Below are positions 1-64,000 of a stretch of DNA of 64,000 nt, piece after piece. The DNA lies in contig NZ_JARUXC010000002.1 in the NCBI RefSeq assembly GCF_030433855.1, positions 248,001 to 312,000 on the forward strand. Direction: 5' to 3'. This stretch comes from Agreia sp. PsM10. GTDB lineage: Bacteria; Actinomycetota; Actinomycetes; Actinomycetales; Microbacteriaceae. A program made the position numbers and the translations under genes. Within the stretch, counting starts at the first letter, position 1. Every line of letters begins with the position of its first letter. Below the pieces are notes generated by a model. The model was not told where the DNA came from. It saw only the letters and a list, made by a program, of their open reading frames with translations, and made no database searches.

Positions 1-483
1 CGTGGCGCCCTCGAGAGGCGAATCGGCCGTGAGGTTGATGTGGTCGCTGATCAGAACAGGGGTTCCGGGCGCCCAGGTCTCGCGGATGCCGCCGGCCCCG
101 TTCGTGAGGATCATGGTCGCGGCCCCCGTGGCCGCGGCGGTGCGCACACTGTGCACGACCCTGCGCACACCGTGGTTCTCGTAGTAGTGGGTGCGCGCGC
201 CGATCACGAGCGCGTGCTTTCCATTCGGCAGCCGGATCGAGCGGAGAGTGCCGCCGTGCCCCGGAACGGCCGAGGCCGAGAAGCCGACGATCTCCGTCGC
301 ATCCACCGTGGCGACCGTCTCGCCGATCAGGTCTGCGGCCTTGCCCCATCCGCTGCCCAGCGTGAGCGCGATGTCATGGCCGGCGACACCCGTCTTCTCG
401 GCGATCTGGGCGGCCGCCTCGCGGGCGATCTCGAACGGATCGGCGTCGGCGGAATCGAGGGGATTGGGTGTGGTGGTGAGCAT
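1..483 (-). CDS. Purine-nucleoside phosphorylase (3' end outside window)
   Basis: N-terminal 161 codons of a trimeric-type purine nucleoside phosphorylase, which splits purine (deoxy)nucleosides with phosphate to free base and (deoxy)ribose-1-phosphate in purine salvage. The start is ATG at 483-481. The reading frame runs off the left edge, so the C-terminal part is missing. Visible family signatures are LGSGWG near residue 40 (phosphate-binding loop), GARTHYYENHG near residue 100 and TNGAGGI followed by LISDHINLT near residues 130-150. It is divergent from the flavoprotein gene at 581, with about 97 bp between the start codons. The family assignment is firm; the exact purine preference cannot be read. 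Confidence 0.9.
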   Translation of the reverse strand, partial: MLTTTPNPLDSADADPFEIAREAAAQIAEKTGVAGHDIALTLGSGWGKAADLIGETVATVDATEIVGFSASAVPGHGGTLRSIRLPNGKHALVIGARTHYYENHGVRRVVHSVRTAAATGAATMILTNGAGGIRETWAPGTPVLISDHINLTADSPLEGAT

Positions 484-580
484 TGAACCACCTTAGATTA
501 ACGCGGTGTTCACCGGCAGACGGCGGATGCGCGGGGCCCGGGTTTGGCGGTCGCGTGCGCGACACGGGAGAATGGCCGTC

Positions 581-2017
581 ATGGTCTATGAGTTCGAGCG
601 CAAGCAGAGAATCGCCGTCCTCGGCGGCGGACCGGGCGGGTACGACGCCGCCATCGCGGGCGCCCAGCTGGGTGCCGACGTCACCCTCATCGAGCGTGTC
701 GGAGTCGGCGGCTCGGCGGTGCTCACCGACGTCGTTCCGTCGAAGACCCTCATCGCCACGGCCGAGGCCACCAATGCCATCGGCGAGGCGGCCGACCTCG
801 GCGTGCAGTTCTTCACCCGCGGCGGCACAGGCAAGCCGGTTCGCCCCGAGATCGCGGTCAACCTGGCCGCCGTGAACAAGCGTCTGCTCGGCCTCGCCCG
901 CCAGCAGTCCGAAGACATGAAGTCCAGCCTCATCCGCTCGGGCGTGCGCATCGTCACCGGCGAGGGGCGCCTCGACGGAGCCAACTCGGTGATCGTCTCG
1001 ACCTCTAAGGGCGAGGAGGGTACCGACTTCGACGAGATCGAGGCCGACACCATCGTCGTCTCGGTGGGAGCGAGCCCTCGCATCCTCGCCTCCGCCGTAC
1101 CCGACGGCGAGCGTATCTTCACCTGGACCCAGCTCTACACCCTCAAGACCGTGCCCGAGCATCTCATCGTGGTCGGATCGGGTGTCACCGGGGCCGAATT
1201 CGCCTCCGCCTACACGGCGCTCGGCTCGAAGGTCACGCTCATCTCGAGTCGCGACCAGGTTCTGCCGGGAGAAGACGCCGACGCCGCGGCCGTGATCGAG
1301 AACGTCTTCAAGCGCAACGGCATGACCGTGCTCTCGAAGTCGCGCGCCGACTCTGTCGTGCGCACCGACAAGGGCGTCGTCGCCACCCTCGCAGACGGCC
1401 GAACGGTCGAGGGCAGCCACTGCCTCATGGCCGTCGGATCCATTCCCAACACCGAGGGCATCGGGCTCGCCGAGGCTGGAGTGCAGCTCACCGAGTCCGG
1501 GCACATCCGCGTGAACAGGGTCGCCCGCACGTCGATGCCGTCGATCTACGCGGCCGGCGACTGCACGACCTTCCTGCCCCTGGCATCCGTCGCCTCGATG
1601 CAGGGCCGCACGGCCGTGTTCCACGCCATGGGCGACGCGGTGAACCCCACCGAGCTGCGCAACGTGTCGTCGAACATCTTCACCCAGCCGCAGATCGCCA
1701 CGGTCGGCTGGACCCAGCGCCAGATCGAAGAGGGCATCGCCCAGGGCGACATCTACAAGCTGCCACTGTCGGAGAACCCTCGCGCCAAGATGATGGGCAT
1801 CAAGGAGGGCTTCGTGAAGCTCTTCGCCCGCACGGGTTCGGGAACCGTCATCGGCGGAGTCGTCGTGGCCCCCAATGCGTCGGAACTCATCTTTCCGATC
1901 GCCCTGGCCGTGGAGCACCGGCTCACGGTCGACGCGGTCTCCCGCGCGTTCAGCGTGTACCCGTCGCTGTCGGGCAGCATCTCGGATGCGGCCCGCGCGA
2001 TGCACATCGTTCTGTAG
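581..2017 (+). CDS. lpdA: NAD(P)H-quinone dehydrogenase, LpdA-type flavoprotein
   Basis: 478-residue flavoprotein of the pyridine nucleotide-disulfide oxidoreductase family. The FAD motif GGGPGGYDAA is at the N terminus, a second Rossmann motif (VGSGVTGAEFA) is near the middle, AAGDCT precedes the dimerisation domain, and a family-typical C-terminal domain follows. The redox-active CxxxxC of dihydrolipoamide dehydrogenases is absent: the corresponding stretch reads GGSAVLTDVVPSKT. The same is true of M. tuberculosis LpdA (Rv3303c), a quinone reductase, so a lipoyl-dehydrogenase role is unlikely. ATG 581 is chosen because GGGAG lies about 10 nt upstream. ATG 572 is in frame, but that same motif ends only 1 nt before it. 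Confidence 0.85.
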   Translation: MVYEFERKQRIAVLGGGPGGYDAAIAGAQLGADVTLIERVGVGGSAVLTDVVPSKTLIATAEATNAIGEAADLGVQFFTRGGTGKPVRPEIAVNLAAVNKRLLGLARQQSEDMKSSLIRSGVRIVTGEGRLDGANSVIVSTSKGEEGTDFDEIEADTIVVSVGASPRILASAVPDGERIFTWTQLYTLKTVPEHLIVVGSGVTGAEFASAYTALGSKVTLISSRDQVLPGEDADAAAVIENVFKRNGMTVLSKSRADSVVRTDKGVVATLADGRTVEGSHCLMAVGSIPNTEGIGLAEAGVQLTESGHIRVNRVARTSMPSIYAAGDCTTFLPLASVASMQGRTAVFHAMGDAVNPTELRNVSSNIFTQPQIATVGWTQRQIEEGIAQGDIYKLPLSENPRAKMMGIKEGFVKLFARTGSGTVIGGVVVAPNASELIFPIALAVEHRLTVDAVSRAFSVYPSLSGSISDAARAMHIVL

Positions 2018-2026
2018 CGCTGACGC

Positions 2027-2118
2027 CGTTCCTGAGCCTGTCGAAAGGCACCCGATTGCGACGGCCCTTCGACAATCTCAGGGAACGACGAGCTCAGGGA
2101 ACGACGAGCTCAGGGAAC
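2027..2118. repeat. Inverted pair of the TTCGACAGGCTCAGGGAAC repeat plus two 16-bp direct repeats; likely bidirectional terminator
   Basis: Between the convergent genes ending at 2017 and 2128. One arm at 2027-2047 is a degenerate forward copy of the repeat family. The opposite-orientation copy is at 2065-2086. It is followed by two perfect tandem copies of GACGAGCTCAGGGAAC at 2087-2102 and 2103-2118. The two arms can fold into a long hairpin. Related copies occur at 10487-10533, 14108-14197 and 33378-33399. Confidence 0.7.
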
Positions 2119-2127
2119 GGGGAAGAC

Positions 2128-3900
2128 CTAGCCGGTGATCGCCAGCAGAACCGTGCCCGACGACACCGTGGCGCCGACGGCCGCGGAGATCGAGCCGATG
2201 GTTCCGTCTTTGTGGGCGGTGATGGGCTGCTCCATCTTCATGGCCTCGAGCACCAGCACCAGGTCGCCCTTGACGACCGTGTCGCCCTCGGCGACCGCGA
2301 TCTTCACGATGGTGGCCTGCATGGGCGCCTTGACCGAGTCGCCCGTGGCCGTCGAGACACCGGATGCGGCGCCGCGGCGTTTCGGGGCGGAGCCGGAGGT
2401 CGCGGAACGGGTGGGCGACGAGCCGCCGCCGAAGTGCGCGGGCAGGGCCACGGAGACGCGCTTGCCGTCGACCTCGAGTACCACGGTGGTGCGCTCGGCC
2501 GCGGGAGCGGTCTCTTCGATCTCGCCCGACCAGGGCTCGATGTCGTTGACGTACTCGGTCTCGATCCAGCGCGTGAAGATGCTGAACGGCTCTCCGTCGG
2601 CCGGAGCGAACGCGGGGTCGCGCACGATCGACCGGTGGAACGGCAGAACCGTGGGCAGGCCGAGCACCTCGAACTCGTCGAGGGCGCGCCGCGAACGCTC
2701 GAGCGCGTCTTCGCGCGAGCTGCCCGTGACGATCAGCTTGGCGAGCAGCGAGTCGAACGAGCCCGAGATGACGTCGCCAGCCCGGATACCCGTGTCGATG
2801 CGCACGCCCGGTCCGCCCGGGGCGGTGAACGTGTGAATCGGTCCGGGGCTCGGGAGGAATCCGCGCCCCGCGTCTTCTCCGTTGATGCGGAACTCGAACG
2901 AGTGACCGTGGGGCACCGGGTCGTCGTAGTCGAGCACGCCGCCCTCGGCCAGGCGGAACTGCTCGCGCACGAGGTCGATGCCGGTGACCTCTTCGGACAC
3001 GGGGTGCTCGACCTGCAGGCGGGTGTTCACCTCGAGGAACGACACCGTTCCGTCGGCGGCGACGAGGAACTCGCAGGTGCCGGCGCCGACATAGCCGACC
3101 TCTTTGAGAATGGCCTTGGATGCGCGATACAGTTCGGCGTTCTGGGCGTCGGTCAGGAACGGGGCCGGGGCCTCTTCGACGAGCTTCTGGTGGCGGCGCT
3201 GCAGCGAGCAGTCACGGGTGGAGACCACGACGACGTTGCCGTGCGCATCTGCGAGGCACTGCGTCTCGACGTGGCGCGGCTTGTCGAGGTACTTCTCGAC
3301 GAAGCACTCGCCCCGGCCGAAGGCGGTGATCGCCTCGCGGGTGGCCGACTCGAACTGCTCGACGATCTCGTCTTCGGTGTACGCGATCTTGAGTCCGCGT
3401 CCGCCGCCGCCGAAGGCCGCCTTGATGGCCACGGGGAGGCCGTGCTCTGCGACGAAGGCCAGAACCTCGTCGGCCCCGTTGACCGGGTCGATGGTGCCGG
3501 GAGCGAGCGGGGCGCCGACCTTCTCCGCCACGTGGCGGGCTGAGACCTTGTCGCCGAGCTTCTCGATGGCGGCCGGCGACGGCCCGATCCAGGTGAGCCC
3601 GGCGTCGATGACGGCCTGGGCGAACTCGGCGTTCTCGGCGAGGAATCCGTAGCCCGGGTGAACGGCGTCGGCGCCGCTCCTGCGAGCGATGGAGAGGATC
3701 TTGGGAATGACGAGGTAGGTCTCGGCGCTGGTCGTGCCCTCGAGCGCATACGCCTCATCGGCGAGCTGCGCGTGCAGGGCGTCTCGGTCTTGATCTGCGT
3801 AGACGGCGACCGATCCGATTCCGGAGTCTTTGGCGGCCCGGATGACCCGGACTGCGATCTCGCCTCTGTTGGCTATGAGTACCTTGGTGATGCGCGGCAT
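2128..3900 (-). CDS. accA3: Acetyl-/propionyl-CoA carboxylase alpha subunit (biotin carboxylase + biotin carrier domain)
   Basis: 590 residues. The biotin carboxylase domain covers about residues 1-450: it opens [17 protein letters not shown], has the ATP-grasp glycine-rich segment [11 protein letters not shown], and the catalytic-site block [15 protein letters not shown] low-complexity linker leads to a C-terminal biotinyl domain with EAMKMEQP; the lysine to be biotinylated is about residue 555. It carboxylates carrier-bound biotin with bicarbonate and ATP for the AccD/AccE complex, supplying malonyl-/methylmalonyl-CoA for lipids. The other complex parts are in this window: AccE (9291-9533), AccD (10540-12144) and the biotin ligase BirA (12273-13103). 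GGGTGGA lies 6 nt upstream of the ATG. The symbol follows the mycobacterial homologue. Confidence 0.93.
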
Positions 3901-3982
3901 AATCCACCCAGCCTATTGGGCTGACGGCGTGCTCCTTTGGCAGACGCGAACAAAAAACCCGCCGAGTCCCTGTGGGAACCTC

Positions 3983-4627
3983 TTACGGCGCGGTCGCCCG
4001 CAGCGACATCATGTCGATGTCGAGCTCGGCGAGCATGGTGCGCAGCGTCGGCAGCGACATGCCGATCACGGTGGAGGGCGCGCCGGTGACCGAGCGGATG
4101 AACGGCGCCGCGAGCCCGTCGACCGTGAACGCGCCGGCGACCTGGAGGGGCTCTCCGCTGGCGACGTACGCGTCGATCTCGGAGTCGCTGATGTCCGAGG
4201 CGAACTCGACGGAGGCGTGCGCCGTCGCTCCGAGGGCCCGGGCGGGCGTGCCGTTCTTCACCTCGATGATCCAGTGACCCGAGTGCAGCGTGCCTGTCTT
4301 TCCGCGCTGCTCGAGCCATCGCTCGCGCGCGATCTGCGGCTCGTGCGGCTTGCCGTAGATGACGCCGTCGAGTTCGAAGGCCGAATCGCCCCCGAGGATC
4401 ACGCCGTCGATCTCCTCGCCATCCGGTCGCTGCCCGAGAATCGCCTCGGCCTTCAACCGGGCCAGCAGCGTGACCATCGCCGATGCATCCAGTTCGCCGT
4501 TGGAGTCGGTCGCGAGGCGCACGGCGGCCTCCTCGTCGACGTGCGACGGGACGACGACCGGCTCGATTCCGACCTGCCTGAGCAGGGCGAGGCGTGCAGG
4601 CGAGGTGGATGCGAGGTAGAGGCGCAC
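3983..4627 (-). CDS. maf: Maf-family nucleoside triphosphate pyrophosphatase
   Basis: 214 residues. Maf proteins hydrolyse non-canonical or modified nucleoside triphosphates to monophosphates and are linked to septum control. Signatures: LYLASTSPARLALLRQ at the N terminus (the S/T-S-x-R phosphate-binding motif), SHVDEEA, a central LGGDSAFELDG block with the catalytic aspartate, and GxPxTVIGM near the C terminus. The GTG at 4627 gives the usual MRLYLAS start and has AAAGG 12 nt upstream. GTG 4636 is an alternative but has only 3 nt spacing. It lies upstream of accA3 on the same strand. A T-run in the 82-bp gap could be part of a weak terminator. Confidence 0.88.
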   Translation of the reverse strand: MRLYLASTSPARLALLRQVGIEPVVVPSHVDEEAAVRLATDSNGELDASAMVTLLARLKAEAILGQRPDGEEIDGVILGGDSAFELDGVIYGKPHEPQIARERWLEQRGKTGTLHSGHWIIEVKNGTPARALGATAHASVEFASDISDSEIDAYVASGEPLQVAGAFTVDGLAAPFIRSVTGAPSTVIGMSLPTLRTMLAELDIDMMSLRATAP

Positions 4628-4663
4628 GAGGAGCACCGGCCTTTCGTGTGGGATGCTCGAAGC

Positions 4664-5950
4664 ATGGCTGACGCGCAGGGAACACAGGTCGAGCTGGAGA
4701 TTACCAACGTAGCCCACGGAGGAATCTCGGTCGCACGACTCGACGGCCGCGTGGTGTTCGTCACGGACTCCCTGCCCGGCGAGCGCGTGCTTGCCCGCAT
4801 CACCGACGACGAGCACGCCTCGTTCTGGCGCGCGGAGACGGTGCGCGTGCTCGAGGCGTCGCCGCACCGGGTGCCGCACGTCTGGCAGGCCGCGTCGATC
4901 GATCGCGATCCCGACGACAGGGCCGGCGGCGCGGAGTTCGGGCACATCGACCTCGCCTGGCAGCGGGAGCTGAAGCGCCAGGTCATCGTCGACTCGCTGA
5001 AGCGCTTCGCCGGTCTCGAGCGCGACGTCGAGGTCGAGGCTGTCGACGGCGACGATGAGCGGGGCGGGCTCGGCTGGCGAACGCGCGTGCGACTGCACGT
5101 GGATGCCGATGGTCGCGTCGGCCCGTTCGCGGCCCGTTCGCACCGGGTCATCGCCGTCGACGACCTGCCGCTGGCGACGCCCGCCCTCGAGAGCGAGGCT
5201 CCGCTCGGCGATCGAATCGACGGGTCGGACTTTCCCGCCGACGGCTGGATCGATCTTGTGGCGCCCTCGCAGGGCGCACCCCGCTTCGTCACCTCGAGCG
5301 AGACGCCGGAGAAGGCTCGCGGAGGTCGCACGCCGGCGCGCCGCGGACGCAGCATCACGGAGGTCGTCGACGGTCGCGAGTTCCGCCTCGACGAGCAGGG
5401 GTTCTGGCAGGTGCACCGCGGAGCCGCCTCGACCCTGTCCCGCGCGATCCGCAGCGAGGTACTCGACGAGCGTCTCGATCCAGCCGCATTCAACCTCGAT
5501 CTCTACGGAGGCGTCGGGCTTCTCGCGGCGGCGCTGGGGGAGAAGGTCGGCGCCGGCCTGCGCATCACGAGCGTCGAGGGCAACGAACTGGCGACCGACT
5601 ACGCCGCCGAGAACCTCAGCGAGTGGATCGGGGCGAATGCGGAGACGAACCGGGTCGACAGGTATCTGCGCCAGCTCGAGAAGACGGCGCAGGCGGCCGA
5701 GAGGGAGCGACTGTCGCGGGCCACGGTCATCCTCGACCCCCCGCGCGCCGGAGCGGGCAAGCAGGTCGTCAACTCCCTGATGGCCCTCGACGTCGCGCAG
5801 GTCGTCTACGTGGCGTGCGACCCCGTCGCATTCGCCCGCGACGCCGGCCAGTTCGAGCGCGGCGGCTATCACGTGCGCTCGATGCGCGCCTTCGATCTCT
5901 TCCCCCACACCCACCACGTCGAATCGGTGGCGGTTCTCACGAAGGACTGA
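4664..5950 (+). CDS. TRAM-domain class I SAM-dependent RNA (uracil-5-)methyltransferase
   Basis: 428 residues. An N-terminal TRAM RNA-binding domain (VELEITNVAHGGISVARLDG) is followed by a TrmA/RumA-like catalytic domain. SAM-binding is suggested by LDLYGGVGLLAAAL, and the catalytic core by LDPPRAGAG and VYVACDPVAFARD, where the cysteine is the predicted nucleophile. The 4Fe-4S cysteine cluster of E. coli RumA is not evident: the region where I would expect it reads HVWQAASIDRD. Likely target is rRNA or tRNA uracil C5, but the site cannot be read. It is divergent from maf, with 36 bp between start codons. Confidence 0.88.
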   Translation: MADAQGTQVELEITNVAHGGISVARLDGRVVFVTDSLPGERVLARITDDEHASFWRAETVRVLEASPHRVPHVWQAASIDRDPDDRAGGAEFGHIDLAWQRELKRQVIVDSLKRFAGLERDVEVEAVDGDDERGGLGWRTRVRLHVDADGRVGPFAARSHRVIAVDDLPLATPALESEAPLGDRIDGSDFPADGWIDLVAPSQGAPRFVTSSETPEKARGGRTPARRGRSITEVVDGREFRLDEQGFWQVHRGAASTLSRAIRSEVLDERLDPAAFNLDLYGGVGLLAAALGEKVGAGLRITSVEGNELATDYAAENLSEWIGANAETNRVDRYLRQLEKTAQAAERERLSRATVILDPPRAGAGKQVVNSLMALDVAQVVYVACDPVAFARDAGQFERGGYHVRSMRAFDLFPHTHHVESVAVLTKD

Positions 5951-6011
5951 GGCGCCGAGGCCAGTCGACCCCTTTCCGTTACGATCAGAACCACCCGCAG
6001 GGAAGGTCGCC

Positions 6012-6710
6012 ATGTTTCCCCCAGATCCCGCAGCTCCGGCAGATCGGTCCACCGCCGCACCCGTGCGCGTCGCGATCGTCGACGACCACGAGTCGGTTCT
6101 CCTGGGTCTGAAGGCGGCATGCCTCGAGGCCGGATACGAGGTCGTCGCGGTCGGGCTGACCGTTCCGGACCTCATCCGGGCGCTGGGCAGCAGGCCGTCC
6201 GATGTCGTGGTGCTCGACCTCAGCATCGGCGACGGGCTCAGCATCACCCACAACGTCGAGGCCGCGCTCCAGACCGGGGCGTCAGTTCTGGTGCACAGCA
6301 TCGCCGACCGCACCGCGAGCGTGCGCGAGGCATTGGCGGCGGGTGCGGCGGGGGTCATCCCGAAGTCCGCGGCGACGAGCACCGTGATAGCCGCGATCGC
6401 GACGGTCGCCGGCGGCGGTGTGCTGAACAACCTCGAATGGGCGAGCGCGATCGATGCAGACGCCGAGTTCTCGCGGGCACGGCTCACCGCGAGGGAGCGC
6501 GACGTTCTGCATCTCTACGCGGCAGGACTGCCGCTCAAGCTCGTCGCCGTGCAACTGGGCATCGCCACCCCGACGGCCCGCGAATATCTCGACCGGGTGC
6601 GGGCCAAGTACGTTCAGGTCGGCCGTCCGGCGCCGACGAAGGTCGACCTTCTGAAGCGAGCCGTCGAAGACGGCATCCTGGCTCTCGGCGAGACCCCCGA
6701 CGGCAGGTGA
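6012..6710 (+). CDS. LuxR/NarL-family response regulator
   Basis: 232 residues: an N-terminal receiver domain with phospho-acceptor Asp69 in VVVLDLS and the acidic pair in AIVDDHE, and a C-terminal helix-turn-helix at about residues 155-210 (RLTARERDVLHLYAAG...). GGGAAGG lies just upstream of the ATG. A TACGAT hexamer around 5979 could be a -10 element. The histidine kinase gene begins 4 bp downstream, so the two form a two-component operon; the stimulus is unknown. The HTH lacks the most typical spacing residues, but the family call is secure. Confidence 0.88.
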   Translation: MFPPDPAAPADRSTAAPVRVAIVDDHESVLLGLKAACLEAGYEVVAVGLTVPDLIRALGSRPSDVVVLDLSIGDGLSITHNVEAALQTGASVLVHSIADRTASVREALAAGAAGVIPKSAATSTVIAAIATVAGGGVLNNLEWASAIDADAEFSRARLTARERDVLHLYAAGLPLKLVAVQLGIATPTAREYLDRVRAKYVQVGRPAPTKVDLLKRAVEDGILALGETPDGR

Positions 6711-6714
6711 CGAC

Positions 6715-8037
6715 GTGTCCGCAACGGCCCGGTCGGGCCAGACCCGCCCCAGAACGGCATTCGGACCGCCCGGCGTTCTGAACCGCATGCGCGGCTCCAT
6801 CTCGAGATCGCGCATCGAGACGGTGGCGAGCAGGGTCACGGGAATCTTCGGGTTCGTCTTCGCGCTGCAGTCCCTGCCCGCGGTCATCGCCGCTCAGAGC
6901 TACGTCGCGCCCGCCTGGGCCGTGGCTCTTCCCATGGTGGTCTTCGCCGGCATCCTCGGGGTCGTCGTGACCAGCATCATCGGTCGGGGAGTGACCGTCG
7001 CCGCCGGTGTGACGGCCGGTGTGTTCGTGCTGTCGCTCGTGCTCTGGCCGGCGTCCGTGCTGCAGCCGAACGAGGTGGCGCCGTCGCAGCCCTGGCTCTG
7101 GTACCTCGTGGTGGTCTGCATGGCGTGCGCCGTGGTGTCGTTCAACATGTGGTTCGCCGGCTTCTACATCGTGGCGGTCTCGCTCATCTACGCGGTCCTG
7201 CGCGCGCTCCCGTCCGGAGGCGAGGCGAGCGCGGGTCTCGCAGCCCTCGACGCGCTGTACGTCTTCCTCCTCGGAGCGGTCAACCTCGTTCTGGTCACGA
7301 CCCTGCGCTCCGCCGCCGATCGGGTCGACAGGGCGCAGCAGGCCGCGATGCTGCGGTACTCCGTCGCGGTCAAGCAGGATGCGATGGAGGCGGAGCGCCT
7401 GCACGTCGACGCCTTGGTGCACGATCGGGTGCTCACGACCCTGCTGTCGGCATCCAAGAGTTCGAGCGCCATGGAGAGAGACCTGGTCGTCGGGATGGCG
7501 CGAGACGCATTGCGGGCGCTCCACTCGTCGGGCGACGCGGGCGATCCCGGGTTCGAGGTGCCCCTGGGCGAGCTGGCCGAGCGCCTCGCGAATGCGGCGC
7601 GCGTTCTCTCGCCGGGCTTCGACTACGCCCAGCAGTCCATCCCGGGGCAGTCGGTGCCGAGCGACGTCGCTGAGGCGGTCTTCTCTGCGGCCGTGCAGGC
7701 GATGGTGAACAGCCTTCAGCACGCCGACGGCGATGAGACCGTGCCCGTGCCTGGGTCGATCGAGCGCACGGTCTCGATGCATCCGCTGCAGAACGAGGGG
7801 TTCACCGTTCAGGTCTCGGACACGGGCGTGGGTTTCGATCCGGCCGCCGTGCCCCAGGAGAGGCTGGGGCTCAGGGTGAGCATCCGCGAGCGGGTCGCCA
7901 CGGTCGGCGGCGCGGTTCAGGTGCAGTCGGTTCCGGGAGGTGGCGCGTCGATCGTCATCGTGTGGCCCGACCCGAACCGCGAGACCACGGCGGAGCATCT
8001 GCGGCGCTCGTTCGACCTGGGCGGTGAGGGCGCATGA
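6715..8037 (+). CDS. Membrane sensor histidine kinase (HisKA_3/HATPase type)
   Basis: 440 residues, GTG start. About five or six hydrophobic segments fill residues 40-205. A short dimerisation segment with ALVHDRVLTTLL follows near residue 233; its His is the probable phosphorylation site and is unusually embedded (VHDRV rather than ERxRIARELHD). The C-terminal ATPase domain has an N-box-like AMVNSLQHAD near residue 325 and DTGVGF near 369. It most likely phosphorylates the LuxR regulator encoded 4 bp upstream. Its stop overlaps the start of the next membrane gene (ATGA), so all three genes are translationally coupled. Confidence 0.82.
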   Translation: MSATARSGQTRPRTAFGPPGVLNRMRGSISRSRIETVASRVTGIFGFVFALQSLPAVIAAQSYVAPAWAVALPMVVFAGILGVVVTSIIGRGVTVAAGVTAGVFVLSLVLWPASVLQPNEVAPSQPWLWYLVVVCMACAVVSFNMWFAGFYIVAVSLIYAVLRALPSGGEASAGLAALDALYVFLLGAVNLVLVTTLRSAADRVDRAQQAAMLRYSVAVKQDAMEAERLHVDALVHDRVLTTLLSASKSSSAMERDLVVGMARDALRALHSSGDAGDPGFEVPLGELAERLANAARVLSPGFDYAQQSIPGQSVPSDVAEAVFSAAVQAMVNSLQHADGDETVPVPGSIERTVSMHPLQNEGFTVQVSDTGVGFDPAAVPQERLGLRVSIRERVATVGGAVQVQSVPGGGASIVIVWPDPNRETTAEHLRRSFDLGGEGA

Positions 8038-9053
8038 TCTCCTCGCCCCGGTTCCTCCTCATCGGCCTCGCTGCTCTGTTCTCGGCGTATCACCTCGTGC
8101 TCGCGTTCTCCTCCATCTCCGTGCCGCGCGAGCCGGGGCCCGTCATCGTCGCGATGGTCCTCTACGCGTCGGTCACCGTCATCAGCCTGTGGGCGCCGAC
8201 GGCCGCGCCGATGCCCGGGTGGAACGCCGCCCTGAACGTGGCCGTCGGCTTCGTGATCACCATGCTCGTGCTCTCGCAGCTCGACCCCCACGCGGCGAAC
8301 GGCTACGCCACCTGGTTCGTGGCGGCCGTGTTCACGCTGCTGGTCATCACCGTGGTGCGGGGGCAGCCCGTCTTCGCATGGATCGGCGTCGGCGTCACCG
8401 TCATCTCGGTCGCGGTCTGGACCACACCTCTGGCGTTGACGACCACCGGTGTCATCGGCGGCGCGCTCTGGGTCGCCATCGCGCACGCCCTCTCGGTCGC
8501 GCTCGTGCGGGCCGATCAGGATGCCGCCCAGTATGCGCGCGCGGGCATCAAGGCGGCAGAGTGGCAGGCCAACCAGGAGGCGCTCCTCTTCGAGCGCCGG
8601 CGTCGTCTGGAGCAGATGGACAAGCTCGCCGCCCCGATGCTCCGCCGGATCATCGCCTCGGGCGGTGAGCTGGGCGAGCAGGAGCGGCGTGAGTGCCTGC
8701 ATCTCGAGGCCGCCATCCGCGACGAGATCCGCGGCAGGCTGCTGCTGACCGATGAGGTGCGCGCCGAGGTGATGGCCGCCCGACGCCGGGGAGTGCATGT
8801 GACGATGCTCGACGACGGGGGCCTCGACGCCCTGTCGGAGACGGACAGGCTCACGACGCTCGCCGAACTCGTCGACGTGGTCGACGGCATCGAGGCCGAT
8901 CGGCTGATCATCCGCACGGGAACCGAGGGGTCGGACACCGCGGTCTCTGTCGTCGGGCTGAAGGATACGGGCGACGACGGAACGGCGGCCGCGCTCGGTG
9001 ACGACGACGGCGGAGACGAGGTCACTCTGTGGCACGAGATCCGTCGACCCTGA
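8034..9053 (+). CDS. Membrane protein, partner of the two-component pair (possible degenerate sensor kinase)
   Basis: 339 residues. About six hydrophobic helices occupy residues 5-165. A charged cytoplasmic helix follows (residues 175-215, rich in E, R and Q), then a soluble C-terminal part with LRRIIASGGELGEQERRECLHLEAAIRDEIRG, shaped like the helical region before an ATPase domain. No N-box or G-box ATP-binding motif is seen, so it is unlikely to be an active kinase. It may be a receptor or modulator of the kinase with which it overlaps by 4 bp. I do not recognise a named family. Confidence 0.7.
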   Translation: MISSPRFLLIGLAALFSAYHLVLAFSSISVPREPGPVIVAMVLYASVTVISLWAPTAAPMPGWNAALNVAVGFVITMLVLSQLDPHAANGYATWFVAAVFTLLVITVVRGQPVFAWIGVGVTVISVAVWTTPLALTTTGVIGGALWVAIAHALSVALVRADQDAAQYARAGIKAAEWQANQEALLFERRRRLEQMDKLAAPMLRRIIASGGELGEQERRECLHLEAAIRDEIRGRLLLTDEVRAEVMAARRRGVHVTMLDDGGLDALSETDRLTTLAELVDVVDGIEADRLIIRTGTEGSDTAVSVVGLKDTGDDGTAAALGDDDGGDEVTLWHEIRRP

Positions 9054-9078
9054 TCAGATGCACACCGCAGACGCAGAA

Positions 9079-9108
9079 GTGGGGCCGACGGTAATCCATC
9101 GGCCCCAC
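9079..9108 (+). terminator. Hairpin terminator of the two-component operon
   Basis: Perfect 10-bp inverted repeat GTGGGGCCGA / TCGGCCCCAC around a 10-nt loop, 25 bp after the stop of the membrane protein gene. There is no clear T-run, as is common in high-GC actinobacteria. It is the first of three successive hairpins in a gene-free stretch. Confidence 0.65.
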
Positions 9109-9120
9109 AGCTACGAATCC

Positions 9121-9197
9121 GAGTCAGAGCACTAACCCGAATAGTGCCCTGACTCGCCCCCAGTTCATGCCCGCTTACCCTAGATGGCGATGAACTG
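9121..9197. other. Gene-free block with two further inverted repeats
   Basis: 9121-9155 has 14-nt arms (GAGTCAGAGCACTA / TAGTGCCCTGACTC) with one mismatch around a 7-nt loop. 9161-9197 has perfect 8-nt arms (CAGTTCAT / ATGAACTG) around 21 nt. No open frame of credible length exists between 9054 and 9290, and base composition is less GC-rich than the surroundings. It could be an untranslated small RNA, a compound terminator, or a scar of a lost element. Confidence 0.45.
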
Positions 9198-9290
9198 GCG
9201 ATGCTCATCCCGAAAGAGAGCACCTAGCTGAATCATCATGACCCGTCAGGCCTGCAGCACACCAGTCGGCATAAATGAGGACATGCGTCG

Positions 9291-9533
9291 CTAGCCCGCG
9301 CGACGCCATTCGCCGGGCCCGGGGTGGATGGGCGTGCGCAGGTCGCGGCGCGACTTCTGCCAGCCGCTCGCCGGTGCGGCGGTCGCCGCGGGCGACGCGT
9401 CGCCCGCGTTCGCCAGCGCCGCCTGAAGCACGGCCGTCACGGCCGCGATCTCCTCGGCGTCGAGGTTCGGCGTGGTGATGGTGAAGTCGATCGGCTCGGG
9501 ATCGGCGGCGTGGCGGGGTGTCGATGCAGTCAC
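9291..9533 (-). CDS. accE: Acyl-CoA carboxylase epsilon subunit
   Basis: 80-residue protein from GTG 9533 to the TAG at 9291. It carries the short epsilon-subunit pattern: a helical segment NLDAEEIAAVTAVLQAA, a low-complexity Ala/Pro linker, and the C-terminal tail W-x-K-S-x-R-x-D-L-R followed by HPGPGEWR. AccE stabilises the AccA-AccD complex in actinobacteria. It usually sits directly beside accD; here an SDR gene intervenes. Confidence 0.85.
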   Translation of the reverse strand: MTASTPRHAADPEPIDFTITTPNLDAEEIAAVTAVLQAALANAGDASPAATAAPASGWQKSRRDLRTPIHPGPGEWRRAG

Positions 9534-9663
9534 GGACTCGAGGCTACAGGAGGAGCACGGGCAGGGGGAGGGCGATGCTGCCGGGCGCCGGCGCGGTTCG
9601 CGAAGCGGGCGGATCGCGTCAAGCCCTCCCGTGCACAGGAGGGGTCGCCGTAGCGTCGACTGC

Positions 9664-10479
9664 ATGAGTACTTCGAACTTCTCGCCCCGCCGCGCCATCG
9701 TCACCGGATCGAACTCGGGAATCGGCAGGGCCACGGCCCTCGCCCTCGCCGAGGCGGGCATGGATGTCGGCATCACCTTCCATTCGGATTCCGACGGTGC
9801 CGAGGAGACGGCCGACATGGTGCGCGCGCTCGGTCGCGACGCGCACATCGCCCAGCTCGACACCGGCGACCTCGATTCCGTGCCCGGAACGATCTCCTCG
9901 CTCATCGAGAAGCTCGGAGGCGTCGACGTCTTCGTCAACAACGCCGGGGTCATGGACGTCGCACCGTTCCTCGAGATGGAGCTGGAGACCTGGCGTCACA
10001 CGATCGCCGCCGACCTCGACGGCGCGTTCCTCTGCATCCAGACCGCCGCGCAGACCATGGTCGGCCAGGGAACCGGCGGCCGCATCATCGGCGTCACCAG
10101 CGTGCACGAGCACCAGCCTCGCGTCGGGTCCAGCGCCTACGACGCGGCGAAGCACGGGTTCGGCGGTCTGCTCAAGACCGCAGCGCTCGAGCTCGGCCAG
10201 CACGACATCACGGTGAACGCCGTCGCCCCGGGCGAGATCGCCACACCGATGAACGACATGACCGACGAGGACGCGTTCCAGACCCACCGGCCCGGCATCC
10301 CGCTGGGGCGCTCGGGAATCGCGGGCGAGATCGCCGCCGTCATCGCCTTTCTCGCGTCGCCCTCGTCGAGCTACGTCACCGGGGCCTCGTGGGCCGTCGA
10401 CGGCGGGATGCTGCAGATGGGTCCGCAGGGCGGGTCGCACATCATGACGGACGACTGGCGCGGCGCCGCCTCGGAGTGA
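9664..10479 (+). CDS. SDR-family oxidoreductase
   Basis: 271 residues. Classical short-chain dehydrogenase: NAD(P) motif TGSNSGIG near the N terminus, VNNAGV, the catalytic Ser (GVTSVHEH) and the YDAAK catalytic pair, then NAVAPGEIATPMN and a C-terminal ASWAVDGG. The length and AVDGG ending resemble glucose-1-dehydrogenase-like sugar or polyol dehydrogenases, but the substrate cannot be read. ATG 9664 is the first start giving the usual N terminus. It is divergent from accE and convergent with accD, with a hairpin repeat between. Confidence 0.85.
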   Translation: MSTSNFSPRRAIVTGSNSGIGRATALALAEAGMDVGITFHSDSDGAEETADMVRALGRDAHIAQLDTGDLDSVPGTISSLIEKLGGVDVFVNNAGVMDVAPFLEMELETWRHTIAADLDGAFLCIQTAAQTMVGQGTGGRIIGVTSVHEHQPRVGSSAYDAAKHGFGGLLKTAALELGQHDITVNAVAPGEIATPMNDMTDEDAFQTHRPGIPLGRSGIAGEIAAVIAFLASPSSSYVTGASWAVDGGMLQMGPQGGSHIMTDDWRGAASE

Positions 10480-10486
10480 CGTGCCC

Positions 10487-10533
10487 GTTCCCTGAGCTCG
10501 TCGAAGGGCAGCCCTTCGACAGGCTCAGGGAAC
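10487..10533. terminator. Inverted pair of the intergenic repeat between convergent genes
   Basis: Two 22-nt arms, 10487-10508 (begins GTTCCCTGAGCTCGTCGAAG) and 10512-10533 (CCCTTCGACAGGCTCAGGGA...), are complementary apart from one or two central positions around a 3-nt loop. It lies in the 60-bp gap between the SDR stop (10479) and the accD stop (10540), as expected for a bidirectional terminator. Confidence 0.75.
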
Positions 10534-10539
10534 AGCGCG

Positions 10540-12144
10540 TTACAGCGGGATGTTGCCGTGCTTCTTCGTGGGCAGGCTCGCCCGCTTGGTACGAAGCGCA
10601 CGCAGCGCCTTCACCACGGCGACGCGGGTGGCGGCCGGCTCGATCACTCCGTCGAGTTCGCCGCGCTCGGACGCCAGGAACGGCGAGGCCACGTTGTAGG
10701 TGTACTCGTTCGCCAGCCTCGTGCGCACGGCGGCCACGTCTTCGCCGGCCTCCTCGGCCCGCTTGATCTCGCCGCGATACAGGATGTTGACCGCGCCCTG
10801 TCCGCCCATGACGGCGATCTCGGCCGTCGGCCAGGCGAGGTTGATGTCGGCTCCGAGCTGCTTGGAACCCATCACGATGTAGGCGCCGCCGTAGGCCTTG
10901 CGCGTGATAACGGTGATGAGCGGAACGGTGGCCTCGGCGTAGGCATAGAGCAGCTTCGCGCCGCGGCGGATGACGCCCGTCCACTCCTGGTCGGTTCCGG
11001 GAAGGTACCCCGGGACATCGACCAGAGTGAGGATCGGGATGGAGAACGCGTCGCAGAAGCGCACGAAGCGCGCGGCCTTCTCGCCGGCCTCGATGTTCAG
11101 CGTTCCCGCCATCGCGTTGGGCTGGTTGGCGACGATTCCCACGGATCGACCCTCGACCCGGGCGAAGCCCACGACGATGTTGGGCGCGTAGAGCGGCTGC
11201 GTCTCGAGGAACTCGCCGTTGTCGACGATGTGCTCGATCACGGTGTGCACGTCGTAGGGCTGGTTGGGCGAGTCGGGGATGAGCGTGTTGAGCCGGCGGT
11301 CGGCATCGGTGATCTCGAGCTCGACCTCGCTGTCGTAGACGGGCGGATCCGAGAGGTTGTTGTCGGGCAGGTAGCTGATGAGGCCGCGCGCGAAGTCGAG
11401 CGCATCCTCCTCGTCGCTCGCCAGGTAGTGCGAGACGCCCGACACGGTGTTGTGGGTGAGCGCACCGCCGAGCTCCTCCATTCCCACGTCTTCGCCCGTG
11501 ACCGTCTTGATCACGTCGGGGCCGGTCACGAACATCTGGCTGGTCTTGTCGACCATGATCACGAAGTCGGTGAGGGCGGGGGAGTACACGGCGCCGCCTG
11601 CGGCAGGGCCCATGATGATCGAGATCTGCGGAATCACGCCGGAGGCCTGCGTGTTGCGGCGGAAGATCTCGCCGTACTTGCCGAGGGCCACGACGCCCTC
11701 CTGGATGCGTGCACCGCCGGAGTCGAGCATGCCGATGATCGGCACGCCGGTCTTCAGGGCGAGGTCCATGACCTTGATGATCTTCTCGCCAGCGACCTCG
11801 CCGAGCGAGCCGCCGAAGATCGTGAAGTCCTGCGAGTAGACGGCGACCTGGCGCCCGTGGATGGTGCCCGTGCCGGTGACGACCGCGTCGCCGTAGGGGC
11901 GGGACTTCTCCATGCCGAACGCCACGGTGCGGTGGCGCACGAACTCGTCGATCTCGACGAACGAGCCCGCGTCGAGCAGCTCCTCGATGCGCTCGCGGGC
12001 GGTCTTCTTGCCTCGGGCGTGCTGCTTCGCGATCGCGGCCTCACCGCTCGCGGTCACGGCCTCGTGGTACCTGTTCTTCAGGTCGACCAGCTTGCCCGCC
12101 GTGGTGTACATGTCCGGCGCCTGTGCAGTTACGTCTTCGCTCAC
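10540..12144 (-). CDS. accD: Acyl-CoA carboxylase beta subunit (carboxyltransferase)
   Basis: 534 residues, matching the actinobacterial AccD/PccB length. It transfers the carboxyl group from biotin to acetyl- or propionyl-CoA. Signatures: [17 protein letters not shown] at the N terminus, the oxyanion glycine pairs in [11 protein letters not shown] and [13 protein letters not shown], and in the second half DVPGYLPGT and [11 protein letters not shown]. It works with the alpha subunit (2128-3900) and epsilon subunit (9291-9533). It is divergent from birA, 128 bp apart, the arrangement also known for mycobacterial accD5-birA. Substrate choice between acetyl- and propionyl-CoA cannot be settled from sequence alone. 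Confidence 0.93.
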
Positions 12145-12272
12145 CGGTTCACTCTACCGGCCAGCCATCGCCGCCAACCGTTGGTTGATTGCTACAAAAT
12201 TGCCGCGCATCCATTGGTTCTCGCCCGTGCGTCCTGCCGAATCGCCGCGACGCTGCGCCTAGGGTGATGCCT

Positions 12273-13103
12273 ATGAAACTGCCCCTCAGTTCCGCTGTCG
12301 CCGAGCGCCTCGAGTGGCTTCCCCGCACGGGGTCCACGAACGATGCGTTGCGCGAGCACGCGACGGGCCCGGATGCCTCGGCCTGGCCCGATCTGTCGGT
12401 GGTCGCGACCGACACCCAGACGCAGGGCCGCGGGCGCCTCGGGCGGACGTGGACCGCGCCGGCCGGCAAGTGCCTCGCGGTGTCGGTTCTGCTGCGGCAG
12501 CCCATCGGCGTCGGGTCTGCACTGCCGCCCGACAGCCTGGGGTGGCTGCCGCTCATGGCCGGTGCCGCGATGACGAAGGTCGTGCGCTCCCTCATCGAGG
12601 GAGAGGTGGGCCACGCGACCCGCGTGCACCACCATCCCGCCACGTCGCTCAAGTGGCCCAACGACGTTCTCATCGACGGTGCGAAGGTCAGCGGAATCCT
12701 GAGCGAGCTCATCCCCGAGACCGGAGTCATCGTCGGCGCCGGCCTCAACATCTCTCTGGACGAGAACGAACTCCCGGTTCCGACGGCCACCTCCCTGCTG
12801 CTCGCCGGAGTGAGCCACGCATCCCTCGACGCGGCGCTTGCGGGCTACCTGATCAATCTCTCCCGCCTCTACCGCGACTTCGTGCGCTTCGAGGGAGACG
12901 CGGTGCGGAGCGGGCTGCACGCCCTGGTCACCGCCCTCTGCGGCACGCTCGGCTCACCCGTGCTGGCCGAGCTGCCCGACGGCGAGGTGGTCTCGGGCAT
13001 CGCGCGCGAGATCGACGAGCTGGGCCGCATCGGTATCGATCGGGACTCGGATGGCTGGAGAGTCGTCGTGGCCGCAGGGGATATCACCCACCTGAAGGTT
13101 TAA
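12273..13103 (+). CDS. birA: Biotin--[acetyl-CoA-carboxylase] ligase
   Basis: 276 residues. It makes biotinyl-AMP and transfers biotin to the lysine of the carrier domain encoded at 2128-3900. The catalytic loop GRGRLGRTW, the KWPNDVLIDGAKVSGIL block and a small C-terminal SH3-like domain are visible. There is no N-terminal helix-turn-helix, so it is the monofunctional type without the E. coli repressor role. AGGG lies 8 nt before ATG 12273; ATG 12267 is also in frame but too close to the motif. Confidence 0.92.
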   Translation: MKLPLSSAVAERLEWLPRTGSTNDALREHATGPDASAWPDLSVVATDTQTQGRGRLGRTWTAPAGKCLAVSVLLRQPIGVGSALPPDSLGWLPLMAGAAMTKVVRSLIEGEVGHATRVHHHPATSLKWPNDVLIDGAKVSGILSELIPETGVIVGAGLNISLDENELPVPTATSLLLAGVSHASLDAALAGYLINLSRLYRDFVRFEGDAVRSGLHALVTALCGTLGSPVLAELPDGEVVSGIAREIDELGRIGIDRDSDGWRVVVAAGDITHLKV

Positions 13104-13110
13104 TAGGCCC

Positions 13111-13866
13111 ATGCCCGCCTCGAAGCAGCCGCGTCCGAGCTTCGGCGCGCTCATCCACGGCTCCGACGCGCCCACTGAGCTCATCGCGGCCGGAGGTTCC
13201 GGGCCGCTGCCCCCGGCCCCCGCGCCGTCGGCATACGGCGAGACGGTCGCGACCGAACGCATCCGGCCCCCGCGTCGGGCGGCGGGGCCTCGGCCCCAGG
13301 CCGCACCGGATGCCGCGGGTGCGGCCGACGAGGCGGCCGAACCGGAGCGGGTGGTCGCCAAGTTCCGAGCGCACGGTCGGCGTCTGTTCTTTCCCACGAT
13401 CCTCCTGATCGCCGTGGCGGGAGCGACGGGGTACTTCTCGAGCTGGTTCCCGGTCGACTGGCAGAACTGGGCCGTTCTCGCGGCCGGTGCGCTCCTGGCG
13501 GTGCTCTTCTTCCTCGTTCCGACGGTGCGGTGGCTGAGCACCCGCTATGTCATCAGCACGAGGCGCATCATTCTGCGCCGGGGCCTCCTCGTGAACACCC
13601 GGAGCGAGCTGATGCTCGTGCGCGCCGGCGACATCACCGTGCGCAAGTCGCTGCTGCAGGCCATGTTCCGCTCGGGCGACGTGCGCATCGGCACCGGGCC
13701 GGGCGAGTTCGCCGTCCTCCGCGATGTTCCCCGTGCCGATCTGGTGTCCGAGGTGATCGGCGACCTGCTCGAGTCGCAGCACGTTCCCTCCCACGCCGTG
13801 CGGTTCCACCGACCGGATCAGGACAATCCCTGGTGGGACGAGCAGTCACAGCCCCGATCGGAGTAG
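13111..13866 (+). CDS. Bacterial PH-domain membrane protein
   Basis: 251 residues. A long Pro/Ala-rich disordered N terminus (residues 1-85) precedes two transmembrane helices (about 95-115 and 122-142) and a bPH2-type domain: TRYVISTRRIILRRGLL, then SLLQAMFRSGDVRIGTG. A PH-domain membrane protein beside birA and purK is also found in mycobacteria (Rv3278c). Function is unknown; probably envelope-associated. It starts 7 bp after birA, so likely co-transcribed. Confidence 0.8.
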   Translation: MPASKQPRPSFGALIHGSDAPTELIAAGGSGPLPPAPAPSAYGETVATERIRPPRRAAGPRPQAAPDAAGAADEAAEPERVVAKFRAHGRRLFFPTILLIAVAGATGYFSSWFPVDWQNWAVLAAGALLAVLFFLVPTVRWLSTRYVISTRRIILRRGLLVNTRSELMLVRAGDITVRKSLLQAMFRSGDVRIGTGPGEFAVLRDVPRADLVSEVIGDLLESQHVPSHAVRFHRPDQDNPWWDEQSQPRSE

Positions 13867-13875
13867 CCTCGGGAC

Positions 13876-14082
13876 ATGCTGGAATTCAAGGGCGAGAAGC
13901 TCGAACAGGTCTGGGTCGGCAACGAGCACGTGGCGAACATCCGGGAGGCCTCGGGCCACGGCGAGGGCCCGTTCATCATCGAGACGGTCGACGGGGTCGA
14001 GATCCATCAGGCGGCAGACCTGCACCTCGCCGAGCTCTGGGTGGCGCAGCACTCCGACGACATCCTGGGCCGCCCGAACTGA
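13876..14082 (+). CDS. Small conserved-looking hypothetical protein
   Basis: 68 residues, acidic, no membrane segment: begins MLEFKGEKLEQVWVGNEH and has IETVDGVEIHQAADLHLAELW. It starts 9 bp after the PH-domain gene, with codon use typical of the window, so it is probably real. I do not recognise the family. The next 144 bp hold only a triple repeat before purK. Confidence 0.55.
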   Translation: MLEFKGEKLEQVWVGNEHVANIREASGHGEGPFIIETVDGVEIHQAADLHLAELWVAQHSDDILGRPN

Positions 14083-14107
14083 GCCTGACGCCCGACCCGA
14101 CCCGGCC

Positions 14108-14197
14108 GTTCCCTGAGCCTGTCGAAGGGACCGACCCGCCCGTTCCCTGAGCCTGTCGAAGGGACCGACCCGCCCGTTCCCTGAGCCTGTCGAAGGG
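14108..14197. repeat. Three direct copies of the intergenic palindromic repeat, period 34 bp
   Basis: Identical 22-nt units at 14108-14129, 14142-14163 and 14176-14197 (core TTCCCTGAGCCTGTCGAAGG), separated by identical 12-nt spacers ACCGACCCGCCC. Unlike copies near 2 kb and 10.5 kb they are in the same orientation, so no single hairpin forms between units. They sit between a hypothetical gene and purK, both on the + strand. Confidence 0.85.
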
Positions 14198-14226
14198 ATC
14201 AACAGCGAATTCGTTAAGCTGTACGG

Positions 14227-15363
14227 GTGGACTATCGCGTAGGTGTTATCGGTGGCGGTCAGCTGGCTCGAATGATGATTCCCGCGGCGGTGAACCTCGG
14301 TCTCGACCTCAGAGTGCTCGCCGAGAACGAGGGGTCGTCGGCGGCACTCGCCGCCAGCGAGGTGGGAGACTACCTCGATCGCGACACCGTGCTGGCATTC
14401 GCCGAGACCGTCGATGTGGTCACCTTCGATCACGAACACGTTCCCCAGCCGATACTGCGCGCGCTCGTCGAGGCGGGCCATGCCGTGCACCCCGGACCAG
14501 ACGCCCTGCTCTACGCGCAGGACAAGATCCTCATGCGCGAGAAGCTCGAGCAGCTGGGCGTGCCGGTTCCGATCTGGGCCGCCGTCTCCGACGCAGACGA
14601 GCTGGCCGCGTTCATCGCCGACAACGGCGGGCACGCGGTGGTGAAGACTCCTCGCGGCGGCTACGACGGCAAGGGGGTGCGTGTCGTGACGCACGCCGAC
14701 GAGGTGGCCGACTGGTTCGTCGCCCTCGCCGAAGACGGCAACGGGGGAGCGCTACTCGCCGAGGAGCGGGTCGACTTCAGCCGCGAACTGGCGCAGATGG
14801 TGGCGCGCCGACCGTCGGGGGACATGCAGCTCTGGCCGGTCGTCGAGTCCATCCAGCGCGACGGCGTGTGCGCCGAGGTCATCGCACCGGCGCCGCGCAG
14901 CGCGGGCCGGGTGGCCGACGTGGCCGCCGACATCGCCACCAGCATCGCCGAGGGCCTCGGGGTGACCGGCGTCTTCGCGGTCGAGCTCTTCGAGACCACC
15001 GACGAGCGCCTGCTCGTGAACGAGCTGGCCATGCGCCCGCACAACACGGGCCACTGGTCGATCGACGGATCGACCACGAGCCAGTTCGAACAGCACCTGC
15101 GCGCGGTCCTCGACCTGCCGCTCGGCTCCACCGGATGCCGCGACACCTGGTCGGTCATGGTGAACGTGCTCGGCGGGCCGGCCGAAGGCACCCTGGCAGA
15201 CCGCTATCCGGTGGCCTTCGCAGACCAGCCCACGGTCAAATTCCACAACTACGGCAAGGCGCCTCGACCCGGCCGCAAGGTCGGACACGTCACCGCCGGC
15301 GGCGACGACCTCGACCAGGTCGTGTTCGAGGCGCGTGCCGCAGCGGCTTTCTTCCAGAACTGA
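14227..15363 (+). CDS. purK: 5-(carboxyamino)imidazole ribonucleotide synthase
   Basis: 378 residues. ATP-grasp enzyme converting AIR, bicarbonate and ATP to N5-CAIR in purine synthesis; PurE then isomerises the product. Signatures: VGVIGGGQLARMM at the N terminus, VVTFDHEHVP, KTPRGGYDGKGV and NELAMRPHNTGHWSIDGSTTSQFEQHLRA-type C-terminal block (only part quoted here as NTGHWSID). GTG start at 14227. Its last 31 nt recur almost exactly (29/31) at 17627-17657, upstream of purE. Confidence 0.93.
   Translation: MDYRVGVIGGGQLARMMIPAAVNLGLDLRVLAENEGSSAALAASEVGDYLDRDTVLAFAETVDVVTFDHEHVPQPILRALVEAGHAVHPGPDALLYAQDKILMREKLEQLGVPVPIWAAVSDADELAAFIADNGGHAVVKTPRGGYDGKGVRVVTHADEVADWFVALAEDGNGGALLAEERVDFSRELAQMVARRPSGDMQLWPVVESIQRDGVCAEVIAPAPRSAGRVADVAADIATSIAEGLGVTGVFAVELFETTDERLLVNELAMRPHNTGHWSIDGSTTSQFEQHLRAVLDLPLGSTGCRDTWSVMVNVLGGPAEGTLADRYPVAFADQPTVKFHNYGKAPRPGRKVGHVTAGGDDLDQVVFEARAAAAFFQN
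15333..15363 (+). repeat. purK 3'-end direct repeat, copy 1
   Basis: The last codons of purK, beginning GCGTGCCGCAGCGGCTTTCT and ending in its TGA. Copy 2 at 17627-17657 differs at only two positions. The two copies bracket the sigma/beta-propeller cassette. Confidence 0.85.
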
Positions 15364-15370
15364 GCTCAGA

Positions 15371-16987
15371 TCAGCCGACCGAACGAAGCGTATTCCCCTC
15401 GGTTGCGACGAGCCGTCCTCCTGCGAAGAACAATGAATCGGCAGCCAAGTCTGTTGTCCAGATGACTTCTCCGCTGATCTTGTCGATCGCCGAGACCTGT
15501 CCATCAATCGACCGATAGGCGTATTCGGCGCCGGATGTCTCGTAGCTGATATCCCACGGGGAGAACCCCATCCATGCTCCCGTTGTCAGGTCCACCAGTG
15601 ACGAGGGGCTGCCACCGAAGTTCGTCACCGTCAGCACATCTCCCTGCGCCTCGAACCGAAGTGGGACCGAGGGGTACTCGAGCTTCCAGTCGGCTAGTGC
15701 CGCCTGCCAGATCGTGGAGCCCGTCAGGCCATCGACCAGCGCTACGCCGTTGGCGGAGACGACGACGAATTGACCAGTACCGACCGTGGACCATCGCGGA
15801 CTTCCGGGTATTGCTGCCGAGGTCAGCACCTCGTCCACCTGGGCCAGGCCGGTTTCCGTCCGCGTCCAGAGGGTGTTGCCATCATCGTCCAAGCCTGTCA
15901 GCGTCGATGACCCACCGGCCTCGTCCGGGTTCGATCGAATCGTGTAGCCGGTGAACGGATAGTACTCGAATGGTTCCGGTCGAGCGACGAAGGCGCCTGT
16001 GGCCAGGTCGAGCACCCCGTTCCCGGACTGTTGTGGATCGCCGGCGTAATAGGTCACCTTCGCGTAGCCGATGTCGTTGCCGGAGTCACCGACGTTCACG
16101 CCTGCAGCATCGATCCGGGTGACCCACTGCGCATCGGTCGTGTTAGCCGGGTCGAACCTCTTGACTAAGGAGTACGGGAGGACGTCGCCCTGGTCGTCAC
16201 GCTGTGCGAGGGTGGCGTAGACGTCGCCCGAATCGCCGGGAACGACGGAGACCTTCTTCAGGGTTTCGCCGGGTTCGGCGGGTTGAAATGCCGCTACGGC
16301 TGTGCCTGTCGACAGGTCGAGAACCTCGCGGGGCCCGTTCTCGCTACCGGTCGTGACGACGAGCACTCGTCCGGACGTCCCGAGGACGAGTGCGCGGGCG
16401 TCCGCGGACGAGACGCCGGCCTCGAGATCCCAGTGCCATTCACGACTCCAGACCTGGTCACCGGTTCGTGTATTGACGAGTGTCACAGAGAGGCTCGAGG
16501 TCGACGCGGGCAAGGACTCGGACGTCAAGTCGGCTCCGTGTTCCGGGGCGACCGAGATCAGGGCATAATCCTCCGAGATGTCGATGGATCCGACGAGCTT
16601 TCCCGGTTCTCCCAGACCGGGAGGCTGCAGCGACCAAGTCGGGCCAGTCGGCTGGGTGGCGATGTCCTGGGGGACGATCGGTGCGGTCGCCACTGATATC
16701 CGCGCCGGACTCTCCGTCTCCTGCGCAGGTGGCGTCGTGACAGACGCGGTAGGGGTGGGCGGTGTCGAGACCTCGACACCGGTACTCGGTGCTGGCGCAC
16801 CGAAGAGCGAGTCTCGGTTGAGGGCCAGGGCGGTCGAGCCGGAGGCGACGACGCCCGTGATGATGAGGCCGGCGAGCAGGGCCCGGAGGTGGCTCGTGCG
16901 ACGCTTCGGCTCCGCCTCGACGTTCTCGATGAGAAGGTGCCGGATCGCAGCACTGCGCTGGGGATCGAACTTCGGTGTCTCAGTCAC
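15371..16987 (-). CDS. Single-pass membrane protein with extracytoplasmic PQQ-like beta-propeller, candidate anti-sigma factor
   Basis: 538 residues. Cytoplasmic N terminus of about 50 residues, one transmembrane helix (LLAGLIITGVVASGSTALAL), a Thr/Pro-rich spacer (about residues 75-115), then a long domain with repeated tryptophan-containing blades such as GDQVWSREW, GSTIWQAAL and GEVIWTTDL, the pattern of BamB/PQQ-type propellers. The GTG start at 16987 overlaps the sigma-factor stop (GTGA), so the two are translationally coupled. That coupling and topology suggest an anti-sigma factor or sensor that holds the sigma factor at the membrane; this is inference, as no ZAS zinc-finger motif is seen. 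Confidence 0.7.
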   Translation of the reverse strand: MTETPKFDPQRSAAIRHLLIENVEAEPKRRTSHLRALLAGLIITGVVASGSTALALNRDSLFGAPAPSTGVEVSTPPTPTASVTTPPAQETESPARISVATAPIVPQDIATQPTGPTWSLQPPGLGEPGKLVGSIDISEDYALISVAPEHGADLTSESLPASTSSLSVTLVNTRTGDQVWSREWHWDLEAGVSSADARALVLGTSGRVLVVTTGSENGPREVLDLSTGTAVAAFQPAEPGETLKKVSVVPGDSGDVYATLAQRDDQGDVLPYSLVKRFDPANTTDAQWVTRIDAAGVNVGDSGNDIGYAKVTYYAGDPQQSGNGVLDLATGAFVARPEPFEYYPFTGYTIRSNPDEAGGSSTLTGLDDDGNTLWTRTETGLAQVDEVLTSAAIPGSPRWSTVGTGQFVVVSANGVALVDGLTGSTIWQAALADWKLEYPSVPLRFEAQGDVLTVTNFGGSPSSLVDLTTGAWMGFSPWDISYETSGAEYAYRSIDGQVSAIDKISGEVIWTTDLAADSLFFAGGRLVATEGNTLRSVG

Positions 16988-17580
16988 TTCGCACCTCCCG
17001 AGGTGATTGCGGTTCGTTGTATGTCTTCGGTCGTGAGCGCGGAAAGTCGCTGTTTGGCGCGGGACAAGCGCGACTTGACCGTGCCGACGGGAATCCGGAG
17101 CGCGGCCGCTGCCTCGGCCAGGCTGAACTCTTCGAGCACGCACAGAGTGATGATGTTCTGGTCGTTCGCAGACAGCTGTGCGAATGCGCTGCCGACACTC
17201 CGGCCGCGGCCGGCGGAGTCGATCTCCTCGTCCACCCGATCGAAATCGTGGGCGCCCTCCGGCTCGGCCGGAGGAATGCGATCGATGACCGCCTTGTACC
17301 GTCGCATGCTCCGGACGAAATTGTGCGACACGTTGTTCGTCGTCACGAGCAGCCACCCGATCAGCGTCTCGTTGACGAGCGTCACGATCTTGCGTCGCCG
17401 CCAGAGCTCGAGAAACACCATCGCCGTCACGTCCTCGGCATCATGCGGCGAACGCATGAGTCGCAACGCCTGACCGAACACGCGGTCGCGGTGTCTGTCA
17501 TAGAGCATCGCGAACGCCCCGGAATCGCCGCCACGAGCCAGCTCCCAGAGGGCCGGCTCGTTCACTAGTTCTGTGCCCAT
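16984..17580 (-). CDS. ECF-type RNA polymerase sigma factor
   Basis: 198 residues. Region 2: FAMLYDRHRDRVFGQALRLMRSPHDAEDVTA-type segment with D-A-E-D-V and FLELWRRR. Region 4: LSANDQNIITLCVLEEFSLAEAAA followed by VGTVKSRLSRAKQRL, the DNA-binding helix. No extra C-terminal domain. It lies upstream of and overlaps the propeller protein. A GGAACC box 29 bp upstream suggests it reads its own promoter. The pair interrupts purK-purE. Confidence 0.88.
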   Translation of the reverse strand: MGTELVNEPALWELARGGDSGAFAMLYDRHRDRVFGQALRLMRSPHDAEDVTAMVFLELWRRRKIVTLVNETLIGWLLVTTNNVSHNFVRSMRRYKAVIDRIPPAEPEGAHDFDRVDEEIDSAGRGRSVGSAFAQLSANDQNIITLCVLEEFSLAEAAAALRIPVGTVKSRLSRAKQRLSALTTEDIQRTAITSGGAK

Positions 17581-17587
17581 ACCTCAT

Positions 17588-17614
17588 AGTGTCCGGTCGG
17601 CTGGAAAAGGTTCC
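17588..17614 (-). promoter_or_regulatory. Probable ECF-type autoregulated promoter of the sigma-factor gene
   Basis: Read on the minus strand, GGAACC at 17614-17609 is a classic ECF -35 box. It is followed after 13-16 nt by CGGACACT (17595-17588), 8 bp before the start codon at 17580. The -35 lies inside a GGAACCTTTTCC palindrome. The very short distance to the ATG implies a nearly leaderless transcript. Confidence 0.55.
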
Positions 17615-17626
17615 ATCGCTGCTGGT

Positions 17627-17657
17627 GCGTGCCGCAGCGGCTTTCTTGCAGAAGTGA
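17627..17657 (+). repeat. purK 3'-end direct repeat, copy 2 (orphan purK tail)
   Basis: 31 nt, 29 identical to purK's own 3' end at 15333-15363. In frame it reads a purK-like tail [10 protein letters not shown] then TGA. It is separated from purE by 16 nt, the spacing expected if this was the original purK end before the 2.26 kb cassette arrived. Confidence 0.85.
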
Positions 17658-17673
17658 CCTTTACCATGGGCAA

Positions 17674-18174
17674 ATGCCCGCTCTTATGCCTCTCGTCGGT
17701 GTCGTCATGGGGTCGGATTCCGACTTCTCCGTGATGGCCGACGCCGTCGCCGTGCTCAACGACTTCGGTATTGCCCACGAGGTGCAGGTCGTCTCGGCCC
17801 ACCGCACACCCGAAAAGATGATCGACTACGGACGCACAGCCCGTGAGCGCGGGCTCAAGGTGATCATCGCCGGCGCCGGCGGCGCCGCCCACCTTCCAGG
17901 AATGCTCGCCGCCGTCACGACCCTCCCCGTCGTCGGCGTGCCCGTGCCTCTCTCCCGTCTCGACGGCCTCGATTCGTTGCTGTCCATCGTGCAGATGCCC
18001 GCGGGCATCCCCGTCGCCACCGTGTCGATCGGCGGTGCGAAGAATGCCGGCCTCATCGCCGTGAGCATCCTCTCGACCTTCGACGACACGCTCGCGGGCA
18101 AGCTCGGCGACTATCGCGAAGAGCTCACCGCCGTTGTCGAACAGAAGAACCAGGACCTGCAAGCGCGCCTATGA
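17674..18174 (+). CDS. purE: 5-(carboxyamino)imidazole ribonucleotide mutase
   Basis: 166 residues, class I PurE: converts N5-CAIR to CAIR. Signatures: [23 protein letters not shown] and [13 protein letters not shown] forming the active site, and [23 protein letters not shown] 17674 is preferred because it leaves the orphan purK tail outside; ATG 17686 is also possible. It overlaps the LCP gene by 4 bp (ATGA). Confidence 0.93.
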
Positions 18175-19535
18175 CCACTGTCAACGCACCCATCCGCTAT
18201 CCGGATGTGGCCTCTCCCAAAGTCATGACCGCCCGAGCCTGGGTGCTGGTCGTGTTGAACTTCGTGCTGCCCGGCTCCGCCCAGGTGCTGGCCGGCAGCA
18301 GGCGCCTCGGCCGCTTCGGCCTGGCCTGCACGCTCGGCCTGGTGGGACTCGCCATCGTGGCGGGCCTGGTCTATCTCATCTGGCCCCAGGTCATCTTCTC
18401 GATCTTCACGAACGAGTGGAGCTTGTGGGCGGTGCAGATCCTGCTCGTCGCCTATGCCGTGCTGTGGGTGATCCTCGCCCTCGACACCCTGCGCCTGGTG
18501 CGTCTTGTGCGTACGCGGCCGAAGGCACGCGGCTGGATCGCGGCCTTCACCACCGTGCTGCTCGTGCTCTTCGCCGGAGGCGCGGGCTACGGCGCCTACC
18601 TCGTGAACGTGACCCGCGACACCGTGGCCTCGATCTTCGCGGTCCAGGCGAATGCCGAGCCTCCCGTCGACGGCCGCTACAACATCCTTCTTCTCGGCGG
18701 TGACGCCGGTGCCGATCGCGACGGCCTGCGCCCCGACAGCATCACCGTCGTCAGCATCGAGGCCGACACGGGCCGGGCCACGATGATCGGTGTTCCGCGC
18801 GACCTGCAGCAGGTGCCGTTCCCCGAGGGATCGCCGCTCATCGGCTCCGACTTCGATGAGAACGGCACGGGCGTCTACGACTGCGGCTCCGATTGCCAGA
18901 TCAGCTTCCTGTACCCCCGCGTCGAGGCCTACGACGAATACCGGGCGCTCTATCCGAACGCGGAGGCAGAGGGGTCGAGCCCGGGTATCGAGGCCACGAA
19001 AGACGCGGTCGAAGGGGCGCTCGGCATCACCATCCAGTACTACGTGCTTATCGACATGCAGGGCTTCGCTCAGCTCATCGACGCCCTCGGCGGCGTCGAC
19101 ATCAACGTCACCGAGCGCCTGCCCATCGGCGGCGACGAGAACCTCGAGCAGGTCGAGGGCTGGATCGAGCCCGGCCTGCAGCACATGGATGGAACGACGG
19201 CGCTCTGGTACGCCCGGTCCCGCCACTCCACGAGCGACTACGACCGCATGAGTCGCCAGCGCGAGCTGCAGACGGCCATCCTCACGCAGTTCCAGCCGGC
19301 CAACGTGCTGTCGAAGTTCCAGGGCATCGCCCAGGCCGGCGCCGACGTGGTGAAGACCGACGTGCCGCAGTCGACCCTGGCGTACTTCCTCGACCTCGCG
19401 CTCAAGACGAAAGACCTCCCGATCGACAACGTCGAACTCGTGCCGCCGCTGATCGATCCCGAAGATCCCGACTGGGCCACCGTGAGGCAGTCCGTGACAG
19501 ACGCCCTCGTGCTCAGTTCGTCGAAGACGCAGTAG
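18171..19535 (+). CDS. LytR-CpsA-Psr (LCP) family protein
   Basis: 454 residues. Unusually long N-terminal membrane part with about four helices (residues 22-140) before the extracytoplasmic LCP domain (about 165-400): [32 protein letters not shown], and [32 protein letters not shown]. The Arg and Asp residues that bind pyrophosphate lipid are present. LCP enzymes transfer polyprenyl-pyrophosphate-linked glycans to peptidoglycan, which fits the polysaccharide locus downstream. Coupled to purE by a 4-bp overlap. Confidence 0.9.
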
Positions 19536-19549
19536 CCGGGGCGCACCGC

Positions 19550-20410
19550 ATGCGGGGGATGGGCGTCACTGCCAAGAGGCGTGCCACCGCGCAGCGGGCG
19601 CTTCGAGGTCGGGTCGAGGGGCGCATCGTCGTGGTCACGGGCGCGTCGCGCGGCATCGGGGCGGCGACAGCTCGGGTGATGGCGGATGCCGGTGCCCGGG
19701 TCGTGCTTATCGCTCGCGGCGCCGAGGCGCTCGCCGCGGTGGCCCACGGCATCCGTTCCCACGGGGGAGAGGCCCATGAGGTGGTGCTCGACCTGCGCGA
19801 TACCGATGCGGCAACGGCCGCGGCGGCCCGCATTCTCGACGAGATCGGAGTGCCCGAGGTGATCGTGTCGAACGCGGGGCTGTCGATCAGACGGTTCCTG
19901 CCCGAGTACACGCACCGTTTTCACGACGTGCTGCGCAGCACAGGAACGAATTTTCTCGGCCCTGTCGCGCTGTGTCTCGGGTTGCTCCCGGCGATGGCCG
20001 CGCGGGGCGGTGGGCATCTCGTGTCGATCGCGACGGTCGGTGTCGACCTGCCCGCTCCGGGATGGAGCGTCTACACGGCGACGAAGACCGCCTTCGAGGC
20101 CTGGCTGCGGGCTGTGGCGCCCGAGCTGAAGGCGCAGGGAATCAGCACCACGAGCATTCACCTGCCTTTGGTGCACTCGAGCATGAGCCACGCGACGCCT
20201 CTCTATCGCTTTCTGCCCGGACTGTCGACGGCCGCGGCCGCCCGCGTGGTCGCGTCGGCCGTCGTGCGTCGGCCGCGCCTCGTCGCCCCCGTCTTCGCCC
20301 GGGTAGGAGGGGTGATTGCCGTGGTCTCTCCGGCGCTCAGCGATCTGCTGCTCACTCCCTTCGCGGGCCGTGCCCATCGCCGTCTCGCACGTCGGGCCGA
20401 TGCGGCCTGA
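19550..20410 (+). CDS. SDR-family oxidoreductase
   Basis: 286 residues. NAD(P) motif TGASRGIG, SNAGLSIRR, catalytic Ser in VSIATVG, YTATK and a basic C-terminal segment with hydrophobic stretches (VGGVIAVVSPALSDLLL). Resembles SDRs acting on long-chain or lipid substrates rather than sugars, but the substrate is not readable. ATG 19550 has CGGGG about 10 nt upstream; ATG 19559 is the alternative. It overlaps the ligase gene by 11 bp. Confidence 0.8.
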   Translation: MRGMGVTAKRRATAQRALRGRVEGRIVVVTGASRGIGAATARVMADAGARVVLIARGAEALAAVAHGIRSHGGEAHEVVLDLRDTDAATAAAARILDEIGVPEVIVSNAGLSIRRFLPEYTHRFHDVLRSTGTNFLGPVALCLGLLPAMAARGGGHLVSIATVGVDLPAPGWSVYTATKTAFEAWLRAVAPELKAQGISTTSIHLPLVHSSMSHATPLYRFLPGLSTAAAARVVASAVVRRPRLVAPVFARVGGVIAVVSPALSDLLLTPFAGRAHRRLARRADAA

Positions 20411-22001
20411 CCGGCGCTCGCGCGGCTCGGTCTCGCGTGCGTCGATTCTCTCGGGCGTCGGGCCGCTGCTGATGGTCGCGGCTCGGAGCGGATTTCTGTT
20501 GCGTCCGTGGCAGGTGGTGACCGTGCTCGTGCCGCTGGTTCTGCGGCACGGCGCCGGCCTCGACACGGTCGTTCAGGTGTCGGCGCGTCGCTCCGGTGGG
20601 AGCACCGCGGTGATCGACGACCTGGGCTCGACAAGCTACGACGAGCTGTGGAGACGGGCGATGCTGATCGCGCGGGGACTCGTGTCGGTCGTTCCGGGCG
20701 CCGAGGCGGCCTCCGATCATGAGAAGCATGCGCATCCACGCGCGTGTGTACTCGTGCGATCCCGGGTGAGCCCGCTCGCGGCCATCGCCGGAGCCCTGCG
20801 CGCCGGATTCGAGGTGATTCCGGTCGACTCCTTCGGAGGTGCGTCGTCGTTGACCCGCACGCTGCGTGCCCAGAAGCCGCTCGTCGTGATCGCTGACGCA
20901 GACGGTCTGCGCGCCGTGCGCGAGGCCGGATTCTCTGGCCCCGTCATCGATCAGGATCGCCCTCCTCGCTGTATGGGGGTGCGGTCGCCGCGCCCCGCTC
21001 GACGCGGGCGCCTTGGCCTCCTCACCTCCGGCACGACGGGTGCGCCGCGCGCGATCGGATCACCCGATGCGACGCTCGCGCGCGCCGGCGGACTGGCCGC
21101 CCTGCTGCTCGCGTCGGGAGTCCGGAGCCGGCGAGCCCTCCTGGTGCTCACCCCCCTGCACCACGGCCACGGGTTGAGTGCCGCCGTCGCCGGCATCCTC
21201 GTGGGAGGTGCCGTCGTGCTCGGCCACGGACTCCGCGGCGCCGCGCTCCAGCGCATTCTCGACCGCCACTCACCGGTCGCCCTCACGCTCGTGCCGACCC
21301 AGCTGGTGCGGATGCTCGCGGACGGCGTCGTGCCGCCCGCATCGGTGAGGCGCATCCTGAGCGGATCTGCCCCGCTTGCACCGCAGCACGCTGCCGCAGC
21401 CATCGACGCCTGGGGCGGCGTGATCGTGAACGCCTACGGCTCGACCGAGACGGGCACCCTGACGCGCTCGACGCCCCGGCAGTCGTCGCGCGAGCCGGGA
21501 ACGGCCGGTCGTCCGCTTCCCGGCATCTCGATCGCGGTGACGGATGCCGCGGGTCGCCCGGTGTCGCGGGGAGCGACGGGCGAGATCCGAGTCGTGATCG
21601 CGGGTGCGGGCGGGAGTCGCCGCACCCACGACGTCGGGTGGATGTCGCCGGCCGGGCGGCTGCACGTCACCTCACGGAGCGATCGGATCGTCGTCTCGGG
21701 TGGCGAGAACGTGTCGCTCAGCCGGGTCGAGGAGGCGCTGGCGGAGCATCCGTCGGTGGGCAGCGCGAGCGCCGAAGGTGAGGACGACCCCGAGTTCGGA
21801 CGGGTGGTCTGCGCCGCCGTCACACTGCGGGCCGGCCTCGAACCATCCGATGCTCCCTCGCCGGACGAGCTCCGGTCATGGCTGGATGCGCGGGTCGAAC
21901 GGTTCGAGGTGCCGAAACGGATCGTCGTGCGCGAACCGGAGCGACCTGTTACAGGTCGGCGTGCAGCTGCCAGACCTTCTCGGCGGAATCGCGCCAGCTG
22001 A
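20400..22001 (+). CDS. AMP-forming acyl-CoA synthetase-like protein with altered C terminus
   Basis: 533 residues. ANL-superfamily adenylating enzyme: P-loop LLTSGTTGAPR, NAYGSTETGT, DVGWMSPAGRLHVTSRSDRIVVSGGENVS hinge region (quoted in part as SDRIVVSGGEN). The tail normally carries the catalytic lysine (PRTxTGK). Here it reads ERPVTGRRAAARPSRRN, with Arg at the lysine position, and its last 53 nt are antisense to the 3' end of the neighbouring glycosyltransferase gene. It may be inactive in the adenylation step or broken by rearrangement. Coupled to the SDR, so once a lipid-modifying pair. Confidence 0.7.
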   Translation: MRPDRRSRGSVSRASILSGVGPLLMVAARSGFLLRPWQVVTVLVPLVLRHGAGLDTVVQVSARRSGGSTAVIDDLGSTSYDELWRRAMLIARGLVSVVPGAEAASDHEKHAHPRACVLVRSRVSPLAAIAGALRAGFEVIPVDSFGGASSLTRTLRAQKPLVVIADADGLRAVREAGFSGPVIDQDRPPRCMGVRSPRPARRGRLGLLTSGTTGAPRAIGSPDATLARAGGLAALLLASGVRSRRALLVLTPLHHGHGLSAAVAGILVGGAVVLGHGLRGAALQRILDRHSPVALTLVPTQLVRMLADGVVPPASVRRILSGSAPLAPQHAAAAIDAWGGVIVNAYGSTETGTLTRSTPRQSSREPGTAGRPLPGISIAVTDAAGRPVSRGATGEIRVVIAGAGGSRRTHDVGWMSPAGRLHVTSRSDRIVVSGGENVSLSRVEEALAEHPSVGSASAEGEDDPEFGRVVCAAVTLRAGLEPSDAPSPDELRSWLDARVERFEVPKRIVVREPERPVTGRRAAARPSRRNRAS

Positions 22002-23091
22002 ATGCTCGGGCGCGGTCGTATCCGCCCACGGAGAGACGTTCGAAGAGCTGGGTGTCTCCGAGCACGCGGGTGATGGCCGCGGCGATGCGCTCCGGATATC
22101 CGGCCGGGTCGTCGCGCTCCACCGGGACACTCGCTCCGGCCGTGACCTCGAGCAGCGCGGGCACGTCGGAGTGGATCACCGGGGTGCCGAAGTTCATGGC
22201 CTCGATCACGGGGAGCCCGAACCCCTCGGCGAGGCTGGGGTAGACGAAGAGCGAGGCACGGTCGAGCAGCAGAGCCAGATCGGAGTCGGAGACGAATCCC
22301 AGGGTGCGTACGCGTTCGGCGGGCAGACCCGCCTCGGTGACGACGCGGGCGACATCGAGATCGCCCCAGCCGTCGGGGCCCGCGATGAGCAGCGGCAGAT
22401 CGGGCACGCCGGGGCGTGCGAGCGCCGCGATCAGGGGCGCGAGACCTTTGCGGGGTTCCAGGGTGCCGACGGTGAGGATGTACTCGGCAGGCAGATCGAG
22501 CTCCGACGCGCGCTCGTCTGCATTCTCGGGCACGACGAGCTTGGAGCTGACGGCGCCGCCGATGACACGCACCCGGTCGCCGAAGTCGACGAACTCGCGC
22601 AGCTCAGCGGCGACCGCGTGGGTCGGAACGACGATGGCGTCGGCGTAGCGACGCGCCCGCTTGGCCAGCCCCTTGTGCCAGGCGACGCCGTGCTTGGTGA
22701 GCGTCTCGGGGTGGGTCCACGGAACGACGTCATGGATCGTGACGGCCACCTGCTCGCCGATGGAGTTGACGCGGTCGATCTTGCGGAGAGGGGCGAGCAG
22801 GCTGGTGGCATGGATCATGCCGCGGCCCTTGGCCCCGGTCGAGAATCCGTGCTGCCAGGCGCGTGCGAGCTCGCGTCGCGGCAGAGACAGGCGTGTGAGA
22901 CCGCCGAGACCGGGCAGCCGGGCCAGGGTCTCGTCGTACGTCTCGTCGGGCACCTTCGAGATGATGCCTTCGACGTCGCACCCACGAGGTGCCGTGGCGA
23001 TCAACTCACGTGTCAGTTCTTCCGTATAGCGACCGATTCCCCCCGGTACGGTCGCCACCATCTGATCAATGATCACCCTGAGGGTTGTCAT
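21949..23091 (-). CDS. Glycosyltransferase family 4 (GT-B)
   Basis: 380 residues. N-terminal GGIGRYTEEL (donor/acceptor-binding glycine loop) and C-terminal LFVYPSLAEGFGLPVIEAMNFGTPVI, the E-x(7)-E motif of GT4 retaining transferases; VGTLEPRKGL typical of mannosyl/rhamnosyl members. ATG 23091 begins MTTLRVIIDQM; the upstream in-frame ATG would add 17 non-family residues. It is antisense and overlapping (53 bp) with the ligase tail, and divergent from rmlA. Confidence 0.87.
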   Translation of the reverse strand: MTTLRVIIDQMVATVPGGIGRYTEELTRELIATAPRGCDVEGIISKVPDETYDETLARLPGLGGLTRLSLPRRELARAWQHGFSTGAKGRGMIHATSLLAPLRKIDRVNSIGEQVAVTIHDVVPWTHPETLTKHGVAWHKGLAKRARRYADAIVVPTHAVAAELREFVDFGDRVRVIGGAVSSKLVVPENADERASELDLPAEYILTVGTLEPRKGLAPLIAALARPGVPDLPLLIAGPDGWGDLDVARVVTEAGLPAERVRTLGFVSDSDLALLLDRASLFVYPSLAEGFGLPVIEAMNFGTPVIHSDVPALLEVTAGASVPVERDDPAGYPERIAAAITRVLGDTQLFERLSVGGYDRARAFSWRDSAEKVWQLHADL

Positions 23092-23105
23092 CAGTCTCCA
23101 AATAC

Positions 23106-23187
23106 TTCCCGAGTGCGCTGCAGAGTGCAGCCCACCGGACACCGTCGCACGGGTTCGAATTCCGCTCGGGACCTGCGACAGGTCTCA
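23106..23187. other. tRNA-like / structured intergenic element
   Basis: Within the 215-bp gap between divergent genes. On the + strand TCCCGAG (23107-23113) is perfectly complementary to CTCGGGA (23165-23171), and between them lies a T-arm-like GGGTTCGAATTCCG (23151-23164). A GCTGCAgagTGCAGC hairpin (23117-23131) and a GGACCTGcgaCAGGTC hairpin (about 23170-23184) are also present. There is no credible anticodon arm and the span is only about 66 nt, so it is not a functional tRNA. It may be a tRNA remnant, an attachment scar or an RNA leader. Confidence 0.35.
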
Positions 23188-23306
23188 AAAAAACCGGGTG
23201 GACAAGCCGCGGGGCGGAACGAACAAAACGACGAACTGTCCGTGGCTCCGACCCTATCAGTGTCCAATGAGGCTTCCTGAGAGGCCGCCCGGTAGACTTC
23301 TCCACC

Positions 23307-24173
23307 ATGCGTGGAATCATTCTCGCCGGCGGCTCCGGCACCCGGCTCTGGCCCATCACGAAGGGCATCAGCAAGCAGTTGATGCCCATCTACGACAAGC
23401 CCATGATCTATTACCCCCTGTCGACGCTGATGATGGCGGGCATCAATGAGATCCTCATCATCACGACTCCCGAGTACAACGAGCAGTTCAAGTCTCTGCT
23501 CGGCGACGGCAGCGAGCTCGGCATCCGCCTCGAGTACGCGGTACAGCCGTCGCCCGACGGACTCGCCCAGGCTTTCATCATCGGCGAGGAGTTCATCGGT
23601 GACGAGAGCGTGGCCCTCGTGCTCGGTGACAACATCTTCCACGGAACGGGCCTCGGCTCCAGCCTGCGCAACAACACCTCATTCGATGGCGCCCTGATCT
23701 TCGCCTACCACGTGGCCAATCCGCGCGCCTACGGCGTGGTCGAGTTCGACGACGCCAACGTGGCCGTGTCGATCGAGGAGAAGCCGCTCGAGCCGAAGAG
23801 CAACTACGCCGTTCCCGGCCTCTACTTCTACGACAACTCCGTGGTCGCGATCGCCAAGACGATCGAGCCCAGCGCCCGCGGCGAGCTCGAGATCTCGACG
23901 GTCAACGAGCGCTACCTCAAGCAGGGCAACCTGCGGGTGCAGGTTCTCGACCGTGGAACGGCCTGGCTCGACACCGGCACATTCGAGTCGATGGTTCAGG
24001 CCACCGAGTTCGTGCGCGTCGTCGAAGACCGCCAGGGCTTCAAGATCGGTTGCATCGAGGAGATCGCCTGGCGCGCCGGATGGATCTCGGACGAGCAGCT
24101 GCGCGCGCTCGCGGCTCCCCTCGTGAAGAGCGGATACGGGGCCTACCTCAACACGCTTCTCGACGCCCGCTGA
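23307..24173 (+). CDS. rmlA: Glucose-1-phosphate thymidylyltransferase
   Basis: 288 residues. Makes dTDP-glucose, first step toward dTDP-rhamnose and other 6-deoxysugars. Signatures: [42 protein letters not shown] and the central [20 protein letters not shown]. Full family length. No rmlB, rmlC or rmlD lies in this window. It is followed after 88 bp by a sugar aminotransferase. Confidence 0.95.
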
Positions 24174-24261
24174 TCGGCAGTAGTACTCGGGGATGATCTT
24201 CAGCTTCGACACGCGTCGAATGTGGCTTTCTATGTGTTTGCTCTGAGATGATTCGCAGACC

Positions 24262-25446
24262 ATGCACCAGAACCACAGCGAGTTGTTGTCGTCGCCCACA
24301 AAACCGAACGACGATGCAGCCATCCTGTTCTCGAAGCCGTTTCACGCACCGCGTGAGATGGCCAATCTTCGACAGGTCGTGCGAGGCGACCACGCTCACG
24401 GCGACGGCGACTTCACCCGCTCCGCCACCCAGCGGCTCACCGAGATCACCGGTGCCGCGGCCGCGCTTCTGACGACCTCCGGTTCGCACGCGCTCGAACT
24501 CGCCAGCCGGCTCCTCGACCTGGGCCCCGGCGACGAGGTGATCCTTCCGAGCTTCACCTTCCCCTCGGCGGCCAACGCCATCGCCCTCACCGGCGCCACC
24601 TGTGTGTTCGTCGACGTCGACATGCGGAACGGAAACATCGATCCGCAGCAGGTGGCCGAGGCCATCACCCCCAGAACCAAGGCGATCTCCGTCGTCAGCT
24701 ACGGCGGGGTCGCCGTCGACTTCGAGGCCATCACGGCGATCGCCGACGAGCACGGGCTCGCCATCATCGAAGACAACGCGCACGGCCTGGGTGGCGCCTA
24801 CCGGGGGCAGGCGCTGGGCACCTTCGGCGTGGTCGGCGTGCAGAGCTTTCACGACACCAAGAACGTGCACTGCGGCGAGGGCGGCGCGATTCTGATCAAC
24901 GACGTGACACTCCTCGATCGTGCCGAGATCATGCGCGAGAAGGGCACGAATCGAGCCCGTTTCCTGCGCGGGCAGATCGACAAGTACACGTGGGTCGACA
25001 TCGGGTCGAGCTACCTGCTGAGCGAGTACAACGCCGCAGTCCTCGACTCGCAGCTCGAATCGTTCACGCGCATCCAGCAGAAGAGGCACGCGATCTGGAA
25101 CAGCTACGCGACCCGGCTGCCCTCGTGGGCGGCCGACGAGAACGTGCGGCTGATGGATGTGCCGGCCGACCGTCGTCATCCGGCACACCTCTTCTTCCTG
25201 CAGACTCCGGACCACGACTACCAGGTGGCGCTGCTCGCGTACCTGCGTTCGCTGGGGGTCTTCGCGACCTTCCACTACATTCCGCTCGACTCCGCCCCGG
25301 CGGGCCTGAAGCACGGCCGTCGCCTGCGCGAGCTCACACAGAGCCAGAGCTTCTCCGACCGCCTCGTGCGCCTGCCTCTGTGGGCCGGCATGAGGCAGGG
25401 CCAGATCGACCGTGTGATCGAAGCGGTGTCCTCCTTCCACAGGTGA
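24262..25446 (+). CDS. dTDP-4-keto-6-deoxyhexose aminotransferase, WecE/RffA-like
   Basis: 394 residues, DegT/DnrJ/EryC1/StrS family, PLP-dependent. The active-site block SFHDTKNVHCGEGGA carries the Schiff-base lysine, and SFTFPSAANA and EDNAHGLGG are typical. The HxTKN-x-x-GEGG pattern is closest to WecE/RffA, which makes dTDP-4-amino-4,6-dideoxygalactose (Fuc4N) from the RmlB product. The acetyltransferase expected to follow (WecD-like) is not seen, so the final sugar is uncertain. Shared location with rmlA supports a dTDP-sugar substrate. Confidence 0.85.
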   Translation: MHQNHSELLSSPTKPNDDAAILFSKPFHAPREMANLRQVVRGDHAHGDGDFTRSATQRLTEITGAAAALLTTSGSHALELASRLLDLGPGDEVILPSFTFPSAANAIALTGATCVFVDVDMRNGNIDPQQVAEAITPRTKAISVVSYGGVAVDFEAITAIADEHGLAIIEDNAHGLGGAYRGQALGTFGVVGVQSFHDTKNVHCGEGGAILINDVTLLDRAEIMREKGTNRARFLRGQIDKYTWVDIGSSYLLSEYNAAVLDSQLESFTRIQQKRHAIWNSYATRLPSWAADENVRLMDVPADRRHPAHLFFLQTPDHDYQVALLAYLRSLGVFATFHYIPLDSAPAGLKHGRRLRELTQSQSFSDRLVRLPLWAGMRQGQIDRVIEAVSSFHR

Positions 25447-25544
25447 GGCCTCGTGCACCGCGGGGAGTCCCCACCCGGGGCCCGGGATTGCATGGCTAAG
25501 ATCGGGGGAGCTTTCCGCCGACGCCCGAGGACGAAGAAACACCC

Positions 25545-26777
25545 ATGAAGACCGTTCTGCTGCGCCTCTCCGGCTTCACGGTGCTGCCTCTGCTGTCGCT
25601 CATCACGCCGTTCCTCCTCCTTCCCATCGTCGCGGCGATCGTGGGAGGCGACGGGGTCTCGAGTGTGATCTCGGGCCAGGCGATCGGCACGTTCGCCGCG
25701 ACGGCGTTGATGTGGGGCTGGAACGTCGACGGTCCCGTGCTGATCGCGCGCGCCGCCACTGCCGAGGAGAGGGCCACGGTCTACCTGCGCAGCGTGCGCA
25801 CGCGGATCGTGCTGCTGGTCTTCGCTCTCCCCATCGCCTCTGTTATCGCCGCGTTCGTCGCCGTGCCCGAGTTCCGCGTCGAGGCCGTGTCGATGGCGCT
25901 CGCCACGGCCCTCGTCGGCATGTCGCCGGCCTGGTTCTGCATCGGCCTCGGGCAGCCCAGGCTGCTCGCCCTCTACGACACCGTCCCGCGCTTCCTCGCG
26001 ACCCTCGTCTCCGTTCCCCTGCTCCTCGCCACCCAGCAGGTCTGGAGCTACACGCTCGTGCTGGCCGCCGCGACGGGGGTGAGTCTCGTGCTCTTCCACC
26101 GCAGGTTCTCGCGCGGGGGCGTCTGGCTGCCGACTCCGCTCGGCGCAGCGCTCCGCGACCTGCGGTCGCAGGGTCACACCGCCGGCATCAGCATGGCCGG
26201 CAGCGCCTACGCATCCACCCCGGCGCCGATCGCGACGGCGACGACCAGCCCCGTCGCATCCGGAAGTCTGTCGACGGCGGACACGCTCTACCGGTTCGGT
26301 CTCTTCACCGTCGTGGCCCTGGGCAACGCGCTGCAGAGCTGGACCATCGAGCCGGGCATCGCGAACAGAAGGCAACGGCACGCGTTCGCCCTGTGGTCGC
26401 ACATCGGCCTCGGCGGCGCGGGTCTGGTGATCCTCGTGCTGGCCGGCCCCTGGGTGAGCGAGATCCTGTTCGCGGGCGAGGCGCGGGCCACCGTCGAGGT
26501 GTGCCTCTACTACGGCATCGCCTTCTTCTTCCTCTCGGTCGGCACACCGCTCATGCGCAACGTGCTGATCCCCGCCGGCCGACAGCGGCTCATCCTGCGG
26601 TGGACTCTCGTCTCGGCCGTGCTCGGAATCGGTGCGATGCTCGCCGCCGGTCTCTCCGGGCACGCGGCTCTGATCGCTCTGGGCATGGCGCTCAGCGAGG
26701 CGGTGCTCTGCGCGGCCCTGGCCGTGCCCGCGTTCCGCGAGCTGCGTCGCCAGAAGGAGGAGCCCCATGTCGGTTGA
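25545..26777 (+). CDS. Wzx-like oligosaccharide flippase (polysaccharide biosynthesis membrane protein)
   Basis: 410 residues with about 11-12 hydrophobic segments spread over the length, the MATE/MOP-type layout: N-terminal LPLLSLITPFLLLPIVAAIVG, repeated short loops with basic residues. This fold flips lipid-linked oligosaccharides across the membrane. Sequence divergence among flippases is high, so the call rests on topology and context. It overlaps the next glycosyltransferase by 11 bp. Confidence 0.7.
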   Translation: MKTVLLRLSGFTVLPLLSLITPFLLLPIVAAIVGGDGVSSVISGQAIGTFAATALMWGWNVDGPVLIARAATAEERATVYLRSVRTRIVLLVFALPIASVIAAFVAVPEFRVEAVSMALATALVGMSPAWFCIGLGQPRLLALYDTVPRFLATLVSVPLLLATQQVWSYTLVLAAATGVSLVLFHRRFSRGGVWLPTPLGAALRDLRSQGHTAGISMAGSAYASTPAPIATATTSPVASGSLSTADTLYRFGLFTVVALGNALQSWTIEPGIANRRQRHAFALWSHIGLGGAGLVILVLAGPWVSEILFAGEARATVEVCLYYGIAFFFLSVGTPLMRNVLIPAGRQRLILRWTLVSAVLGIGAMLAAGLSGHAALIALGMALSEAVLCAALAVPAFRELRRQKEEPHVG

Positions 26778-27696
26778 GCCCCGCTCCTCGCGCAGTGTCG
26801 TCGCGATCGTCGCCTCGTACCGCCCCGACGCCGATCTGGTGACGACCGCGGCGAAGCTGACGCAGCAGCTCGACCACGTGATCGTCGTCGACGACGGATC
26901 GCCGGCGGAGTTCTCCGGGCGTCTCGACGAGATCGAGGCGACGGGCGTCACGGTGATCCGCCGGCCGCAGAACGCCGGCATCGCCGCGAGCCTCAACGCC
27001 GGAATCCAGGCGGCCGACGAGAACGGGCGGCCCGACTTCGTCGTGACCTTCGACCAGGATTCGGTGCCGGTCGACGACTACGCCGAGCGGGCGTTGGCCA
27101 CCTACGACGATGCCCGCGCGGCGGGGCGACGGGTCGGTTTCGTCGTCGCCTCGTCATACAGCGGGCACGCGGTGCACACCCGCGGAGACGTCGCGGGCTT
27201 CACCGTGGCGTTCGACCCCATGCAGTCCGGTTTCGTGATTCCCCGCGAGACCCTCGAATCGATCGGCCGGTTCGACGAGGGCCTTGTGATCGACGGCGTC
27301 GACAGCGAGTACACGGCGCGGGCGCGTGCGGCGGGCCTCGACGTGCTCGTGGGGGCCGGATGCGACATCCGGCACCAGCTCGGTCGGCGCGACCCCGCGC
27401 GGCTGTTCGGCAGGCCCCTGCGGGTGCTCGGTCGTGAGCTGAGCTACAACTACCACTCTCCGCAGCGGGTGTACTACATCGCGCGCAACGGCACGACGCT
27501 CACCCGGCATTACCTGCGGAAGGACCCGTCGTGGGTGCTGCGCAGGCTCGGGGAGGAGACGAAGGCGCACCTGCTTCGGCTCGCCTTCAGCCCGAATCGG
27601 CGTGCGATCGCCGTGGCCATGATCGCGGGGTATCGCGATTCCTTCCGGGGGCGCACCGGCGTGATCCCGGCGACGCTGGCCCGGCGACTGCGTTGA
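26767..27696 (+). CDS. GT2 family glycosyltransferase (rhamnosyltransferase-like)
   Basis: 309 residues, GT-A fold. VVAIVASYRPD, IVVDDGSPAEF, NAGIAASLNAGI, and VTFDQDSVP as the metal-binding D-x-D variant. The DQDS pattern and the C-terminal RLAFSPNRRAI segment are typical of the RfbF/WbbL-type rhamnosyltransferase group. Closely resembles the protein at 32408-33349. Sugar specificity is inferred from family and the rmlA context. Confidence 0.82.
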   Translation: MSVEPRSSRSVVAIVASYRPDADLVTTAAKLTQQLDHVIVVDDGSPAEFSGRLDEIEATGVTVIRRPQNAGIAASLNAGIQAADENGRPDFVVTFDQDSVPVDDYAERALATYDDARAAGRRVGFVVASSYSGHAVHTRGDVAGFTVAFDPMQSGFVIPRETLESIGRFDEGLVIDGVDSEYTARARAAGLDVLVGAGCDIRHQLGRRDPARLFGRPLRVLGRELSYNYHSPQRVYYIARNGTTLTRHYLRKDPSWVLRRLGEETKAHLLRLAFSPNRRAIAVAMIAGYRDSFRGRTGVIPATLARRLR

Positions 27697-27705
27697 ACGC
27701 GGTCG

Positions 27706-28566
27706 TCAGCGGCGGTTGAAGACCCGCGTGACGAGATAGGCGCGGGTCGACAGTCCCACCCGCACCGCCAGACGCACCGGCGCGAGGTACCAGCCGCGGT
27801 ACTTGCTCGACAGGAAGCGGTAGGCGCTCTCGTGGTGCACGAGAACCATCTTCGTGGAGTGCTCGTCTGTGGAGTGCGCGCCCGAGTGCATGACCGTGGC
27901 CGACGGGGCATACCTGTTGCGCCAGCCGGCCTTGGAGAGGCGGTAGCCGAGGTCGACGTCTTCGAAGTACATGAAGAAGCGATCGTCGAAACCGCCGACG
28001 GCGTCGAAGGCCTCACGGCGGATGAGCAGGCAGGAACCCGAGAGCCAGCCGGCGTCGCGCTCGCGGGGAGGACGCTCGTTGTCGCTGTGGTACTTGCGGC
28101 TCCACGGGTTCGAGGGCCAGATGTTGGCGAAGAGCGCGTGGCCGAGGCCCATGCGCAGCGATGGGATCGCGCGCGCCGACGGGTAGATCTCGCCGTCGGT
28201 CTCGACCAGGGGTCCGACAGCGCCGATGCGGGCATCCGATTCGCCGATCCGCACGAGCTCGTCGATCGCCCCGGGGCGGATCTCGATGTCGGGATTGCTC
28301 ACGAGAACCCAGGCAATGTCGGCCGGCAGGCTGCGAACGGCCGCGTTCATGGCGCCGCCGTAGCCGAGGTTCGCACTCATGGGAAGGTAGGCGACGCCGT
28401 AGTGTTCGGCGAGCTCGCGCACGGGCCCGCCGGCATCCGGACGGTTGTCGGCCACGACGACCTGCAGCTCGGAGACGCTCGCGTGCTCGAGCGACGCGAG
28501 GAAGCCGTCGAGCACGCCCTCCGAACCGTAGCTCACCGTGACGACGCCGGCCGCGGCGGCGCTCAC
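27706..28566 (-). CDS. GT2 family glycosyltransferase (WbbL-like)
   Basis: 286 residues, GTG start 28566 overlapping the upstream gene stop (GTGA). VVTVSYGSEG, VVVADNRPD, NLGYGGAMNAAV, VLVSNPDIEI (D-x-E/D region), GSCLLIRREAFDAVGGFDDRFFMYFEDVD, the typical WbbL-type signature. Likely transfers rhamnose or a similar sugar to a growing chain. Last gene of a five-gene translationally coupled minus-strand operon from 32362. Confidence 0.85.
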   Translation of the reverse strand: MSAAAAGVVTVSYGSEGVLDGFLASLEHASVSELQVVVADNRPDAGGPVRELAEHYGVAYLPMSANLGYGGAMNAAVRSLPADIAWVLVSNPDIEIRPGAIDELVRIGESDARIGAVGPLVETDGEIYPSARAIPSLRMGLGHALFANIWPSNPWSRKYHSDNERPPRERDAGWLSGSCLLIRREAFDAVGGFDDRFFMYFEDVDLGYRLSKAGWRNRYAPSATVMHSGAHSTDEHSTKMVLVHHESAYRFLSSKYRGWYLAPVRLAVRVGLSTRAYLVTRVFNRR

Positions 28567-29711
28567 GAGGAGGCTCCGGCCTCGGCGAAGGCGCGGGAGT
28601 AGACGGCCGCGCATTCGCTCCAGGTGAACCGCGCGCTGCGGGCGAGCCCTGCATCGGCCAGCGCGGCCCTGTGCTCGGGGTCGTCGAGCAGTTCGCGCAG
28701 CCGCGTGGCGATCGACGCGGCGTCGGTCTCGGTGTACTCGACGGCGTCGCCGCCGACCTCGGGGATCGAGAGGCGCTTCGTCGTGAGCACGGCCGCGCCG
28801 CTCGACATGGCCTCGAGCACGGGCAGCCCGAAGCCTTCGCCGAGGCTCGGGTAGACGACGAGCTCCGAACCGCCGAGGAAGGCGGACAGAAGCTCGAGCG
28901 GCAGGTAGCCGGCCTCAATGACGGGTCGCTCGCCCTGAGGCAGACGCGCGTTGCGGTCGAGTGCGTCGTTCGCCGACTCGTCCCACCCGCGCGCCCCCGA
29001 CAGCACGAGCACGGGCGTCGTGGGATCCGCTGCGCGGAGGGTCGCGTGGGCCTCGATCAGGGCGGGGATGTTCTTGCGAGGCTCGATCGTGCCGAGGAAG
29101 GCGATCCATGGCTGGTCGGGTCGCAGGCCGATCTCGCGCCGAGCCTTGTCGACGGCCTCGGGGGTGGGCGGCGCGAAGACGGTCGGGTCGACACCGAGGT
29201 AGCCCACATCGATCGAGTCCTGGGCGTGCGCGACGTAGCGCTGCACCTCGTCGGCCGTGGCGCGGCTCGCCGCCACGAGCCGGTCGGCCCGCGCGTTCGC
29301 CCAGCGAATCCAGGTGCGGAAGAAGAGGCCCTTGAGGCGGGAGTGCGCCTCGGGCGAGCTGAAGAAGGTGGCGTCGTGCAGGGTGACCACCCGCCGAGCC
29401 CGCGCGATGAGGGGGAACGTGTAGTGCGGCGAGTAGATCACGTCGGCATGGCGGCGGCGGGCGAGGGCCGGGAGACCGGTCTGCTCCCACAGGAAGCGGC
29501 CGCCCCGGAGAGACACGAGAGCCGGAGCGACGAGATAGGTGTGGCCGGGCGCGACCGCGTGCAGCGCAGGGATGTCGTGGCGCTTCGCGACGACCTCGAC
29601 GAGCTCGCCGTTCTGCTCGAGTCCCGAGAGCAGTCCGGAGATGAAGCGGGCGACGCCGCCGTGACTGGGCGGAATCGACGTGGCGTCAAACAGTACGCGC
29701 GGCTGAGCCAT
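28563..29711 (-). CDS. Glycosyltransferase family 4 (GT-B)
   Basis: 382 residues. HGGVARFISGLL N-terminal loop, TLHDATFF, FLGTIEPRKNIPALIEA and VVYPSLGEGFGLPVLEAMSSGAAVL with the E-x(7)-E pair. Similar in layout to the protein at 21949-23091. GGAGGAG precedes the ATG. Overlaps both neighbours: 26 bp with the DUF2142 gene and 4 bp with the WbbL-like gene. Confidence 0.87.
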   Translation of the reverse strand: MAQPRVLFDATSIPPSHGGVARFISGLLSGLEQNGELVEVVAKRHDIPALHAVAPGHTYLVAPALVSLRGGRFLWEQTGLPALARRRHADVIYSPHYTFPLIARARRVVTLHDATFFSSPEAHSRLKGLFFRTWIRWANARADRLVAASRATADEVQRYVAHAQDSIDVGYLGVDPTVFAPPTPEAVDKARREIGLRPDQPWIAFLGTIEPRKNIPALIEAHATLRAADPTTPVLVLSGARGWDESANDALDRNARLPQGERPVIEAGYLPLELLSAFLGGSELVVYPSLGEGFGLPVLEAMSSGAAVLTTKRLSIPEVGGDAVEYTETDAASIATRLRELLDDPEHRAALADAGLARSARFTWSECAAVYSRAFAEAGASS

Positions 29712-31266
29712 GGTGCTCCTCCTGCCTGACGACCAACGCGCGGCGATCGGCCGAATGGATGCGCAGGGCGACGACGGCGAGAACGACGAGCCCGGCGGCG
29801 AACAGCGCCAGCGGAACCGCGATGCCGCCGGGCGGAATCCAGGCGGGATCGGTGATCAGCTGCTTCCACGATGTGTCGCTGCCGATCACATTGCGGCGGA
29901 GCGCCTTGAGGAATGCGTAGCCCTGCCCGGCGACGAAGCCGAGCAGCACGGCGAGCACGAGACGGGTCAGGCCTGCGGCCCGCAGGGGCTGCTCCTCGAT
30001 GCTCAGGCCGACGAGTGCGGCGACGCCGATGATCAGCATCACGAAGATCGGCAGGCCGTATCGTCCCTGCCAGATGAAGCCGCCCGAGGTGATGAACGCC
30101 GCCTGGATGATTGCGGGCAGAAAAAGGGCCAGCATGAGCAGCATCGAGCCGACCAGGGCCCGACGCCCCCGCAGGAGGGTGAAGCCCGCGAGCAGGATGG
30201 CCCCGACGAGGATCGTCCAGATCACGATCGTGGTTGCGGGCACTGGTGTGTCCATCCACCCGAAGTTGCCGATCATGTCGGCGCCGTTCGTGAAGGTGAG
30301 GGTGATCATCTTCACGAATCCGAAGAACGGGCTCTGGCCCACGTCGGGGAAGACCGTCGTGATGACCGGGGTGGCGGGCGCCCCGCCGGTCGCCTCGGTG
30401 GCGAGCCTCGAGCTGATCGGCGTCCACGCCAGCGCGAACGCCGCGCCCACCGCGATGATCGCCGCGGATACCAGCACCACCCGGCGGCGCAGGAGTCGGC
30501 CGAGCTCACGCCAGCTCAGCAGCAGCAGGGGGAGCAGAATCGCCAGCGCGATCCAGAGCGGCGAGATCGTGCGCGTGTTCGCGGCGAGCACCGAGACGAT
30601 CACGAGAATGATCGCCCGTTCACGAAGCAGCCGTTCGTCGGCCTGGGTGACGATCGTGAGCATCGCCACGAACGCCGCGATGGTTCCGGAGATCTCGAAC
30701 GAGCTCGGATTCACCAGCCCATTGACGTAGATCACCATGGGAGTCAGCGCGACGGTGAGCCCGATGAGGGGAATGGTCGGCCTGCGCCAGGTCGACACGA
30801 GCATGAACGCCAGGGCGAGGATGCCGGACGACAGGACCGCGCTGACGATGCGCATCGCGTAGATGCCGACCTCGTTCGAGAAGATGAGGGTCGGCCATCC
30901 GACCATCGCGTAGTAGATCGGGTTGTAGTAGCCCGCCGTGGTCGTTCCCGTGACCAGTTCGCCCGGGTCGCCGACGAGTGGCGGCGCACAGTTCGCGGGC
31001 ACCTCCGGGTTGAACACGAAGCACGTCTGGGCATTGCTCCACGAGACGTAGTTCGGCACCGACACCTCGTTGCCGTAGCTGCCCTGGGGCCCGACCAGTT
31101 CGCCCCGCGCGACCGAGGCGGCCTTGATCAGGTGGGCGGGCTCGTCGGGACCCGAGCTGATCGGCGACGCGATCGCCCAGGCGGACGCGAGGAGGGCCAG
31201 CGCGATCCAGGCACCCGCGAAGACGCCCCATCGTGCTCGAGACGGGCGGGGGGCTGCCGAGGTCAC
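29686..31266 (-). CDS. DUF2142 polytopic membrane protein (GT-C-like)
   Basis: 526 residues, about 11-12 transmembrane helices. N-terminal SPISSGPDEPAHLIKAASVARGE is the DUF2142 signature: an acidic extracytoplasmic loop right after helix 1, as in GT-C transferases that use polyprenyl-phosphate sugars. QGRYGLPIFVM lies near the C terminus. GTG start overlapping the DUF2304 stop. The operon with a DPM-like GT2 and DUF2304 suggests it transfers a side-chain sugar outside the membrane. Confidence 0.8.
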   Translation of the reverse strand: MTSAAPRPSRARWGVFAGAWIALALLASAWAIASPISSGPDEPAHLIKAASVARGELVGPQGSYGNEVSVPNYVSWSNAQTCFVFNPEVPANCAPPLVGDPGELVTGTTTAGYYNPIYYAMVGWPTLIFSNEVGIYAMRIVSAVLSSGILALAFMLVSTWRRPTIPLIGLTVALTPMVIYVNGLVNPSSFEISGTIAAFVAMLTIVTQADERLLRERAIILVIVSVLAANTRTISPLWIALAILLPLLLLSWRELGRLLRRRVVLVSAAIIAVGAAFALAWTPISSRLATEATGGAPATPVITTVFPDVGQSPFFGFVKMITLTFTNGADMIGNFGWMDTPVPATTIVIWTILVGAILLAGFTLLRGRRALVGSMLLMLALFLPAIIQAAFITSGGFIWQGRYGLPIFVMLIIGVAALVGLSIEEQPLRAAGLTRLVLAVLLGFVAGQGYAFLKALRRNVIGSDTSWKQLITDPAWIPPGGIAVPLALFAAGLVVLAVVALRIHSADRRALVVRQEEHHGSAARTV

Positions 31267-31628
31267 GACTGTTCCTTGATCGACTTCTCGAGCTCGTCGA
31301 TGCGCAGCTGCTGCAGGGCGGCCGTCTCGGCGAGAACGCGGGTCTTGGTCTCGAGGTCGGTGAGTTCTGCGCTGTGCTGGATCGACACCAGGAACAGCAC
31401 CGCCATGCTCACGAAGAAGATGAGGTTGGTCGGAACGGCGACCCCCACGAGGCCCGCTGCCCAGCCGAGGATGTCGGGGAACAGTCCGACGAGCAGCGCC
31501 AGCGATCCGGCGAGCAGCCACCAGACGGCATGGCGCTCGCGCAGGCGCCTGCGGCGCAGCATCTCGATGACGACACCGAGCGTGAGCAGGGCCGAGAAGA
31601 CGCCGAGCAGGTATGTGGCGATGGTCAT
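31263..31628 (-). CDS. DUF2304 small membrane protein (GacJ-like partner)
   Basis: 121 residues with three hydrophobic helices (residues 4-24, 37-57, 68-90) and a C-terminal coiled-coil-like tail (LQQLRIDELEKSIKEQS). DUF2304 proteins pair with polyprenyl-phosphate glycosyltransferases. Overlaps both neighbours by 4 bp (ATGA and GTGA). Likely partner and activator of the GT2 encoded directly upstream, by analogy with streptococcal GacJ and GacI. Confidence 0.78.
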   Translation of the reverse strand: MTIATYLLGVFSALLTLGVVIEMLRRRRLRERHAVWWLLAGSLALLVGLFPDILGWAAGLVGVAVPTNLIFFVSMAVLFLVSIQHSAELTDLETKTRVLAETAALQQLRIDELEKSIKEQS

Positions 31629-32362
31629 CGGGTCGAAGCCTCCGAGGGCAGGATGACGGGCGGGCGAAGCAGGGCGATGAACAGCGCCATGACCGCGCGG
31701 CCGAGATAGATCGCCGCTTTGAACGGGTTGTGGGAGGGGCGTCCGCCTGCACGGGGCCGCATGGCGACGGCCACCTGGCTCACCCGCAGGCTGGCCCGGC
31801 TGGCGATCACGAGGGATTCCACCGTGTCGCCGAGGTACTCGGCGGGGTAGTGCGCGGCGAACAGGCGCACGGCGCGGGGGCCGCTGGCGCGGAAGCCCGA
31901 GGTCGTGTCGGTGAGTCGCGTTCGGGCGAGACGGCTCAGGATGCCCGAGAGCATCAGCATCGCCCACTTGCGGGGGCCGCGCACCTCGTAGTCCCCGGTT
32001 CCGGCGAAGCGCGCGCCCAGCACGAGGTCGCTGGAGTTCAGCTGCTCGATGAGGGCGGGCAACCCGACGGGATCGTGCTGGCCGTCGGAGTCGACCTGAA
32101 CGACGTTGCGGTAGCCGTGCTCGAGCGCGTACTTGAAGCCGACGCGCATGGCGCCGCCGACTCCGAGGTTGAACGGAAGCGTTGCCACGATCGCGCCGGC
32201 CGCAGCCGCCTCCGCACCCGTCGCATCCATCGAGCCGTCGTCGACGACGAGGCAGGCGATGCCGGGATACGCGGAGAGGACCTCGCGAACGACGTTGCCG
32301 ACGGCCTCTTCTTCGTTGAGTGCGGGCATCACAATGAGTGTGCCGTCAAAGGGGCGGGGCAT
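31625..32362 (-). CDS. GT2 glycosyltransferase, polyprenyl-phosphate sugar synthase type
   Basis: 245 residues. DPM-like pattern: LIVMPALNEEEAVGNVV, CLVVDDGSMDATG, NLGVGGAMRVGFKYA, VQVDSDGQHDP. This subfamily links a sugar from a nucleotide donor to undecaprenyl or decaprenyl phosphate on the cytoplasmic face. One C-terminal hydrophobic segment (about 215-235). First gene of the coupled operon with DUF2304, DUF2142 and two transferases. Confidence 0.85.
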   Translation of the reverse strand: MPRPFDGTLIVMPALNEEEAVGNVVREVLSAYPGIACLVVDDGSMDATGAEAAAAGAIVATLPFNLGVGGAMRVGFKYALEHGYRNVVQVDSDGQHDPVGLPALIEQLNSSDLVLGARFAGTGDYEVRGPRKWAMLMLSGILSRLARTRLTDTTSGFRASGPRAVRLFAAHYPAEYLGDTVESLVIASRASLRVSQVAVAMRPRAGGRPSHNPFKAAIYLGRAVMALFIALLRPPVILPSEASTR

Positions 32363-32407
32363 CCGACCATCATAAGCGCCCGCGAAGACGGGGGAGTGGA
32401 GGCGCGA

Positions 32408-33349
32408 TCAGGCCCGGGTGATCTGTTCGACGGACGCCGGCATGCGACCCTGGCGCCCCCGCACCCCGTCGCGCCAGCCGGCGACGAGGAGACGGGCCAG
32501 CGTGAGCCTGTTCGGCGAGAGGGCGAGCACGATGGCGAAGTGTCGAGCGTCGAGTGCGGTCTCTCTCACCGACCAGGCCCGGTGACGGGCGCCGAACGCC
32601 CGGTTCATCAGAACGCGGTTGCGGGCCAGGTAGTAGTAGCGGAAGGGAGCACTGCGCACGAGCGAGACGTCGCGGCCGCCGAGGCGGAGACGCCGCCCGA
32701 AGATCGTGGGATGGAAGCGGCCTCCGAGGCTGTGGCCCAGGTGGGTGCCCGCCGCGAGCACCGTCTCGAAGCCGGCGTCGGTGAGACGCATGAAGTACTC
32801 GGTGTCGACGGAGTCGATGAAGAGGCCAGCGCGGAACGGGCCCGCGTCGCGCCACACCGAGCGGGGAATGACCAGGCCCGACTGGATGGGCTCGAGCCCC
32901 AACACGACGCCGTTGCGCACCTCGGCCACGCGCGAGGGCAGTCCCTCGACCGAGTGCGGGGCGACGAGGCCGACGCGCACGCCCGCCGTCGTGGCGGCGT
33001 CGTATGCGGCGACGGCGCGCTCGACGTAGTCGCCCTGCAGCGTGGAGTCCTGGTCGAGTGTCAGCACGAACTCCGCACCGGGCTCGCTATCGAACGCCGT
33101 GTCCACGCCCGCGTTGAGCGCGGCGGCAATGCCCGAGTTCTGACCGAGCAGAACGACCTGGCAGCCGGCCGCCGCACAGGCATCCAGAATCTCTGTCACG
33201 TCGGCGGTGCTGCCGTCGTCGACGATCGTGACCGACATGGTCTGCGAGAGAAGAGAGGTGCACGCGTCGAGAAGCGCCGGGCCGGGATTGAAGGCCGAGA
33301 TCACGGCGACGACCCGCGTCGACGGGGCCGGTCTGTCTGTGCGATGCAC
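32408..33349 (-). CDS. GT2 family glycosyltransferase (rhamnosyltransferase-like)
   Basis: 313 residues, GT-A fold. VVAVISAFNPG, VTIVDDGSTAD, NSGIAAALNAGVD, LTLDQDSTL, GLEPIQSGLVIPRS, HLGHSLGGRF. Near-paralogue of the protein at 26767-27696: both share the QSG-x-VIPR block and the C-terminal LALSPNRLT segment. Probably a rhamnosyltransferase of the TIGR01556 type. Divergent from the GT2 at 33444 over a 94-bp gap with a repeat copy. Confidence 0.83.
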   Translation of the reverse strand: MHRTDRPAPSTRVVAVISAFNPGPALLDACTSLLSQTMSVTIVDDGSTADVTEILDACAAAGCQVVLLGQNSGIAAALNAGVDTAFDSEPGAEFVLTLDQDSTLQGDYVERAVAAYDAATTAGVRVGLVAPHSVEGLPSRVAEVRNGVVLGLEPIQSGLVIPRSVWRDAGPFRAGLFIDSVDTEYFMRLTDAGFETVLAAGTHLGHSLGGRFHPTIFGRRLRLGGRDVSLVRSAPFRYYYLARNRVLMNRAFGARHRAWSVRETALDARHFAIVLALSPNRLTLARLLVAGWRDGVRGRQGRMPASVEQITRA

Positions 33350-33377
33350 GCGAAGCCTCCTTCTCGTCGGGCGGCCG

Positions 33378-33399
33378 CCCTTCGACAGGCTCAGGGAGC
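33378..33399. repeat. Copy of the intergenic palindromic repeat in a divergent gap
   Basis: CCCTTCGACAGGCTCAGGGA core, followed by a degenerate second half (ACAGGATCAGGGAAC). It lies between two divergent start codons (33349 and 33444), where a transcription terminator would be out of place. Confidence 0.75.
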
Positions 33400-33443
33400 G
33401 ACAGGATCAGGGAACAGCTGCGGCGGGCGAATACTATGGTGGC

Positions 33444-34187
33444 ATGATCCGGGCGAGCGTGTGCATGGCCACCTACCGAGGCGCACCGTTCGTGAGGGAG
33501 CAGATCCTCTCGATCCTCGAGCAGCTGCACGACGACGACGAACTCGTGATCGTCGACGACGCGTCGCCCGACGACACGGTCCAGGTCATCGAGCAGATCG
33601 ACGATCCCCGCATCCGCCTGCACGCCGAGGCGGTCAACCGCGGCTACGTGCGAACGTTCGAGAACGCGATCCGTCGCGCTCGCGGAACCTACATCTTCCT
33701 CTCCGACCAGGACGACGTATGGACGCCCGGCCGACTCGACCTGATGATCCGACACCTCGGCAGCAGCCTGGTCGTCGCCGGCAACTACTCGGTGCTCGGC
33801 GAACACGGCCGGATGCCCGCCCGCCGGCCCCTGAGGCCGGGTTACGACCGGCAGATCGGCTGGAACACGCTCGCGATCCTCGTGGGCTACCGGCCGTACT
33901 TCGGCTGCGCGATGGGTTTCCGCCGGGAGCTCGTGCCTGATCTGGTGCCCTTCCCCGAGATCTTCATCGAGTCGCACGACCTCTGGCTGGCGATCCTCGG
34001 AAATGCGACCCGGTCCATCTCGCATCTCGACGAGGTCGTCGTCGAGCGTCGCCTGCACGACTACAACGTCACGCCGCTGAAATGGCGGCCGCTCGGCACC
34101 ATCCTCACGGCGAGACGGATGCTCGCCCGGGGCATGCTGATCGCCCGCCGGCGGGTGCGCCTGAGGCCGCCGCAACCGATCGGCTAG
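33444..34187 (+). CDS. GT2 family glycosyltransferase
   Basis: 247 residues, GT-A fold. SVCMATYRGAPFVREQILSIL, ELVIVDDASPDDT, YIFLSDQDDVW, the SDQDDVW block typical of RfbG/WcaA-like transferases, then ESHDLWLAILGN. Short C terminus. ATG 33444; earlier in-frame starts lie in the antisense region of the divergent gene. It ends 4 bp inside the convergent GT2 gene. Confidence 0.84.
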   Translation: MIRASVCMATYRGAPFVREQILSILEQLHDDDELVIVDDASPDDTVQVIEQIDDPRIRLHAEAVNRGYVRTFENAIRRARGTYIFLSDQDDVWTPGRLDLMIRHLGSSLVVAGNYSVLGEHGRMPARRPLRPGYDRQIGWNTLAILVGYRPYFGCAMGFRRELVPDLVPFPEIFIESHDLWLAILGNATRSISHLDEVVVERRLHDYNVTPLKWRPLGTILTARRMLARGMLIARRRVRLRPPQPIG

Positions 34188-35071
34188 CGGCCGCCCAGAA
34201 CGTGCCGCAGCAGCGCGCGACGGCCATCCGAATCGCCCGATCGCAGGGCGGCGGGCAGCTCCGACAGTGCGTTGAGTCGCGACGGCACGTGTCGTCGGGC
34301 GACCCGGGCGGCGCGGTGCCAGCCGAGGTCATCGCAGCGGTCGGCGGTCTCGTAGAAGACGTCCCGCTCCTCGGCGAACTTCGATCCGTCGACGCCGCCC
34401 TGCGACGACACGCTCGCCGCGTGCCTGCGATAGTCGAAGACGACCTCGTCGTCGAGCACGAGGGTGCCGCCCGAGAGGACGATCTGCATGATCAGGGTGA
34501 GGTCCTGCACCACACGGCGATCCTCCCTGAAGCCGAACTCGCGCAGACGGTCGCTGCGCCAGCAGAGCGAGGGGAAGTAGCACCAGTTTCCGCGCAGCAG
34601 GCTGGCGGCGAGTTCCTCGCCTCCGAGAACGCGCGGGCGGGGGCCGCGGGGGCGCAGTGCCGTCTTCACCCGGTCGGCGAGCGGGAGAGCGGGTTCGCCG
34701 TTCTGGTCGATCACCGCGACACCCGGCTGCAGGAGATCGGCCTCCGGATAGCGGGAGCGCAGCTGCGCGATACGTGCCGCATAGCCGGGCCGCATCAGGT
34801 CGTCGCACCCCATGATCACGGCGAAGTCGTTCTCGATGAGCGAGATGCAGCGGTTGAAGTTGCCGCTGACACCGAGATTGTGCTCGTTGCGCAGGTAGGT
34901 GATGCGGGGATCGTCGAGTCCTATCGCCCACTCGCCCGCCGACGTGTCGGGATAGACATCGTCGACGATCACCAGGCGCCAGTCGGCGGAGGTCTGCGCG
35001 CGCACGCTCTCGACCGCGCTTTGGAACTGATCGATGCGGCCGTAGAACGGCATCAGGATGTCGAGGGTCAT
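34184..35071 (-). CDS. GT2 family glycosyltransferase
   Basis: 295 residues, GT-A fold. LDILMPFYGRIDQF, LVIVDDVYPDT, HNLGVSGNFNRCI, VIMGCDDLM (metal-binding D-D), then NWCYFPSLCWRS and a helical C terminus. Donor sugar unknown. ATG 35071 overlaps the DUF2142-like gene stop by 4 bp (ATGA). Confidence 0.83.
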   Translation of the reverse strand: MTLDILMPFYGRIDQFQSAVESVRAQTSADWRLVIVDDVYPDTSAGEWAIGLDDPRITYLRNEHNLGVSGNFNRCISLIENDFAVIMGCDDLMRPGYAARIAQLRSRYPEADLLQPGVAVIDQNGEPALPLADRVKTALRPRGPRPRVLGGEELAASLLRGNWCYFPSLCWRSDRLREFGFREDRRVVQDLTLIMQIVLSGGTLVLDDEVVFDYRRHAASVSSQGGVDGSKFAEERDVFYETADRCDDLGWHRAARVARRHVPSRLNALSELPAALRSGDSDGRRALLRHVLGGR

Positions 35072-36606
35072 GTCGTCTCGACCGCGAGGGCCTGGGCTCG
35101 GCGGCGCAGTCGGCCCCACGGGGTCACCCGGAAGATCGCCTCGGAGTGGAACACGAAGAGCAGGTGCAGGGCGACGGCGAATGCGACGGATCCGATGACC
35201 CAGATCGCCATCGGCGACGGCAGCCCGGGCCACCACCATTCGACGGAGGTGTCGAGGTTCCACCCGCCCATGTCGACCCCCGTGATGTAGCGGCGGATGT
35301 TCTCGTGCAGGGCCACGGAATTGGCGACGATGAGGGTGATCTCGACGAGGAGGGTCTGCACACGGCCCATCTGGGGCGTGCGCTGCCCCAGGTGGAACAG
35401 TGCGACACCCCCGAAGATCACGATCAGCGGAAGGATGTATCTCGGCTGAACCTCTCCGCCCACGCGAGTGTTGCTCTTGACCAGGATGTACACGGGGATC
35501 GCCACGAGGGCAGAGACGATGACGCCGAGCACCAGCAGCTTGCGCCACGAGGTGTGTGCGAGTCCGGTGAATGCCACCACGCAGAATGCGGCGAGAGCGC
35601 CGACGGACACGACTCCCGGCATCGGGGTGTCGAACCATCCGAGCTGCCACGAGCCGAACACGGCCGCCCAGAGCAGGGGCACGTCGAGGAGATTGATCGT
35701 GAGGAGATACCCGATATCCGTCGAGGCCGCCTGGGTGCCGGTGCCGAGGCCGCCCGACGCGCTCGCGGCTTGATTCGACGTGAGGAAGAGGGTGACGGCG
35801 ATGACGATGCTGGCGATCGGCAGCAGCGCGAGCAGGGCGTAGCGGCGCTCTTTCCTGAAGGTCAGCGCGACGGCGACGAATGCGCCGAGAACGGTGTACA
35901 GGGCCGAGTCCGCCCGAGACCCCGCACCGAGACAGACCGCGATCAGCGCCACCACGACCAGGGCGAGCTGTCGTCGCCCGTGCGCCTCGAAATACCCGAC
36001 CAGCGCCAGCCAGACGGTTCCGCCCGAGATGATCGCCCACGCGCTCGGATTGTTCGACGCGATGAGGAACATGCCCAGGGGCACGATCGCGATCGACCAC
36101 GACCACGCCAGAGTCGACCGTCGTCGGGCCGGCAGCAGGAAGTAGAGGAGCGCCGTGATCCCCAGGAAGATTGCGATGTTGACCAGACGGATGGCCACGA
36201 CCGAGGCCTCGATATTCGTGGAGGCGAAGACGCCCATCACGGAGTAGTAGACGGGCGGGTACAGGCCCTCGGAGTTCAGTCGAGAGGTCGGCACCAGCGC
36301 GGTGGGCTCGGCGATCTCCTCCTGGCAGGACGCGCTGATCGCGGGCTCGTTCGCGTAGCAGACCGGGGCGTCTCGGGTGAGCTGCGGCACCAGCCGCTCG
36401 CCGGGCGTCGACGTCGACTCGCAGAGTCCCTCCCTGTCGCCGAGACCGCACCAGATGCTCGCGAGATGGAAGTCGTCGTCGGGACTCGATCCGGCGGGCG
36501 ACGACACGGCCCAGCTTCCGAGCGCCACGAACATCAGGAGCAGGACCACCGCCGCACGGCCGATCGCCCCAGCCGTCTTCGCCGACCGTGAGGGTGTGTT
36601 CGTCAT
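35068..36606 (-). CDS. DUF2142-like polytopic membrane protein (GT-C-like)
   Basis: 512 residues, about 11 helices. N-terminal SSPAGSSPDDDFHLASIWCG is the same acidic loop after helix 1 as in the protein at 29686-31266, here with extra cysteines (about residues 53-95) in an extracytoplasmic loop. Second copy of this family in the locus. Likely an extracytoplasmic glycosyltransferase. It overlaps the downstream GT2 by 4 bp. Confidence 0.78.
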   Translation of the reverse strand: MTNTPSRSAKTAGAIGRAAVVLLLMFVALGSWAVSSPAGSSPDDDFHLASIWCGLGDREGLCESTSTPGERLVPQLTRDAPVCYANEPAISASCQEEIAEPTALVPTSRLNSEGLYPPVYYSVMGVFASTNIEASVVAIRLVNIAIFLGITALLYFLLPARRRSTLAWSWSIAIVPLGMFLIASNNPSAWAIISGGTVWLALVGYFEAHGRRQLALVVVALIAVCLGAGSRADSALYTVLGAFVAVALTFRKERRYALLALLPIASIVIAVTLFLTSNQAASASGGLGTGTQAASTDIGYLLTINLLDVPLLWAAVFGSWQLGWFDTPMPGVVSVGALAAFCVVAFTGLAHTSWRKLLVLGVIVSALVAIPVYILVKSNTRVGGEVQPRYILPLIVIFGGVALFHLGQRTPQMGRVQTLLVEITLIVANSVALHENIRRYITGVDMGGWNLDTSVEWWWPGLPSPMAIWVIGSVAFAVALHLLFVFHSEAIFRVTPWGRLRRRAQALAVETT

Positions 36607-36607
36607 G

Positions 36608-37684
36608 TCAGTCCTGCACGGTCCACTTCGAGACGAACGACCTCGGCAGTTTCGCCGCCCTGTCGGAGCGGCGCCCGTCTGACAAGTAGGAGGGCAGCAT
36701 CAGCATCGCCTGCACGAGCCCGGCCGCGGTGGCCGTCACCTGCACTCGCGCGTCGGAGTCGCGTCGATCCGAGGCGAGGCGCCGGACGGCCTTGAGGAGG
36801 CTGCCTCCGGTGCGCACGATCGACCGCACGACCATGGGGGCGGGCGCGTTGCGCGCCGTGACGAGGATGCGGTTGCGCACGTTGTGGCGCAGGAAGAACG
36901 GCGAGCGGATTCCGCTGGACGCGGCGTGACGGTGCCACACCGTCGCCTTCTCTGCGTAGACGATCTGCCATCCGGCACGGCGCAGCCGCCACGACAGATC
37001 GGTGTCCTCGTAGTACATGAAGAGGCGTTCATCGAACAGGCCGACGGAATCGAGGGCGGCTCGACGGATCGCGGCCCCTCCGCCCGAGAAGCCGAAGACG
37101 TCGACCGGACTCGTCTCATCGTCGGTGGTGTCGAGCCAGGAGCGGTCACGGCCGTTGCCCGAACGTGAGACCTGGTTTCCCGTGCTGTTGATCAGGGCTA
37201 TGCCCGAGCCGGGCGTCGCATTGCGCGCCACGCGTTCCCATCGCTGGCCGGATGCCGAGACGTACGCGGTCGGGGAGCCCGGCGCGGGGATGAAGCGTCC
37301 GCTCAAAAGGATGCGTGCCGTCACGGCGGCCGTCCGGCTCGATCCGTCCGCGGAGAGAGGCTCCACGATCGCCGAGAGGAAGCCCGGAGCCGCAACGGCG
37401 TCGTTGTTGATCAGCACGATGACGTCGCCCGTGGAATTCGCGATTCCCAGGTTGACGCCGCCCGCGAAGCCGATGTTCTTCGGGCTGCGGATGATGCGCA
37501 CATCCGGGTAGAACTGCGCGATCTCGCGGTCGGATCCGTCGGTCGAGGCGTTATCGACGACGACCACCTCGACGTCGACGCCCGGCGTCTTCTGCTGCGA
37601 GAGAGACTCGATGCACTCGAGTACGAAGGCGCCGCCATTGAAGTTCACGACGATGACGGTCGCCCGCAACGTGTCGTGCGGCAT
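36608..37684 (-). CDS. GT2 family glycosyltransferase (WbbL-like)
   Basis: 358 residues. ATVIVVNFNGGAF, VVVVDNASTDGSD, NIGFAGGVNLGI, IVLINNDAVAAPGFL, FSGGGAAIRRAALDSVGLFDERLFMYYEDTDLSWR (quoted as FMYYEDTDLSWR). Chain-extension type transferase, rhamnose or galactofuranose families. ATG 37684 has GGAGAAG 2-3 nt upstream of CC-ATG; ATG 37708 is not preceded by a site. Ends 1 bp before the DUF2142-like gene start. Confidence 0.86.
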   Translation of the reverse strand: MPHDTLRATVIVVNFNGGAFVLECIESLSQQKTPGVDVEVVVVDNASTDGSDREIAQFYPDVRIIRSPKNIGFAGGVNLGIANSTGDVIVLINNDAVAAPGFLSAIVEPLSADGSSRTAAVTARILLSGRFIPAPGSPTAYVSASGQRWERVARNATPGSGIALINSTGNQVSRSGNGRDRSWLDTTDDETSPVDVFGFSGGGAAIRRAALDSVGLFDERLFMYYEDTDLSWRLRRAGWQIVYAEKATVWHRHAASSGIRSPFFLRHNVRNRILVTARNAPAPMVVRSIVRTGGSLLKAVRRLASDRRDSDARVQVTATAAGLVQAMLMLPSYLSDGRRSDRAAKLPRSFVSKWTVQD

Positions 37685-37780
37685 GGCTTCTCCTCGGTCG
37701 ATCGGCACATGGTTAGGCTACTAGCTGTTCCGCGGCCGCCGATCGGGGCCGAGCACGAGAACACTGTCGAAGGAGCCCCC

Positions 37781-39031
37781 GTGAGCCTGTTCTCTCGCGC
37801 CGTCACATCGCTCAAGTCGGAAGGTCCGCGCCAAGCCGCGTCGCGTGTCTTCAACCGACTGGCCATCGATCTGAACACCAACAAGCCCGGCGAGTCGCTG
37901 GTGCACCCCGACGATGCCGTCGCCGTCGACTGGACGGTGCCCGCCCTGTTCGAGACCGATCCGCCGCAGCCGGTCACCGAGAACGTGAAGACGGCGTGGA
38001 TCATCTCCCCTCCCGGCCGCACGAGCGGCGGGCACCAGAACGCGTTCCGCTTCATGGACTTCCTCGAGAAGGCCGGCCACTCGGTGACGGTGTACTTCTA
38101 CACGACCGAGTCGAAGCCGATCGACCTCGCGGCCATCCGGCTGATGCTGCAGACGACCAGCGCGTATCCCGACCTTCGTGGCGAGCTGCGCATCTACGAT
38201 CAGGCCGTCGGGCTGGATTCGGACACCCAGGCCGTCTTCGCGACCGGCTGGGAGACCGCCTACCCGGCCCACCGGCATCCGACGAACGCCCGCCGCTTCT
38301 ACTTCACCCAGGACTTCGAGCCCGCCTTCTACGCCTCGGGCAGCGACTACGTGCTGGCGGAGAATACCTACCGCTTCGGCTTCCACGGAATCTCGGCGGG
38401 AAAGTGGCTGTCGAAGAAGCTCACCGACGACTACGGCATGCCCGGCGACCACTACGACTACGCCGTCGACAAGCAGCACTACTCGTTCACCAACAAGGCT
38501 CGTCGCAGCGAGGTGCTGTTCTACGCCCGTCCGCCCACCTCTCGCCGCGCCTTCGAGTTCGGCCGACTCGTGCTCATGGAACTGCACCGGCTGCGTCCCG
38601 AGATCACCATCAACATGGTGGGCTGGGACATCTCGCCCTACTGGGTGCCGTTCCCCTACGTGAACCACACCGCGCTCGACATCTCGCAGCTGAACGAGGT
38701 GTACAACCGTTGCGCGGCCGGGCTCATCCTGTCGCTCACGAACATGTCGCTGCTGCCGATGGAGGTCATGTCGAGCGGGGTCGTGCCCGTCGTGAACGAC
38801 GGCCCGAACACGCGCGAGATCTTCGAGAGCCCGTACATGGACTACCAGCCGATGTCGCCCGGCGCGATGGCTCGGCGCATGATCGAGATCGTGGACGACG
38901 CCGACCAGGTGGAGCACGCGCGGGAGATGGCGGAGTCGGTCGCGCGCATCGACTGGGCCGATCCGGGAGTGATGTTCATCGAGGCCTTCGACCGAGCCAT
39001 GGCCGAGGGGCCAAGTACCATGGCACGGTGA
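37781..39031 (+). CDS. WsaF-type glycosyltransferase (rhamnan biosynthesis), copy 1
   Basis: 416 residues, GTG start 37781 after GAAGGAG. Signature blocks: TAWIISPPGRTSGGHQNAFRF, ARRFYFTQDFEPAFYASGS and ENTYRFGFHGISAGKWLS, then INMVGWDISPY and LTNMSLLPMEVMSSGVVPVV with the E that binds the nucleotide. Related to Geobacillus WsaF, a rhamnosyltransferase of a glycan attached to S-layer protein. Copy 2 follows with GTGA overlap. dTDP-rhamnose is the likely donor. Confidence 0.82.
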   Translation: MSLFSRAVTSLKSEGPRQAASRVFNRLAIDLNTNKPGESLVHPDDAVAVDWTVPALFETDPPQPVTENVKTAWIISPPGRTSGGHQNAFRFMDFLEKAGHSVTVYFYTTESKPIDLAAIRLMLQTTSAYPDLRGELRIYDQAVGLDSDTQAVFATGWETAYPAHRHPTNARRFYFTQDFEPAFYASGSDYVLAENTYRFGFHGISAGKWLSKKLTDDYGMPGDHYDYAVDKQHYSFTNKARRSEVLFYARPPTSRRAFEFGRLVLMELHRLRPEITINMVGWDISPYWVPFPYVNHTALDISQLNEVYNRCAAGLILSLTNMSLLPMEVMSSGVVPVVNDGPNTREIFESPYMDYQPMSPGAMARRMIEIVDDADQVEHAREMAESVARIDWADPGVMFIEAFDRAMAEGPSTMAR

Positions 39032-40260
39032 GTTCACTAAAGAGGGTCTGGCAGGTTCTGCGCGAACAAGGGCCGCTGGCGTTGTTCGCCAGGGTCGTGC
39101 GCGGCATAGCCCGGTCGATCAAGCCGATGCCGAACTCCGTTCCGATCCGACTGCTGGTGAAGACCGAGGATGCCAGCGAGGTCGACTGGAGCATCCCGCA
39201 TCCGGCCGTCGTCGAGCCTCGCGTCGTCACGGGCGACAAGCTCACCGTCGCCTGGATCATGTCGCCTCCCGGCGAGTCGAGCGGCGGTCACCAGAACATC
39301 TTCCGGTTCATGAGCTACCTCGAGGCGGCCGGGCACACGGTCAAGATCTACCTGTACAGCTCTCTGCATCCCTTCACCGTGGCGATCGTCAAGGACATGC
39401 TCGCGTCGTCGCCCTCCTACCCGAAGCTGAAGGCGAGCATCGAGGCGCACACCGGCCAGAGCGTCGGCGATGACGTCGACGCCATCTTCGCCACGGGGTG
39501 GGAGACCGCCTACGCGTCGTTCCGCGACGAGGCGAACGCCCGCCGGTTCTATTTCGTTCAGGACTTCGAGCCCTATTTCACGCCCGTGGGCTCGGCCTCC
39601 GTGCTCGCCGAGAACACCTACCGCTTCGGCTTCCACGGCATCACCGCCGGCGGATTCCTCTCGCACAAGCTGTCGACCGAATATGGAATGGCAGCCTCGC
39701 ACTACGACTTCGGTGCCGACAAGTCGCTGTACAACGTCACGAACCAGGGCCGCCGCAAAGAGATCTTCTTCTATGCGAGGCCGGTCACCGAGCGGCGCGG
39801 CTTCGAGCTGGGCATCCTCGCGCTGGCGCACTTCGCCCGTGAACGACCCGACTACGTGATCAACCTGGCGGGCTGGGACGTGAGCACCTACAAGATCCCG
39901 TTCCCGTATGTGAACCTCCAGGATCTGCGCATCGACGAGCTCAACGACGTGTACAACAGGTGCGCCGCGGGCCTCGTGATCTCGCTCACCAACATGTCGC
40001 TGCTTCCCCTCGAACTGCTCGCCTCTGGGGTCATCCCCGTCGTGAACGACGGCGAGAACAATCGGCTCGTCAGCGACAACCCGTTCATCGAATACGCCGA
40101 TCCGTCGCCCAAGGCGCTCGCGCGGCGCCTCATCGAGGTCGTTGATCGCGCCGACCTGCCGGAGCACGCGCGCCTCGCATCCGAGAGCGTGCAGGGCGCC
40201 GACTGGGACGCCGCGGGTGCCACCTTCGTGAAGCTCTTCGAGGATGCCGTCCGTGGCTAG
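39028..40260 (+). CDS. WsaF-type glycosyltransferase (rhamnan biosynthesis), copy 2
   Basis: 410 residues. Shares all main blocks with copy 1: WIMSPPGESSGGHQNIFRF, ARRFYFVQDFEPYFTPVGS, ENTYRFGFHGITAGGFLS, INLAGWDVSTYKIPFPYVN, LTNMSLLPLELLASGVIPVV. The N-terminal 60 residues differ between the copies. Translationally coupled to copy 1 (GTGA) and overlapping the epimerase by 17 bp. Tandem duplication and divergence is the simplest origin; different linkages are likely. Confidence 0.83.
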   Translation: MSSLKRVWQVLREQGPLALFARVVRGIARSIKPMPNSVPIRLLVKTEDASEVDWSIPHPAVVEPRVVTGDKLTVAWIMSPPGESSGGHQNIFRFMSYLEAAGHTVKIYLYSSLHPFTVAIVKDMLASSPSYPKLKASIEAHTGQSVGDDVDAIFATGWETAYASFRDEANARRFYFVQDFEPYFTPVGSASVLAENTYRFGFHGITAGGFLSHKLSTEYGMAASHYDFGADKSLYNVTNQGRRKEIFFYARPVTERRGFELGILALAHFARERPDYVINLAGWDVSTYKIPFPYVNLQDLRIDELNDVYNRCAAGLVISLTNMSLLPLELLASGVIPVVNDGENNRLVSDNPFIEYADPSPKALARRLIEVVDRADLPEHARLASESVQGADWDAAGATFVKLFEDAVRG

Positions 40261-41179
40261 CTGCCTGGTCATCGGGGCCAACGGATTCATCGGTTCGCAT
40301 CTCGTCGACGAACTCGTCTCGCTCGGGCACGAGGTCACGGCCTTCGACCGGTTCTCGAGCCAGCAGGCCGCGTACTCGGCCGTCGGCGTACGACAGATCG
40401 CGGGCGATTTCATGAACCAGTCCGATGTGGCTGACGCGGTCGCGGGGCAGCAGTTCGTGTTCCATTTCGTCTCGACGACGACTCCGGTGACCGCCGAGAA
40501 CGATCCGACGCTCGACGTGCGAACGAACATCGCGTCGAGCATCGAGCTCTTCCAGCACTGCGTCGACGCCGGAGTGCAGAAGCTGTTCTTCGCCTCGACC
40601 GGCGGCGCGATCTACGGTGACCAGCCCCGCACATCCTTTTCTGAGACCGTGTCGCCCCTGCCGGTGTCTCCCTACGCGATCGGCAAGCTGGCGATCGAGG
40701 GGTACCTGCGGTACTTCGGCACGAAGTACGGGCTCGACTCCATCTCCTTCCGCATCTCGAACCCCTACGGGCCCCGGCAACGGGCGAACAAGAAGCAGGG
40801 CGTCATCCCGATCTTCCTGTCGCGCATGGCGCGGGGGCTGCCGCTCACCGTCTACGGCGACGGCTCTATGGTGCGCGACTACCTCTATGTACGGGATGCC
40901 GTGCGCATGATCGGCGAGACCGTCGGCGGCTCCTCGAAAGAGAGCGTCTACAACATCGGCAGCGGAACCGGCACGAGCGTGAGCGAACTGCTCGACGTGG
41001 CGCGCAGGGTCACGGGCATCGAGCCCGACGTCGAGGTCAAACCTGTTCCCTCGACCTTCCTCGACCGGGTCGTGCTCGACACGAGCCGATTCTCGTCGGA
41101 GTTCGGCTACGACGAGTTCGTGAGCCTCGAGCGCGGCATCGCAGAAACCTGGCAGCACGTGAAGGGGGAGTCACGATGA
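40244..41179 (+). CDS. NAD-dependent epimerase/dehydratase (nucleotide-sugar)
   Basis: 311 residues, extended SDR. CLVIGANGFIGSHLVDELV (Rossmann), FHFVSTTTPV, SSTGGAIYGDQ-type region (FASTGGAIYGD), YAIGKLAIEGYL with catalytic Y-x-x-x-K, and RISNPYGPRQRANKKQGVIP. Resembles UDP-glucose 4-epimerase/ dTDP-sugar epimerase GalE-like proteins. Substrate cannot be fixed; likely supplies a UDP- or dTDP-hexose for this locus. Overlaps both neighbours. Confidence 0.83.
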   Translation: MPSVASCLVIGANGFIGSHLVDELVSLGHEVTAFDRFSSQQAAYSAVGVRQIAGDFMNQSDVADAVAGQQFVFHFVSTTTPVTAENDPTLDVRTNIASSIELFQHCVDAGVQKLFFASTGGAIYGDQPRTSFSETVSPLPVSPYAIGKLAIEGYLRYFGTKYGLDSISFRISNPYGPRQRANKKQGVIPIFLSRMARGLPLTVYGDGSMVRDYLYVRDAVRMIGETVGGSSKESVYNIGSGTGTSVSELLDVARRVTGIEPDVEVKPVPSTFLDRVVLDTSRFSSEFGYDEFVSLERGIAETWQHVKGESR

Positions 41180-42177
41180 CCGTCACCCAGCCCGAGAACG
41201 TGGCGCCCGATGCGCTCGCGACCGTCGCGGTGCTCACCTATAACGGAGAGACATACCTCGAGCAGATCCTGAGCGCTGTGGAGGGCCAAGTCATCGACGG
41301 CGAGGTCGACATCCTGGTGATCGACTCGGGATCGACCGACGGCACCCTCGGCATCGTCGCGCGGCACCCAGCGGCCCGGCTCCACCAGATCCCGAACTCC
41401 GAATTCGGGCACGGCAAGACGCGCAACCTGGCGGCTCGGCTCGCCCGGGGGGAGTTCATCGCCTATCTCACGCACGACGCCATCCCCGCCTCTGATGGCT
41501 GGCTGCGCGAGCTGCTCGCCCCGCTGCGCGACACGGCCGCCGACATCAAGGCGGTCATGGGCAAACAGATTCCACGCCCAGGCTGCTTCCCCCTTCTCAA
41601 GTACGAGATCGAGGGCGTGTTCGCGGGCTTCGGGCCCGACTTCGGAACGACGGTCTTCTTCGACGACGGCACGGCGAAGGACCAGGGGCTCATCGATGCT
41701 CTGTCGTTCTACTCCGACGTGAATTCGGCCACGCGCACGTTGTTCCTGCGCGACGAGATTCCGTATCGAGACGTGCGCTATTCAGAAGACATGATGTTCG
41801 GGCAGGACATCATCGAGGCCGGGTACAAGAAGGCCTACGCACCGCGTGGGGCCGTCATCCATTCGAACGACCTCACGCTCGACGAGTACGGCAAGCGCAT
41901 GTTCGATGAGACCGTGGCGCTGCGCCAGATCGGCAAGCCAATCCCGCCCATGCGCCGGCGAGCCCAGCTGCGTATGACCGTGCGCGGCATCCTCGCCGAC
42001 ACGGTCCGCATTCTGCGAGACGACTACTCGGTCGCGGAAAAGCTAAGATGGCTGCTCGTCAACCCGCGCTTCCATATCGCCAAGTGGCGCGCCTACCGGG
42101 CGGCGACGCGGGTCGATCTCGGCGACGAGGCTGCCATCCGGGCCGGATCCCTGGAGCACAGCCGCAAGGCCGACTGA
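41176..42177 (+). CDS. GT2 family glycosyltransferase (rhamnosyltransferase-like)
   Basis: 333 residues. ATVAVLTYNGETYLEQIL, DILVIDSGSTDGT, FGHGKTRNLAARLARGEFIAYLTHDAIP (quoted as FGHGKTRNLAA), and YSEDMMFGQDIIEAGYKKAY as the acceptor end. The THDA-x-P and F-G-H-G-K-T-R pattern is typical of rhamnosyltransferases initiating or extending rhamnan chains. ATGA overlap with the epimerase. Last of a four-gene coupled set from 37781. Confidence 0.85.
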   Translation: MTVTQPENVAPDALATVAVLTYNGETYLEQILSAVEGQVIDGEVDILVIDSGSTDGTLGIVARHPAARLHQIPNSEFGHGKTRNLAARLARGEFIAYLTHDAIPASDGWLRELLAPLRDTAADIKAVMGKQIPRPGCFPLLKYEIEGVFAGFGPDFGTTVFFDDGTAKDQGLIDALSFYSDVNSATRTLFLRDEIPYRDVRYSEDMMFGQDIIEAGYKKAYAPRGAVIHSNDLTLDEYGKRMFDETVALRQIGKPIPPMRRRAQLRMTVRGILADTVRILRDDYSVAEKLRWLLVNPRFHIAKWRAYRAATRVDLGDEAAIRAGSLEHSRKAD

Positions 42178-42190
42178 GCGGGTGCTCCCG

Positions 42191-43273
42191 TCACTGGTCG
42201 CTGCGGGGCGATCGGCTTCTGATCTTCGGGAGCAGTTCCCGCAGCGTCGCCCGGAGACGGAGTCTCATCGCGCGTCGGATGGACTCTGTCAGCTGCCGAC
42301 CTCGGACTTCGAAAGAGTGATGCGCGTGGATCGAAGCGGCTGTTCGCCGTCGATCTTCCTCGCTCGGCCACGGGTAGTCGGGACTCAACAGGTTTCGAAG
42401 GTGAGGAACGGAACTGTACGGCACCACGGAACGACCGAACGTCTCGGCCAAGCCGGCGATGTCGTCACTGACCACCACGGCCCCGGCGCCGACCGCATCG
42501 AAAAGTCGGTTCGACAGAAAACCTTCCCTTCTCATATCGGCCCAATGATCGTTGAGCACGACCCGCGCGCTTCGGTACGCTGCCGGCGTCCGAGCGTTGT
42601 CCAATGAGTCGGCCCGAATATGCACCGCATCGATGAACTGGGTCCAGTTGGGGCCGTAGATGTCGATTGCGGCGCCCGCTGACAGCGCATCCTTGACGAT
42701 CGGCCTGAAGACGTTTCTCGACGTGCCGACGAAGAGAACGTCGGAAGCCAGATCGGGATCCGGCGGTCCTGGAAAGAAACGTTCGGGATTCGTGGCTTGA
42801 AGGAGGGGAAGCACCTCAACTCCGGTCTCCCCGAAACGCGAACGCGCCCAGGAGACGCTTGCGGCGAACCGGACGTCGAAATCGTCGCCGAGCTCGGCTC
42901 GGTCGACCAGTTCGGGGTGGCTTATCACCCAGAGGATATTGACCGCGCCCGGCACGGTCGCCGTTCGGTGCAGGCCCCGAAGGTGAATGACGGCGTCATC
43001 CTTCTGCCACGTCGCCGGCCGGAGCTCCTCACCGAGTCGATCGATGTAGACCTCGTGGCCGCGGCGGCGAAGACTTGCGGCGAGGTCGCCGGCGAAGAAG
43101 ACATCGCCCCATCCGTCTCCAGTCGGCCCGATCGGGGCCGACGTCTTGATCGAGATCGAGAGTCGGCCTCCCATGCCGAGGGCGAACCTTGCGTGACGGG
43201 AGCGCGTCAGGTCGAACAGATTCCTGATGAGCCTGCGAGCGTAAGCGAGGGCGCGACCAACCACTGTCGTCAT
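42191..43273 (-). CDS. CgeB-like glycosyltransferase family protein
   Basis: 360 residues. SISIKTSAPIGPTGDGWGD N-terminal motif, then a GT-B C-terminal domain: VLFVGTSRNVFRPIV, YGPNWTQFI, SARVVLNDHWADMRREGFLSNRLFDAVGAGAVVVSDD (quoted as FLSNRLFDAVGAGAVV), the CgeB/Glyco_trans_1_2 pattern. Donor unknown. It stands alone on the minus strand facing the rhamnosyltransferase end, with a 214-bp divergent gap to wzm. The coding sequence has more A/T-ending codons than the flanking genes. Confidence 0.75.
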   Translation of the reverse strand: MTTVVGRALAYARRLIRNLFDLTRSRHARFALGMGGRLSISIKTSAPIGPTGDGWGDVFFAGDLAASLRRRGHEVYIDRLGEELRPATWQKDDAVIHLRGLHRTATVPGAVNILWVISHPELVDRAELGDDFDVRFAASVSWARSRFGETGVEVLPLLQATNPERFFPGPPDPDLASDVLFVGTSRNVFRPIVKDALSAGAAIDIYGPNWTQFIDAVHIRADSLDNARTPAAYRSARVVLNDHWADMRREGFLSNRLFDAVGAGAVVVSDDIAGLAETFGRSVVPYSSVPHLRNLLSPDYPWPSEEDRRRTAASIHAHHSFEVRGRQLTESIRRAMRLRLRATLRELLPKIRSRSPRSDQ

Positions 43274-43487
43274 TCGTCGGGGTCGGTGGTTCAGGTCTCG
43301 CCCGCGACGGGAGAAGGTGAAAATGATCGTCCTCTGGTTCGTGTGACTGCTTCACAATCTCTGCGAATTTTAGCGCGCGAGTTCAGTGGCGTTTGTCGTT
43401 CGTCCAGCGGTCCCCCCGGCCGACTGTTGTAGTGTCGTATCCGGTCGTCGTGCAGGTGTGCGGCAAAACGGATTGAAGGCTGACACT

Positions 43488-44399
43488 ATGGCGGAGAAAC
43501 AAGAGACCGCGGGCGAGAGGCTTGATCGCCTCGATGTGCTCCCGTGGGAACGCGCCGGTGCGCCAGACCAATTGGTGAATGGCGCAGCCGGGTCCCTCAA
43601 AGACATCTGGAAGCACCGTGAGCTCCTCGGGCTGCTCACCAAACGGGAGCTGAAGGCGCGATACAAAGACAGCAGCCTCGGATTCGTCTGGAGCCTGATC
43701 AAGCCCCTGACGCAGCTGCTCATCTACTACGTGGTGGTGGGGAAATTCCTCGGTGCAGAGCGAGGGATTCCGAACTTCGCCGTCTACATCTTCGCGGGGC
43801 TCACCATCTACACGCTGTTCAGCGAGATCGTCAGCGGCGGAACCTCTTCAATCATCTCCAACTCGGGACTGGTCAAGAAGGTCTACCTGCCCCGCGAGAT
43901 ATTCCCGCTCTCCGCAGTCGGTTCCGCCCTGTTCAACCTCGCGGTTCAGATGGTGATCCTTCTGATCACGGCGCTCCTCGTGGGCACACTGACTCTCGGG
44001 CCGCACCTCTTATACGGTGTCGGGGCGCTGGTTGTCGTGGTCATCTACGGAACTGCTCTGGGCATACTGTTGGCCGCTCTCAACGTGTATCTGAGAGACG
44101 TCCAGTATCTCGTCGAGGTCATCCTGATGCTCTTCATGTGGGGATCGCCGATCCTCTACCACTGGACTTTCGCCGTGAGCGCCATGCCGGGTTGGCTGGG
44201 GCAGATCTACCTGAACAACCCGGTGACCCTTGCCGTCATCGGATTTCAGGAGGCGGTGTGGTCGCCTGGCTCGTCGTCCGATTCCCTCGATGGACTAGCC
44301 CTTCGTCTTCTTGCCGCTGCAGCTGTGGGGCTCGTATTGCTTTTCGTTTCGCAGCGCGTATTCGCGCGTCTACAGGGCAATTTCGCCCAGGAGCTGTGA
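43488..44399 (+). CDS. wzm: ABC-type polysaccharide export permease
   Basis: 303 residues, six transmembrane helices, ABC-2 type. KHRELLGLLTKRELKARYKDSSLGFVWSLIKPL is the Wzm/TagG hallmark before helix 1 (quoted as KRELKARYKDSSLGF). It forms the channel with the ATPase encoded 4 bp downstream and exports completed lipid-linked polysaccharide. ATG 43488 has GAAGG 9 nt upstream. The preceding 214 bp is gene-free, presumably the promoter region. Confidence 0.9.
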   Translation: MAEKQETAGERLDRLDVLPWERAGAPDQLVNGAAGSLKDIWKHRELLGLLTKRELKARYKDSSLGFVWSLIKPLTQLLIYYVVVGKFLGAERGIPNFAVYIFAGLTIYTLFSEIVSGGTSSIISNSGLVKKVYLPREIFPLSAVGSALFNLAVQMVILLITALLVGTLTLGPHLLYGVGALVVVVIYGTALGILLAALNVYLRDVQYLVEVILMLFMWGSPILYHWTFAVSAMPGWLGQIYLNNPVTLAVIGFQEAVWSPGSSSDSLDGLALRLLAAAAVGLVLLFVSQRVFARLQGNFAQEL

Positions 44400-44403
44400 G
44401 TAA

Positions 44404-45600
44404 ATGACATCAGCCACGCCCGTCGTAAGGGTCGAGAATGTGTCCAAGAGATTCATCATCAGAAAAGAGAAGAGTCTCAAAGAACGGCTTGTGAATGCGG
44501 GCCGCTCATCCAAGTTCAAAGAGGATTTCTGGGCACTCCAAGATGTGAGCCTCGAGGTGAACGCCGGCTCGACGATCGGGCTCATCGGACCGAACGGATC
44601 CGGAAAGAGCACCCTGCTCAAGGCGATCGGCGGCATCATCGAGCCGACGTCGGGTTCCGTGTTCCGACGAGGTCGGCTCGCCGCGCTCCTCGAGCTCGGA
44701 GCGGGCTTTCACCCCGACCTGACGGGGCGCGAGAACGTCTACCTGAACGCGTCGATCCTAGGCTTGTCGCGTCGCCAGACCGACTACTACTTCGACGACA
44801 TCGTCGACTTCTCAGGCATTCACAACTTCATCGATACCCAGGTGAAGTTCTACTCCAGTGGCATGTACGTCAGGCTCGCATTCGCGGTCGCCATCCACGT
44901 CGATCCTGACCTGCTGCTCGTGGACGAGGTGCTCGCCGTGGGTGACGAAGCATTCCAGAGGAAGTGCCTCGACAAGATCCGTGCCTTCCAGACGGAAGGC
45001 CGAACAATCGTGCTCGTGACGCATTCCTTGGAGCAGGTCAACGAACTGTGCGACCGGGCCGTTCTGCTCAGCTCGGGTCGAATGATCTTCGATGGTATTC
45101 CGCACGAGGCCACGCAGATGATGCGAAACGTCCTCGAGGACAGACGGCTCGATGAAGTCCAAGAAAAGGAGAAGGAAGACGAGCCCGTCGCGGTCGGGTC
45201 CATCTCCGACGTATCTGTGTGGGCGGAAGGGCGGCGCCTCGGCGAACCTGTGCAGCCCGGCGATTCCCTCGTCGTCAGAGCCACTTTTGCGCACAGCGCA
45301 GGAATCCGTGACTGGATCGCTGCTGTTCAGGTCAATTCATCGCTCGGTCACGTCGTCTTCGGCACAAACAACGAACGCCTCGGAATGAATCTGGGGTACT
45401 TGAAAGATGAGCGCACGATCGAATTCGTCGTTCCCGATGTGTCATTCGGAAGCGGCAAGTATTTCGTGAACATCTCCCTGATGGACGAAGCCCACGTTCA
45501 CGTCATCGACAAGGCTCAGGCTGCCTCCTTCGATGTGCCGTACTTTGAAGCTGCGACAGGTGTTGTGTTTGCCCGGCCGTCGATGAAGCAGCTGACGTAG
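44404..45600 (+). CDS. wzt: ABC-type polysaccharide export ATPase with C-terminal cargo domain
   Basis: 398 residues. ATPase domain to about 245: Walker A GPNGSGKST with Lys69, signature SSGMYVRLAFA near 150, Walker B LLLVDEVLAVGDEAF near 169-183. A charged linker (EVQEKEKEDEPV) leads to a C-terminal beta domain (about 260-398) like the Wzt domain that recognises a terminal modification of the glycan. Without the domain, TagH-type transporters are shorter. Expected cargo: the glycan made by the surrounding transferases. Confidence 0.9.
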   Translation: MTSATPVVRVENVSKRFIIRKEKSLKERLVNAGRSSKFKEDFWALQDVSLEVNAGSTIGLIGPNGSGKSTLLKAIGGIIEPTSGSVFRRGRLAALLELGAGFHPDLTGRENVYLNASILGLSRRQTDYYFDDIVDFSGIHNFIDTQVKFYSSGMYVRLAFAVAIHVDPDLLLVDEVLAVGDEAFQRKCLDKIRAFQTEGRTIVLVTHSLEQVNELCDRAVLLSSGRMIFDGIPHEATQMMRNVLEDRRLDEVQEKEKEDEPVAVGSISDVSVWAEGRRLGEPVQPGDSLVVRATFAHSAGIRDWIAAVQVNSSLGHVVFGTNNERLGMNLGYLKDERTIEFVVPDVSFGSGKYFVNISLMDEAHVHVIDKAQAASFDVPYFEAATGVVFARPSMKQLT

Positions 45601-45607
45601 ATCGGTC

Positions 45608-46948
45608 TCAGCGACGACGAAGGCGCCGAGCGACGGGTTGAACGATCGAGCTGAGTCGGCGGGCGAGCTTGTAGGCCCGGCTTGCCCGAATATCCGCAAG
45701 TTCCTGCTCGCTTGATTCAACGGAATCTTGGAGCAGGCGCGACTGCTTGCCGAGAGTCTCGATTTCGGCCAGCGCCACGCCTGTTTCGTCGGTCTGACGG
45801 GCGAGGGCTTCCGACGTCCTGATGAGTTCGCGCGAGGTCGATTCGAGTTCACTGGCCAGGTCGAGGGTCTGGCGCCTCTCGGGGCCCAACCAGCGAGCGA
45901 GAGAGGTTCTCTCTCGGGGCGACGACGCTCGTCGCTCAGTCACGGCATGAAGCCACGGGGTGGACTCCGATGCTCTTCTGTCGTAGGTATGGCGATCGAT
46001 GACGACTGCTCGAAGCCGATCCAACCGGGATTCGAACTGGGGGTCGGCCAGTAGTTCGGGCACAATCGCGGCGAGATCATCGGAATCCCGGTATACAGGG
46101 ACATCGTCTAGTCCGAGGTCGTCAAGTCCAGACAGACAGTTCGTGATCGGGAAGGCTCCAGCAGCGATGGCTTCGTAGAGGCGGCTGTTCTGGCTGCCGA
46201 ACTCCTTCGCGGCATCGATGACATCGTCGATGACGACCCGAGCCTGTCCGTAGATGGCCGGCACGGCGAAATAGTCGACGCTGTCGCGCCGATCGACGCC
46301 CTCCAGCCGACGAGCTCCGTGTCCGCTGGTGCCGAACCACGTCACGTCGACATGTTGAGCAAGCGACTCGATGCTTCGACTGATCTGCCTCTCGACTCCC
46401 CAATCGTTCGCTGTGGAGACGACGGAGAGCGGGCGATCGTCGACTCCCTTCGTAAACAGTTCATCGTCCACACCGATCGGGAGCACGCGAACCGATCCCT
46501 CGTAACGGGAATCAAGGAAAGCGGCGGCGGCGGACGACGAACACCAGATCTCGTCGAAATCGTTGAGATAGGGCAAATCGGCCCACTTCTTGGCCCAGTT
46601 GCGAACCCAGGCGACACAAGCAACATGATCAGGAACAAGATCAGGTACGAAGGATTCAAGCATCGCGACGACGACTGAGACGTCATCTCCGACAGGCTCA
46701 TCCCATCTCTCTCTGGGCCAGAATGCGACCCCCCACCCTTGCCTGTTCAGGGCACGGGCCAGGCCTGCCGCGACGAAGAGATCTCCTTTTCCGGCCGTCA
46801 GATCGATGGTGGAGACGGCGAAGGCGATAACACCGAGCGGCCCTTCGGCCGATCTGTTCTGGACGAGGTTCTCGTACTGGACCGAGATGTTCTCATCTGA
46901 GGCACGAGGGGGTGATGGCTCTGTGCTTCGCTGCATGTCGGAAATCAT
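45608..46948 (-). CDS. CgeB-like glycosyltransferase with C-terminal coiled-coil tail
   Basis: 446 residues. N-terminal domain with AGKGDLFVAAGLARALN, GT-B C-terminal part with YGQARVVIDD and SRLYEAIAAGAFPITNCLSG (CgeB-like). Residues 365-446 form a predicted coiled coil (LASELESTSRELIRTSEALA...) ending in RASRAYKLARRLSSIV and a basic helix RRLRRR. AGAGGA lies 6 nt before ATG 46948. A short glycosyltransferase gene remnant ends directly before it (TGA-ATG). The gene has lower GC impression than the housekeeping block. Confidence 0.72.
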   Translation of the reverse strand: MISDMQRSTEPSPPRASDENISVQYENLVQNRSAEGPLGVIAFAVSTIDLTAGKGDLFVAAGLARALNRQGWGVAFWPRERWDEPVGDDVSVVVAMLESFVPDLVPDHVACVAWVRNWAKKWADLPYLNDFDEIWCSSSAAAAFLDSRYEGSVRVLPIGVDDELFTKGVDDRPLSVVSTANDWGVERQISRSIESLAQHVDVTWFGTSGHGARRLEGVDRRDSVDYFAVPAIYGQARVVIDDVIDAAKEFGSQNSRLYEAIAAGAFPITNCLSGLDDLGLDDVPVYRDSDDLAAIVPELLADPQFESRLDRLRAVVIDRHTYDRRASESTPWLHAVTERRASSPRERTSLARWLGPERRQTLDLASELESTSRELIRTSEALARQTDETGVALAEIETLGKQSRLLQDSVESSEQELADIRASRAYKLARRLSSIVQPVARRLRRR

Positions 46949-47005
46949 TCAAGTCCTCTCGATGTCCGCTTCGTCGCGAACCATCACCGTCATCGCAATC
47001 TTCAT
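46949..47005 (-). pseudogene. 18-codon remnant of a GT2-type gene
   Basis: Reads MKIAMTVMVRDEADIERT then TGA. MKIAMT-x-x-VRDEADI is the family-standard N terminus of a GT2 glycosyltransferase group, and nothing of the rest remains. The TGA abuts the ATG of the next gene, so it may now act as a leader peptide coupling translation. Confidence 0.6.
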
Positions 47006-47206
47006 GACGCGTGCATTCCCATCTGTCGATTCGCCGTCCCGGCTCTCAACGCGACTCGGGTGTCGGGGGAGCTGGCCTGGAGCCCAGAGAGGGTGGACGG
47101 CGAAGGCACGGCCCAGCTTAACGCACGCCTCCTGTCGGACTCCGGATTTCGGCCCGCGCGGGAGGGTGCCGCGAAGGCCGTTGCGATCACCGAATAGGCT
47201 GGCTGT

Positions 47207-49147
47207 ATGGATATGAGGAATCCGGCGGGCCTGATCAAGACCGGCATTGCGTCGGCGGTCGGTGCCGTTCGAACGGGTCTCGGTCACGCGAGAGTCCTCA
47301 GGCGCACGGGGCCTCGCGAGTTCCTTGCATTCCGGCAGCGCGCACGACAGGCCCTGCACGTGCCGCACAAGGTCTTTCCCAACGGGATCACGACCGACCT
47401 TCCCGTCGGCGATGCCCTGAACTGGCACACCCTCTCGCCGGAGCGGATCGTTCTGGTACTCATGGGTTCGACAGACGACCCGTCACTGGGCCGGTGGCTC
47501 GATGAGGCCAGGCAGACGCTGCTCACGCACTTCGTCGTATCGCCCCAGCTCGCCACGACTCGACCGTTCGTCGGGGCGCACGACGTCACCGCCTGCGACG
47601 TCGTCGACACCGCCGACACCACCTCTCTGCCCCGGCTGGTGAGCTTCATGCAGCAGTGGTGGCGCAAGTGCGACGTCGTGCTCGTCGACCTCTCGCAGCC
47701 TCTTATTCCGCTGCTCGACATCGTGCGGCTGAGACACGCCGCATACACCTACGACATCGAGGGCGAGCTGGGAGCGGTGACGCCCGCGTACTCCGACGGC
47801 ACCCGAATCGTGGCCGGATTCGACTACGACAGGGCGAGCGGGTCATGGGTCGAGGCCGGCCCGACCCGCACGGACTACGGTCAGGATGCGATTCCGCGCT
47901 ACGTCCTCACCTCGGGGGTGCACGGCTTCTACCTCACCCACCGCATGATGGACCGGATCGACGTGGATGCGGTTGCGCTAGCGCCCCTGGCCACGACGGA
48001 TCAGCTCGCTCACCTCGTCATGCAGGGCTGGAAGCAGAACTGGCGCACTCTCGCTTTCGCGCCCGTGGTGCTTCCCGTCACACGGATCGCCGCCCCGCAG
48101 CTGACGCAGAGCCAGCGTGAGTGGCTGACGGGCCGGCCGGTCGTGGACGAGGGCGGTCGGCGTCGGGTGATCTTCGTGCTGAACGCCACATCGATCAGTG
48201 GCGGTATCAGAACAGTGTTCGAGCAGGCCAACGGCCTGACCCGGCGAGGCTTCTCCGTGGAGATCTGGTCGCTCGAGGATGCCCCGACCTGGACCGAGCT
48301 TCTCGTTCCCGTCCGACGGTTCCGCAGCTACTACGACCTGATGGTGGCGCTCCGAAACGAGCAGGCGATCAAAGTCGCGACGTGGTGGGAGACCGGTCAG
48401 ATCGTCTGGCTCGCCAGCGTGAACAACGGCGTACCCGTGCAGTTCGTGCAGGAGTTCGAGACCTGGTTCTACCCCGACGATGCCATCGCCCGCGCCGCCG
48501 TTGTCTCGAGCTATCGGCGCGAGTTCGCCTACCTCACGACGGCGGACTTCCAGTTCGACGAGCTGCAGGCGATCGGCGTGGCGCCCACCCTCATTCCCGT
48601 CGGGTACGAGGCCGAGTACTACCGGCCGCTGCCCGACGTCACGCGACGCGACGATACCGTCCTGGCGATCGGGCGCTCGTTCTTCCAGAAGAACTTCGCG
48701 ATGACCCTCCGGGCGTGGTCGAGCCTCGGCGAGGCGAGACCGCGGCTCGTGCTGTTCGGGGGCGAGCCGAAGATCGTCGACGACGAACGATCCGAGTACG
48801 TCACGACGCCCGACAACGCCACCGTCAACAGGCTCTACAACGAGGCGACCTGCTTCGTGCAGACCTCACGGCACGAGGGTTTCAGCCTGCCCATCATCGA
48901 GGCGATGGCTGCCGGATGCCCGGTGATCGCGACCGATTCGCACGGCAACAGGGGCTTCTGCCACGACGAGGTCAACTGTCTGATGGTCGAGCAAGACGAT
49001 GACGCCGGGCTGGCTCGTGCGATCGAGAGGCTGATGGGCGATGCCGCTCTACAGGAACGGTTGAGGGCCGCCGGGCTGGAGACGGCCGCCCGTTTCACCT
49101 GGGCGGCGATCTTCGACGAGCTCGAGGACTTCTACTCGCGCCTGTGA
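47207..49147 (+). CDS. Large two-domain glycosyltransferase (C-terminal GT4)
   Basis: 646 residues. The N-terminal half (about 1-310) has no firm family: AGFDYDRASGSW and YDIEGELGAVTPAYSDG look like a degenerate GT2-related module. The C-terminal half (about 320-640) is GT4: FVLNATSISGGIRTVFEQANGL, WWETGQIVWL, FEQ-type loop, then CFVQTSRHEGFSLPIIEAMAAGCPVIATDSHGNRGF with the E-x(7)-E pair. Likely transfers one sugar; the N-terminal module may dock acceptor. ATG 47207 or 47213. It converges on and overlaps the next gene by 16 bp. Confidence 0.75.
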   Translation: MDMRNPAGLIKTGIASAVGAVRTGLGHARVLRRTGPREFLAFRQRARQALHVPHKVFPNGITTDLPVGDALNWHTLSPERIVLVLMGSTDDPSLGRWLDEARQTLLTHFVVSPQLATTRPFVGAHDVTACDVVDTADTTSLPRLVSFMQQWWRKCDVVLVDLSQPLIPLLDIVRLRHAAYTYDIEGELGAVTPAYSDGTRIVAGFDYDRASGSWVEAGPTRTDYGQDAIPRYVLTSGVHGFYLTHRMMDRIDVDAVALAPLATTDQLAHLVMQGWKQNWRTLAFAPVVLPVTRIAAPQLTQSQREWLTGRPVVDEGGRRRVIFVLNATSISGGIRTVFEQANGLTRRGFSVEIWSLEDAPTWTELLVPVRRFRSYYDLMVALRNEQAIKVATWWETGQIVWLASVNNGVPVQFVQEFETWFYPDDAIARAAVVSSYRREFAYLTTADFQFDELQAIGVAPTLIPVGYEAEYYRPLPDVTRRDDTVLAIGRSFFQKNFAMTLRAWSSLGEARPRLVLFGGEPKIVDDERSEYVTTPDNATVNRLYNEATCFVQTSRHEGFSLPIIEAMAAGCPVIATDSHGNRGFCHDEVNCLMVEQDDDAGLARAIERLMGDAALQERLRAAGLETAARFTWAAIFDELEDFYSRL

Positions 49148-50577
49148 CGCGATGACACCCGCTGCAGCGCCGCCCGCCCACGGCGCAGAACGGGGCCGAG
49201 TGGAGAGCTCACCAGACGCTTCCTGACGAGCTGCCGGATGCTCGGCTCGACGTACGCCGGAGCCTCAGCCGGCTGAACCGTCTCTTCGACGACGAGCCGG
49301 GGGCGGCGGATGGAGGTGAATCCCGTGGTGAGCAGCTCGCGCAGCTCCCGGGTCGTCTCGCTCCAGGTCCAGTCCGCACGGATCGACTCGATGCGCTCGA
49401 CCGTCGAGGCCCGGATGGACTCATTGTTCGCGTACGTGCGGATGGCATCGGCGACCCCGGCCACGTCTCCGACAGCCGTCACCGTGCCGAGTCCGTGATC
49501 GTCGATGTACTGGGCGAACCAGTCGCCGCGGGAGACGACGCTCGGGAGCCGGGCCCAGAAGTGATCGAGAATGCGTGTGCGGAACGCGTAGTGGGTCTCG
49601 AGGGAGTCCTGGTGGGTCGAGATGGCGATGTCCGCGTCGAGCAGATAGTTCTCGCGTTCCGCTGCCGGCACCCAGTCGTCGAGGAAGACGACGTTGCTGC
49701 CGAGCACGCCGAGCTGCGCGGCCAGGGCTTTCGCCTCACGAACGGTGGAGGGTTCGCCGATGGATGCGTTGGGGTGCGTCGTGCCGTAGAACACCAGCTT
49801 GATCTGCGGGTTCTCATGCACCAGGGAGGCGACCGCCCTGATCGGTGTCGCCGCATCGAACCAGTCCCAGATTCCGCCTGCCCAGAGCACGATGAAATCC
49901 GACGATTCCAGGCCGTGCCGGCCGCGGAGTCCATGGAAGTCGAGTTCGGGTTCCCGGTCCTCGGAGCCGAAGGGCAGGAGGCCGATGATCTCGTCTGCCT
50001 TGCGCCCGTGCAGGGTGCTGGGCAGTACGCCGAGGCTGGCCATGATGAAACCGAGCCACCAGTCGCGCTGACGTTCGTTCGACGTGACGAAGTAGCTGCC
50101 GGCCCGCGCGCAGAACGCGAAGTACTTCACGAGTTCCGAGTACTCGCGGTCCTTGCCCTCCTCATCGGTGAAACCGCTGATCCGATTCGAGCCGATCGTC
50201 TCGACCGGGAGGGCGTTGTAGAGGTCGTAGACGATCGCGACGCCCGCCTCGTTCGCGATGCGCGCCACATGCGTGTCGAAGAACTGGCAGAAGATCACGT
50301 CGGTCGCTGCGACCAGTTCCTCGAGCTCGGATCGCTCGCTGTAATAGGAGACGTCGAATGCTCGGGCCTCGTCGCCGAGTGTGCTGCTGCCCTCGACACC
50401 CGCGGCCAGGGTCACGTGCATGTACGGGGCGAGCGCCCGGGCGATGGAGACGAAACGCAGCCCGGGGCCGGCCATTCGCGCGCCGACCACGTCGGGTGCG
50501 ACGAGCAGCACTCGGGTTCGGGATCTCGTGTCGCGGTCGTGTGATGACTGTCCCATGATGAACACAGAGTAATTCAT
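49132..50577 (-). CDS. Glycosyltransferase family 4 (GT-B)
   Basis: 481 residues. VLLVAPDVVGARMAGPGLRF (N-terminal domain with G-P-G-x-R), YDLYNALPVE, VLWAGGIWDWFDAATPIRA, STHQDSLETHYAFRTRILDHFW. Resembles actinobacterial GT4 proteins near rhamnan clusters. ATG 50577 is chosen because AAGGA lies 11 nt upstream; ATG 50556 lacks one. The divergent gene starts at 50594, only 16 bp away, so promoters must lie inside the neighbouring coding sequences. Confidence 0.76.
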   Translation of the reverse strand: MNYSVFIMGQSSHDRDTRSRTRVLLVAPDVVGARMAGPGLRFVSIARALAPYMHVTLAAGVEGSSTLGDEARAFDVSYYSERSELEELVAATDVIFCQFFDTHVARIANEAGVAIVYDLYNALPVETIGSNRISGFTDEEGKDREYSELVKYFAFCARAGSYFVTSNERQRDWWLGFIMASLGVLPSTLHGRKADEIIGLLPFGSEDREPELDFHGLRGRHGLESSDFIVLWAGGIWDWFDAATPIRAVASLVHENPQIKLVFYGTTHPNASIGEPSTVREAKALAAQLGVLGSNVVFLDDWVPAAERENYLLDADIAISTHQDSLETHYAFRTRILDHFWARLPSVVSRGDWFAQYIDDHGLGTVTAVGDVAGVADAIRTYANNESIRASTVERIESIRADWTWSETTRELRELLTTGFTSIRRPRLVVEETVQPAEAPAYVEPSIRQLVRKRLVSSPLGPVLRRGRAALQRVSSRHRRE

Positions 50578-50593
50578 CGATACCGTTGTCCTT

Positions 50594-52423
50594 ATGTCGC
50601 TCCTCCCCATTCGTCCGATCGCACGACGCATCTACCGGGCATTGCCCGAGTCCGCTCGCGATCGAATCGACCTCGCCCGTCAGGATCGAAGCCTGGCCGA
50701 TCGCAGTTCCGGCCTCGTGCAGGATCCGAGCATCGGCCTGTGGGTCGCCCGCAATCGTCGCCCGGTCAGCATCGTCATCCCCAGCTACAACGACTTCCCG
50801 CTGCTCACGGCGTGCCTTGAAGCGGTTCGAGAGACGTGTGCCGGCTTCGACTACGAGGTCATCGTCGTCGACGACTACTGCCAGCCGGCGAACTCCGCGC
50901 TGCTGCGCACACTGGAATCGTCACGTGTGCGCGTCATCTTCAAGGAGGAACGACAGGGCTTCGCCGTCTCGGTCAACGTGGGCATGGCCGCCGCCCGGCA
51001 CGACATCGTTCTGCTGAACAGCGACACCGTCGCCCAGCCCGGATGGCTCGAGGCCCTGCAGTACGGTGCCTACGCGGTCGACGAGAAGATCGGCCTCGTC
51101 AGCCCCAAGCTGGTCTACCCCGATGGTCGCATCCAGTACGGCGGAACCTATTACGCGCGGGTGCTCGCTCCCCAGTGGTTCGGGCACCTCTACGTGGGCA
51201 GCGCCGCGAATCGGCCCCTGGCCAACGTCGCGAGCTACAACAGGTCCATCTCGGGCGCCTGCGTCTACGTCACTCGCCACGCCTACGAACAGCTGGGCGG
51301 ACTCGACGAGACCTACTGGCTCGGATTCGAGGACGTCGACTATGGAATCGAGGCCTGGACCCGAGGCATCCGGTGTCTCTACCAGCCCGCGGCCATGGTC
51401 GTGCATCACGAATCGGCCACGCGCGGCTACAGCCAGGGCGCTCGCGAGCTGGGCTCGATGCGCCACTTCTGGAGGAAATGGTCGCACCTGTTCCTCGAAC
51501 GTTCCGTCCCCGACGAGGAGCTGCAGGTCGACTTCGTCCTGAGCCCCGCATCATCGGCCCTCTGGCGCGACTATGTGTCGCACCAGGCCTCCGAACTGCA
51601 GCGGCTCGGCGTCGCGACGTCCGTTCGCTCGATCGACGCGACCACGGTCGACGAGTCCCTCGTCGACGAGCTCTCGTCGCGCACCGGTCTGAAGATCGCG
51701 TGCGACTGGGGCTCGGCCGACACCGTCTGGCTGGGAAGCCTGCACCAGGGGAAGCCCTCCTACCTCCTGCCGACGGTCGAGAGCGGTGCGTTTCCTCTCG
51801 ATCCCGACAAGCAGAGCATGATCGTGTCGAAGTACCGGCCCGAGTTCGACTACGTCGCGCCGAACCGCTGGGCCGCGGATCAGCTTCGTGCCGAGAGCGC
51901 GTGGGAGACGTCGCACAGGGTCGTGCCCGCGCTGCCGGCGCTGCCGCTGGCCCCGGAGCCGTCGGAGAGGGTGGTGGTGTCCGTCAACAATTCGCCCTCC
52001 GTAGTGGCAGTCATTCGCGCGGTCGGCGAAGCCCATGGCCTCACCGTCGTGGTCGAGGACGGTGACGTATCGCGCGCCGCCATCGAGCGACTCTCGTCGG
52101 TTCGCCCGCTCGCTGTCGTCGCCCTGACGCCTTATGAGAACAGCCTCGAGCCGCTCGGCCTCATGGGCCTCGGAGGAGCCTTCGTCGGGCTGGTCAACGA
52201 CAAGACGAAGTTCGAGGTGCTCGACGGGTACAACGCGCTCCTCGTCGGTGCCGACGGGGTGGAGTCGGGAGCTCTCAGGAAAGCGCTCGAAGACATTGCG
52301 ACAATGGACTCGGTCGCCACCGAGCTCCGTGACAACGGACACCGCACCGCCGAGCGCTTCGCGCGCATGGCAGGCTCGGAGCTTCTGTCAGCACTGCACA
52401 CGATCGCCCGAGTCTCGGTCTAG
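50594..52423 (+). CDS. Two-domain glycosyltransferase (GT2 plus degenerate GT-B)
   Basis: 609 residues. N-terminal GT2 domain: VSIVIPSYNDFPLLTACLEAV, VIVVDDYC, VLLNSDTVAQPGWLEAL, ISGACVYVTRHAYEQLGGLDETYWLGFEDVDYG (quoted as TYWLGFEDVDYG). C-terminal half (about 330-600) resembles a GT-B C-lobe but lacks the E-x(7)-E pair: ACDWGSADTVWLGS, VALTPYENSLEPLGLMGLGGA. The second half may be an acceptor-binding or regulatory module. Followed after 9 bp by the coiled-coil peptide gene. Confidence 0.77.
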   Translation: MSLLPIRPIARRIYRALPESARDRIDLARQDRSLADRSSGLVQDPSIGLWVARNRRPVSIVIPSYNDFPLLTACLEAVRETCAGFDYEVIVVDDYCQPANSALLRTLESSRVRVIFKEERQGFAVSVNVGMAAARHDIVLLNSDTVAQPGWLEALQYGAYAVDEKIGLVSPKLVYPDGRIQYGGTYYARVLAPQWFGHLYVGSAANRPLANVASYNRSISGACVYVTRHAYEQLGGLDETYWLGFEDVDYGIEAWTRGIRCLYQPAAMVVHHESATRGYSQGARELGSMRHFWRKWSHLFLERSVPDEELQVDFVLSPASSALWRDYVSHQASELQRLGVATSVRSIDATTVDESLVDELSSRTGLKIACDWGSADTVWLGSLHQGKPSYLLPTVESGAFPLDPDKQSMIVSKYRPEFDYVAPNRWAADQLRAESAWETSHRVVPALPALPLAPEPSERVVVSVNNSPSVVAVIRAVGEAHGLTVVVEDGDVSRAAIERLSSVRPLAVVALTPYENSLEPLGLMGLGGAFVGLVNDKTKFEVLDGYNALLVGADGVESGALRKALEDIATMDSVATELRDNGHRTAERFARMAGSELLSALHTIARVSV

Positions 52424-52432
52424 GAGAAACAC

Positions 52433-52693
52433 GTGCCCAGCCCCATCGACGTCTCAGCCGAAGAACAGCTCCGTCTCCTCCGGGCCGAATTCTCGGCGCT
52501 TCGCCACTCCGCCGCGGGCCTGTCCGTTCGAGCCGAGTCGCTGGCCCGAGAAGTGGAGCACCTGAAGGCGCAGCAGCGCCGAGACCAGAGACTCCTCGCA
52601 GAACTCCGAGGCTCGACGATCTGGAAGACCACGGCGCCAGTCAGGCGTGCCCGCCTTCGCCTGCGGGCCCTCGTCGCCGCGGTTCGGCGATGA
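52433..52693 (+). CDS. Stand-alone coiled-coil peptide with basic C-terminal helix
   Basis: 86 residues. GTG 52433 has AGGAGAA just upstream, and it overlaps the next gene by 4 bp (ATGA), so it is clearly translated. Residues 8-55 form a strong heptad coiled coil (LRLLRAEFSALRH...AREVEHLKAQQRRDQRLLAEL), then RGSTIWKTTAPVRRARLRLRAL, a basic helix. The same coiled-coil plus R-x-S-x-x-x-K plus basic helix end is found fused to the transferase at 45608-46948. Probably a membrane-docking or oligomerising subunit for a transferase. No named family recognised. Confidence 0.7.
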   Translation: MPSPIDVSAEEQLRLLRAEFSALRHSAAGLSVRAESLAREVEHLKAQQRRDQRLLAELRGSTIWKTTAPVRRARLRLRALVAAVRR

Positions 52694-53502
52694 CCCGCCC
52701 CACTCCCGCGATGCGTCTGGCCGCCGACGCCACGATCATCTCCGACACCCTCCCTCGCACGGGTCTCAGCCGCGTCGCAGTGATCGCGAGCTACGCGGCG
52801 ACTCTCCGGGTGTCGCGGTCACTCGCGACGCTGGTGACCGAGTTCGAGTCCGGTGGATACGAGGTCGTGGTCGTGCGTGCCGGCGACGTTCAGGGTGAGC
52901 TGCTCTGGCCCGACTGGTTCGACGGACATCCGACCGTCGTCGTCAAGCCCAACCGTGGATACGACTTCGGATCCTGGGCGACCGCGTTGACGCTGTTCCC
53001 TGTGATCCACACCGTTCCGCTGGTCATCCTCACCAACGACAGCCTCGTAGGGCCCTTCGCCTCGCTCGCTCCCACGCTCGACGCATTCGAGAAGTCGACC
53101 AGCGACGTGTGGGGAATCACCCACACCGAGGAGATCGCACCGCATCTGCAGAGCTACTGGCTCGGGTTCCGGAACAGGGTTCTCGAGGCGCCGAGCATCC
53201 GGCAGTTCTGGTCGCGTGTCGACCACATCGACGACAAGGACGAGATTGTTCTGACCTACGAGATCGGTTTCAGCAAGCTGCTGCGTTCAGAGGGGTTCGT
53301 CTCCGAACCCCTGCTCGACACGCCTGCGCTGGTCTGGGCCAATCAGAACCCCACGACGGTGGGCTGGTTCCACATGATGAGACTGGGCTTTCCCTTCGTG
53401 AAGTCGATGCTCGTGAAGAATGCCGACCTGTTCCATCTCAATCGGGACATCGACGACGCCGTGGAGCTGCTCTACGGACAGAACCTGCGGGAGTGGATGT
53501 GA
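52690..53502 (+). CDS. Rhamnan synthesis protein F (RgpF) family
   Basis: 270 residues. RVAVIASYAATLRVSRSL, VVVKPNRGYDFGSWATAL, VILTNDSLVGPFASL, DVWGITHTEEIAPHLQSYWLGF: the standard RgpF core. RgpF proteins are glycosyltransferases for rhamnose-rich polysaccharides (streptococcal rhamnan, O antigen). It is coupled to both neighbours. dTDP-rhamnose from RmlA supports the role. Confidence 0.87.
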   Translation: MTRPTPAMRLAADATIISDTLPRTGLSRVAVIASYAATLRVSRSLATLVTEFESGGYEVVVVRAGDVQGELLWPDWFDGHPTVVVKPNRGYDFGSWATALTLFPVIHTVPLVILTNDSLVGPFASLAPTLDAFEKSTSDVWGITHTEEIAPHLQSYWLGFRNRVLEAPSIRQFWSRVDHIDDKDEIVLTYEIGFSKLLRSEGFVSEPLLDTPALVWANQNPTTVGWFHMMRLGFPFVKSMLVKNADLFHLNRDIDDAVELLYGQNLREWM

Positions 53503-55448
53503 CGAACGCCCAGAATGCGAAGACCGGCTCGCGGGCGTTGCTGCTGAGACTCAGGCGCCTCCTCGGGCGAACGCGCCGGGGAGTCGGTCGGCGCCTGATC
53601 CAGGTCGGCAACCGTGTCGGGGGAGGCGGCGCCGTCGCGCCGTCCATCCACGCGGACTTCCGCTCCCGTACCCTCGATCAGTGGTCGCTCGGACGCAAGA
53701 CCTCCTTCGGCTCGGCGATTCAGGCCGGGTGGGTACGCGAGACGCCTGTCATCGACGAGCCGGCCCCCACGGTCGTGGTCGTCCACATGCGCGAGGCCGG
53801 GTACGGCGCACATTTGGAGACGGTCCTATCGACGCTCGGCGACGTCGACCTGATCATCATCGATTCGTCGAGCGAAGCCGGCACCCGCGCCTTCGACTCG
53901 CTGCCCGCCCGCTCTGTTCGAGTGCTGCGCTTCGGCCCGACGAAGAGCGCGGCCCTCGCGCTCGCGCTCCTGGCAGGAACCGGCTTCCTCGATCCGTACG
54001 ACGTGGTGATCAGGGTGCGTGACGCATCCGCTCTGACCGACCGGTCGGCATCCGATCTCGGTCATGCTCTCGCCGCGTTCTCCCAGCGATTCGAACTGGG
54101 ACTGGCGGCCCCCCGCCTGAATCTTCGACGCGCGATGCCGGATGACGCGAGTGCTGCTGGCCTTGCCGCGTGGCTCTGGCGCCTCCAGATGAGCCGCGAT
54201 CACGACGACTTCGAGTACTCGAGCGGTGCCGTGTCCGTGCAGCGCGGGTTCGTGATCCAAGCGCTGAAATCGTTCCACTTCATCGAGCCGGATTTCGACG
54301 AGGCCGGGCCGACGAGCCTTGCCGAGCTCGAGGAGAGCTTCGATCAGCTGCTCGGGTACCTCACCCGCGAGTCCGGGCTCGCGACCGTGGCATTCACCGA
54401 CCTCGCCGACGTCGACCCGACGACGCGCGTCGACGCGCCTAAGCGGGCTCGCGCTCGCGTCGTGGCCTTCCGCTCCATCGGCCTCGGCGGCAACCGTCCG
54501 GCGGTCGAGGCGGGATCGGGCGCGTGGACGGAGATTGCGATCGCACAGCCGCTGTACTCGGGTCATTGGCAACCGAACCTGCCGCTCGACTCGACCTTCG
54601 ACACGCCTGATTCCCCGCAGACCGTGCGGCACCAGACTGAATTGCTCGAGCAGTACGGCCTCGAGGGATTCGCGTTCCGGGTCACCGCGATGAGCGATTC
54701 GAGAGACGGGTTCCACGCCGTCGACGCCTTCCTCAAGAGCGGCACCGATCGGCAGTTCTGCCTGGTCTGGTCGCCCGGCTCAGCGTTCGATTTTCCCGGA
54801 AACGAACGTCCGCCGAAGATCACGCAGGGGGAGTCGGCGGCTTTCCTCGAGCGAATCAAGTCGTATCTCGAGCACCCGAGGGCGCTGACGCTGGCATCTC
54901 GACCGCTCCTCGTCGTCGAGAAGCCGCACCGGATCGTCGCCTTCGACAAGCTTCTCGACGACGCACGATTCACGGTCCTTCCCGTCGACGACGGAACATC
55001 GACCGGCATCGCCCCTCGCAGCGCTGACGGCACGACTCAGGCATCGATTCGACTCGCCGACCCCCTCCGACCCGACTACCGCGGACAGCCGGACGGTCTC
55101 GACACGGATCGGCGCTACAACCGGGAGGTCTACAACTACGCGAGCTTTGCCGACCAGCGCATCGCCGACACGTGGACCCTCGAGGAGCACGAGCTGCCTG
55201 CGGTGACGGTCGACTACGACTCGACGTCGCTCGAGCGGTTCCACGCGGGCCTTCTTCTCGGAGCGAACCCGTTCACGTTCCACAGGTGGCTCAGCGCCGC
55301 CGTCACCGTTCTGGGCGATCGAGAGGTCGGCGAACGACTCGTCTTCGTTCAGGCGTGGAGCGACTGGTTCGTTCGCGCGGCGCTCGAACCCTCCGAGAGG
55401 TTCGAGAACTCCTACCTCCTCGCCGTGAGGGCCATCGTCGGCAGGTAG
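53499..55448 (+). CDS. WbsX-family glycosyltransferase with RgpF-like N-terminal domain
   Basis: 649 residues, GTG start overlapping the RgpF stop. N-terminal 55-280 part has VVVVHMREAGYGAHLETVLSTLG and DVVIRVRDASAL, resembling the RgpF N-terminal half. The WbsX domain (about 345-640) has EIAIAQPLYSGHWQPNLPLD at its start and ends in VFVQAWSDWFVRAALEPSERFENSYLLA. The usual NAWNEWAEGAHLEPD is altered to QAWSDWFVRAALEPS, so activity may differ. Enzyme of O-antigen/rhamnan-type glycans. 98 bp to the lipoprotein gene. Confidence 0.78.
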   Translation: MTNAQNAKTGSRALLLRLRRLLGRTRRGVGRRLIQVGNRVGGGGAVAPSIHADFRSRTLDQWSLGRKTSFGSAIQAGWVRETPVIDEPAPTVVVVHMREAGYGAHLETVLSTLGDVDLIIIDSSSEAGTRAFDSLPARSVRVLRFGPTKSAALALALLAGTGFLDPYDVVIRVRDASALTDRSASDLGHALAAFSQRFELGLAAPRLNLRRAMPDDASAAGLAAWLWRLQMSRDHDDFEYSSGAVSVQRGFVIQALKSFHFIEPDFDEAGPTSLAELEESFDQLLGYLTRESGLATVAFTDLADVDPTTRVDAPKRARARVVAFRSIGLGGNRPAVEAGSGAWTEIAIAQPLYSGHWQPNLPLDSTFDTPDSPQTVRHQTELLEQYGLEGFAFRVTAMSDSRDGFHAVDAFLKSGTDRQFCLVWSPGSAFDFPGNERPPKITQGESAAFLERIKSYLEHPRALTLASRPLLVVEKPHRIVAFDKLLDDARFTVLPVDDGTSTGIAPRSADGTTQASIRLADPLRPDYRGQPDGLDTDRRYNREVYNYASFADQRIADTWTLEEHELPAVTVDYDSTSLERFHAGLLLGANPFTFHRWLSAAVTVLGDREVGERLVFVQAWSDWFVRAALEPSERFENSYLLAVRAIVGR

Positions 55449-55546
55449 CACCGATGCTGGGCGTGTTGGTCGCGATCACTCGCGGCGAATAGATACGATC
55501 TAGGTGGGTTTGCCGGTGCCGGCCCGCCTATGGGGGTGTATCTGCG

Positions 55547-56035
55547 TTGTCAAGTCGTCGCATTGTCGGGGCTGTACTGACCCTTGTCGTCGGCGCGGTC
55601 GTTCTCACCGCGTGCGTTGCGCCGTCGCCTGACGGCGATGCATCGTCCACGCCGACCGTGAGCCAGACTCCGACGACCACGCCGACCGTGCGGCCGACCA
55701 CGCAGCCCACCAACGACCCCGAGCCGGTGCCGGCCGGTGTCGAACCCGTGCTGGTGATCGCCGCGGCCGATGAGGGCGGCGAGACCGTCTCCGCGAGCGG
55801 GTACGTAGCCGGTCTGGTCGAAGACGGCGGCGCCTGCCACTTCGTCTTCGAGGCGAACGGCAAGCAGGCGGCGGCCGACAGCGTCGGCATCCCGGATGTC
55901 CGCACGACGTCGTGCGGTCTGGTGCAGGTTCCCATAGATGGTCTCGGAAGCGGATCGTGGAAGATCACGCTCGAATACACGGCGCTCGACGCCAACCTCT
56001 ACACGTCACTGAGTGAAACGGTCACAGTCCCATGA
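55547..56035 (+). CDS. Putative lipoprotein with Thr/Pro-rich stalk
   Basis: 162 residues, TTG start with GGGGGTG 9 nt upstream. Signal peptide to lipobox VLTAC (Cys near residue 23), a Thr/Pro-rich stalk (residues 30-65), then an extracytoplasmic domain with a conserved-looking Cys pair (GACHFVFEANGK and TTSCGLVQVP) suggesting a disulfide. No family recognised. The stop overlaps the start of the large secreted protein, so the two are coupled and possibly interact at the cell surface. Confidence 0.7.
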   Translation: MSSRRIVGAVLTLVVGAVVLTACVAPSPDGDASSTPTVSQTPTTTPTVRPTTQPTNDPEPVPAGVEPVLVIAAADEGGETVSASGYVAGLVEDGGACHFVFEANGKQAAADSVGIPDVRTTSCGLVQVPIDGLGSGSWKITLEYTALDANLYTSLSETVTVP

Positions 56036-58227
56036 TGCGAATCAAGAACCTCGTTGCGGCCGTCGCCGTCGGCGCGCTGCTCCTCGTCGGGCTTCCGGCC
56101 GTGGTGAACACCGAGGTTGCGCAGGCGGCGACGGCGTCGGACTTCAAGCCCGGCAACATCATCAGCGACGCGCAGTTCTACAACGGCGACGCGATGGACG
56201 CCTCCTCGGTGCAGAACTTCCTCAACAGCCAGGTGCCGACCTGTCGCAGCAGCTACGCCTGCCTGACGAACTACCGGCAGTCGACGCCGACGATGGCTGC
56301 CTCTGCGGGACGGTGCGACACGTACCCGGGCAGCGGCAGCGAATCGGCCGCCGAGATCATCGCCAAGGTCGGCCGTGTTTGCGGAATCAGCCAGAAGGCC
56401 ATGCTGGTGCTGCTCGAGAAGGAGCAGAGCCTGGTCACGATGTCGAACCCGTCTCAGGGCCGGTTCGAGTCGGCCACGGGCATGGGATGCCCGGACACGG
56501 CCCCGTGCGACTCGTCCGTTGCCGGGTTCTTCTATCAGGTGTACTACGCCGCTCGTCAGTTCAAGATCTACTCCACGTCTCCGAACTCGTTCAACCACAT
56601 CGCCGGGCGCAACAACAATGTGCGATTCAGCCCGAACGCGTCGTGCGGTTCGACGTCGGTCTACATCGAGAACCTCGCGACGGCCGGCCTGTACAACTAC
56701 ACGCCGTACCAGCCGAACGCGGCAGCCCTCAACAACCTCTATGGCTCGGGCGACAGCTGCAGCGCATACGGAAACAGGAACTTCTGGCGCATCTACACCG
56801 ACTGGTTCGGTTCTACGACGGAGCCGGTCAACCCGGCCGGGTCTGTCGACGAGTTCTCGGTCAGCCTGTCCTCGACGGGAGCCACCCTCACAGTCAGGGG
56901 ATGGGCGCTCGACCTGAAGTCGAGCTCGAAGGTCATCGAAGCGCACGTCTATCTCACGAAGCCCGACGGTACGACGACGGGAACCCCCCTGCGGGCGGAC
57001 AAGAGCCGTCCGGACATCGCGAACGCGTACCCGGGGGCCGGGGCGAATCATGGATACCAGACCACCATTCCGGTGTCGGCCGGCGGGTCGTATCAAGCGT
57101 GCGTCTATGGAATCGGACTCTCGGGCAACAACAGGCTTCTCGACTGCAAGTCGGTCACCATCGCCCAGAACTACCCGCAGGGGGTCGTCGACGGCATAGA
57201 CGTCACCGGCAAGGGTGCGAGCACCGCCTTCGCCGTGCGCGGTTGGACATTCGATCCCAACATCGCTTCGACGTCGATCGAGGCGCATGTCTACATCACC
57301 TACCCCGACGGCACGCGCAGGGGCACGGCGCTGAGGGCCAACCAGGCCCGGCCGGATATCGCCGCCGCCTACCCCGCGGCTGGAGCCAACCACGGTTTCT
57401 CCTCGACGTTCCCGATCAGTCAGGGAGGCACGTACGAGGTCTGCGTCTTCGGCATCGGAACATACTGGTCTAACAAGGGCGCGAATGCTGTCCTCGGATG
57501 CAAGACGTTCAATCTGCCGTCTGCCTATCCGCTCGGCACGGTTGATTCGGCCGCCCTCGTTCAGGATGAAAAGTCGGCGAACATCGCCATCGCGGGCTGG
57601 GCATTCGACACTGGTGCGCTCAACACGGCCATTCCCGTTCACGTCTACCTGACGAAGCCTGATGGCACGACGAGCGGATACCCGTTCGTGGCGAACAAGC
57701 AGCGAGATGACGTCAACAGGGTCTACGGCAGCGGAGCGAATCACGGTTTCTCAGAGGTCATTCCGATCACCGTTCCCGGTGTCTACAAAGCGTGCGTATT
57801 CGGCATCGCCGTGTCGCCGCTGAGCGATGGGAAGAACGCCCTGTTCTTGTGTACGACCATCGACGCTTCGGCAGCGAACCCGATCGGTTCGTTCGACAGT
57901 GCCACGGTTGTGAAGGCCGGGGACGGCACAGGGGCACTGACCGTGTCCGGATGGTCCATAGACCAGCAGGTCCCAGCGATGTCCACGCAGGTTCACGTCT
58001 ACGTCACCGGCCCCGACGGGGTTCAGCGCGGAACGGCTCTCGTCGCCAACAAAACGCGCGCCGACGTCGGACGGGTCTATCCGGGTACGGGAACGACTCA
58101 CGGCTTCAGCGACACGCTGACTCTCACCCAGCCCGGGACCTACAGCGTGTGCGCATTCGCAATCGGAACGGCGAAGCTGAATGCGGGTCGCAACACCCTG
58201 ATGTCCTGCAAGTCCGTCACCTACTAG
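56032..58227 (+). CDS. Secreted repeat protein with lytic-transglycosylase-like head and four ~116-residue repeats
   Basis: 731 residues. Sec signal (residues 1-32, cut after AQA). Head domain (about 35-265) contains KAMLVLLEKEQSL (a Glu as in lysozyme-fold enzymes), four disulfide-type Cys pairs, and ends FWRIYTDWFGS. Then four repeats begin near residues 267, 380, 497 and 613, each with RGWA-x-D, HVY-x-T-x-PDGT, P-D-(I/V)-x-x-x-Y-P, GANHGF and a paired Cys (ACVYGIG / LDCKSVT). Repeats are beta-rich, likely glycan-binding. Overlaps the lipoprotein gene. Function is inferred. Confidence 0.78.
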   Translation: MMRIKNLVAAVAVGALLLVGLPAVVNTEVAQAATASDFKPGNIISDAQFYNGDAMDASSVQNFLNSQVPTCRSSYACLTNYRQSTPTMAASAGRCDTYPGSGSESAAEIIAKVGRVCGISQKAMLVLLEKEQSLVTMSNPSQGRFESATGMGCPDTAPCDSSVAGFFYQVYYAARQFKIYSTSPNSFNHIAGRNNNVRFSPNASCGSTSVYIENLATAGLYNYTPYQPNAAALNNLYGSGDSCSAYGNRNFWRIYTDWFGSTTEPVNPAGSVDEFSVSLSSTGATLTVRGWALDLKSSSKVIEAHVYLTKPDGTTTGTPLRADKSRPDIANAYPGAGANHGYQTTIPVSAGGSYQACVYGIGLSGNNRLLDCKSVTIAQNYPQGVVDGIDVTGKGASTAFAVRGWTFDPNIASTSIEAHVYITYPDGTRRGTALRANQARPDIAAAYPAAGANHGFSSTFPISQGGTYEVCVFGIGTYWSNKGANAVLGCKTFNLPSAYPLGTVDSAALVQDEKSANIAIAGWAFDTGALNTAIPVHVYLTKPDGTTSGYPFVANKQRDDVNRVYGSGANHGFSEVIPITVPGVYKACVFGIAVSPLSDGKNALFLCTTIDASAANPIGSFDSATVVKAGDGTGALTVSGWSIDQQVPAMSTQVHVYVTGPDGVQRGTALVANKTRADVGRVYPGTGTTHGFSDTLTLTQPGTYSVCAFAIGTAKLNAGRNTLMSCKSVTY

Positions 58228-58229
58228 CC

Positions 58230-58255
58230 CGCTCGGTAGGCAGGCCCGCCGAGCG
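58230..58255. terminator. Bidirectional hairpin terminator
   Basis: CGCTCGG (58230-58236) and CCGAGCG (58249-58255) form a perfect 7-bp stem with a 12-nt loop, exactly in the 28-bp gap between the convergent stops at 58227 and 58256. Confidence 0.6.
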
Positions 58256-59194
58256 TCAGTTCTTCGTTCGGACGGCGCTGAGAGCGAGATAGCCCATTCG
58301 GGCTATCTCGCGCCGGGTCTTGGTGATCGCGTCGAGGACGAACCCGAACGTGGTCACGACAACACCGAGTACGACGATCGAGGACGAGAGGAACGCGGTC
58401 GGGAACCGGGGCACGAGTCCCGTCTGCACGAAGTCGATGATCACAGGGATGCCCAGAATCAGGGCGGTCACGAAGAGCAGGAGTCCGATGGCCGAATGGA
58501 ATGCCAGGGGGCGTTCGTGTCTGATCAGCTGAAGGATGAGTCCGAGGATCTTGAAGCCGTCTCGGTAGGTACTGAGCTTGCTCTCGCTGCCCTCGGGTCG
58601 GTCCTTGAATCCGACCTTGACCTCCGTGCTGGGAATCCGCAAGCTCATGCAGTGCACGGTCAATTCGGTCTCGATCTCGAACTCGCGCGAGACCGCGGGG
58701 AAGGACTTCACGAACCGCCGGGAGAAGATGCGGTAGCCGCTGAGCATGTCGTTGACGGGCGTGCCGAACACGCTGCTCACGAATCGGTTGAATGCTTTGT
58801 TGCCGGCCTCGTGACCGGCTCGATAGGCGGTCTCGGTGATCTGCTCCCGCACCCCGAGCACATGATCGAAGGGACCGGAGACAAGGGTGTCGATCATCTG
58901 TGGCGCCGCGAACGCGTCGTAGGTGTCGTCGCCGTCGATCAGGAGGTAGATGTCCGCCTCGATGTCGGCGAAGGCGCGGCGGACAACGTTCCCCTTGCCC
59001 TTCAAGTTCTCGTACCGAACGATGGCGCCTGCAGCACGCGCTACCTCATCGGTGCCGTCGCTCGAACGGTTGTCGTAGACGTAGACGGTGACGCCGGGGA
59101 TGGCGGCTTTGAGATCGGAGACGACCTTTCCGACGGCGGCGACCTCGTTGTGGCACGGGACGATCGCGGCGATAGAATACGTTTCGGCGGTCAT
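58256..59194 (-). CDS. GT2 glycosyltransferase, GtrB-like polyprenyl-phosphate sugar synthase with two C-terminal helices
   Basis: 312 residues. IAAIVPCHNEVAAVGKVV, TVYVYDNRSSDGTDEVA, GKGNVVRRAFADIEADIYLLIDGDDTYD (quoted as LLIDGDDTYD), SGYRIFSRRFVKSFP. Two transmembrane helices (about 235-255 and 270-295), as in GtrB/DPM type III enzymes. Transfers a sugar to polyprenyl phosphate. ATG 59194; the upstream 38 residues of the open frame are not family-like. Divergent from the GtrA gene, about 100 bp between starts. Confidence 0.85.
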   Translation of the reverse strand: MTAETYSIAAIVPCHNEVAAVGKVVSDLKAAIPGVTVYVYDNRSSDGTDEVARAAGAIVRYENLKGKGNVVRRAFADIEADIYLLIDGDDTYDAFAAPQMIDTLVSGPFDHVLGVREQITETAYRAGHEAGNKAFNRFVSSVFGTPVNDMLSGYRIFSRRFVKSFPAVSREFEIETELTVHCMSLRIPSTEVKVGFKDRPEGSESKLSTYRDGFKILGLILQLIRHERPLAFHSAIGLLLFVTALILGIPVIIDFVQTGLVPRFPTAFLSSSIVVLGVVVTTFGFVLDAITKTRREIARMGYLALSAVRTKN

Positions 59195-59292
59195 GGCTGG
59201 GCTCCACTGGTGGTCTTGCGGTCGGATGGCACGACGATGAAGGCCGATGTGCCTCCGCAACCATAACGCAACACCCACGATCGGATTCCGAA

Positions 59293-59763
59293 CTGAACGA
59301 CGCGCCACGCCCCGCCCGCCCCGGGCGCCTGAGGCAACATCTGAACAGGGGGCTTCTCTTCCTCCTCATCGGCGGCGTAGGTTTCGTCGTCGATGCGGCC
59401 ACCTTCAACGGTCTGGTCTACTGGAACGGTTCGGGACCCCTTTTCGAGCAGCCCCTTCTGGCCAAGATCATCGCCATCCTGGTTGCGACCCTTGTCACGT
59501 ATTTCGGGAACTCCTGGTTGACCTACCGCGATAGAAAGGCGCCTCGCACGGCGCGTCAGCTGCTTCTCTACGCAGTACTGAACGGGGTCGCCATACTCAT
59601 CCAGCTGGGGTGTCTGGGCTTCTCCAGGTACGTGCTTCAGCTGGCCGACCCCGTTGCCGACAACATCTCGGGCACGCTCGTCGGGCAGGCCCTGGCAACG
59701 ATCTTCCGCTATCTCACCTACGCGCGGTGGGTGTTTCCTGCAGAGCGTGATTCCGAGAGATGA
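59293..59763 (+). CDS. GtrA-family flippase-like membrane protein with no standard start codon
   Basis: 156 residues from CTG 59293. The frame is open from 59176 to 59763, but no in-frame ATG, GTG or TTG occurs before TTG 59518, which would delete the first two helices. Content is clearly GtrA: LLFLLIGGVGFVVDAATFNGLVYW (quoted as GGVGFVVDAA), KIIAILVATLVTYFGNSWLTYRDR (quoted as YFGNSWLTYRD), VADNISGTLVGQALATIFRY. Four helices. GtrA moves polyprenyl-phosphate sugars. The true start may be CTG, or the ATG has been lost. Confidence 0.72.
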   Translation: MNDAPRPARPGRLRQHLNRGLLFLLIGGVGFVVDAATFNGLVYWNGSGPLFEQPLLAKIIAILVATLVTYFGNSWLTYRDRKAPRTARQLLLYAVLNGVAILIQLGCLGFSRYVLQLADPVADNISGTLVGQALATIFRYLTYARWVFPAERDSER

Positions 59764-59779
59764 CCGCGGGCTCGGAGGC

Positions 59780-61807
59780 CTACCGCGGAGTCTGCGGCTG
59801 CACTGCGTAGATTCGAAGAACCGAATTGCCCTGTGTGAATTCATCGAGAGGCTCGAGGCACGGCTGATTCAGCGGTTCGCCGTCTGACAGCACGAAGTCG
59901 ACGTGTTCCTGTGCGAATGAGGAGCAGGAGTCGAAGGTGACAACGATCTGATCGCGGGCCGGGTTGGAGACGGTGGGGGCGCCCGTGCCCGGCACCCAGC
60001 TGATGTTCGCGAGACGATTCCAGTTCTCTTCGAACCGGCCCGAGGGGTCGATCTGCTTCCACATCGTGTCATTCGGGTAGGTCTGCACGCCGTTGTACGC
60101 GTGAACACCGCTCTCCAAAAGCACCGCCGTGGGTGCGGGGAACCCGACACCGACCCAATTCGCCTCGGGGTCGGTCTGGCCGATGACGTCGACGGCGCGG
60201 CCAGCCGAGGTGTCTTCGGCGAGATCGAAGACACCCCGGTAGAGAGGGTTCACCTGCGCGCCGACGATGAGTGTGGCGAGCAGCAGCGCAAAGGCGCCCC
60301 ATCCCGCGGCGCGACGAGATATGAGTACAACACCCATGGCGAGCAGGATTGTGGCGAGGACCGCCCATCTGGAATCGGCGATGTGCGACCCGGCCTCGCG
60401 CAGAGCGAACCATACGAGCCCGCTCGCCGCGACGACCGAGAGACCTGTGGCGACGGTTGTCGGCCAGCCGATCCGGATCTTCTCCGTTTCGAGCCGAGAC
60501 ACGATCGTCGCGACCGCGACGGGGGCCAGGATGGCGAAGACCAGGCGCAACCGTCCGTTGGTCGATCGATCGAGCAGGGTCACATGGGCGATGACATCCC
60601 AGCCGGGAATCACGTAGAAGGCCAACACCACGAGCTGCAGGCACACCAGAGCGAGTGCCAGCCAGTCGACCGACTTGGACCGACGGTAGCGGCGCCACAC
60701 GAGCCAGAGGAGCGGGATGCACAAAAACACGCTGGTCATCATCGCCGTGGCTGCTTCGGAGGAATTGGGTCCGAGGATGTCGAACGTGTTCGACTGAAGC
60801 GGTTTCTGGAAGGGGCCGCTGAAGAGCGAGATGAGCTCGTTGAATGTCAGTGCCCCCGTGCTCTGCAGCCGCTGGCCCGGATAGACGGTCGCGAAAAGCG
60901 CCTTGATGGTCTCGATACGCGTGAGTATCCAGATGACCATGACGGCCGCCGCGGCGACCGCCGCCGCCAGGAGAGGGAGAAGGGTTCGCACGGTCTGAGC
61001 CCAGGACAGTCCCTGGGTCCGTCGTTCCATGAGCACGAACCCGATCGTGAATGCCACCAAGGCGAGTGCCGCAGGAACCATGAACGGCGCGTAGATGCTC
61101 ATCGCCATCGCGATGGCCACGTAGCCTGTCGCCGCTGCCCAACCGAGTCGGGCGAGTCTCGATCGGCTTCGATACGCCCAGATCACCGCTGTCATACCCG
61201 TGAACGCGAAAGCGACGGGGAGAATCGTCGTCGGCAGAAACCACCACTGGATGATCGGCTGGAAAAGCACCGTCAGCGCGAGGAATGCAGCACTGAACGG
61301 GCGCCGGGGCAGGAGTGACACGACGAACACGTAAGCCGAGATGATCAGCATCAGCGCGGGAATCCACCACCGCAGGGCCATTCCCTGGTCGAGCGGCAGG
61401 AACAGGAATCCCAGAACATGGGGTCGGAAGAGACTCGACCAGTCCCACGTCGGCAGGTCGTTCTGCACTGTCGCGTCCATGCCACCAGGAAGCGTCTGGT
61501 TGAAGACCGGGAAGCCCTGCTCCGTTTGCGACACGACCCAGCTCGACTGGACGAGCCATTCGTCGCTGCGGATCAACTGCGGGGTTCCGAGCAGCAGATC
61601 CGGATCGGAGCCCGTTCCGAAGATGTTCCAGTATGCACCGGTGGAGGAGCCCGAGATGCCCAGAAGGACGAACACGGCTACGGTCACGAAGGCCAGGATG
61701 GGAAACGCCAGGAGCACCGGAACGCTGGGCAGACCGGACTCGCGCGGCGTGGTGATGCGAATTAAACTCTTCAGCATAATGTCGTAACGGCTGGGTCGAT
61801 CGGTCAT
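59780..61807 (-). CDS. Large polytopic membrane protein (GT-C-like)
   Basis: 675 residues, about 13-14 helices. A first extracytoplasmic loop LIRSDEWLVQSSWVVSQ (acidic, as in GT-C enzymes) follows helix 1, and FNQTLPGGMDATVQ lies nearby. A soluble extracytoplasmic C-terminal domain (about residues 540-675) contains CSSFAQEHVDF and NQPCLEPL, probably a disulfide. Coupled to the GtrA gene upstream (4-bp overlap). Likely the sugar-transferring partner of a Gtr module. Confidence 0.72.
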   Translation of the reverse strand: MTDRPSRYDIMLKSLIRITTPRESGLPSVPVLLAFPILAFVTVAVFVLLGISGSSTGAYWNIFGTGSDPDLLLGTPQLIRSDEWLVQSSWVVSQTEQGFPVFNQTLPGGMDATVQNDLPTWDWSSLFRPHVLGFLFLPLDQGMALRWWIPALMLIISAYVFVVSLLPRRPFSAAFLALTVLFQPIIQWWFLPTTILPVAFAFTGMTAVIWAYRSRSRLARLGWAAATGYVAIAMAMSIYAPFMVPAALALVAFTIGFVLMERRTQGLSWAQTVRTLLPLLAAAVAAAAVMVIWILTRIETIKALFATVYPGQRLQSTGALTFNELISLFSGPFQKPLQSNTFDILGPNSSEAATAMMTSVFLCIPLLWLVWRRYRRSKSVDWLALALVCLQLVVLAFYVIPGWDVIAHVTLLDRSTNGRLRLVFAILAPVAVATIVSRLETEKIRIGWPTTVATGLSVVAASGLVWFALREAGSHIADSRWAVLATILLAMGVVLISRRAAGWGAFALLLATLIVGAQVNPLYRGVFDLAEDTSAGRAVDVIGQTDPEANWVGVGFPAPTAVLLESGVHAYNGVQTYPNDTMWKQIDPSGRFEENWNRLANISWVPGTGAPTVSNPARDQIVVTFDSCSSFAQEHVDFVLSDGEPLNQPCLEPLDEFTQGNSVLRIYAVQPQTPR

Positions 61808-62514
61808 TTGCTTGCCCCCCGGCTCTCGGACGGAGCCTCGACCCCGTTCGCGGAATCAGGCTCTTCGTAGAGCGCTCGCTGCGCGTCGACTGCCTCGGCG
61901 AGAACAGTACGACCGTCGGCCCGATGGTGCCCGTAGACCCAGAACCGGTAGAACGCGAAACGGAACACGGTGCCCAGACCGAGGCCGATCACATTGCTCG
62001 AGATGTTGTCGGCCAGCAGACTGTCGAAGCCGAGCACGTAGTGGCTGATATACAGGCAGGCCAGCCCGATGAGCATCCCACCGAGTGACACGGCGACGTA
62101 CTCGAGGAACTCGAGGATGAAGTTCTTGCGGCGATGATTCCGGAAAGTCCAGTACCGGTTGCCGATCCAGTTGACGATGATGGCGATCGACACGCTCGCT
62201 ATCTTGGCCCCGATCGGCGACTGCCAGAAGTGATCCTCGCCGGCGACACCCACGCGCAGAAGGTTGAAGACGCCGACGTCGACGACGAATCCGATGAGGC
62301 CGACGACGCCGAACTTCACACCGTAGGAGAGAACGCGAGTCCAGAGGTCGGCGGCGACGGTCACTATCCGATGTGGCAAGGTCGTTCCGGTTCTTCTCGT
62401 GTTGTCGAACGGCGACCGTGGCCCGATCGTCGGTTTCTCAGTGTAGATGGGGTGCTGCACATCGACGGGCGATCCCGCGCCTGATGCGCGGGAGTGGCGC
62501 TCGTCGAACCTCAT
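61804..62514 (-). CDS. GtrA-family membrane protein
   Basis: 236 residues. A soluble N terminus (about 1-75) and C terminus (about 200-236) flank four helices: YGVKFGVVGLIGFVVDVGVFNLL (quoted as GLIGFVVDVGVFNLL), IAIIVNWIGNRYWTFRNHR, LADNISSNVIGLGLGTVFRFAFYRFWVYG. Longer than the typical 130-150 residues. Moves polyprenyl-phosphate sugar. Its ATG is 6 bp from the divergent start at 62521. Confidence 0.85.
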   Translation of the reverse strand: MRFDERHSRASGAGSPVDVQHPIYTEKPTIGPRSPFDNTRRTGTTLPHRIVTVAADLWTRVLSYGVKFGVVGLIGFVVDVGVFNLLRVGVAGEDHFWQSPIGAKIASVSIAIIVNWIGNRYWTFRNHRRKNFILEFLEYVAVSLGGMLIGLACLYISHYVLGFDSLLADNISSNVIGLGLGTVFRFAFYRFWVYGHHRADGRTVLAEAVDAQRALYEEPDSANGVEAPSESRGASK

Positions 62515-62520
62515 GTGAGA

Positions 62521-63891
62521 ATGCTCTCTGTGTCTATGAGCAGAGTGGCCGATCCGCGCGCCGAGGCCGGAGCGGCAGACCGGCTCCCTCCTCACGTCGC
62601 GCTGCTGCGCAATGATGCGGTCATCACGGTTGCCGTCGCCATTGCAGCCGCTCTCCTGTGCCTCGGTCGGTTGCCCGCTGGAGTCCGGGGCGTCCTCTGG
62701 GCAGAAGACGGACGGAACTTTCTCGAGGACCGTCTTCGGCTCGGGCCGTGGAACGCAGTCTTCGACGTCTACGAAGGCTACGTCCACATCGTTCCTCGGC
62801 TCTTGACCGACGTCGCGGTGTCTGCATTTCCGATAGATCGTTTCGCCGAGACGGCGGCATTGCTGGCGTCCCTGACATTCGGCGTCATCGCGGGTCTGGT
62901 GTACGTGTGCAGCCGGGATCTGATTCGAAGCCGGGCATTCCGGGTACTGCTCGCGATGATCACTGTCCTGGCCCCGGTGCTGCCGCTTGAAATTCTGGGC
63001 AATTTCGCCAACGTGCACTGGGGCTTCCTCTGGCTCGCCCCATGGCTGCTTCTCTACAGGCCGAGAACCTGGATAGGCGCATCTGCGCTCGGTATCGTCG
63101 CACTGGTCGGGGGACTCACCGAGATTCAGATGCTTCTGTTCCTGCCTCTCGCGATCGTCCACGTGAAGTGGCCGAAGGCCTGGCTTGTCGCAGTGGCGAC
63201 CGCGATCGGCGTCGCCGTGCAGATCGTGGCGACGGTCACGAGTCCGAGAACTCCCAACGTGGAGATCAAGCCAGGCCCGCTCGACATCGCGGTGGGGTAT
63301 GTCGAGCTTCCGATCCTCGGGGCCTTCGAGGGGCATTCGGCTCGGATACAGAGCGCGCTCCTCGAGGGCGGCTTCGGGGTCGCCATCATCAACGCGCTCG
63401 TCGCGATCGTTGTCATCGGCTTCGCACTGACTCCGGTCTTCACGGCGACGGGTCTCAACCGATTCGTGCCCGTCATCCTGGTCGGAGCTTCGTTGATCGC
63501 CTGGGGGGCTGCCCTCTGGCTGAACCCCGGCCCCACATGGCAGTATGCCGACCTCGATTCCGAGACCTTGCAGGGATTCAGGATCACGCGGTACGTCGCT
63601 GTTCCCTCGATGCTGCTGCTCGGGGCAGTCGTCGTGGCGGCTGCACAGGCGTTCCATAGAGGCGGCCGCGCTCGGTTCGTGGCGGGACTCGCCATAGGGA
63701 TCGTGGCCATGGGCTTCATCGGCAGCTATCACCTGGACGCCATCAGACGTGACGGCGGGCCCCAGTGGTCGACGTCGATCGACCAGGCACGAAACACATG
63801 CGAGAGTGGACTCGTTCCGGCACCGATCGAGATCGCCCCTCCGACGTGGACGGTCGACATCACGTGCGATGACATCGAGCAAAACCGGTGA
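62521..63891 (+). CDS. Polytopic membrane protein (GT-C-like)
   Basis: 456 residues, about nine helices. First loop [18 protein letters not shown] (acidic, D-G after helix 1 as in GT-C proteins), [11 protein letters not shown] and a small extracytoplasmic C-terminal tail with two Cys (NTCESGL, DITCDD). ATG 62521 or 62536 could be the start; neither has a clear ribosome site, and the divergent gene begins at 62514. Overlaps the GT2 start downstream (GTGA), pairing it with a polyprenyl-phosphate transferase. Confidence 0.72.
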
Positions 63892-64000
63892 CCGCGCTCG
63901 TGATCCTGCCGACCTTCAACGAGGCCGGCAACCTCGACTGGATCCTCGACCGGCTTGCCGCATCCGTCCCCGCCGCTCACGTTCTGGTCGTCGACGACGC
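63888..64000 (+). CDS. GT2 glycosyltransferase, DPM/GtrB-like (3' end outside window)
   Basis: First 37 codons only: [20 protein letters not shown] and HVLVVDDA, the standard start of polyprenyl-phosphate mannose/glucose synthases. GTG start overlaps the upstream stop. The frame runs off the right edge. Confidence 0.82.

Follow-up and report, generated by a model that had tools for sequence, protein, structure and literature searches.

A repeated purK tail before purE in Agreia sp. PsM10 as a candidate promoter element at a locus split by an ECF sigma factor cassette

Genomic islands can integrate in the 3' ends of genes, with att direct repeats. The purK-purE locus of Agreia sp. PsM10 resembles such islands in that the host gene is left intact and a repeat of its 3' end lies beyond the insert, whereas it differs from them in the single modules of 1.5-2.3 kb, the variable repeat length and a cassette without a recombinase. 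Homology-facilitated illegitimate recombination, as described in part of PMC6382021, combines a homologous anchor on one side with an illegitimate joint on the other; it would give the geometry of the purK locus, from which alone we infer it here. Leaderless genes of Actinobacteria, according to part of PMC3160421, have a TANNNT -10 box whose first T precedes the start codon by about 12 nt. The same spacing is found at purE, but unlike the genes treated in that part of the work, purE would have the upstream part of its promoter within the final codons of the gene that precedes it, copied on splitting. The cassette is similar to ECF sigma factors with a membrane anti-sigma partner, since it has a sigma factor of regions 2 and 4, an overlapping downstream membrane-protein gene and a GGAAC-type motif; unlike in those pairs, the partner is a short N-terminal helix segment followed by a propeller or another ectodomain. 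In ECF57, as part of PMC8999054 describes it, WD40-like repeats are fused to the sigma factor, whereas the propeller here is a separate protein. No description of the purE element was found in the open-licence literature, a scope that mostly excludes subscription journals.

The purK-purE locus and its cassette

The window, that is, the whole stretch of 64,000 nucleotides (64 kb) that was analysed, holds the following features.

14227..15363, plus strand: purK, 378 aa, intact (open reading frame; Pfam ATP-grasp/PurK_C)
15333..15363, plus strand: tail 1, the purK 3' end with its stop codon, 29/31 identity to tail 2
15371..16987, minus strand: membrane-anchored PQQ/BamB-like propeller protein, 538 aa (Pfam PQQ_2)
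16984..17580, minus strand: ECF sigma factor, 198 aa (Pfam Sigma70_r2 and r4_2; NCBIfam sigma70-ECF superfamily above cut-off)
17595-17590, minus strand: predicted sigma operon -10, CGGACA (motif comparison, related sigma genes)
17614-17609, minus strand: predicted sigma operon -35, GGAACC (motif comparison, related sigma genes)
17627..17657, plus strand: tail 2, a second purK-like tail and candidate upstream purE promoter element (-47 to -17)
17662-17667, plus strand: proposed purE -10 box, TACCAT, separated from the ATG by 6 nt (compare the leaderless genes of PMC3160421)
17674..18174, plus strand: purE, 166 aa (open reading frame; Pfam AIRC; NCBIfam purE above cut-off)

By comparing 15333-15363 with 17627-17657, we found 29 of 31 nt identical, and a longer alignment (15330-15366 against 17624-17660) gave 33 of 37. 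Tail 1 spans the last 31-34 nt of purK, whose stop codon is 15361-15363, and is the same as the purK tails of three other genomes (G001, G002 and G003), while tail 2 ends 16 nt before the purE ATG (17674-17676). The alignment thus confirms the repeat that the sequence-only reading had described, with its second copy 16 nt before purE. That reading had also named a chance alignment of the second tail as an outcome against it; a scan of both strands of the 64 kb window for 31-mers that share 21 or more positions with the purK tail gave only the tail itself and tail 2. A degenerate tail pattern, allowed 2 mismatches at most, hit two sites of the own genome, at purK and purE, and its reversed control gave 1 match.

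The 2263 nt between the tails contain two overlapping minus-strand genes, the GTG start of the propeller gene overlapping the stop of the sigma gene. The sigma factor has regions 2 and 4 only (Pfam, NCBIfam). The AlphaFold model of the propeller protein shows an N-terminal helix and then an all-beta fold, with BamB among the PDB as best match at low TM-scores. No anti-sigma family was matched by Pfam in the propeller or partner protein; gene order and a conserved N-terminal segment lead us to propose that it acts as an anti-sigma factor or sensor. Of 25 related sigma loci, 21 have a GGAAC..CGGA motif, picked after seeing the window, at 33-35 nt from the start, and 24 of the 25 have it within 110 nt; the prediction that an autoregulated ECF-type promoter drives the sigma operon is supported. 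The earlier claim of minus-strand sigma and propeller genes with their own promoter between the tails agrees with these two genes and with the GGAACC/CGGACA motif.

The element upstream of purE

The spacing of TACCAT indicates that purE is probably leaderless, because at 72 of 76 purE loci a TANNNT box is separated from the start by 6-7 nt, in a permissive search that took either spacing and all in-frame starts. GTG 17629 was rejected as the purE start; the in-frame extension is not kept, with a stop in G006 and GTG-CCG-TAG in genus g2.

Among 28 genomes with purK next to purE, 23 have a gap of exactly 4 nt from the purK stop to the -10 box. The purK tail at adjoining loci retains unusual synonymous codons (CGT and GCA/GCT), which are relaxed after separation: the leave-one-genus-out score is 0.66 (17 genera) against 0.39 (19 genera; p=4e-5), for codon positions chosen after the tails had been seen. 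Together with the purK-like tail that precedes purE elsewhere in the family, this fixed distance and the relaxation of the unusual codons make it probable that a purE promoter element is embedded in the end of purK.

Other Microbacteriaceae have a purK-like tail at about -47 to -17 of purE even when purK is 8.7-22 kb off. The loci of the element analysis were hand-picked, about one per genus beyond g1, g2 and g12; the tally of purK-purE gaps covered 107 of 398 genomes with an approximate purE start and was relied on for large gaps only. At separated loci, the tail stands at a fixed offset before purE with p<1.5e-3 in 20 of 36, the PWM null including the loci themselves and so having a floor of ~1e-5. 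The element is not universal, since 8 of the 36 have p>0.05; G262, G062, G033 and G183, among others, do not rise above background, and G035, where a tail copy is visible at a shifted offset, reaches only p=0.022. In genus g2, AGCGTGCCGTAG is invariant before purE in all five genomes, with purK 8.7-22 kb off and one site per genome. A g2 pattern search likewise gave one match in each of the five, before purE, while the reversed control had 1 match in one of them. Neither the tail pattern in the own genome nor the g2 pattern in the five g2 genomes revealed a regulon for the element. As a similar tail precedes purE in relatives that lack the cassette and have purK at a distance, we favour a conserved purE promoter element over a mere scar as the reading of tail 2.

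Distribution of the cassette and related modules

Three of the eight genomes of the own genus carry the cassette between two purK tails. The other five have no cassette, a single purK tail and purE 16 nt after the purK stop, as the sequence-only reading had expected of cassette-free relatives; its opposite case, all relatives with the cassette and both tails, is not what the genus shows. Between the cassette strains G000 and G005, the sigma genes share 83.8% identity, a value inside the span of the neighbouring genes (78.0-88.2%), so the insertion is not young. In another genus, unrelated cargo (a CWB2 protein and a glycosyltransferase) splits purK from purE, several times with the same tail left. 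A plain second tail stands beside different cargo in G209, G322 and G400 and a partial one in G253, and genera g1 and g12 share the position of the tail's left edge. Comparison of G209 with G396 is compatible with both gain and loss of cargo. The CWB2 proteins are 41-47% identical between deep lineages in which purK is 77-85% identical, a divergence that would fit both descent and repeated gain and does not decide between them. A donor tract along purK gave a weak signal only.

Outside the purK site, 22 module loci were fetched and 16 tested for flanking repeats (4 of 20 module loci plus L128/L129 were left out). A host-gene tail repeat was found at one, L195 in another genus, where a related sigma module is followed by a repeat of the RibD_C gene 3' end on its far side (62 of 68 nt). 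All 11 other genomes of that genus have one such tail, and no module was seen within 1.5 kb. No promoter is involved in the RibD_C tail copy. At the other 15 loci, no flanking repeat rose above the 95% level of mismatched controls; the test was repeated with 2 kb flanks and without controls. The flanking repeat at L197 was rejected as a gene tail, being a terminator-like hairpin. The search that the earlier reading had proposed, for the same cassette elsewhere beside gene-3'-end duplications, gave one related module, at the RibD_C locus, among the 16 loci.

The cassette site shares one trait of integrative elements, direct repeats that leave the host gene complete. Its two genes include no recombinase, and no transposon-type terminal inverted repeat with arms at both cassette ends was found; for these reasons, a self-mobile unit, in the line of the earlier suggestion of a mobile regulator module, is unproven. 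We would regard as tentative, and rather doubtful, the wider idea that ECF-sigma/sensor modules of Microbacteriaceae insert behind gene 3' ends leaving tail copies, that the tail pair is a device for exact excision, and that purK-purE alternates in the course of evolution between an intact operon, its purE promoter embedded, and a split locus with changing envelope-related cargo.

Proposed history and alternatives

We consider it reasonably probable that a purE promoter is embedded in the end of purK and that entry of the cassette behind purK left a remnant kept for purE. The purE gene of Microbacteriaceae would have its own, probably leaderless promoter, whose upstream part (about -50 to -17) falls inside the last codons of purK when the genes adjoin, so that the same DNA would both encode the purK C-terminus and control purE. 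In the own lineage, an autoregulated ECF-sigma/membrane-propeller cassette would have entered behind purK, so that purK kept its full end on one flank and a remnant of the purK tail was left on the other; this remnant would have been retained because purE needs it. Entry most likely occurred by recombination anchored in the homologous host gene, with an illegitimate joint near the 3' end of that gene on the other side, which would yield the order host gene, cargo, host-gene tail. As the two tails form a direct repeat, exact loss of the cargo through it could restore the operon. If this is true, the end of a coding gene doubles as the promoter of its neighbour in many genera of one bacterial family, independent splits part the two roles and the coding copy then visibly relaxes. 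It would become directly testable what embedded promoters cost and in what way a housekeeping operon is broken without loss of function, and a short repeat flanking an insert could be a selected regulatory element and not only a scar.

The sequence-only reading had taken the repeat as the footprint of cassette arrival. The cassette-free relatives and the RibD_C parallel support part of this reading; the presence of the tail before purE without the cassette goes against a footprint alone. In the pure form of the reading, tail 2 would be the target duplication of a small mobile unit, integrated site-specifically into gene 3' ends by a recombinase since lost or supplied in trans, and only youth or chance would have kept it. 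In its favour, related sigma modules show the order of host gene, cargo and tail at purK and at the RibD_C gene, which are unrelated to each other, and g1 and g12 share the left edge. We hold it unlikely, given that the tail also precedes purE where purK is distant, that the sigma genes of G000 and G005 have diverged as far as their neighbours, that repeat lengths are unequal (31-37 against 68 nt), and that 15 of 16 other module loci have no flanking repeat. Retention of tail 2 for a non-promoter reason, such as a role in the stability, processing or attenuation of a longer mRNA, would agree with a -35 region that has no clear TTGACA-like box; it seems distinctly less plausible still, because Rfam gave no match in 14000-18500 at E<=0.5, the purK-tail palindrome GCCGCAGCGGC is lost in g2, and a leaderless start is indicated by the TANNNT spacing, shared by 72 of 76 loci.

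That the cassette sits at this site so that its sigma factor can control purK or purE is very improbable. The sigma promoter does lie some 10 nt away from tail 2 and is divergent from purE, yet the GGAACC/CGGACA motif is oriented away from purE, related modules are found at many other genes and the element precedes purE where the cassette is absent. Chance resemblance has a negligible probability, being refuted for the copy in the window; the high GC of the genome and the background-level scores of G262, G062, G033 and G183 fit it, and these weakest relatives may still be chance cases. Against it stand the 29/31 match, unique in the 64 kb window, the uncommon codons CGT and GCA/GCT, and the separated loci, of which 20 of 36 lie well outside the null.

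The purK end repeated before purE

The 31 nt at 17627-17657 are a copy of the purK end at 15333-15363 with an identity of 29/31 (33/37 when the alignment is extended), and these two tails (tail 2 and tail 1, respectively) are the only pair in the 64-kb window with at least 21/31 matches to the purK tail. The duplication reported by the sequence-only reading was correct and lies far above chance. Tail 2 is followed after 16 nt by the purE ATG (17674), and the 2263 nt separating the tails contain two overlapping minus-strand genes. The features are as follows.

15371-16987, minus strand, membrane-anchored PQQ/BamB-like protein gene between the tails, overlapping the sigma gene
16984-17580, minus strand, ECF sigma factor gene between the tails, overlapping the partner gene
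17662-17667, TACCAT, the window purE instance of TANNNT

Immediately upstream of purK, at 14079-14203, a CCTGAGCCTGTCGAAGGGACC-type repeat forms three direct copies with a spacing of 34 nt.

A TANNNT box 6-7 nt before an in-frame start was found at 72 of the 76 purE loci, and this is the pattern described for leaderless genes in Actinobacteria (PMC3160421). Tail 2 occupies -47 to -17 relative to purE, and relatives with a distant purK also carry sequence similar to it before purE. In five genomes of another genus, g2, where purK lies 8.7-22 kb from purE, AGCGTGCCGTAG before purE is invariant (5/5) and occurs once per genome, while its immediate left flank is poorly conserved. Similar elements precede purE at Microbacterium loci and in genomes G035 and G076. 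A profile built from 16 purK tails adjacent to purE, own genus excluded, was scored at a fixed offset; at loci where purK is separated from purE it gave p<1.5e-3 in 20/36 and p>0.05 in 8/36. By these comparisons, tail 2 is best understood as a purE promoter element that is normally embedded in purK. The earlier proposal is partly right: the cassette, a possible mobile unit, came between purK and purE and a purK tail was left, but the tail is better read as this promoter element than as a mere insertion footprint.

At loci L174-L181, purK and purE are 8.7-22 kb apart in g2 and about 17 kb apart in genus g51. Of 107 family genomes, 9 have the two genes on the same contig in opposite orientation (loci L182-L185 and others).

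Codon constraint in the purK tail

Six of the 76 loci were excluded (four without a -10 box, two overlapping). In the adjacent class (28 loci, 19 genera) the purK stop lies 0-7 nt before the -10 box, at exactly 4 nt in 23/28, and in the separated class (42 loci, 20 genera) the distance is at least 30 nt. Codons were compared at the anchored loci, 24/28 adjacent and 39/42 separated. Among adjacent genomes with an ARAAAA end, Arg-2 is CGT in 13/24 versus 3/54 upstream Arg codons, and in adjacent genomes Ala-4 is GCA or GCT in 18/23 versus 6/42 upstream Ala codons and 8/37 separated tails, both positions having been chosen after the tails had been inspected. CGT is elevated in separated tails as well (9/38 versus 3/89), as expected from shared ancestry. 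With a looser anchor (26/28 adjacent and 41/42 separated loci), the leave-one-genus-out score was 0.66 for adjacent tails (17 genera) versus 0.39 for separated ones (19 genera; p=4e-5). As far as codon choice can tell, this shows that the purK coding end carries a constraint matching the purE-side element.

Filled and empty junctions and their origin

Among the eight own-genus genomes searched, the cassette is flanked by both tails in three, the window strain (G000), G004 and G005, and the other five (G001, G002, G003, G006, G007) have a single tail, no cassette and 16 nt from purK stop to purE. Over 31 nt, the tail next to purE in G005 shows no difference from the single tails found in G001, G002 and G003.

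Other cargo occupies this junction elsewhere. Among 16 genomes of genus g12, six are empty at a spacing of 4 nt and a seventh has a gap of 60 nt. Of the rest, six carry mutually related protein genes (41-87% identity; the single one tested is CWB2 by Pfam), one has a glycosyltransferase, and in two the genes are separated by 255-270 nt of other DNA. G209 (with an exact match of 27 nt), G322 and G400 clearly have a second purK tail, and G253 has part of one; by eye, none is present in G018, G374, G401, G349 and G403. Of these five, the first four gave fixed-offset p values of 0.07, 0.10, 0.03 and 0.009, respectively, and G403 was left out of scoring. Membrane-protein inserts in G138, G190 and G216, from other genera (loci L164, L165, L166), lack a tail copy. 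These insert genes encode multi-pass membrane proteins, acyltransferase-like by eye.

G000 and G004 are sisters, and G005 clusters with cassette-free G002 in three of five gene trees (support 0.91-0.97), its placement lacking resolution in the purE and LCP trees. Sigma identity between G000 and G005 is 83.8%, which falls inside the range of five neighbouring genes (78.0-88.2%). In g12, genomes with cargo and empty genomes are interleaved. An old gain followed by exact losses fits this distribution, and repeated gain of inserts is possible. Of the g12 sister pair G209 and G396, G209 has cargo and G396 is empty. The 50 nt that follow the tail of G396 agree with the tail-2 side of G209 at 47/50 positions and with its cargo side at 10/50, which is compatible with gain and loss alike.

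Recombination anchored in the host gene, with an illegitimate joint at the other side, would produce host gene, cargo and host-gene tail in this order. Such homology-facilitated illegitimate recombination is reported for other bacteria (PMC6382021), and by analogy we infer that it may have acted at purK-purE. At this junction a joint would be tolerated only if it fell upstream of about -50 of purE, and this restriction could account for the common left edge without a site-specific enzyme.

Of 22 loci of related sigma modules retrieved from outside the purK site, 16 had modules whose limits could be set, and their flanks of 400 nt were tested for repeats. Only locus L195 (genome G158, genus g8) has a direct repeat flanking the module (68 nt, 62/68); at the other 15, no flanking repeat reached the 95% level set by 342 mismatched pairs. 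The L195 repeat comes from the upstream RibD_C gene, whose 3' end has a second copy on the far side of the module. A convergent lipoprotein gene ends next to this copy, which is therefore not the promoter of that gene. In all 11 other g8 genomes RibD_C has a single tail, and the 1.5 kb covered there contains no sigma module; the sequence after RibD_C varies among them, so these are at best candidate empty sites.

Sigma modules and their partner proteins

Of 398 family genomes, 64 encode a related sigma factor (E<=1e-40). A GGAAC..CGGA motif lies 33-35 nt before the start at 21/25 loci and within 110 nt at 24/25. The partner proteins share an N-terminal segment, a membrane helix and a Pro/Thr linker; 13 aligned ones have a propeller-like ectodomain, and the outer domains of five further ones tested (loci L186, L188, L189, L195, L196) gave no Pfam match. 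Since the same segment, helix and linker carry differing outer domains, the sensor part seems to be exchangeable.

The model of the window partner protein (mean pLDDT 79.8) is all-beta past the helix, and its best PDB matches are BamB chains with low TM-scores. Compared with the window, the sigma factor is 94% identical in G004 and 87% in G005, and the first 60 aligned residues of the propeller protein are 92% and 85% identical (loci L122, L123). The whole propeller protein is only 44% (G004) and 46% (G005) identical to that of the window, versus 67% between G004 and G005. The outer domain of the window protein (15371-16800) has apparently undergone a sensor-domain exchange.
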